A stretch of DNA of 24,842 nucleotides from positions 1-24,842 of IMG/VR virus record IMGVR_UViG_3300031510_000518, one strand, 5' to 3'. Both the position numbers and the translations under genes were made by a program. How positions within the stretch are numbered: position 1 is the first letter of the stretch; the number at the start of each line of letters is the position of its first letter. Below are positions 1 through 24,842 of this stretch, piece after piece. The stretch is from a virus. Below the pieces are notes generated by a model. The model worked only from the letters and a program-made list of their open reading frames with translations. It did not search any database and was not told the origin of the DNA.

Positions 1-327
1 GCTGCGATGATTCCTCTTGTTACTCAGGAAATTGGTGCTTCTATTGGTACACTGTTTGATCCAGAAAAGACAATAGAGAAAGTAGCACCATTGATCTTCC
101 CCAAATTTAATGCGAACGAAATTCCTACTGTTACTGTTACTGGCGGTAATAATAGAACTGCACTGTTAGTGAAAGGTAAGTCTACTGCTGGCACAACGCC
201 CATTAACATTGTTAACACTCCAATTGCTAATAGTAGTGTTACCAACACATCTAACAATACATCTACTGTGGCTTATATTGGTAATCCAGACGCAATCTTC
301 AACAGAGCAACATCTTTCGCTGTATAA
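1..327 (+). CDS. 3' end of an unidentified gene, probably structural
   Basis: The frame is open from base 1 to the stop at 325-327, so this is the C-terminal part (about 108 residues) of a gene that starts outside the window. The visible part has a hydrophobic, Ile/Leu-rich first third, then a stretch rich in Thr, Asn, Ser and Val with a Gly-Gly-Asn-Asn turn, and no cysteine. I do not recognise a family. The composition resembles phage virion proteins or tail parts more than enzymes, which is inference. It is the only + strand gene here and it converges on gp32 across a short shared terminator, so the window probably straddles a boundary between two transcription blocks. Confidence 0.6.
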   Translation, partial: AAMIPLVTQEIGASIGTLFDPEKTIEKVAPLIFPKFNANEIPTVTVTGGNNRTALLVKGKSTAGTTPINIVNTPIANSSVTNTSNNTSTVAYIGNPDAIFNRATSFAV

Positions 328-358
328 AAAAAAAGAGGTAGGATTTCTCCTACCTCTT
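325..358 (-). terminator. Rho-independent terminator of the gp32 unit
   Basis: A perfect 11-bp inverted repeat (AAGAGGTAGGA at 333-343, TCCTACCTCTT at 348-358) has a 4-base loop. On the - strand the stem is followed by a run of about ten Us, from the A-tract at 325-334, so it is a textbook terminator for the unit ending in gp32. The + strand side has only a weak T-tract, but the same hairpin may also stop the convergent + strand gene. Confidence 0.9.
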
Positions 359-377
359 AATCTACTACACTTTACCT

Positions 378-1265
378 TTATCCAGCAAGTTTTTGGAAGT
401 AGTCCATAGTATCATCATCTGAGGAATCTACTGCACTCGGTGGAGTATTATCCACTGGCTTAGTACTTACCACAGAATCAGCTACAGGTTCGTCTGACAT
501 CTTCTCAGCTACATTACCAACAGTAACAGAACCAGAAAGAACAGCATCAAGACGAGTCTTTAGTTCTTCATAAGACTTGAAGTTGGTTGGAGCAGTATGT
601 TCTGCAAGAGCATATTGTTGTCCCCATATACCTTCAATCTGAGCATCATTATCAAATAGTGCAGATGGTTTCTCAAACTCAGATGAGTCATAGTTCCAGA
701 ACCCAGCAACCTTACGAATCTTCAGTTTAAAGTTAGCACCTTCCCAAAAATCAAATGGGTTTACTGGTGTTTCATCTTCAAACTCTGGTTGCATTGAAGC
801 CATAATCTTATCAAAGATTTTCTTACCGTAACGGAACAAGAAGACTTTACCTTCATTCTCTGGGTGTTTGCTGTCAGAAACAACATATATGTTAGAGAAG
901 TATTGCAACTTTCTTTTCTGTTTACGGGCGATTTCTTTGTCAGATTCAATACCTGTATTCCAATACTGAGAGTTCATTTCAGAAACAGGGTCTTTCTGTC
1001 CAACAGTGGTTAAAGAGTTTTCAATATACCATTGACCTGTAGGGCCTTGAAATGCGTGATTCCAAACCTTTGCCCAAGGCATATCTTCACCTTCAACTGC
1101 TGGTAAGAAACGAATTACTGCATAACCATTACCAGACTTATCTAGTTCAGGTTTCCACAGTCTGTCATCCTTGTAGGACTTCTTTTCTTGAGGTGCGTTT
1201 TGCTTTTGTACTTCGCCAAGTAACTTATCTAGAGAATTACTTCTCTTTAGTGCGTCTAGTGACAT
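378..1265 (-). CDS. 32: gp32 single-stranded DNA-binding protein
   Basis: This is the T4-type SSB that coats single-stranded DNA at the replication fork and in recombination, and it coordinates polymerase, primase and helicase. The 295 residues are close to T4 gp32 in length. A basic N-terminal segment (Lys7, Arg8, residues 1-20) fits the cooperativity domain. The core around residues 115-155 keeps the family signature with PENEGKV and FRYGKKI. The tail ends in an acidic run (SSDDDT) followed by the short conserved end. The start has a strong AAGGAG site. Oddity: T4 chelates zinc through His64, Cys77, Cys87 and Cys90, with the last two in a CPVC motif. Here His70 is present, but the CPVC position reads Asp92-Pro-Val-Ser95 and the whole protein has no cysteine. 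It sits next to the terminator at the end of the gp33-gp32 block. Family assignment is secure. Confidence 0.93.
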   Translation of the reverse strand: MSLDALKRSNSLDKLLGEVQKQNAPQEKKSYKDDRLWKPELDKSGNGYAVIRFLPAVEGEDMPWAKVWNHAFQGPTGQWYIENSLTTVGQKDPVSEMNSQYWNTGIESDKEIARKQKRKLQYFSNIYVVSDSKHPENEGKVFLFRYGKKIFDKIMASMQPEFEDETPVNPFDFWEGANFKLKIRKVAGFWNYDSSEFEKPSALFDNDAQIEGIWGQQYALAEHTAPTNFKSYEELKTRLDAVLSGSVTVGNVAEKMSDEPVADSVVSTKPVDNTPPSAVDSSDDDTMDYFQKLAG

Positions 1266-1280
1266 TTAAGTCTCCTTATG

Positions 1281-2060
1281 TTAACGTATGTTTTTGTATA
1301 AATCATCGTATGTTAAATCTGTTCCTACTTTATAAAATTTTACATTAGGAAAATCCCTTTGCACCATTCTAAATTGGTAGTCCCAGTTAATCGTGTTAAA
1401 TCCACGACTTCCTTCAGGTAGATAATTCTTACTACCCTTGTATATGTTATTTAGTGGCTTTGAATAATGACTTCCATCAAAACCTAACATATACACTTCC
1501 TCTGCACCACTCTTGCAAGCAAGATATAGTGCAGTATTCCCAGCAGACCATCCTCTAGGATAGCCTATCTCATTTACTTGGTCTTTTTTATCAACCCAAG
1601 TAATGTATAATCCAATATCCTTTTCCATCTTCTGTCTTAAATCCTGTTCAACTAAATTTGAATTTTGTGACATTGCTTGAAGAATATTGCTTTCAACTAG
1701 TTCTCTTGTTTTACCTTGAATTACGCAATCTGTTTTAAAGTGTTTTTCAGTTTCAAAGATTTCACCATCAGTATCAGCCCAACCCATTTTCATTAGATTT
1801 GCATCAAAGTCTGGTAGAATACTCCAATCAGTAAACCAAGATTTATTTTTAAGAGCATACCCTGAGTGGTATATCTCTTGTTGCATATTATAGTCTACTG
1901 CAACCAGATTGTCAACAGTAAAATGACGATAAATTGCATTACACCCCCAACTAGTAAATCCATCACCTGTAATTGGTTCTCTGGGGCGAGACTCTCCGTT
2001 TCCGTAAACTAGATGTCTATTCACCGTTGTTCCCATTATATCAATGGGTTCTACGTTCAT
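1281..2060 (-). CDS. Conserved phage protein, possible DUF115/GT42-like fold
   Basis: The 259-residue protein starts at an ATG with a GGAG site 9 bases upstream; the open frame extends further but lacks a better start. Near the N-terminus is a VYGNGESR motif, and near residues 185-205 is ALYLACKSGAEEVYMLGFD. This pairing, a Gly-Asn-Gly nucleotide-binding loop plus a late strand-helix ending in Gly-Phe-Asp, resembles DUF115 and sialyltransferase-like (GT42) Rossmann proteins. If the resemblance is real, the protein may use a nucleotide-sugar to modify a glycan or another acceptor. This is inference from motif shape only. It overlaps the preceding gene by 20 bases and lies just upstream of gp32, so it is co-transcribed with the replication block. 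There is no signal peptide or membrane segment, so it is predicted cytoplasmic. Confidence 0.6.
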   Translation of the reverse strand: MNVEPIDIMGTTVNRHLVYGNGESRPREPITGDGFTSWGCNAIYRHFTVDNLVAVDYNMQQEIYHSGYALKNKSWFTDWSILPDFDANLMKMGWADTDGEIFETEKHFKTDCVIQGKTRELVESNILQAMSQNSNLVEQDLRQKMEKDIGLYITWVDKKDQVNEIGYPRGWSAGNTALYLACKSGAEEVYMLGFDGSHYSKPLNNIYKGSKNYLPEGSRGFNTINWDYQFRMVQRDFPNVKFYKVGTDLTYDDLYKNIR

Positions 2061-2289
2061 TTCGTTTTTCTCCACCAAAGGCTTTGCGAGTAGGACGATA
2101 ACCCTTTGGCCATTCTGGAATACGACTTGCAAGTTTTTTGCATCGTTCTGTTAGCTGTACATTTTCCCTTTGCAGTTCAGCACATTCATATTCTAATTGT
2201 TTTATTCTATCTTTTGTCTTTGTGTCAGGTTTTTTGATTTGCATACCTTCTAAGACCCCAAAAGCATTTTTAACTTCACCAATGTCCAT
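2041..2289 (-). CDS. Small coiled-coil protein of unknown function
   Basis: The gene encodes 82 residues. I chose the second ATG because GGAG lies 8 bases before it; the ATG two codons upstream is too close to that site. The middle (about residues 25-55) is a Lys/Glu/Gln-rich heptad-like stretch that should form a coiled coil, followed by a basic tail with Pro, Gly, Arg and Lys. No family is recognised. It lies between gp33 and the DUF115-like protein and overlaps the latter by 20 bases, so all three are translated from one message ending at gp32. A structural or DNA-associated accessory role is possible but not shown. Confidence 0.6.
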   Translation of the reverse strand: MDIGEVKNAFGVLEGMQIKKPDTKTKDRIKQLEYECAELQRENVQLTERCKKLASRIPEWPKGYRPTRKAFGGEKRNERRTH

Positions 2290-2300
2290 TACCATATCTC

Positions 2301-2525
2301 CTATATCGGTAGTTGTGCTGATTTTTCGACCAAGAAATTTAAATCTCTTGCATTTGCCTCAATTTTCTCTTTGAGGCCCTTAGTGATTAGTCTACCCACA
2401 GTTTCGGGTTCTATCTCGTTTTTCTGACAATACCAAACTACGGCATCCATATGAGTTATCCTTTTTTCTAAGGCAACCTTTTCAATTTCTAGTGAAAATG
2501 ATTTAGGTGTTTGCATTTGTAGCAT
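2301..2525 (-). CDS. 33: gp33-like late-transcription coactivator
   Basis: In T4, gp33 bridges RNA polymerase and the sliding clamp (gp45) so that gp55-bound polymerase fires at late TATAAATA promoters. This 74-residue protein matches the small gp33 of marine T4-like phages: a predicted helix with MDAVVWYCQKNEIEPETVG, then GLKEKIEANARDLNFL, and a short C-terminal tail ending in a hydrophobic Gln-Leu-Pro-Ile, which fits a clamp-binding end. Its place close to gp32 also matches T4, where 33, 59 and 32 are neighbours. It has its own sigma70-type promoter immediately upstream and an AGGA site. A TATAAATA element is present in this window at 22573-22581, consistent with a gp33-dependent late system. 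The gp55 sigma factor is not in this window. Confidence 0.78.
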   Translation of the reverse strand: MLQMQTPKSFSLEIEKVALEKRITHMDAVVWYCQKNEIEPETVGRLITKGLKEKIEANARDLNFLVEKSAQLPI

Positions 2526-2548
2526 AAGCTATCCTTTTATTACTATTA

Positions 2549-2577
2549 ATAATAACACAAAAGTCCCTCTGTGTCAA
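2549..2577 (-). promoter_or_regulatory. Sigma70-type promoter for gp33
   Basis: On the - strand TTGACA (2572-2577) and TATTAT (2549-2554) are 17 bases apart. Predicted transcription starts about 17 bases before the gp33 ATG. The -35 box overlaps the stop region of the upstream small membrane gene. Confidence 0.75.
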
Positions 2578-2786
2578 TGGGTTTTCTCTTTATGTTTTTC
2601 GCATTTTGCATATGATGGACAACAATACCAACATGAACTTTTTGCTATCCAAAATAAAACTTGTAAATATACTATAATCCAATATTCTTCAAGTCCATTT
2701 TTATTTTCTATAATCTCTCCGTATGTGCTTAGCATAACCATCATAAGAAAGAAGCTGGTAAAGGGAATTAATAATAAAGAAATCAT
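2574..2786 (-). CDS. Small two-segment membrane protein, Cys-rich end
   Basis: The gene encodes 70 residues. Two hydrophobic stretches, about residues 2-22 and 36-50, are likely membrane segments. They are followed by a cluster CWYCCPSYAKC with four cysteines and then a basic tail (EKHKEK). The cysteines could bind metal or form disulfides. A CGGAGA site 5 bases before the ATG supports translation, and the frame fills the space between the exonuclease and the gp33 promoter. No family is recognised. A role in the membrane during infection is likely; a holin is one possibility, but the Cys-rich tail is not typical of one. Confidence 0.55.
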   Translation of the reverse strand: MISLLLIPFTSFFLMMVMLSTYGEIIENKNGLEEYWIIVYLQVLFWIAKSSCWYCCPSYAKCEKHKEKTH

Positions 2787-2821
2787 TTATTCTCCGTAAT
2801 ATATTATAGTTATTGATAGTC

Positions 2822-3508
2822 TTAGACCGCAACTTTATCAATGACTTTTTTGTTTTGTGATTCCCATTCAGCAATAGTTTCAACCAAACGAGGTAGATAT
2901 TCTTTTTTATCTTTTACAAACTCTTGGACTTCGCCATCTTGTGTAACAACAAGAATACAAATCTGGTTGATTTCAATTCCTGTGCGTTCTTCAAACATCT
3001 CTGCATACGCAGCCGTTTGGATATAATAAGATTCATTATATTCATCTTTGCGTGGATTAGTAGATGTCTTAAAATCAATAATAGACAATACACCATCAAA
3101 CTCGGCAATACAATCAACTCTACCAGCAACTCTGTATTTGTCACTGTAAAGTCCTGCCTCTTGAGATAGAATATAGTCTACACGATTTAATACATTATCA
3201 CGCAGTTGTGTAAAAAGTGCGTGAGGTAAAAAGTTCTTGGTATGCTTTTGCATATCCTCGTTATTCAAATAATCTTCACACATATGGTGAACCGCAGTAC
3301 CACGAGCTGCAGCCGTGCGTGAAATGTAGTTTGCTACATCATCACCAACACGCTTGCGCCATGCGTTCAGACCTTGTTTATTGCGTACTGAGAGGACAGT
3401 AGTAATTGATGGGTACTTATTACCCTCTGGTGTTTCATATAAACGAATACCATCTTTGTTAGTTGCATTTATTTCAGCCAGATATACTGGTTTATGTGTA
3501 TGTTTCAT
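2822..3508 (-). CDS. PD-(D/E)XK nuclease, RecB/Cas4-like exonuclease
   Basis: This family cuts DNA, often as a 5'-3' exonuclease, and in phages is tied to host DNA breakdown or recombination. The 228-residue protein shows the core in order: motif I His74 in RGTAVHH, motif II Asp132 in AGRVD, motif III Asp145-x-Lys147 in IIDFKTS, and Gln164 in YYIQTAAYAEMF. A Cas4 iron-sulfur cluster would need four cysteines, but only three scattered ones are visible, so this is the RecB-like nuclease without the cluster. An AGGA site precedes the ATG and a perfect sigma70 promoter lies just upstream, so it is likely expressed early. The same family is common in marine T4-like phages. The exact DNA substrate is unknown. 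Confidence 0.85.
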   Translation of the reverse strand: MKHTHKPVYLAEINATNKDGIRLYETPEGNKYPSITTVLSVRNKQGLNAWRKRVGDDVANYISRTAAARGTAVHHMCEDYLNNEDMQKHTKNFLPHALFTQLRDNVLNRVDYILSQEAGLYSDKYRVAGRVDCIAEFDGVLSIIDFKTSTNPRKDEYNESYYIQTAAYAEMFEERTGIEINQICILVVTQDGEVQEFVKDKKEYLPRLVETIAEWESQNKKVIDKVAV

Positions 3509-3538
3509 TTAGATTTCCTACCATAATATTAAGTTATT

Positions 3539-3567
3539 ATTATAACACAACTGTATGCTATTGTCAA
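3539..3567 (-). promoter_or_regulatory. Perfect sigma70 promoter for the exonuclease
   Basis: On the - strand TTGACA (3562-3567) and TATAAT (3539-3544) are exactly 17 bases apart, with all 12 consensus bases matching. The leader to the ATG at 3508 is about 24 bases and carries the AGGA site. Confidence 0.88.
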
Positions 3568-3578
3568 GTAACAACACC

Positions 3579-4139
3579 TCATTTTAGATTATATAAATCA
3601 TTTAGTACATGTTGTATAGGGTCAATTTCATTCAACATTTCCAGAGCAGCTGATGTTGTTTCTTCTACTCTGCGAGTCCAACCCCGACCAAAAGTTTCAA
3701 AGGTATTTAACCTTTCATAATACTTTTGTCTTCTGGATTGATATTCTGTAATCGTTTCTTTCAGACCAACACGTTCTACATAAGAATTGACTATGCGTAT
3801 AGTATTAGGCCCGATTGCACCATCAGAGGTTGCACCCACAAGTGTTTGTAGATACTTCGCAGCCCGACTAGTTCCAGCATTAACACCAAAATCAAACACA
3901 CACAAATCAAGACCATTTGGTAAGTTATCACCTTTGACCCTTCCCCAATAATTCTTTCGATAGATAGGAGCAACATCTTCAACCGTTAGGTCTTTCATTT
4001 CTTTTTTACCACCCCAAGCATCATATACTCTTTTAGTAACACCAAGATTAGTTTGCCCGCCGGGATCCTTTGGGTGATTTACATATCCACCTTCGTGGTG
4101 CAGAATCATGTCCAGACATTGTTGATAGTTTTTAATCAT
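3579..4139 (-). CDS. GH108-type N-acetylmuramidase endolysin
   Basis: The protein cleaves the glycan strands of host peptidoglycan at the end of infection. It has 186 residues, the normal size for GH108. The N-terminus carries the family signature HHEGGYVNHPKDPGGQTNLGVT with catalytic Glu16. The C-terminal half, with DFGVNAGTSRAAKYLQTLVG and DGAIGPNT, matches the PG_binding_3 domain normally fused to it. There is no signal peptide, so it needs a holin to reach the wall. The ATG overlaps the phoH stop as ATGA and has AGGA 6 bases before it, so it is coupled to phoH. Placing an endolysin after phoH, away from the spanin genes at 23 kb, is a split arrangement. A second wall hydrolase of another fold lies at 6141-6680. 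Confidence 0.9.
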   Translation of the reverse strand: MIKNYQQCLDMILHHEGGYVNHPKDPGGQTNLGVTKRVYDAWGGKKEMKDLTVEDVAPIYRKNYWGRVKGDNLPNGLDLCVFDFGVNAGTSRAAKYLQTLVGATSDGAIGPNTIRIVNSYVERVGLKETITEYQSRRQKYYERLNTFETFGRGWTRRVEETTSAALEMLNEIDPIQHVLNDLYNLK

Positions 4140-4840
4140 ACTATTCCTAGCCCTAGTTTTGTTTTTTGGATAAGGTAGTTACGCACAAATCCTGAACGAA
4201 CAATATCTCCGATATTAAATTCTGTACAATTGAACTCATTCATATTTTGCAATATTTGTAAAAAGTCCATTAGTCCATTTTTCTCATTGTTTTTAGTTAA
4301 GTCAGATTGTGCAAAATCTCCACAGAAGAAAATCTTAGAATTTTGACCTACCCTAGTAATGATGGTATCGAGTTCATGAAAGTTTAGATTCTGACATTCA
4401 TCAACAATGATAATACTATTGTCGAAAGTCAAACCTCTAAGAAAGGATGTTGATAGGAAGAAAAAACTTCCTTGTGCTTTCAAACGATCATACAGCATAC
4501 TAAATGCTTGTTCGTTTGGTTGTTCAAACATGAATTGCATCATGTTAGAGTATGGTACTTGATAAAGTGCAGCCTTGTCTTCCTCATCGCCCGGCAAGAA
4601 TCCAATCTCTCTTGTAGGTATAAGTGATCGTACTACAATAACTCTATCGTATGGAGTTTCAGGATTCAATACTTGTTGCAATGCGAGGTATAGAGAAACG
4701 AAAGTCTTTCCTGTACCAGCACAACCGAATAGAAATTGATTCTTATCGTCTTTCCAAGAGTCAAATACTGATTGTTGACTGTCTGTAACAGGAGTAATTT
4801 TAGTTAGTTGACTGAATGTGATATCTTTTTTATTTGCCAT
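4136..4840 (-). CDS. phoH: PhoH-like P-loop ATPase
   Basis: This is a cytoplasmic ATPase related to the N-terminal half of superfamily 1 helicases. It is one of the commonest accessory genes in marine phages, and its role in phages is unproven (RNA handling or phosphate stress have been proposed). The 234 residues show Walker A GCAGTGKT (39-46), Walker B IIIVDECQN with Asp147-Glu148, the PhoH motif TREIGFLPGD near residue 77, and FCGDFAQSD near 180. The start used has AAGGAT 7 bases upstream; the open frame extends 9 codons further but without a ribosome site. Its stop overlaps the endolysin start. A 15-bp perfect inverted repeat lies just before its ribosome site and may shape its leader RNA. 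Confidence 0.93.
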   Translation of the reverse strand: MANKKDITFSQLTKITPVTDSQQSVFDSWKDDKNQFLFGCAGTGKTFVSLYLALQQVLNPETPYDRVIVVRSLIPTREIGFLPGDEEDKAALYQVPYSNMMQFMFEQPNEQAFSMLYDRLKAQGSFFFLSTSFLRGLTFDNSIIIVDECQNLNFHELDTIITRVGQNSKIFFCGDFAQSDLTKNNEKNGLMDFLQILQNMNEFNCTEFNIGDIVRSGFVRNYLIQKTKLGLGIV

Positions 4841-4860
4841 TACCAATCCTTTAAGAGAGT

Positions 4861-4901
4861 GCAACACACTGTGTCAATGCGTAGAAGACACAGTGTGTTG
4901 C
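4861..4901. repeat. 15-bp perfect inverted repeat in the phoH leader
   Basis: GCAACACACTGTGTC (4861-4875) and its exact complement (4887-4901) flank an 11-base loop. There is no U-tract on the - strand side, so it is not a normal terminator. It ends about 8 bases before the phoH ribosome site. Besides this hairpin, the 119-base gap from 4841 to 4959 shows only AT-rich sequence with no convincing promoter. Confidence 0.85.
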
Positions 4902-4959
4902 TTAGGTGTATGAAAACTGAAAACATAAGCTTATATTGAATCCATACAATACTATTTAG

Positions 4960-5325
4960 TTATTTTACTAACTGACCTTGACGATATTCTCGTGCAATTG
5001 CAGTTAAATCGTGAGATTTTCCTATACTTTTTATCTTATGTTTATTAAGAACACCCATTGTATTAATTTCTTTGTGTGCTCTATTTGAACCAAATTTGTC
5101 TGCTAATGGAGAGTTTGGGTGTGCCTCTGCAATCCTAGACATATTTTCTTTAAATCCGTCATCTGTTCTATAACTTCTACCTTCAACACCACTAATAAGA
5201 GCAGGAGCAGTTACAACTGATTTAAATGCAGGGTGTTCTTCCAGAAAAGTTTCTAGTTCATCCCAAGAACACATAGTATCCATTTCTTCATTAGTTTCAG
5301 TGTTCATTATTGTATATGTTGGCAT
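4960..5325 (-). CDS. FmdB-like conserved phage protein without zinc ribbon
   Basis: The gene encodes 121 residues. The N-terminus (MPTYTIMNTETNEEMD, then a Trp-Asp-Glu-Leu-Glu helix and HPAFKSVVTAPALISG) follows the layout of a family seen in many T4-like marine phages, related to FmdB-type zinc-ribbon proteins. The CxxC pairs of bacterial FmdB are absent; only one Cys is seen. The C-terminal part carries EAHPNSPLADKFG and a basic end. The function is unknown. The gene starts by a TAATG overlap with the preceding stop, so it is translationally coupled. It may be a small DNA-binding or virion-associated protein, but nothing here decides this. Confidence 0.7.
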   Translation of the reverse strand: MPTYTIMNTETNEEMDTMCSWDELETFLEEHPAFKSVVTAPALISGVEGRSYRTDDGFKENMSRIAEAHPNSPLADKFGSNRAHKEINTMGVLNKHKIKSIGKSHDLTAIAREYRQGQLVK

Positions 5326-5549
5326 TATTTTTTTTCTTCCTTAATTAATCGGAGTTCTTCACTTAACATCTTAATTCTTTCAAGTGCTGCATAGTAAGAT
5401 TTTGTTAGAGCTCTCATGTCCATTTCCATAATACTTAAAGAAGAATCATTGTAATATTTAGAATGATTTTCTTTTTCCTTTTTATCTTTAGCATCTTCTT
5501 CAGCACTTGTTCCTAAGATTTGCCTTCTGAGTAGTCGATCATATATCAT
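5325..5549 (-). CDS. Small charged helical protein
   Basis: The 74-residue protein has a Lys/Glu-rich N-terminal third and a C-terminal amphipathic helix (about residues 45-74) that should form a coiled coil. I chose the ATG at 5549 because it forms an ATGA overlap with the upstream stop and has AGGA about 8 bases before it. The open frame begins six codons earlier inside the previous gene. No family is recognised. It sits in a tight three-gene run with both neighbours overlapping by 1-4 bases, so it is likely made in step with them. Confidence 0.65.
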   Translation of the reverse strand: MIYDRLLRRQILGTSAEEDAKDKKEKENHSKYYNDSSLSIMEMDMRALTKSYYAALERIKMLSEELRLIKEEKK

Positions 5550-6088
5550 GTTGTCGTCCTGTACCATTCTGGTTTCTCCCTACCCTTCCAAGTTGCAAAC
5601 CCACTTTTCTCTGTTATATAGTACTTTCTATAAGCAAGGATTGGATTACCCACCACCTTGCATGTTTCAGGCATACATTGAGGCATTGGTGTTCCTTTCT
5701 TAAAAGGAATATTCAATGGTGGGTCTTTAAGCAACATTGATGGTTTGGTTGAACCATGAACTTTACCATAACGATTTGTATACTCTGCAAGTGTTGCCCT
5801 GTAGAGTTTGTACATTTGCAAATAGTTTTCGACAGACTCGCGAACCCATATTGCAGATGGGTGGTTAATGTGAGAAGCTTTGTATAATACATCTTCTCGT
5901 TCATCAGACAATCGCCATCTTTTAATGTTTCTATTATTCTTAGTTTTGCCTAGATACAACTCTCCGTCAAGCACTCTGTGTGCAGTTGACATCAGTTGTG
6001 CGTATTCTATAGGCATTTTGACTACATGTTTATCTATGTGATACTCTGCACATATTACAGGGTCTTTGTGTAAGTAAAATATATTCAT
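5546..6088 (-). CDS. Conserved phage protein, HxDKHVVKM family
   Basis: The gene encodes 180 residues. The N-terminus CAEYHIDKHVVKMPIEYAQ, followed by LMSTAHRVLDG, and the middle HPSAIWVRESVENYLQMYK with EYTNRYGKVHGS are hallmarks of a family found widely in phages. The C-terminus ends in ATWKGREKPEWYR. The histidines and Asp-Lys-His cluster suggest a nucleic acid or metal site. The helical pattern recalls pyrimidine-dimer glycosylase-like proteins, but I cannot show homology. Its ATG lies only about 8 bases after the -10 box of a perfect sigma70 promoter, so its message may have almost no leader. The same is true of the primase gene. Confidence 0.7.
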   Translation of the reverse strand: MNIFYLHKDPVICAEYHIDKHVVKMPIEYAQLMSTAHRVLDGELYLGKTKNNRNIKRWRLSDEREDVLYKASHINHPSAIWVRESVENYLQMYKLYRATLAEYTNRYGKVHGSTKPSMLLKDPPLNIPFKKGTPMPQCMPETCKVVGNPILAYRKYYITEKSGFATWKGREKPEWYRTTT

Positions 6089-6095
6089 AGGTGTA

Positions 6096-6124
6096 ATTAT
6101 AACAAATTATTGTTGTTTTGTCAA
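6096..6124 (-). promoter_or_regulatory. Perfect sigma70 promoter with near-leaderless start
   Basis: On the - strand TTGACA (6119-6124) and TATAAT (6096-6101) are 17 bases apart. The -10 box is followed by TACACCT and then the ATG at 6088. Expected transcription start is within a base or two of the ATG. No ribosome site fits in between. Confidence 0.88.
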
Positions 6125-6140
6125 GAGAAAATCTTTTATT

Positions 6141-6680
6141 TCACCTTTCCCAACGATAAAATATGTGATCTCCAATCTCTATAGTTTTTGTTTTAGTCTT
6201 GGCCCAAGAAGGACTGACATAATCTGCGTGGTAATGTGTAGCACCATCAGTTATATCTAACAAGACTACATTAGAAATTAATGCTATAGTTGCAAGCTCT
6301 GTAATATCTTTATATTGTTTTATACTTCTTTTATTAATAGTGTCAGACTTACCATCACAATACCAACTAAACTGGCAACGATTACGAACAGGTATCAATT
6401 CGCCAGTGCCTTTCCAACTAGGTCTGTGTTCGCCTTGTTTAACAACTTCACATACTGTATTAGGAAATCGTGAATCTTTTACTCTATTCAAAGTAACAGC
6501 AATAACAGCATACCAACCGCCAGTGCTTTGATTTCGTGCCTCATGATATACATTGTCAGCAAGACAAGTTATTTCTTCTTGTGGTATATCAAAGTTTATT
6601 GTTTCATTATTTGTAAACATCTGTTCTGGAGCAGCAACAGAAAGACTTATCAAAACTACAAATTCAGTCAAGTTAATCAT
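6141..6680 (-). CDS. SleB-like cell wall hydrolase, secreted
   Basis: This family (Hydrolase_2) is known from spore cortex-lytic SleB/CwlJ enzymes and cleaves peptidoglycan. The 179-residue protein keeps the core: CLADNVYHEAR with likely catalytic Glu47, then VIAVTLNRVKDSRFP, CQFSWYCDG and ATHYHADYVSPSWA. The N-terminal hydrophobic stretch at residues 4-18 looks like a signal peptide or signal anchor, which fits action in the periplasm without a holin. I chose the ATG at 6680 because it forms an ATGA overlap with the upstream protease stop; the open frame runs 7 codons further. Having a secreted SleB-like enzyme plus an unsecreted GH108 lysin suggests separate jobs, such as wall remodelling versus final lysis. 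That split is inference. Confidence 0.85.
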   Translation of the reverse strand: MINLTEFVVLISLSVAAPEQMFTNNETINFDIPQEEITCLADNVYHEARNQSTGGWYAVIAVTLNRVKDSRFPNTVCEVVKQGEHRPSWKGTGELIPVRNRCQFSWYCDGKSDTINKRSIKQYKDITELATIALISNVVLLDITDGATHYHADYVSPSWAKTKTKTIEIGDHIFYRWER

Positions 6681-7129
6681 ATTATATTTTTTTCCCAACA
6701 TTCATCAGCAAACTGATACTCTAAACTATAGGCTTCCTTTTCCCAAGGCCAATCCCAATATCCACAATCTTTACTGATTAGGTTGTTTTTCCATTTGGGT
6801 TGGTCTAAACCATTCCAATCAGATATTTCCTTACGAGCATATTGTTTCACATGAATCATTTCGTGACAAATGGCAACAACCATATCCTTTATATTAAGTT
6901 TCTTATCTATCTCAATATAAAACTCACGATTATTATCACCAATCATACAATAGCCTGTTGCGTCATCTTGTATATTTGTTAGTTCAACATTAACTTGTAG
7001 TGTTCTGTGGCGGGGTAATAATTTCTTAATCATATACTTAATAACTGAATTACAGAGTTTTCTTTGATGTTTACTTCCACCAGAGATGTCAATAATATTC
7101 ATTTTAAGAGATATTTCAATAATTGTCAT
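6677..7129 (-). CDS. SprT-like zinc metalloprotease
   Basis: The 150-residue protein carries the gluzincin motif HEMIH (His89, Glu90, His93) in a helix, with a downstream glutamate in WPWEKEAYSLE that can serve as third zinc ligand. This layout matches the SprT/WSS1-like or small M78-like proteins common in T4-like marine phages. SprT relatives cut DNA-protein crosslinks, but the phage role is unknown. I used the first ATG because GAGAAA lies before it; the Met at residue 10 has none. Its leader is unusually long (about 107 bases from the predicted start site) and holds the stem-loop at 7162-7210. The stop overlaps the SleB-like gene start. Confidence 0.78.
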   Translation of the reverse strand: MTIIEISLKMNIIDISGGSKHQRKLCNSVIKYMIKKLLPRHRTLQVNVELTNIQDDATGYCMIGDNNREFYIEIDKKLNIKDMVVAICHEMIHVKQYARKEISDWNGLDQPKWKNNLISKDCGYWDWPWEKEAYSLEYQFADECWEKNII

Positions 7130-7161
7130 TTTAAATTTCTCATCTAATTATTGAAATAAAG

Positions 7162-7210
7162 TGACCCAGTTGGCGTTTGAGATGAGAGAGAGAGAGTGCC
7201 AACTGAGTCA
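7162..7210. repeat. Stem-loop in the protease leader RNA
   Basis: A 13-bp inverted repeat with one mismatch (TGACCCAGTTGGC at 7162-7174, GCCAACTGAGTCA at 7198-7210) encloses a 23-base loop rich in GA repeats (CU on the transcript). It lies between the promoter at 7243-7271 and the protease ATG at 7129. No strong U-tract follows it. Confidence 0.75.
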
Positions 7211-7242
7211 TGACTTTTAATCTTTTTTTATCTTGTGTAACT

Positions 7243-7271
7243 ATTATACTCCATTTATGAATCAATGTCAA
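7243..7271 (-). promoter_or_regulatory. Perfect sigma70 promoter, protease-SleB unit
   Basis: On the - strand TTGACA (7266-7271) and TATAAT (7243-7248) are 17 bases apart. It lies right after the SHMT stop. The predicted leader to the ATG at 7129 is about 107 bases, much longer than at the other promoters here, and contains a stem-loop. Confidence 0.88.
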
Positions 7272-7290
7272 GACATTTTAAGTATTATTT

Positions 7291-8451
7291 TTAAGACCTT
7301 AAATATCGAATCATTATTTCTGCAAGAGCTTTAAACCACCTTTCATCGTTACCTCTGGTGGTTTCTGCTGCAACTCCGATTCTAACTCCAGAGGTTTCAA
7401 TAAAACCGCGAGTATCGTTAGGAACACCATTTTTATTTACAGTAATAGATTTTTGTTCTAGTAAATCTGCAAATTCACGACCACTATACTTTTCTTTATT
7501 CAAGTTAATAGTAAACATATGAGATTGTGTTCCACCAGATACTATTTCTACATCAGCATCTATGAATGTCTGTGCCATTATATTTGCATTAGCTATTACA
7601 CGTTTAGTATATAACTGAAAGTCTGGTTGTAATGCTTCGTAGAAACATTGTGCTTTAGCGGCAATGATGTGCATCAGAGGCCCACCTTGAGTGCCGGGAA
7701 ATACTGCACTGTTAATTTTATTACTGTATTCTTTATCGTTCCACAAAATCATACCACCGCGAGGGCCTCGTAAAGTTTTGTGTGTGGTGGTGGTTGCAAC
7801 ATCTGCATAAGGAAATGGATTAGGATATGATTTACCAGCAATGAGTCCAGAGTAGTGACTGATATCTGCAAGTAAGATTGCACCTACCGAGTCTGCCATT
7901 TTTCTGAATCGTTTCCAATCAATCACTCGACTATATGCACTTGCTCCTGCAATAATCATTTTAGGATTATTATCTAATACTAGTTTTTCTGCTTCATCAT
8001 AATCAATAATTCCATCAGCATCAACGCCATAACTCTTAGTGACGAACCACTTACCACTTATGTTAACCTTCGCACCATGTGATAAGTGACCACCACTAGA
8101 CAAGTCCATACTAACAATTAAATCGCCGGGCGTTAAGAATGTTTTGAATACCGCAAGATTTGCATTTGCACCACTGTGAGGCTGAACATTTGCAAAGTTA
8201 CAACCAAATAATTTAGTTGCGTATTCAATGGCAAGGTCTTCTACCTTATCAACTTCATCGCAACCATTGTAGTATCTTTTGCCGGGCAAACCTTCTGCAT
8301 ACTTATTGGTTAAGATACTACCACACAATTCCATTACTTCTGGACTAGTGAAGTTCTCACTTGCGATTAGTTCTACCGTATTAGATTGACGAGCAGCCTC
8401 AGCAGTTACTATTTGTTCAATGCGGGGGTCAATAAACTTCTGCACATTCAC
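7291..8451 (-). CDS. glyA: Serine hydroxymethyltransferase
   Basis: This PLP enzyme converts serine and tetrahydrofolate to glycine and 5,10-methylene-tetrahydrofolate, the carbon donor for thymidylate and hydroxymethylcytidylate synthesis. The 386 residues are about 30 shorter than bacterial GlyA. Landmarks are ELIASENFTSPEVM near 27-40, YAEGLPGKRYY near 51-61, Asp196 and His199 in ADISHYSG, and PLP-binding Lys225 in TTTTHKTLRGPRGG. All catalytic residues I can check are present, so it should be active. The ribosome site is AAGGTG. It sits downstream of RNase H and the 174-frame protein and may feed nucleotide supply together with the class II RNR at 13 kb. No thymidylate synthase is in the window. 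Capture from a bacterial host is likely. Confidence 0.95.
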   Translation of the reverse strand: MNVQKFIDPRIEQIVTAEAARQSNTVELIASENFTSPEVMELCGSILTNKYAEGLPGKRYYNGCDEVDKVEDLAIEYATKLFGCNFANVQPHSGANANLAVFKTFLTPGDLIVSMDLSSGGHLSHGAKVNISGKWFVTKSYGVDADGIIDYDEAEKLVLDNNPKMIIAGASAYSRVIDWKRFRKMADSVGAILLADISHYSGLIAGKSYPNPFPYADVATTTTHKTLRGPRGGMILWNDKEYSNKINSAVFPGTQGGPLMHIIAAKAQCFYEALQPDFQLYTKRVIANANIMAQTFIDADVEIVSGGTQSHMFTINLNKEKYSGREFADLLEQKSITVNKNGVPNDTRGFIETSGVRIGVAAETTRGNDERWFKALAEIMIRYLRS

Positions 8452-8465
8452 ACCTTTAGTTTATT

Positions 8466-8975
8466 TTAATCAACAAGTCCACTAGCAGAACGAGAACCTT
8501 GTGGATATACATCTGGTTCTGGAATCATAAAGTTTTCGTCCCAACCAAATGCTTCTTGGATTACCTTTGCAGATAGACCTTTATAAGCTTGATGTAGTTT
8601 TTTGTCTTTTGCAATAACTAAAAGTTTTGCTTCACTTTCGTGTAACGACTCTAGTAACTGAAAGAACATGTTTTCTTTCTGATGTTGTTTTGTTAGAGGG
8701 TCAGCGCCTTTGATGAAATGCCAAAGTTTCTTTGCTTCCATTGAAAGTACTGTATGATCTGTACCTTCGGGTGCATCATTAGGTGTGTATGGTGTTGCAC
8801 CTTCTGGGAAGACCCATTCTTTTGTAGGGTCAAATGAAGCTTTCAGCAACATTCTTAATGCGTCAGTGTTGTGTTTTTGTAACAGTTGTACTTTCTGTGC
8901 TTTAGTTTTTGCTTTTCCTACTTTTTCAAGTATCTCTGAAAAGAGGGGTGTATATGTTTCTTCTGGCTTAGCCAT
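8466..8975 (-). CDS. Conserved T4-like phage protein, unknown
   Basis: The gene encodes 169 residues. The start used is the ATG with GGAG 9 bases upstream (MAKPEE); the frame continues 5 codons into the RNase H end. It is Lys/Ala-rich and mostly helical, with a conserved-looking middle (LLKASFDPTKEWVFPEG, then TPNDAPEGTDHTVL) and C-terminal LSAKVIQEAFGWDENFMIPEPDVYPQGSRS. I recall similar proteins next to RNase H in marine T4-like phages, without known function. No membrane segment, signal peptide or catalytic motif is visible. Proximity to RNase H suggests a role in replication or DNA handling, which is inference. Confidence 0.7.
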   Translation of the reverse strand: MAKPEETYTPLFSEILEKVGKAKTKAQKVQLLQKHNTDALRMLLKASFDPTKEWVFPEGATPYTPNDAPEGTDHTVLSMEAKKLWHFIKGADPLTKQHQKENMFFQLLESLHESEAKLLVIAKDKKLHQAYKGLSAKVIQEAFGWDENFMIPEPDVYPQGSRSASGLVD

Positions 8976-8976
8976 G

Positions 8977-9816
8977 TTAAAATTCTCCAATTGTTTCAGT
9001 AAGATTTTTCAATCTTGATTGTATAAAATAATTTAATAGTTTACTACGGTCACCACAGGGAGCATTGTTAAAGACTTCATTAATTTCAGTCTCCAACTCA
9101 GATGGAATCTTATCAAGACTGATAAGAGTTTCATTCCTTTGGTAATTTCTTTTAACTTCATCAGGTAAATCATCAATATTTATATTCAACCAATTTTCAA
9201 TCTTCTTTTTTGTTAAAGGTTTTTGTCTTAATCCATCGACAAAGGTGTTATCAGGTGATAGAACATTAGGTACTCCATCACTAGTGTCGCCTTTAAGTAT
9301 ATGCTCTTTTATATAGGTGTTTGGATTATACCCATTTACATACTTTTTAAGAATAGGTGAATATTGTTTTATATCAGGATACTTCTGTAACTGAATAAAG
9401 TCTTTATCGCCAGAGACAATCATAATTGGTTCTTGTTTGTTTTTTACAAGAGTAGCAATAATATCATCAGCCTCTGCACCATAAACTTCTAGGTACTTGT
9501 ATGGTAGATTGTCTTTGAACTCTGCTTTAATTTTATTCAGAACCTCAAAGATTGAATCCCAATCCAAGTCAGATTTCTCTCTACCCTTTCTACGACTTGC
9601 TTTGTAGTTCGGGAAGAAATCACGGCGCCAGTAATGTTTGGAATCATATGCAAGTACAACCTCGCCATATTCCTCAGTAAACTGACTACGATACATACGA
9701 ACCGAGTTAAGAATCATGTGTCTTACCATATTCTCATCTGGTTCTTTTGATTTAGTCATATTCAAATGCATCATTAGACTAGCTACTGTGATTTGATTCA
9801 TATCAATAATAATCAT
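8977..9816 (-). CDS. rnh: RNase H / 5'-3' exonuclease (T4 Rnh, FEN family)
   Basis: In T4 this enzyme removes RNA primers and adjacent DNA from Okazaki fragments, helped by gp32 and gp45. The 279 residues (T4: 305) show the acidic two-metal site: Asp5 in IIIDMNQ, an Arg/Lys-rich arch (YWRRDFFPNYKASRRKGR at 62-79), Glu115-x-Asp117-Asp118 in GAEADD, Asp137 and Asp139 in SGDKD, and Asp177 and Asp180 in GDTSDGVPN. Its ATG overlaps the stop of the 2OG oxygenase gene as ATGA. Its stop is followed within 2 bases by the next gene. It completes, with gp32 and the gp61-like primase, much of the T4 lagging-strand set in this window. Confidence 0.92.
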   Translation of the reverse strand: MIIIDMNQITVASLMMHLNMTKSKEPDENMVRHMILNSVRMYRSQFTEEYGEVVLAYDSKHYWRRDFFPNYKASRRKGREKSDLDWDSIFEVLNKIKAEFKDNLPYKYLEVYGAEADDIIATLVKNKQEPIMIVSGDKDFIQLQKYPDIKQYSPILKKYVNGYNPNTYIKEHILKGDTSDGVPNVLSPDNTFVDGLRQKPLTKKKIENWLNINIDDLPDEVKRNYQRNETLISLDKIPSELETEINEVFNNAPCGDRSKLLNYFIQSRLKNLTETIGEF

Positions 9817-10481
9817 ATTTTATAATGAGCATTGAAGCTCATACTCCTTCTTTCACCATCAGAATAAAATGGATAAACAGAATGTTTTAACCAAGATGGG
9901 AATATTAACATCATTCCGACTTCTGGAACAAATTTAAGATTGTCACTCCTAAAGTCAGACTTTTCGCCATACATAAATTCAATAAGGCCTGTTGATGGAT
10001 AGTGGTCTTTAAATTCTTTTGCATTTTCCTCACCCATACCTTCTGGTATTTTGAGATAAATAACACCAGAGAAATTACCACTGTGTGTATGCCATGGATT
10101 GTATTCGTGTTTGTATTGACTTACAATCCAACTCTGTGCAAGATGGATATTGTCAATGGTTGGTTTTATGCCTTTCGACATCTTAGTCCAACCATATGCA
10201 CGATTAGAATCTTCCATGTGTTCTAGGTAGGTCAGGCACCCTTTTTTTAGTGTGTCTGATAGGAACTTAGATTCTTTTTTGTCGTATACAGGAATCTTTA
10301 CTTCCTTTGATACCTTACCAACAAGGTTATCAGAGAAATCAAATTTCTTGGAAAGACTCTCATCTCCCAATACGGCATCACCAGCATTATTAACCAAAGT
10401 AATAAATTCTTCTGGCACTTCAAATTGTAAAATTGTAGGACTAAAATTTTGCCATACAATAGGTTCAGCTGTTAGGTTCAT
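9813..10481 (-). CDS. 2-oxoglutarate/Fe(II)-dependent oxygenase
   Basis: The 222-residue protein belongs to the small cupin-type dioxygenases (2OG-FeII_Oxy_5-like) frequent in marine T4-like phages. Iron-site candidates are His135 in WHTHSGNFSGVIYL and His202 in FPSWLKHSV; Arg213 in GERRSMSFN should hold 2-oxoglutarate. The substrate is unknown; nucleic acid bases, proteins or small molecules have been suggested for such phage enzymes. I used the ATG at 10481; a GTG two codons earlier is the alternative. It overlaps the previous gene by 17 bases and the RNase H start by 4, so it is embedded in the replication operon. Confidence 0.85.
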   Translation of the reverse strand: MNLTAEPIVWQNFSPTILQFEVPEEFITLVNNAGDAVLGDESLSKKFDFSDNLVGKVSKEVKIPVYDKKESKFLSDTLKKGCLTYLEHMEDSNRAYGWTKMSKGIKPTIDNIHLAQSWIVSQYKHEYNPWHTHSGNFSGVIYLKIPEGMGEENAKEFKDHYPSTGLIEFMYGEKSDFRSDNLKFVPEVGMMLIFPSWLKHSVYPFYSDGERRSMSFNAHYKI

Positions 10482-10872
10482 CTTCACTTTCTTCTATAAT
10501 TTCTAATATGTCTGTTAAAATATCTACATCAATTTCAGCGAAAGGAACCTTTACGCCTTCTGTATCAACAATCATTGATTTTGCAATCAATAAACTCACA
10601 GGGTGGTTATAACCAAAATGCCTGTAGAGTATAGATTTTAATACTTCATTCATATACCCAACTTCACCTATGAATTCTTCAGATGAAATGTCAACACCAT
10701 TTTCTGAAAGATTATGAATCATAGGAATCATAAGTCCTTCAGTGACTTCACCTATGAATTGCATATCATCTGCTAGTCTTGAACTTTTCTCGGTCAATGG
10801 TTTAACATCAGGGTGAGTCCACGGCCCTTTGATTATATTGTTGTCTAACCCTTTGGTACTATCGTCACCCAT
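10465..10872 (-). CDS. Acidic conserved phage protein, unknown
   Basis: The gene encodes 135 residues, acidic overall, ending in IIEESEDEPNS. It is predicted mainly helical, with NHPVSLLIAKSMIVD in the middle. A GPWTHPDVKPLTE motif lies near the N-terminus. There are no membrane segments. I do not recognise a domain. The ATG has AGGGG upstream, the start overlaps the preceding gene by 28 bases and the end overlaps the oxygenase. Similar small acidic proteins occur in T4-like marine phages beside the oxygenase and RNase H genes, but their role is not known to me. Confidence 0.65.
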   Translation of the reverse strand: MGDDSTKGLDNNIIKGPWTHPDVKPLTEKSSRLADDMQFIGEVTEGLMIPMIHNLSENGVDISSEEFIGEVGYMNEVLKSILYRHFGYNHPVSLLIAKSMIVDTEGVKVPFAEIDVDILTDILEIIEESEDEPNS

Positions 10873-11270
10873 TTGATACGCCCCTGTTGGTATTCACCAT
10901 AAAACATATCTATCCAATATCCATTTTTGAGGTAACTATTTAAATTACGAATATAACCTTCGTGATTAGCAACCTTTGCAATAGAACCAGATACACTTCT
11001 TCGTACATTACTTTTTTCTTCAGCTAACAATCCTTTCTGGGTCTTAATCCACTCCTTTATTTTGTTAGGATGAAGATAATAGTCTTCTGGTAAATTTAAT
11101 AGTGATTTGTGTATAGATGAATTCTTGGCGGGTGCTTTTGCTGCTCTTGCCAAAGCAAGTCGTTCAATAGCTGCCGCTCTTTGTTCTGGAGTCATAGGTT
11201 TACGAGGTTTGCGTTTTTTAGGTTCAACCCAACCATCATTAACCGTAGTAGTTATTTTTTTCTTAGTCAT
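10845..11270 (-). CDS. Basic conserved phage protein, unknown
   Basis: The gene encodes 141 residues. The N-terminal 50 residues are very basic (EPKKRKPRKPMTPEQRAAAIERLALARAAKAP), a composition that can bind nucleic acid or resemble a helix-rich tether. The C-terminal half holds KVANHEGYIRNLNSYLKNGYWIDMFYGEYQQG, a distinct globular segment that I have seen in marine T4-like phages without an assigned function. It is the first gene of a unit with its own sigma70 promoter (11302-11330) and continues by overlap into the acidic protein, oxygenase and RNase H. Confidence 0.7.
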   Translation of the reverse strand: MTKKKITTTVNDGWVEPKKRKPRKPMTPEQRAAAIERLALARAAKAPAKNSSIHKSLLNLPEDYYLHPNKIKEWIKTQKGLLAEEKSNVRRSVSGSIAKVANHEGYIRNLNSYLKNGYWIDMFYGEYQQGRIKWVTIVPKG

Positions 11271-11301
11271 ATTTCATCTCTCATCTTTAACTTGTATAGC
11301 C

Positions 11302-11330
11302 ATTATAACACAATCTTATCAAGAAGTCAA
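11302..11330 (-). promoter_or_regulatory. Sigma70-type promoter for the oxygenase-RNase H unit
   Basis: On the - strand TTGACT (11325-11330) and TATAAT (11302-11307) are 17 bases apart, with 11 of 12 consensus bases. The leader to the ATG at 11270 is about 25 bases. Confidence 0.82.
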
Positions 11331-11334
11331 TACC

Positions 11335-11526
11335 TTAATTAACTTCATCTAAAGAAACTATCTCTTTTACACCATCTTTATTAATTCTCATTTTAATAAA
11401 GTGTTGTTCTTCAAGAACTTTCAATAAACTTTCAGTGACAGGTGCAATCGCAGCCTTTCTGCCCCAGATGAATGTACAAATACCAAAACATAAAGTAATT
11501 ATAAATGCAACATTTGAATCAATCAT
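11335..11526 (-). CDS. Small single-pass membrane protein
   Basis: The gene encodes 63 residues. One hydrophobic segment at about 6-22 (VAFIITLCFGICTFIWG) is followed by a positive charge and a soluble tail of about 40 residues ending in IVSLDEVN. The N-terminus probably faces the periplasm by the positive-inside rule. Its ATG overlaps the stop of the 56-residue gene upstream as TAATG. No family function is known to me; small one-pass proteins of this layout recur in marine T4-like phages. Confidence 0.65.
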   Translation of the reverse strand: MIDSNVAFIITLCFGICTFIWGRKAAIAPVTESLLKVLEEQHFIKMRINKDGVKEIVSLDEVN

Positions 11527-11696
11527 TACATATTCCTTTTAGTTTGTTTAATGATTTCATCAATCGTGCTATCGAAATCTTTAAATTGTTTTTGTGCAGC
11601 AGATTTAATGGTATCCCAAGTTTCATACTTTTCACTGTTTAAGTGATCGTTAATAAATTCTTCGATATCCATTACTTGATTTTTGATTTTACTCAT
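11526..11696 (-). CDS. Short hypothetical protein, 56 residues
   Basis: This gene was found by direct reading of the gap. It runs from an ATG at 11696 to TAA at 11526-11528 and encodes 56 residues, mostly polar and helical, starting MSKIKNQVMDIEEFIND and ending IIKQTKRNM. An AAGG site lies about 9 bases before the ATG, a sigma70-type promoter lies upstream at 11727-11755, and the stop overlaps the next ATG as TAATG. All three support a real gene. Function unknown. Confidence 0.7.
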   Translation of the reverse strand: MSKIKNQVMDIEEFINDHLNSEKYETWDTIKSAAQKQFKDFDSTIDEIIKQTKRNM

Positions 11697-11726
11697 CTTT
11701 AAAACCTTTTTTTATCTTACTTATCT

Positions 11727-11755
11727 ATAGTATCATAAAATTTAGGATTTGTCAA
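11727..11755 (-). promoter_or_regulatory. Probable sigma70-type promoter
   Basis: On the - strand TTGACA (11750-11755) and TACTAT (11727-11732) are 17 bases apart. The -35 box is perfect and the -10 box matches 4 of 6 bases. It lies between the methyltransferase stop region and the 56-residue gene. It would give a leader of about 24 bases. Confidence 0.6.
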
Positions 11756-12335
11756 GGGTCTTTTCTTTAATTGTTAAATTATTTAGGAAGAACTCCATGT
11801 AAAGGTCTTCATTAAGTATCTGATAACCATTACTAGTGCCATAAGTTTTGATGTGAGTGTATATTCTTTTATGTGAGTATTTATTCCACATATCTACCCA
11901 CCACTCGATAGGTTTTAGTGTACAGTGTGCATTTTCTCCATTTGGTAAAATTGCAATAGCTGGTTGGGTGCTGATTGCAAGAAAAACAAATTTATCTGCT
12001 CTTTTAGAAATCATTTCAAATGTTTCTGGAATTTGTTCTTCTGGAATGTGTTCCATTACATCAGTAGAGAATACTCCATCAAATGGGCCGTCAGGTAGTA
12101 GTTCAAACTCTGGTACTGCTGGGTCATACAAAGAGGGCATGACACCCATTTCTTCGTGATGTTTCCATTCAGAATATTGTTTACCCTTACCACAACCAAA
12201 ATCTAGTAAAGTTTCTGGATTTATGTCACGAATCAAGTCCATGATATGATGTAATTGTGGTTTTAAGTTATTGCCGGGATAATGAGTATTCCGGTCTGCG
12301 TGATAAGATTTATATTGTTCGATCCACTCGTTCAT
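11742..12335 (-). CDS. Class I SAM-dependent methyltransferase
   Basis: The 197-residue protein shows SAM-binding motif I (LLDFGCGKG, 43-51), an acidic residue after the second strand (Asp71), and a motif around STDVMEHIPEEQIPETF (90-106) typical of small-molecule, lipid or protein methyltransferases. There is no DPPY-type catalytic motif, so it is not an amino-group DNA methyltransferase. The methyl acceptor is unknown. The start has GAGG 10 bases upstream and overlaps the GIY-YIG-like gene by 26 bases. A weak promoter overlaps its 3' end, so transcription of the downstream small genes may be uncoupled from it. Confidence 0.82.
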   Translation of the reverse strand: MNEWIEQYKSYHADRNTHYPGNNLKPQLHHIMDLIRDINPETLLDFGCGKGKQYSEWKHHEEMGVMPSLYDPAVPEFELLPDGPFDGVFSTDVMEHIPEEQIPETFEMISKRADKFVFLAISTQPAIAILPNGENAHCTLKPIEWWVDMWNKYSHKRIYTHIKTYGTSNGYQILNEDLYMEFFLNNLTIKEKTLDKS

Positions 12336-12792
12336 TATTATGTATCCTCAAATGTTCTTTTAACATCTTTGAACTTCCTATTCTAACATTGATAATGCCA
12401 TTATAGTATTCGTCAGACTCTAAAACCCTTCGATCAAATTGTTCTTTTGCTTCTAAGTAACTTAGTATTCCTCTACTCGAACAAAAGTATAAAATTTCTC
12501 TAGTGAATTTATCTTCACCGAAAGACAAAACATCAGCGTTTAAGTGGTCAGAAGAACCCCAATAGTCCTTCCAATCACTTTCTTTTGTTGAACGCCTTTT
12601 TCTTGTCTTACCTTTAAGTGGTGGTCTGGTAACTTTAAACCTCGCGAGCTTCTTACCAATATACTTTCTATTATTAGCAAGGTTGGTTATAAGATAGACA
12701 AATCCTTCACAACCTTCTGGAAGTTCTTGAATTATCTTACCATCATGTGTCCACTTTGTCGGAATTGGTAACAACCCCATCGCGTTTTTCAT
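12310..12792 (-). CDS. GIY-YIG-like nuclease-domain protein
   Basis: The 160-residue protein has the GIY-YIG core early in the chain: FVYLITN (31-37) stands for the GIY strand and KYIGKK (43-48) for YIG. A basic segment (residues 50-70) and Glu114 in SYLEAKEQF, a candidate for the catalytic glutamate, follow. In phages such proteins act as DNA endonucleases, free-standing homing endonucleases or host-DNA nicking enzymes. The C-terminus has a short NGIINVRIG element found in related phage proteins, but I see no separate DNA-binding domain. It is co-transcribed with the methyltransferase. It might be a mobile endonuclease, though it sits in a tight operon without a visible intron. Confidence 0.72.
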   Translation of the reverse strand: MKNAMGLLPIPTKWTHDGKIIQELPEGCEGFVYLITNLANNRKYIGKKLARFKVTRPPLKGKTRKRRSTKESDWKDYWGSSDHLNADVLSFGEDKFTREILYFCSSRGILSYLEAKEQFDRRVLESDEYYNGIINVRIGSSKMLKEHLRIHNNERVDRTI

Positions 12793-12837
12793 TATCTTTT
12801 TCCCAAAAATACAATCTCAGAATAAAATGTTCTGTAT

Positions 12838-12845
12838 TATTTATG
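12838..12845 (-). promoter_or_regulatory. Possible T4-type late promoter
   Basis: The - strand reads CATAAATA, one base from the T4 late -10 element TATAAATA. It lies about 45 bases before the GIY-YIG-like gene, in the 86-base gap 12793-12878. The gap otherwise holds only a weak 5-bp inverted repeat. Confidence 0.3.
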
Positions 12846-12878
12846 GGTTTTAATTTAACGCTTTTTCTACCACATCAG

Positions 12879-13049
12879 TTACCAGATGTAGTCATCATCA
12901 TCCTCTAGTTCGTCTATCAAATCTTGGTTTAATTCCTTTCCACAGAATGGACAGAACTCTAATTTATATACAGTAGTGTCCATGTCATGTTTGAAATGGA
13001 ATTCAGCTTCGCATGAGTCACATACAATGACCCTTACTACCCGCATCAT
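12879..13049 (-). CDS. Small zinc-ribbon protein, 56 residues
   Basis: This gene was found by direct reading. It starts by TAATG overlap with the class II RNR stop (ATG at 13047-13049, with a second in-frame ATG next) and ends with TAA at 12879-12881. Two cysteine pairs, CDSC near residues 10-13 and CPFC near 33-36, form a zinc-ribbon pattern. The tail is strongly acidic (ELEDDDDYIW). Zinc ribbons of this size bind nucleic acid or act as transcription or partner-protein adaptors. The coupling with the RNR gene hints at a link to nucleotide metabolism or replication, but no function is known to me. Confidence 0.75.
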   Translation of the reverse strand: MMRVVRVIVCDSCEAEFHFKHDMDTTVYKLEFCPFCGKELNQDLIDELEDDDDYIW

Positions 13050-14968
13050 TATTGAATTTCACAAAAACCAGCAACACAAGCTAATTCTTGAGCGCCAATT
13101 GTCATATCCTTTGATTCATATTCAGATAATTTAGACCAATCTACATTCTTAGGCATTTGTTTCAATAAAATGTCATACCCCTCTTTATCGGTATCTTGAT
13201 AAGGCGCTTGTTGATATGAATGTTCACTAAATGGTAAGAATGATACTCCAGACATGTAATCAAAATATTTGTAAACCCATGCGCCAACTTCCATCCATTC
13301 TTCTTCTTTAACGGAAATTGTAACGGAAGGCTTGTGCTCACACCAATGTTTTTGGTATATTAACCACAATTCTAATTGTTCAATTGCGTTCATATCTTGT
13401 CTGAATACTGCGCCTCTATCTACTTTATGAGGAAAAGAGAAGACAGCAGTATTGCTTGGGTTTATTACATCATCTTCAACAGGGAAACCTTCGTCTGTCA
13501 TCATCAAAGTAAGTGGATCCTTTTTATCACCGCGAACTGTGCGTATGTAGTAAGGATTGTGACGAGCATGAATACCAGATGCAGAATTAACTAGCTGTGA
13601 TACTGTACCACTTGGTTTGACGCAAGTAATTGCTACAGATTGTGGAATGTCTAATTTCTTAGACCAAATTTTATTAGTGTCTATTGCGACATTTTTAAGT
13701 TTTTCAAGTAATACATCAAGACCTTTTGACTTACCATTTGTTAACTTACAATCCATAATACCTGTTAGAGATACACCAAGTAGTCTTTCTTCTGAACAAT
13801 TTTTCTTCCATGCGGCACTAACATACTTGAAGTTAGTCAAAGTTGATTGGAATGTACCAAGAATGGCAGCCAGTCTTACTTTCTCTATTAAAGTTTCTTC
13901 AGTATCATTCGATCTGATAACTGCTTCACTTAAATTGCAAAATTCTCTATCTCGCAATATTATCTCGCTGCAAGGATTTACGCCAAAGTGATGCCCTTCG
14001 GTGGTTCTACGACCACTAGCTTCGGCTATTCTGTTAGCACTTTCACGATTAAAGATACCACGTTCTCCAGATTTAGATTCATAGAGTGCGTTCCACTCAC
14101 TCATAAAGATACCCATTTCTGGTTTCTCTGTATAACAAGCAGAGTTATTAGCTAAGGCGCGTTGAGGATTTTCTGTCCACCATTGTCCAGATTTAGCATG
14201 ACGCATACGATCATCTGAAAGATTTGAAAGACTAATGAGAGCAGACCTACGAACACCGCCAACTACCACTACTTCAGCAATTTTACAAACAATGTCATGA
14301 CATTCTAGTGAGGACAACTTACGTCCAGCAGAACTACCAAGTACATTGACTACAAAATTAAATAATGACTCTAGTGGTGCAGGGCCCGAAGCACGACCAC
14401 CAAAAGTTTTAAGTGGAGCACCAGCAGGACGGATTTTAGATAAATCCCATCGTGGAATCTGACCAATATACAACATACCCATCAGTTCTTTAAATGCTTT
14501 TGCCCAACCCATTTTACTATCTGCAACAGTAATAACAGTATCAGATGCATGGAACTCCTCTGCTACTTTTGGAAGTTCAGATGTAAATTGTCTTTCAACA
14601 GAAAAACCAACTCCAGTTCCATTCATAAGAACATAAAGGATTTCATCAAACGCTTGAATACGATTTACTGCAACATATGAGCAATTGTATCCAGCGATGT
14701 TCTCCCTCTTGAGCGCCTCTCCTGCGGTCATTAAGCAACGCATAGAGGGCATAACTTTTTGTCCTAGTACGGCAAGTTCAAGTTCATCTCTATCTTTTTT
14801 TGTAATTTCAAATCCTGTCATTTCCTGTACATGAACATCAAAGAAATCAAAGTATCTTGAAACAGTTTCATTCCAAGTTTCTCTGCGACCTTTTTCTGGT
14901 AGCCATCGAGAGTATCTTGATAGGTGAATGAATTCTTGGTATGAGGTTGGTAAAAAATTATCGGGCAT
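13049..14968 (-). CDS. nrdJ: Class II (adenosylcobalamin) ribonucleotide reductase
   Basis: This enzyme makes deoxyribonucleotides for phage DNA from ribonucleotides, using vitamin B12 to make the radical, and needs no second subunit or oxygen. The 639 residues carry the monomeric RTPR-like pattern: Cys96 in GYNCSYVAV, the finger loop NPCSE (Asn331, Cys333 as thiyl-radical site, Glu335), and Cys344 eleven residues later. By eye, Cys96, Cys333 and Cys344 match Cys119, Cys408 and Cys419 of the Lactobacillus enzyme. The C-terminus ends in CVAGFC, the redox-shuttle pair. It is about 100 residues shorter than that enzyme. GGAG precedes the start, which overlaps the primase end by 11 bases. B12 must come from host or medium. 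Confidence 0.9.
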   Translation of the reverse strand: MPDNFLPTSYQEFIHLSRYSRWLPEKGRRETWNETVSRYFDFFDVHVQEMTGFEITKKDRDELELAVLGQKVMPSMRCLMTAGEALKRENIAGYNCSYVAVNRIQAFDEILYVLMNGTGVGFSVERQFTSELPKVAEEFHASDTVITVADSKMGWAKAFKELMGMLYIGQIPRWDLSKIRPAGAPLKTFGGRASGPAPLESLFNFVVNVLGSSAGRKLSSLECHDIVCKIAEVVVVGGVRRSALISLSNLSDDRMRHAKSGQWWTENPQRALANNSACYTEKPEMGIFMSEWNALYESKSGERGIFNRESANRIAEASGRRTTEGHHFGVNPCSEIILRDREFCNLSEAVIRSNDTEETLIEKVRLAAILGTFQSTLTNFKYVSAAWKKNCSEERLLGVSLTGIMDCKLTNGKSKGLDVLLEKLKNVAIDTNKIWSKKLDIPQSVAITCVKPSGTVSQLVNSASGIHARHNPYYIRTVRGDKKDPLTLMMTDEGFPVEDDVINPSNTAVFSFPHKVDRGAVFRQDMNAIEQLELWLIYQKHWCEHKPSVTISVKEEEWMEVGAWVYKYFDYMSGVSFLPFSEHSYQQAPYQDTDKEGYDILLKQMPKNVDWSKLSEYESKDMTIGAQELACVAGFCEIQ

Positions 14969-15956
14969 TTCGTCTTCTCCATTGTGTGAATTTTATCTTG
15001 GCCATGTTGCCTTGATAAGAATTATTGTTTATTATTGTCTGTACTTCTTCTTTAGTAAGTCCAGATAGTATCATATCGTTTATATCTTTTTCTTTCAAAT
15101 CATCAGGCCATAACACTACATTATAACCCATGTATATTGTCTTCTCTATTTGTTTCAATATCTCGACATTGCGTCTTTCGTTATCAAAAATAATAGTTGT
15201 ATTCTCTACAGGTAATCTACTAAAATCAGCACCACCGACAGCAACACAATTGTCCAAAAACATAGAGTCAATGGGCCCTTCGGTTACTTGTATTGGTTTT
15301 GTAGAGTCTAGTCTATTAAGACCGTAGATTTTATCTTTGTCTGGGTCAAGAGTGATGGTAATATACTTTGGTATTTCATTACCAAATGCCCTCCCTTGAA
15401 ACGCAAACATTTTACTATTCTCATCAAAGAATGGAATTACCAATCTAGGGTGATCCCCATTCAAAGAAGCGAATTTGTTAGGTACAACAGTATTGACCCA
15501 AGTATAAAACTTTGGAGCAAAGAACAACTCAAAATGAACTGTAGAAGGGATTTGTCGATTCATCACAAATTTCTTAACAGGATGGTCATGACTTAATGAC
15601 GATATCTTTTTAAGTGATTTGAGTGGTGAAGGCCCCTTCATGAATTTAGGTTGAGTGAATTTTCCAATGTCTGGAAGTTCTGGTTCATTCTTTTTGTATC
15701 TCTCCATTATATAGTCATTGTAAATTTTAGGGTCAATGTGTTTCAGTAAATTACTGAACGATGCTCCTACGCCACAGTTATGACACTTATATATAAGATT
15801 CAATTCTTTACGGAAAATAAAACCACGAGCTTTGGTAGAAGACTTTTGAGAATCTCCACAGTAAGGACAACGAAAATTGTACAGGCAGTCTCCTGTCTTT
15901 TTAAATCGCTGCAATTGCGATGACGCAATCATTAGATATTTTTTTTCTATAAACAT
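14958..15956 (-). CDS. 61: gp61-like DNA primase
   Basis: This T4-type primase makes short RNA primers on the lagging strand with the gp41 helicase. The 332-residue protein has an N-terminal zinc ribbon (Cys30, Cys33 in CPYCGDS; Cys58, Cys61 in CHNCG) and a TOPRIM domain with Glu226 and Asp230 in TEGPID and Asp258-x-Glu260 in IIFDNE. The T4 gene is about 340 residues, so this is full length. The ATG at 15956 lies 6 bases after the -10 box of a perfect promoter, where transcription should start, so the message may be leaderless. An ATG 8 codons later (MIASS) is the alternative. Open frame upstream begins with TTG and would precede the transcript start. Confidence 0.88.
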   Translation of the reverse strand: MFIEKKYLMIASSQLQRFKKTGDCLYNFRCPYCGDSQKSSTKARGFIFRKELNLIYKCHNCGVGASFSNLLKHIDPKIYNDYIMERYKKNEPELPDIGKFTQPKFMKGPSPLKSLKKISSLSHDHPVKKFVMNRQIPSTVHFELFFAPKFYTWVNTVVPNKFASLNGDHPRLVIPFFDENSKMFAFQGRAFGNEIPKYITITLDPDKDKIYGLNRLDSTKPIQVTEGPIDSMFLDNCVAVGGADFSRLPVENTTIIFDNERRNVEILKQIEKTIYMGYNVVLWPDDLKEKDINDMILSGLTKEEVQTIINNNSYQGNMAKIKFTQWRRRNAR

Positions 15957-15962
15957 GGTGTA

Positions 15963-15991
15963 ATTATAACTCAATTAGAGGTAGATGTCAA
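15963..15991 (-). promoter_or_regulatory. Perfect sigma70 promoter, primase-RNR unit
   Basis: On the - strand TTGACA (15986-15991) and TATAAT (15963-15968) are 17 bases apart. The -10 box is followed by TACACC and then ATG. The same -10-TACACC block occurs at the promoter at 6096-6124. Confidence 0.88.
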
Positions 15992-16401
15992 CCCCAAATA
16001 GGCATTTTTTGAATAATAAATCCGAGTACTATAGAACCACCGATAATTATCCAACGCCACTTTTCAAGAATACCAACTCGGTTGTTTAGGTCGTCCCTAA
16101 GCATCTGTTGATTGATAGCATCTTGTTTACTATGTTCTGACATTATATCAGTAAGTTCTTTATAGTTTGTAGTAATACGAGAGTGTAGTTCTCTAATGTC
16201 TGTTGTAAATTCTAAATTGGCACGATTAGCAACTTCTTCTTGATTAGCTATCCTTTCTTCATGCACAGCCAACATACGATTGACCGATGAAGACACATCA
16301 GTAATCCTTTCAATAGCGGTATCAAGACGATTAAATATTAATTTTATATCAGCAACTTCTTTTTTAAGAATTGCCACCTCTGTTGTGATTTCATTACTCA
16401 T
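15988..16401 (-). CDS. Coiled-coil protein with C-terminal membrane anchor
   Basis: The gene encodes 137 residues. Nearly all of residues 1-112 are heptad-like (EITTEVAILKKEVADIKLIF, then RLDTAIERITDVSSSVNRML), giving a long coiled coil. Residues about 114-131 (WRWIIIGGSIVLGFIIQ) form one membrane segment near the C-terminus. Similar proteins are widespread in marine phages. A C-tail-anchored coiled coil could tie a phage protein to the inner membrane, assist lysis or act as superinfection control; none is shown. It has its own promoter at 16427-16455, and an AAGG site. It is not part of the curli-like operon by position and promoter. Confidence 0.7.
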   Translation of the reverse strand: MSNEITTEVAILKKEVADIKLIFNRLDTAIERITDVSSSVNRMLAVHEERIANQEEVANRANLEFTTDIRELHSRITTNYKELTDIMSEHSKQDAINQQMLRDDLNNRVGILEKWRWIIIGGSIVLGFIIQKMPIWG

Positions 16402-16426
16402 CTTTTTTACCTTTAAAGTGTTATTT

Positions 16427-16455
16427 AGTATACTATGTATCTAGGATATTGTCAA
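16427..16455 (-). promoter_or_regulatory. Sigma70-type promoter for the coiled-coil gene
   Basis: On the - strand TTGACA (16450-16455) and TATACT (16427-16432) are 17 bases apart, 11 of 12 bases. The -35 box lies inside the cyclase 3' end. The leader to the ATG at 16401 is about 19 bases. Confidence 0.8.
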
Positions 16456-18283
16456 TAGGTGAATAAATTTTAATAAGTTCCTCTTTACCCTTAACTTTAA
16501 TCTCACCAATATTTTTACTTGGCATAGTATCAGGTAGTTGTTCCATAGTATAACTAGAATAGATTGTTGGATAATCTTTATAATCTCCTCTAGCGGCAGT
16601 TGCTTCTAATCGTGCAGCAAGGTTGACAGAATCACCAATGACTGAATAGTCAAATCTGGTGGTACTACCCATATTGCCTACAATACATGTTCCTGTATTA
16701 ACACCACTACCAATATTAATCTCTGGTAGTCCTTTCTCTTTCCACGCAGCTTTTAGGTTCTCAGTTTCTATTGCACACTCCACAGATGTACGAACCGCTA
16801 ACTCTGCATGGTTCTCACAATCTAATGGTGCGTTCCAGAAAGCCATGATGCAATCGCCCATGTATTTATCAACCGTACCACCATTATTCAATACTATCTT
16901 GGTCATGCGGTCTAGGTAATCATTGATACACTCAACCAATCCTTCTGGGTCATCATTGTTCTTATAGTGTTCTGATATAGGAGTGAATCCAACAATGTCC
17001 ATAAAGAGAAAACTCATCTCTCTGCGTTCACCACCAAGTTTCAGTGCGTCTGGATTCTTCTGTAAAATAGCAACCTGTCGTGGATCAAGGTAATGTTCAA
17101 ATTGTTTCTTAATCTGTTGGCGTAATCTAAATTCTTCCATAAACCGCAGAAATGCAGAAACAGACCAAACTACAAACATTGTCAATACAGGATATGACCA
17201 ATCAATTAAGTAACTGTATTCAGTAAATAAGTATGAACTGCCGTAATAAGTCCCTGCAAGAAATATTGGTAATAGTGTTGCACCAACATACCAACTTAGT
17301 GTTAACACCACTACTGTTAGTATCAATGATAACACTAAAGACACTGAAAGCTCTGCTAAATCAGTCCAGAAGGGTCTTGTGATGTTCCTTCCTGCAATCA
17401 TAGTTGTTACAGAGGCAGCAATCAAATCGTGACTTGGAATTACACCCACTGGGGTTGCAACTGGATTATCTATTCCAGATGCCGTAGGTGAAAGAATAAC
17501 AATCTTTCCTACAAATGAATCATCGTCTGTTAATTTGTTTAGTGCATAGGTTTTTGTTTTCCATTTGAAATCAATCCAAATAGCACCATTGGCATCAGTC
17601 AGTATCTTTTTGTATTTTGGTATGCGTAATGCTTCCACACCACCCTCACCAGTTTTCATCTGATAACTAATATCTCCAGCAGCTGTTCTTAGTATCTCCA
17701 TAGACAGAGATGGATACAGTTGTCCATCTATTTGAATCACCAAAGGCATCCTACGAACCACACCATCATTCTCTGGAGCAATAAGCATCATACCAACACC
17801 TATTGCAGATTTTGAAAATGGTTCTATGGGGCCGACTGCACCACTATAATTGTATATCCATTGTTGCCAAGGCATACCTATCGCGGCAACACCTCTGGGT
17901 ACAGGATTTCCTTTAGTTTGATTTGCTGGGATTTGTCCTATGATGGTTGGAGTTTTTCTCAACATCTCATCAAATTGTGCATCACCACCTAATCTATCTT
18001 TGTCTGCAAACAATATGGGTAATACAACAATTGAAGCACCCTTGCGATATAGACTTTCAATGTCCTTTGCAAGTTTATCTCTTGGCCAAGGCCACTGACC
18101 ATATTCTCTTACCGAAGCATTATCTATTTCTACTGTCACGACATCAGGAGCGATTGTTTCTTGTTGTGTTCTTTGATGTTGGTCTAGTGCTTTCAACCTT
18201 ACCATCTCAAAGAACCAAAGGTCTGAAAAACGAATAACACAAAAGAATAAAATAACAGAAATAGCTATAATCCACTTTTTCAT
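16433..18283 (-). CDS. CHASE2-domain class III adenylate cyclase
   Basis: This is a membrane sensor that should make cAMP from ATP. The 616 residues have an N-terminal membrane segment (3-22), a periplasmic CHASE2 domain (about 25-310), three membrane helices (about 311-332, 335-352 and 362-380), a short linker and a class III cyclase domain (about 420-605). The cyclase shows both metal aspartates (Asp429 in FLFMDIVGFT, Asp477 in KYMGD), the adenine-selecting Lys473, Ser547 where adenylate cyclases carry Asp or Thr/Ser, and the transition-state Asn554 and Arg558 in GDSVNLAARLE. All key residues are present. The ATG follows the curlin-like stop after one base with AAGGA before it. In bacteria, CHASE2 cyclases are often beside FecR-domain proteins, as here. 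The ligand is unknown. Confidence 0.9.
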   Translation of the reverse strand: MKKWIIAISVILFFCVIRFSDLWFFEMVRLKALDQHQRTQQETIAPDVVTVEIDNASVREYGQWPWPRDKLAKDIESLYRKGASIVVLPILFADKDRLGGDAQFDEMLRKTPTIIGQIPANQTKGNPVPRGVAAIGMPWQQWIYNYSGAVGPIEPFSKSAIGVGMMLIAPENDGVVRRMPLVIQIDGQLYPSLSMEILRTAAGDISYQMKTGEGGVEALRIPKYKKILTDANGAIWIDFKWKTKTYALNKLTDDDSFVGKIVILSPTASGIDNPVATPVGVIPSHDLIAASVTTMIAGRNITRPFWTDLAELSVSLVLSLILTVVVLTLSWYVGATLLPIFLAGTYYGSSYLFTEYSYLIDWSYPVLTMFVVWSVSAFLRFMEEFRLRQQIKKQFEHYLDPRQVAILQKNPDALKLGGERREMSFLFMDIVGFTPISEHYKNNDDPEGLVECINDYLDRMTKIVLNNGGTVDKYMGDCIMAFWNAPLDCENHAELAVRTSVECAIETENLKAAWKEKGLPEINIGSGVNTGTCIVGNMGSTTRFDYSVIGDSVNLAARLEATAARGDYKDYPTIYSSYTMEQLPDTMPSKNIGEIKVKGKEELIKIYSPIDNILDT

Positions 18284-18284
18284 T

Positions 18285-19076
18285 TTAATTTCCTTGTGTC
18301 AAGGATACACCACAACCGCCAGATGATTGACAGTTCTGTGTTAGAGAGTATGATTGATTTGTACCACCTTGTTGAACCAAATTCAAATTAGTAGGATAAC
18401 TGCCGGTTAAATCTACAGTAGCAGTATGTGTTCCACTGTCTTTTTGAACAACAGATTGTGAACCACCATCAGTCCTTACAGTCATATATAAGGTTTTGTT
18501 ACCATTTCCGTTTTGTTTAACAAACATATTATTATTTTCTCCACCGTATGTGTATAGTCGAATAGAATGGTCTGCATTACCTGATCCTGTTTGTTGTCCT
18601 ATCTTGATATTATTTCCACCAGAATGTAGGTCTAGGTTAGTTGTGTGACCACCATACTCTGATGTAGTTCCAGAACAAGTTGTATCAGAGCTACTAGTAA
18701 AGGTTGCGCCCTGACAGACATGAACATTATTATTATTGCTTTTTATATGAAATCCAACTCTGTTTGAATCAGAACCATTGGTGTTGTTCTGTTCAATTTT
18801 TATATTGTTATTTACTCCGTCCAAGTCACCACCCCAAGCTCGACCAGAACCCCAGTAGGAAATCCAACTGACTGTATTGTTGTTTCCTTCTTGGTCAATA
18901 TCAAGTGTGTTGTCGTCATGGGCCATTGTTAAATTGACAGCGTTGTTCTGGCCATCTTGACTGACATTTATTGTTGTATCATCACTGGTAGTAATTTGTT
19001 CTATGAATACACTGTTTCCAGCATAAACAATACTACTCAGACTGATAGATAGTAATAGTGTTATCAGTTTCATCAT
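18285..19076 (-). CDS. Curlin-repeat secreted protein B (Cys-containing)
   Basis: The 263-residue protein has a signal peptide (MMKLITLLLSISLSSIVYA, cleavage near residue 19) and repeated curlin-like motifs of the form I-x-Q-x-G-x-x-N: SQDGQNNAVNL, IDQEGNNNTV, IGQQTGSGNAD, VKQNGNGNKTL, and a C-terminal VQQGGTNQSYSLTQN. It is rich in Asn, Gly, Gln and Ser, as in CsgA/CsgB. Such repeats fold into beta-helical amyloid after export by CsgG. It has four cysteines (two in the CQGATFTSSSDTTC segment and two in NCQSSGGC), which is unusual for curlins and could form disulfides. It overlaps the FecR-like gene by 44 bases and precedes the cyclase by one base. Structural fibre subunit is most likely; adhesin is possible. 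Confidence 0.82.
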   Translation of the reverse strand: MMKLITLLLSISLSSIVYAGNSVFIEQITTSDDTTINVSQDGQNNAVNLTMAHDDNTLDIDQEGNNNTVSWISYWGSGRAWGGDLDGVNNNIKIEQNNTNGSDSNRVGFHIKSNNNNVHVCQGATFTSSSDTTCSGTTSEYGGHTTNLDLHSGGNNIKIGQQTGSGNADHSIRLYTYGGENNNMFVKQNGNGNKTLYMTVRTDGGSQSVVQKDSGTHTATVDLTGSYPTNLNLVQQGGTNQSYSLTQNCQSSGGCGVSLTQGN

Positions 19077-20106
19077 CGGATGTTATCTCTGGTACAGGTA
19101 TTCCCTGTTGTGTTAAATTAATTCTATATCCCCAATCTGCATTTAATCTTAAATGAATATTACCATTTCCCACTTGACGAATTATCTCAAGTCGCGAACC
19201 ATCACGAATCGTATTAACTTGAGTTGATTTATTGAAACCGCTTGTCCTACCATCTACCAGTTCTCTCTGAGCGGTTAGTGCAATTAATTGGTCTAGCACA
19301 TTCATTAATAAATCAACATCTAAAGGATTAATGTCTAGTTCAGTAAATTCCAATTTATCTTCGTCTAATTGGTTTTTGTCTAACTCTCTAAATTCTAAAA
19401 AATCTATGTCTAATAAGTTTATTGTAATTTTAGAACTTTTAATTATTTTTAAAAGTTTTTCTTTGGGTGGTTTAATAATTAACAAATTATTAATTTGGTC
19501 TAAAGTTAAATCAAGTATAACTGGCTTTGAGGGATTAGATTCTCCATTTATAACTAATGTAGATTCAAATGCTTGGGTTAGAAAAACCTGTCCTGCATCA
19601 CTTTCTACTGATATCTTACCCACTGTTCCATCTGCATTGGGAAGTAGAATAATGAGAGACTTTCCAACCTCATCAACAGTCATACTAAAAGCAGTTCCAA
19701 GAACACCTATTCGTGCAGTTGGAGTGCGAATATCAACATTCTGAGAATTTAGTTTTGCAATATTACCACTTGCATATCTAACTGTTCCCAGTGCAACATT
19801 CATTACAAGTTTAGACCCTGTTTTAGAATTTGGGTCATACACAAAATCATCTATTACTAATGAGCTATGTGGACTTATTGCCACATTTGTATCATCAATA
19901 AATTTTATTCCAACATTACCATTTCCTGTACGGACATTATCTTTGTATTCAATGGCAGAGTTTTCTTCTAAAACAAGTTTATTCTCTGCCCTTTCTACCG
20001 AAGCATTGCCTTTTTGTTTTACTACATTACCAATAGTTTCCGATAAAACAATATTGTTAACCGAAATCAATAGTGTAAAACTAATCGTCCATAGTAACCG
20101 TAACAT
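19033..20106 (-). CDS. FecR-domain protein with curlin-like C-terminal tail
   Basis: The 357-residue protein has an N-terminal hydrophobic signal (about residues 2-22), then a FecR domain: GNVVKQKGNASVER, NVRTGNGNVGIKFIDDTNVAI, KLVMNVALGTVRYASG and TPTARIGVLGTAF. Next is a repeat-like Leu/Asp/Glu-rich stretch (about 215-275), and at the end (RQVGNGNIHLRLNADWG, INLTQQG) two curlin-like repeats. Bacterial FecR domains bind surface or sugar components and regulate in the periplasm, often near CHASE2 proteins. The tail suggests it could join the amyloid or anchor it. The ATG used has AGGACACA before it. It overlaps curlin A by 26 bases and curlin B by 44. Confidence 0.82.
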   Translation of the reverse strand: MLRLLWTISFTLLISVNNIVLSETIGNVVKQKGNASVERAENKLVLEENSAIEYKDNVRTGNGNVGIKFIDDTNVAISPHSSLVIDDFVYDPNSKTGSKLVMNVALGTVRYASGNIAKLNSQNVDIRTPTARIGVLGTAFSMTVDEVGKSLIILLPNADGTVGKISVESDAGQVFLTQAFESTLVINGESNPSKPVILDLTLDQINNLLIIKPPKEKLLKIIKSSKITINLLDIDFLEFRELDKNQLDEDKLEFTELDINPLDVDLLMNVLDQLIALTAQRELVDGRTSGFNKSTQVNTIRDGSRLEIIRQVGNGNIHLRLNADWGYRINLTQQGIPVPEITSDDETDNTITIYQSE

Positions 20107-20764
20107 TGTGTCCTGCCCCAACAGTTGTCATCTGAACAGTACCATCATAAGCACCATCCTGTGTAATACTGAACTGACCAGATGCTCCTGTATGATGCAA
20201 GGTTGTATCTTGATCTGCTGCTCCAGTGTGTGTAGAAGTGACCGTATTAGAGTTACCTATTAACGTAATACTTGTTACTTTCTTATCACTACCCGCTAGT
20301 GATGCGGTACTGTTTTCATTGATGGTGACGGTATTGCTATCACCTTGAGCAACCAAATCAATATCTGCATCATCAGTTGAAGCCGAACTACCTACATTAA
20401 CAGTAGTTGTGTTTGAACTACCTGTAAGCGTTTGAATAATACTGTTGTCAGCAGACGCTGAGTTTGCACCAACCGATACAGTAGATGCATTACTATTACC
20501 AGCTTGTCTAAGAGTAAACTGTTGAGTTGCACCAACTACTGATGCTGCAATTGTGTTACTATTACCAATCTGGTCAATGTCTAGTGTTTGGTTATCACCT
20601 GTTAAAGTGACCACCGTTCCAGAAACACCAAACTTGTTGGTTTGTCCGTCTTGATTAATATTTGCAGTAAGGCTTGCACCTGACTGTGTAATGTATACAT
20701 CGCTCGCATAACCCACACTCATCATAACAAAGTAAGCGAGAATTGTAAGTATGCTATTTTTCAT
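20081..20764 (-). CDS. Curlin-repeat secreted protein A
   Basis: The 227-residue protein has a signal peptide (to about residue 20, VGYA-S) and a Thr/Ser/Asn/Ala-rich repetitive body. Curlin-like units include ITQSGASL, INQDGQTNK, IDQIGNSNTI, LRQAGNSNAS and later GSSNTTTVNV, AQGDSNTVTI, LIGNSNTVTS and ITQDGAYD. The GNSNT-type unit repeats about every 20-25 residues, as curlins do. It has no cysteine, unlike curlin B. It follows csgG after 10 bases with a strong GGAGAG site, so it should be made in large amounts. It is a candidate substrate of the CsgG-type pore. CsgA (major) or CsgB (nucleator) cannot be told apart by sequence. Confidence 0.85.
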   Translation of the reverse strand: MKNSILTILAYFVMMSVGYASDVYITQSGASLTANINQDGQTNKFGVSGTVVTLTGDNQTLDIDQIGNSNTIAASVVGATQQFTLRQAGNSNASTVSVGANSASADNSIIQTLTGSSNTTTVNVGSSASTDDADIDLVAQGDSNTVTINENSTASLAGSDKKVTSITLIGNSNTVTSTHTGAADQDTTLHHTGASGQFSITQDGAYDGTVQMTTVGAGHNVTVTMDD

Positions 20765-20774
20765 TTTATCTCTC

Positions 20775-21551
20775 CTATTTGAGTTTCCATAATGCGTTTT
20801 CTATTCCTCTTTCAATCAATTGGTTTACTGCGTGTTCTATTGCTTTACGAACCGCATAAGTTGTCGATTCATTCTCAGTAGTTCCAGCTTCAATTTCGAT
20901 TAATTCAGTACCCATATCTAAAAACTTAAATACATTCATACCAACTTTAGTACTTAATATAGTCTTTTGTGAACTTACCGCAAGTAATACCTCACCAGTT
21001 TGTACAGATATTAATCGTAATGAAACCGATACCATATCTCTACGATATTGGTCACGAATACCTATACCTAAATATCTCGAACCAACACCACCTGTTTCTA
21101 TATTGGTATCGTAACCAATGATACCACCACTTATAAGAACACCAGCAAACAATAAAGGTCTAACTTTTTCTGACTTATCTCCGTCATAAGTTGCTCTTGT
21201 GTTTCTTATGATTTGTCGTTCCTTTAAAAGATAGTCTAAATCCATCCTTTCAACAACAGTAAACCATTCACCATTACCCGCAGTTTTAAGTGCTTGTACT
21301 AATAATGTTCCTGATCCCTGTGTGACTGCTGTGCTTAATGAGGCAAGGTTGTCACTGGGCTTTCTTTGACCTGTTTGGTCATTAAACTGGTAAACAGCAA
21401 TCTCAACCTTCCTTTCGGGGGGTCGATAATTTTTTAACTTGTTCGTCATTGGTGTAGATGTGGCTGTTTCCATCACTTCGTATGTTGTACAACCACCTAA
21501 ACTAAAAAGTAAAATCACCAACAGGAACTGTAATAACTGTTTCACTTCCAT
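20775..21551 (-). CDS. csgG: CsgG-type curli secretion lipoprotein
   Basis: CsgG forms a nine-subunit outer-membrane pore that exports curlins. This 258-residue protein has a lipoprotein signal ending in LGGC (Cys21) and family motifs in order: IAVYQFNDQTGQRKP (51-65), STAVTQ (73-78), ERMDLDYLLKERQIIR (101-116), SGGIIGYDTNIETGGVGSRYLGIG (141-164) and SLRLISVQTGEVL (177-189). It is close to the E. coli length (277 with signal). By eye, the E. coli constriction residues Tyr51, Asn55 and Phe56 align to Ser/Asp, Ser and Leu, so the aromatic ring seems lost. The ATG used has GGAT 6 bases upstream; the frame starts two codons earlier. It overlaps csgF by 50 bases. Confidence 0.92.
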   Translation of the reverse strand: MEVKQLLQFLLVILLFSLGGCTTYEVMETATSTPMTNKLKNYRPPERKVEIAVYQFNDQTGQRKPSDNLASLSTAVTQGSGTLLVQALKTAGNGEWFTVVERMDLDYLLKERQIIRNTRATYDGDKSEKVRPLLFAGVLISGGIIGYDTNIETGGVGSRYLGIGIRDQYRRDMVSVSLRLISVQTGEVLLAVSSQKTILSTKVGMNVFKFLDMGTELIEIEAGTTENESTTYAVRKAIEHAVNQLIERGIENALWKLK

Positions 21552-21948
21552 TTGCATCCAATATTGTTAATGCTACATTGTCTGTATCTTTAATATAGCT
21601 GATTGTAGTACCCTCAAATGTGACTGTTCCATTCTGATTGGAATTTTCTCCAAACATACTATCCACAAGTTGTTTCGACAGTTGAGCGTAAATTCTTGAT
21701 TCTACATTCTTTATAAACTTTGACTGATTTGTATTTGCAAGATTTCTCTCAAGTTCTCTAGCAGCTGCTGCTTTCTTTTCTTTGTTTGCTTTCACACGAG
21801 AATATTCTTGATTCTCGATAGTAAGAACATGGGAACTATATCCCACTCCACTGAAGGCAGGAGAAACCCACTGGTGAGTCAGGTCAGTAGAATTAGCGTT
21901 CATACTAAAAAATACTATTAATATAGTTATTAGACTATGAATTTTCAT
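21502..21948 (-). CDS. csgF: CsgF-like curli assembly protein
   Basis: CsgF sits in the CsgG pore on the outer face and helps nucleation of curli at the surface. The 148-residue protein has a signal peptide (about 1-20), then the pore-inserting region DLTHQWVSPAFSG (CsgF of E. coli has the comparable N-P-x-F-G-G segment), an Ala/Lys-rich helix (about 53-75), and a C-terminal beta domain: ESRIYAQLSKQLVDSMFGE, GTVTFEGTTISYI and ALTILDANGSETVITVPVGDF. The E. coli protein is 138 residues. Its start coincides with the stop of the upstream membrane protein (TAATG), and its 3' end overlaps csgG by 50 bases. CsgE, the periplasmic adaptor, is not seen in the window. Confidence 0.87.
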   Translation of the reverse strand: MKIHSLITILIVFFSMNANSTDLTHQWVSPAFSGVGYSSHVLTIENQEYSRVKANKEKKAAAARELERNLANTNQSKFIKNVESRIYAQLSKQLVDSMFGENSNQNGTVTFEGTTISYIKDTDNVALTILDANGSETVITVPVGDFTF

Positions 21949-22259
21949 TAGCCCTTCTTCCCCCTCTTTCCTTCTTTGTGTAATTGTTCGGTTTCAAGTT
22001 TTTCTTTAATTTCGTCTTGTAGTTTGTCTTTTTCTCTGTATTCCAAAACAACATTTACCTTTTGTTGCAATCGTATCATATCATTATCTAACATACGATT
22101 TTGGTCTATACATTTTATGAGAGCCATGTGCATTGCATCTAACTCTGGTTGAATGTTATTACTAATAAATGCCCATATGTAATATATGAAATATCCCATA
22201 CCGACAGCCATAACAACTGGAAACCCAAATTCAGCAATTAGTGTTCCTATGTCTTGCAT
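21948..22259 (-). CDS. Small membrane protein, paralogue 2
   Basis: The gene encodes 103 residues. The N-terminus IGTLIAEFGFPVVMAVGMGYFIYYIWAF (the membrane segment is about 9-30) resembles the upstream gene product, suggesting a duplicated pair. The rest is a long charged helix with a basic C-terminus (KEGKRGKKG). Holin, antiholin or curli-channel helper are all possible; none is proven. The ATG overlaps the upstream stop by one base and its own stop overlaps the csgF start by one base, so it is part of the same operon. Similar short proteins occur in other marine phages. Confidence 0.72.
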   Translation of the reverse strand: MQDIGTLIAEFGFPVVMAVGMGYFIYYIWAFISNNIQPELDAMHMALIKCIDQNRMLDNDMIRLQQKVNVVLEYREKDKLQDEIKEKLETEQLHKEGKRGKKG

Positions 22260-22552
22260 TAATCTCGCCTCACATCAAGCTTACCATCTTCTTTGAAGTT
22301 TTCAGCACGAGCAATACGATTAATGTCGGGAGTCACTCCTAAAGCAGAACTAACTAATAAATCAATTTTTATCAACTCATTACATCCCACTCTCGCACGA
22401 TCTTCGAGCATTTTACAAAACATAGTCAGAGTTTTTATTTGGTCAATTATACCTTCAAGTATTTGTTTTAATACCATGAATATAAAAAATCCCATTAATA
22501 TTGCTACCGCAATTGGAACTCCGACTTCAGCAATTAGAGTAAATACATCCAT
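22259..22552 (-). CDS. Small membrane protein, paralogue 1
   Basis: The gene encodes 97 residues. The N-terminus VFTLIAEVGVPIAVAILMGFFIFMVLKQI holds one membrane segment (about 8-28) and aligns with its neighbour at LIAE, at VP/FP and at MG-F/Y-F-I. The C-terminal part is polar, with two cysteines, and does not align with the neighbour. The ATG follows a perfect T4-type late promoter and has GAGG about 10 bases before it, so it is the first gene of the curli-like operon. Function unknown; a membrane partner of the secretion system or a holin-like protein are candidates. Confidence 0.72.
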   Translation of the reverse strand: MDVFTLIAEVGVPIAVAILMGFFIFMVLKQILEGIIDQIKTLTMFCKMLEDRARVGCNELIKIDLLVSSALGVTPDINRIARAENFKEDGKLDVRRD

Positions 22553-22572
22553 AGCTTACAGCCTCTTTTTAA

Positions 22573-22581
22573 CTATTTATA
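22573..22581 (-). promoter_or_regulatory. T4-type late promoter of the curli-like operon
   Basis: The - strand reads TATAAATAG, an exact match to the T4 late -10 element TATAAATA (22574-22581). It lies 21 bases before the first ATG of the operon. In T4, gp55, gp33 and gp45 direct polymerase to this element; a gp33-like gene is present at 2301-2525. Confidence 0.72.
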
Positions 22582-22628
22582 AGATTCGGAAAGGATACTT
22601 GGTATATATGGGATAAAATGGTGCCGAT

Positions 22629-22661
22629 AAAAAAGTCTCCATTAAAAATAACAGAGACTTT
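22629..22661 (-). terminator. Rho-independent terminator after the DUF1353 gene
   Basis: An 8-bp perfect inverted repeat (AAAGTCTC at 22632-22639, GAGACTTT at 22654-22661) has a 14-base loop. On the - strand the stem is followed by a U-run of about six, from the As at 22629-22634. It separates the lysis group from the curli-like operon. The rest of the 132-base gap (22553-22684) holds only the late promoter. Confidence 0.75.
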
Positions 22662-22684
22662 ATTTCGTATTTAAGTTGTGGTAA

Positions 22685-23290
22685 TTACTTAACTTTAGCG
22701 TTTACTTTGCGGTGTTTGTTCCATGCAGCGAACCCACCTAATCTTAATGCCCAATATGCGAGATAGTTCATGACTTTAAATCCATTGATTTCTATATTTA
22801 TATCTCTAAACATCTTATCAGATTCTTTTTGTGTAAGCTTACCATAAGTACCTTTTGCATTTTTCTTCAGTGTTTCATATTTATACGCATAGTCATGGAC
22901 TAGTCCACCCATCAACAGAACTCCTGTTGGGGATAACCATGTGTGTAAAAACTTAGGAATAGATGCACCATCAAACTGAAACCCTTTAGGGATTATGTAT
23001 TGAACTCCATTAAGCTTAAATACAAACTTCTTTGCGATTATCCAATTACGACTTCCGGTCATCCACATCCAGATTGCACCCCAAAATCCTTTATCCTTTG
23101 TTGCAATAGGAATAGGTATCATGTGTGGCATTTCTGAATATTCAAACACATGGGAATCTTTACAAAGACATTCCTTGTCATCAAACAAATTAATAATCCA
23201 ACCAATAATAATTATAATACCAACAACTGTAAACTGCCACCATGTGACTAGTTGTTGTAGAATAAAGTCTGTTATTTCAATCTGTGTCAT
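22685..23290 (-). CDS. DUF1353 family protein with membrane anchor
   Basis: The 201-residue protein has one N-terminal membrane segment (about 18-35). A DUF1353 domain follows: YIIPKGFQFDGASIPKFLHTWLSP and the LMGGLVHDYAYKY motif with conserved His-Asp, then ESDKMFRDI near residue 160. The domain is common in phages and small viruses next to lysis genes; its biochemical role is not known to me. The His-Asp pair could bind metal. The ATG overlaps the o-spanin stop as ATGA, so it is translated with the lysis group. It ends at a terminator. Confidence 0.82.
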   Translation of the reverse strand: MTQIEITDFILQQLVTWWQFTVVGIIIIIGWIINLFDDKECLCKDSHVFEYSEMPHMIPIPIATKDKGFWGAIWMWMTGSRNWIIAKKFVFKLNGVQYIIPKGFQFDGASIPKFLHTWLSPTGVLLMGGLVHDYAYKYETLKKNAKGTYGKLTQKESDKMFRDINIEINGFKVMNYLAYWALRLGGFAAWNKHRKVNAKVK

Positions 23291-23676
23291 TTGTCCGTTT
23301 CCCCTATTGCTGTTGGTGCTACAGCACCCTCATAGTAAACAATAATTTGTTTTTGTTGTTCTATGTAACGTCTTAATTCTGAGAAATTTAAACTCAAATT
23401 CTCATAGTCTTTTACAGATAAAGCAATGTATGCATCAGCACCATTCTTTTTCTCAAAATCTGATATAAACTTATCATAGTTTAATTTTGAAACTACATAA
23501 ATTTTTACATCATTAAGCTGTACTTTCTTTGGGTGTGTTGCTATTGGAACAGTTGTTTTAACAGTATTAGTTACTGTTATTACTTTCGATTCCGGCAGAT
23601 ACTTGCTCATCATGCTGCACCCCGACAGTATTGTCAGTGAGAGCAGTAAGATCAACCCATAACTTATTTGTCGCAT
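23287..23676 (-). CDS. o-spanin-like outer-membrane lipoprotein
   Basis: This is the outer-membrane half of a two-part spanin that fuses the two membranes in the last step of lysis. The 129-residue protein has a lipoprotein signal with lipobox TILSGC (Cys20 from this start) and then a short polar chain with a possible coiled region near the end. The ATG used has GAGG 7 bases upstream; the open frame begins six codons earlier. It starts inside the i-spanin gene in another frame and overlaps it by 110 bases, the usual Rz/Rz1 arrangement. It is longer than lambda Rz1 (60), so an additional periplasmic role is possible. Confidence 0.78.
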   Translation of the reverse strand: MRQISYGLILLLSLTILSGCSMMSKYLPESKVITVTNTVKTTVPIATHPKKVQLNDVKIYVVSKLNYDKFISDFEKKNGADAYIALSVKDYENLSLNFSELRRYIEQQKQIIVYYEGAVAPTAIGETDK

Positions 23677-24004
23677 TTTGCATCCTCTTTTCAATCAGCC
23701 CCGGCTTCTTATTTGCTAAGTGGGTTAGATTGTGTTTCTGTAATGTAGATCGGAGTTCATCTCCGTATTTTTCTGCTTGTTGCAAACTAGCTTGTAGTTT
23801 AGAATTTAGTTTTGCATTTTGAACTGCACTTTCTTCAAGTGTCTTAACACTTGCTTCACTAATCTGCACAGCAACTTCTAGTTTTGCATTGTTTTCACGC
23901 AATGTCGCTATCGTTGCTTGAGTTGTATCATAGTAATACTTAGCACTCAAACCAGCAGCACTAATGATTCCCACTAAAATAATTATTGCATATAATTTAA
24001 ACAT
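23567..24004 (-). CDS. i-spanin-like inner-membrane protein
   Basis: The 145-residue protein has an N-terminal membrane segment (about 3-22) and then a long Ala/Gln/Lys/Glu coiled coil (about 28-95), the normal layout of Rz-type i-spanins. The C-terminus is polar and extends past the o-spanin start. Inner-membrane anchor plus periplasmic coiled coil lets it bind the o-spanin and pull the membranes together. The gene starts right after the 53-residue gene. It has no clear strong ribosome site, so coupling to that upstream gene is likely. Confidence 0.78.
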   Translation of the reverse strand: MFKLYAIIILVGIISAAGLSAKYYYDTTQATIATLRENNAKLEVAVQISEASVKTLEESAVQNAKLNSKLQASLQQAEKYGDELRSTLQKHNLTHLANKKPGLIEKRMQNATNKLWVDLTALTDNTVGVQHDEQVSAGIESNNSN

Positions 24005-24006
24005 AT

Positions 24007-24168
24007 TTATTCAGATTTCCAAATTGACCATGCGCCATAAGCAATCGCTCCGTATGCAGCAAGTGAAGCAAAAGGGCCTGCTATGAGTATAACTACACCG
24101 ACTACAATCAACGCAGCTCCATTCCAAGTAGTTCTTTCTTCTACTCTATCCTTTACCCAATCAATCAT
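24007..24168 (-). CDS. 53-residue membrane protein, holin-like candidate
   Basis: This gene was found by direct reading. It runs from an ATG at 24166-24168, with AAGGAG 6 bases upstream, to TAA at 24007-24009. The N-terminus (MIDWVKDRVEERTTWNG) is charged. Residues about 18-51 are hydrophobic (ALIVVGVVILIAGPFASLAAYGAIAYGAW) and may cross the membrane once or twice with a Gly-Pro break. Its place immediately before the spanin genes makes it the best holin candidate here, but short membrane proteins with this look are also seen in phages without a proven lysis role. Confidence 0.7.
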   Translation of the reverse strand: MIDWVKDRVEERTTWNGAALIVVGVVILIAGPFASLAAYGAIAYGAWSIWKSE

Positions 24169-24169
24169 A

Positions 24170-24842
24170 CTATTCTCCTTTTTCTTTTGTAATCTTTTTC
24201 ATTTTTTCTATGTATGCACGATAAACAGCAGCCTCTGCGCCTTTACCCATTTCTTTTGCTCTTTGTTCCATTGCAATTGCAGCTTGTATCTTATGTGCAT
24301 GGGTTTTACCAGAACCCTTTATCTTAGTTACACTACTCTTTGCGTCTTTAACAGTTGCAAACTTCAATCCCTGTATTGTTCCTTTTGGATTTTCATCTGT
24401 GTATAAGTCAGAATGTTTATCACTTCCTGCTGGTTGTCCTTTTTTTCTAGGTATTCTAGGTACTTCTTTAATCTGTTCAAAACTCAACTTTGGCCCAGAT
24501 GTCTGGAAGTTCTTTTTTCTCATTACTGTCTTTGCAACGAGTTCCAGTTTCCCACCCTTTAGATTTAATGCAAAAGGCATGTTGATATTAGTTTTCATAT
24601 CATTGATTACTGCTTGAGCATCAGGCCCTAATTTTACAATACTTTTACCATACTTTTTGTAAGACTGTTTGAACAATCTTGTTAGTTCTGCTGAAGTGAT
24701 TTGTTTAACATTCCTTGAATCATTAACTCTATCCAAAAAATGTCTGGTGAACTCTACATCAATACCTAGAGATGCAAATATTTTATCTGCATATCTTTCA
24801 ATTTGGTCTAGGTCTGATTTTTTGACTTCTTTTTCATCAGCT
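24170..24842 (-). CDS. Conserved phage protein, N-terminus off the window
   Basis: The reading frame runs open to the right edge; 223 residues are visible and the N-terminus is missing. The visible start (ADEKEVKKSDLDQIERYADKI), then FTRHFLDRVNDSRN, TSAELTRLFKQSYKKYG and a Gly/Lys-rich C-terminal half (KGSGKTHAHKIQAAIAMEQRAKEMGKG) are known from marine T4-like phages without clear function. The protein is basic, with a long flexible C-terminal half. A TTG at 24736 could be mistaken for a start but lies inside the continuing frame. It is immediately upstream of the 53-residue gene (the stop lies one base before that ATG) and may be a virion or DNA-associated protein. Confidence 0.7.
   Translation of the reverse strand, partial: ADEKEVKKSDLDQIERYADKIFASLGIDVEFTRHFLDRVNDSRNVKQITSAELTRLFKQSYKKYGKSIVKLGPDAQAVINDMKTNINMPFALNLKGGKLELVAKTVMRKKNFQTSGPKLSFEQIKEVPRIPRKKGQPAGSDKHSDLYTDENPKGTIQGLKFATVKDAKSSVTKIKGSGKTHAHKIQAAIAMEQRAKEMGKGAEAAVYRAYIEKMKKITKEKGE

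Follow-up and report, generated by a model that had tools for sequence, protein, structure and literature searches.

An eight-gene, probable curli secretion cassette of the pelagimyophage type in a T4-like marine virus

Results

Gene layout and transcription signals

Eight adjacent genes on the minus strand of the window, the whole 24,842-nt stretch analysed here (IMG/VR virus record IMGVR_UViG_3300031510_000518), form a cassette in the order S1, S2, csgF, csgG, curlin A, fecR, curlin B and CHASE2 adenylate cyclase. The cassette was flanked by a terminator-like hairpin on the S1 side and by a DUF7201 gene downstream of the cyclase. The hairpin, with a U-run (about 22627–22665, minus strand; RNA fold −16.9 kcal/mol, z −4.8), is placed to end the upstream transcript and agrees with the terminator put at this edge of the block in an initial annotation made from the sequence alone. 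An exact T4-type late promoter site, TATAAATA, was located at 22574–22581 on the same strand, 22 bases 5' of S1. The two leading genes, S1 (22259–22552) and S2 (21948–22259), were followed by csgF (21502–21948), csgG (20775–21551, with the ORF start possibly at 21557), curlin A (20081–20764), fecR (19033–20106, with a possible TTG start of the ORF at 20121), curlin B (18285–19076) and the cyclase gene (16433–18283).

The initial annotation had read the block as a single operon, which our analysis bears out; its account of the content needed revision. S1 and S2 had been left unnamed although both lie inside the span it covered, and the cyclase, treated there as a border, belongs to the cassette. 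Gaps or overlaps of 0–10 bases had been described throughout, whereas three junctions overlap further, with about 50 bases shared at csgF/csgG, about 26 at curlin A/fecR and 44 at fecR/curlin B.

The presence of the T4-type core gene gp32 and of the late promoter TATAAATA places the virus among T4-like (Kyanoviridae-type) phages. Its gp32 was 66% identical to that of Melnitz, the nearest, and 60% identical to that of HTVC008M. As shown by comparison of distinct related loci, TATAAATA occurred 5' of S1 in 42 of 107, where about 2 were expected, and 5' of CsgF in 11; no such site preceded CsgG, FecR or S2 in these loci (0 of 108 for S2). The fact that the site is enriched ahead of S1 and not of S2, CsgG or FecR indicates that a phage late promoter often leads the cassette, as had been proposed for this locus. 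A scan for sigma-70 promoters gave 39 matches, close to the 32.5 expected from shuffled sequences.

Secretion components and curlins

CsgG was identified as the outer-membrane pore lipoprotein of type VIII (curli) secretion by matches to Pfam PF03783 (1.7e-57) and to CsgG in the PDB (9e-47), and it has the lipobox LGGC. CsgF, which carries a signal peptide, matched Pfam PF10614 (4.2e-18). When the CsgF profile was compared with the PDB, the match to CsgF was marginal and the best-scoring match was a repeat artefact. These two identities, together with those of FecR and of the cyclase described below, had been given in the initial annotation, and profile searches confirmed all four, on the minus strand. 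The absence of CsgE, which it had also noted, extends to relatives: no CsgE scored above the cut-off in the 11 large cassette-bearing phage records, the complete HTVC008M and Melnitz included, and there was one sub-threshold match. CsgE is dispensable for basic curli (PMC7029224).

Two curlin-repeat proteins had been called as well, a claim that stood for the families and fell short for the window copies taken alone. Against Pfam, curlin B of the window remained below the cut-off (E 0.011) and curlin A gave no match. Among orthologues, Curlin_rpt was matched by 31 of 37 curlin A sequences (best 6e-10) and 21 of 25 curlin B sequences (best 3e-10). The family profiles matched the solved curlin 8c50 (2.8e-13 for curlin A, 5.3e-8 for curlin B) and each other. 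Each curlin contained five spaced hxQxG motifs, about 12–17 times the 0.3–0.4 expected in shuffled sequences, and both had signal peptides. Curlin A is a secreted protein of the CsgA/B-like kind. The C-terminal Cys pair of curlin B was invariant among its orthologues. The model of curlin A (pLDDT 85.9, pTM 0.81) was all-beta, with strand-turn-strand units about 22–29 residues apart. Foldseek returned no significant match to this model in the PDB, so it is the sequence profiles that carry the assignment to curlins; on these, curlin A and curlin B are as families solidly placed among curlin-repeat proteins.

FecR-domain protein and cyclase

The FecR protein has a signal peptide and matched the periplasmic FecR/signalling beta domain (Pfam 8.6e-7); its model resembled the PupR domain 6ovk (Foldseek E 2.6e-4). 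This FecR domain was its sole Pfam match, no N-terminal cytoplasmic anti-sigma domain with a TM helix being recognised, and in the model just one signal-peptide-like helix preceded the beta domain. It is most readily understood as a periplasmic protein and not as an iron or sigma regulator. At the C-terminus, residues 290–357 were modelled as short strands in a block of their own (AlphaFold2, pLDDT about 80) with two hxQxG motifs (P = 0.003). The protein thus probably bears a short curlin-like tail, and the FecR-curlin fusion of the initial annotation is plausible.

The CHASE2 adenylate cyclase (Pfam 1.5e-40 / 3.7e-17) belongs to class III. Alignment with CyaB from the PDB showed that all six catalytic residues, i.e. 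the metal Asp pair, the substrate Lys/Asp and the transition-state Asn/Arg, are intact in the window. According to the alignment of phage-type cyclases with a readable site, the substrate Asp and/or the transition-state Asn is replaced in 34 of 107, including Melnitz. No cNMP-binding domain was detected in the 11 large cassette-bearing phage records. Among candidate hosts the survey covered 147 SAR11-family genomes, of which only 9 had cNMP-binding domains and 2 had class III cyclases above the cut-off. Because cNMP-binding domains are missing from the phage records and rare in the SAR11 family, and because so many of the cyclases have altered active sites, a cAMP-CRP-curli circuit in SAR11-type hosts appears unlikely; for the window virus this would apply only if its host is of that type. 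CsgG was present in only 3 of the 147 genomes, on contigs bearing a phage-type cassette.

The small membrane proteins S1 and S2

S1 (97 aa, phrog_18771) has a conserved C-terminal D-x-R-x-D motif. It and S2 (103 aa) are paralogues (hhalign 98.8%, E 5e-17), each with one TM helix predicted from sequence. No HisKA or HATPase domain was found in any of 48 S1/S2 members. Weak matches to the holin family phrog_4898 were obtained for 10 of 24 S2 and 3 of 24 S1 members, the best at 4e-5. An IMG/VR scan seeded with S2 recovered 80 loci, 79 of which had curli genes, while the 80th ends at S2. The two proteins seem, on this distribution, to be dedicated to the curli cassette.

Conservation among viral relatives

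Relatives were collected by CsgG- and FecR-seeded IMG/VR scans, which had some contigs in common; the FecR-seeded scan alone gave at least 553. In every one of the 64 untruncated loci with sufficient flank, S1, S2, CsgF, CsgG, curlin A, FecR and the cyclase were present together, and the second curlin was kept in 52. Gene order was nearly invariant among related loci, although S1 and S2 lay downstream on the opposite strand in about 16; the scattering of genes that had been named beforehand as evidence against a common unit was not seen. Compared with close relatives, all eight genes showed dN/dS values of 0.04–0.28, which indicates purifying selection.

Discussion

The cassette is not novel, as these genes have already been published for pelagiphages in an identical order (PMC9599517). 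CsgF and CsgG were described in pelagimyophages in 2020 (PMC7029224), and in the Melnitz paper they were read as a pore without substrates (PMC9004378); the GenBank record of Melnitz lists two curlin-repeat proteins. In 2022 the complete set was reported from podo- and myoviruses (PMC9599517), with FecR and the cyclase included and 'histidine kinase' genes at the front. The rarity supposed in the initial annotation is contradicted by that report, by the presence of the set in HTVC008M and Melnitz and by the abundance of IMG/VR relatives.

The type VIII secretion module of the cultured phages HTVC008M and Melnitz has the order CsgF-CsgG-curlin-FecR-curlin-cyclase with one or two small genes leading, as in the window. 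The window CsgG is 55% identical to that of HTVC008M and 46% to that of Melnitz, and the window cassette differs from both in sequence only. Its cyclase is intact, whereas that of Melnitz has an altered active site. By position and number, S1 and S2 would be the genes labelled 'HK' in PMC9599517; they are called histidine kinases in that paper, whereas the window proteins have no kinase domain. What is new here is the recognition of S1 and S2 as a tightly linked pair of membrane proteins, and the doubts cast on the assumed regulation.

CsgG, CsgF and curlin-repeat substrates are shared with csgBAC/csgDEFG of Escherichia coli. The phage cassette differs in that it has no CsgE, adds FecR, the CHASE2 cyclase and S1/S2, and uses a phage late promoter. 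FecR and the cyclase were stated to be absent from bacterial type VIII secretion operons (PMC9599517), but Hyphomonas sp. TMED17 (locus L162) has CsgF-CsgG-curlin-FecR-CHASE2 cyclase in the phage order on a 705-kb MAG contig. We kept this locus as bacterial because it sits among ordinary bacterial genes. It differs from the phage cassette in lacking S1/S2, in having one curlin and in its chromosomal neighbours. Its CsgG and cyclase cluster with the phage genes against those of other bacteria (SH-aLRT 98 and 99), on long branches; the TMED17 operon may be related to the donor of the phage genes or may itself have come from a phage. FecR searches in its order, family and class, which sampled about 700 alphaproteobacterial genomes, found no second operon of this kind. 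Five other MAG loci (L161, L163, L167, L169 and L182) group with viruses in the trees, and three of them have S1/S2; they are probably phage contigs in MAGs. At least nine further bacterial genomes (L379–L387) have FecR adjoining a CHASE2 cyclase and, within the sequence retrieved around the pair, no curli genes. The two genes are adjacent as in the phages, and the bacterial FecR matches the FecR domain of the profile only. Since FecR-CHASE2 pairs stand alone in bacteria, the phage cassette has the appearance of a curli operon to which such a pair has been attached.

The gene content of the cassette is defined, its order is near-invariant, its genes are under purifying selection and a late promoter leads it; curli are nearly absent from SAR11-family genomes. 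We think it probable, with some reservation, that the eight genes make up a type VIII secretion cassette of the pelagimyophage kind, by which curlin fibres are exported late in infection. Viral CsgG and CsgF would then form a pore in the outer membrane of the host at that stage, and the two phage curlins would pass through it to form extracellular amyloid-like fibres on a host without curli genes of its own. Sensing of the state of curlin or of the envelope would probably fall to FecR, a periplasmic protein whose tail resembles curlin, and to the CHASE2 domain, and would govern how active the cyclase is; S1 and S2 would probably work in the inner membrane. The putative benefit is most likely that cells or debris are held near the progeny. 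An amyloid coat, aggregates or a pore, the benefits that had been suggested for this locus, may each be of use to the virus and repeat published hypotheses.

Fibre export is favoured by the strong CsgG and CsgF matches, the co-retained curlins, the late promoter, the purifying selection, the scarcity of CsgG in SAR11-family genomes, the secreted FecR with its tail and the free-standing FecR-CHASE2 pairs of bacteria. On the other side, CsgE is absent, the window curlins are sub-threshold and Foldseek gives no significant PDB match for curlin A. With no cAMP receptor found in the phages and in most SAR11-family genomes, the cyclase is also left without a known target. The Melnitz authors, too, report that clumping was seen neither in cytograms nor by TEM (PMC9004378), and among papers since 2022 that name both curli and pelagiphage we found no functional test of pelagiphage curli.

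Since S1 and S2 are weakly holin-like, the main rival is a role in lysis, in which the CsgG/CsgF pore and S1/S2 would form a gated permeability of the outer and inner membranes that times progeny release, with the curlins as plugs or triggers. Short single-TM proteins, a late promoter and the pore or lysis role suggested for Melnitz (PMC9004378) fit this proposal, which we nevertheless consider rather unlikely: the holin matches are weak, and a pore does not need two constantly retained secreted curlins, whose retention speaks against pore-only models in general. A spanin pair lies just upstream of the cassette in the window; spanins were within 3.5 kb in only 4–5 of 153 related loci, and this adjacency, not being conserved, was rejected as a sign of lysis. 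It is also conceivable, if improbable, that the cassette is a self-contained surface-sensing device going beyond fibre export with regulators: FecR, with its curlin-like tail, would read curlin export in the periplasm and control the cyclase, the product of which would act on a target not of the CRP type, with S1/S2 as the inner-membrane output, e.g. on permeability or the timing of release. An uptake pore, proposed in PMC7029224 and PMC9599517, would be CsgG that stays open without CsgE and admits larger nutrients during infection. It agrees with the absence of CsgE, but it leaves unexplained why CsgF, curlins, FecR and S1/S2 are so consistently retained and does not suit the late timing, and we hold it to be very unlikely.

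Masking of receptors has an equally small chance of being correct. In this proposal, argued from the restriction of phage access by bacterial curli (PMC9599517), surface fibres hide receptors and exclude competing phages; late timing speaks against it, since by inference from T4-like biology a late promoter acts late for superinfection exclusion. The regulation put forward in PMC9599517 appears the least probable; there curli transcription is turned on by an iron-responsive FecR, a histidine kinase and cyclase-made cAMP, in the manner of CsgD/CRP in E. coli. A FecR domain and a catalytically intact cyclase are indeed present, but the S1/S2 members have no kinase domain, no anti-sigma domain is recognised in FecR, which carries a signal peptide, cNMP-binding domains are absent from the phage records and scarce in the SAR11 family, and the promoter is of the phage late type.

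Published models assume a regulation by cAMP, FecR and a kinase that finds no support in the present data. The corrections offered here can be tested: S1 and S2 as dedicated parts of the cassette, a bacterial operon of matching composition, and the lack of a recognisable cAMP receptor in the phages and in most SAR11-family genomes. In the ocean, curli carried by phages are common, and through them SAR11-type cells would gain a surface structure not encoded in their own genomes.

Divergence and active-site variation within the cassette

The two curlin genes of the window, curlin B (18285-19076) and curlin A (20081-20764), both on the minus strand, had dS values of approximately 1.0 against the related locus L005, whereas the remaining cassette genes had values of 0.3-0.5. 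The higher dS points to recombinational exchange of the two curlin genes. In about one third of phage CHASE2 cyclases, including that of the cultured pelagiphage Melnitz, the substrate-binding Asp and transition-state Asn are replaced by Ser (L003:11610-13673; also L019, L025, L093 and others). These cyclases carry the motif HSYDVLGDAVSTAARIE and retain the metal Asps, Lys and Arg. It is possible that they have changed specificity or lost activity.

Genes outside the cassette

An overlapping Rz-like spanin pair (23287-23694 and 23567-24004, minus strand; phrog_812, 1.1e-12, and phrog_739, 1.6e-12) was located directly upstream of the cassette, an adjacency found in just 4-5 of 153 related loci. 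The gene immediately 3' of the cyclase (15988-16401, minus strand) encodes a coiled-coil DUF7201 protein that ends in a TM helix at its C-terminus; of 84 loci, 10 have a homologue after the cassette. The 386-aa phage-borne protein encoded at 7291-8451 (minus strand) matched PHROG 9968 (E 1e-161), which is annotated only as 'methyltransferase', and its sequence reads as a putative serine hydroxymethyltransferase.

Phage-type cassettes in bacterial assemblies

The chromosome-like contig of Hyphomonas sp. TMED17 encodes CsgF, CsgG, curlin, FecR and a CHASE2 cyclase in that order (L162:9366-15389), apparently an isolated bacterial case of the phage-type operon. Phage-type curli cassettes also occurred on MAG contigs L161, L163, L167, L169 and L182, assigned to Pelagibacter, Pirellulales, Sphingobacteriales, Flavobacteriales and Rhodobacteraceae. 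These five are probably phage contigs inside MAG bins, and curli surveys of those bacterial groups could be misled by them.
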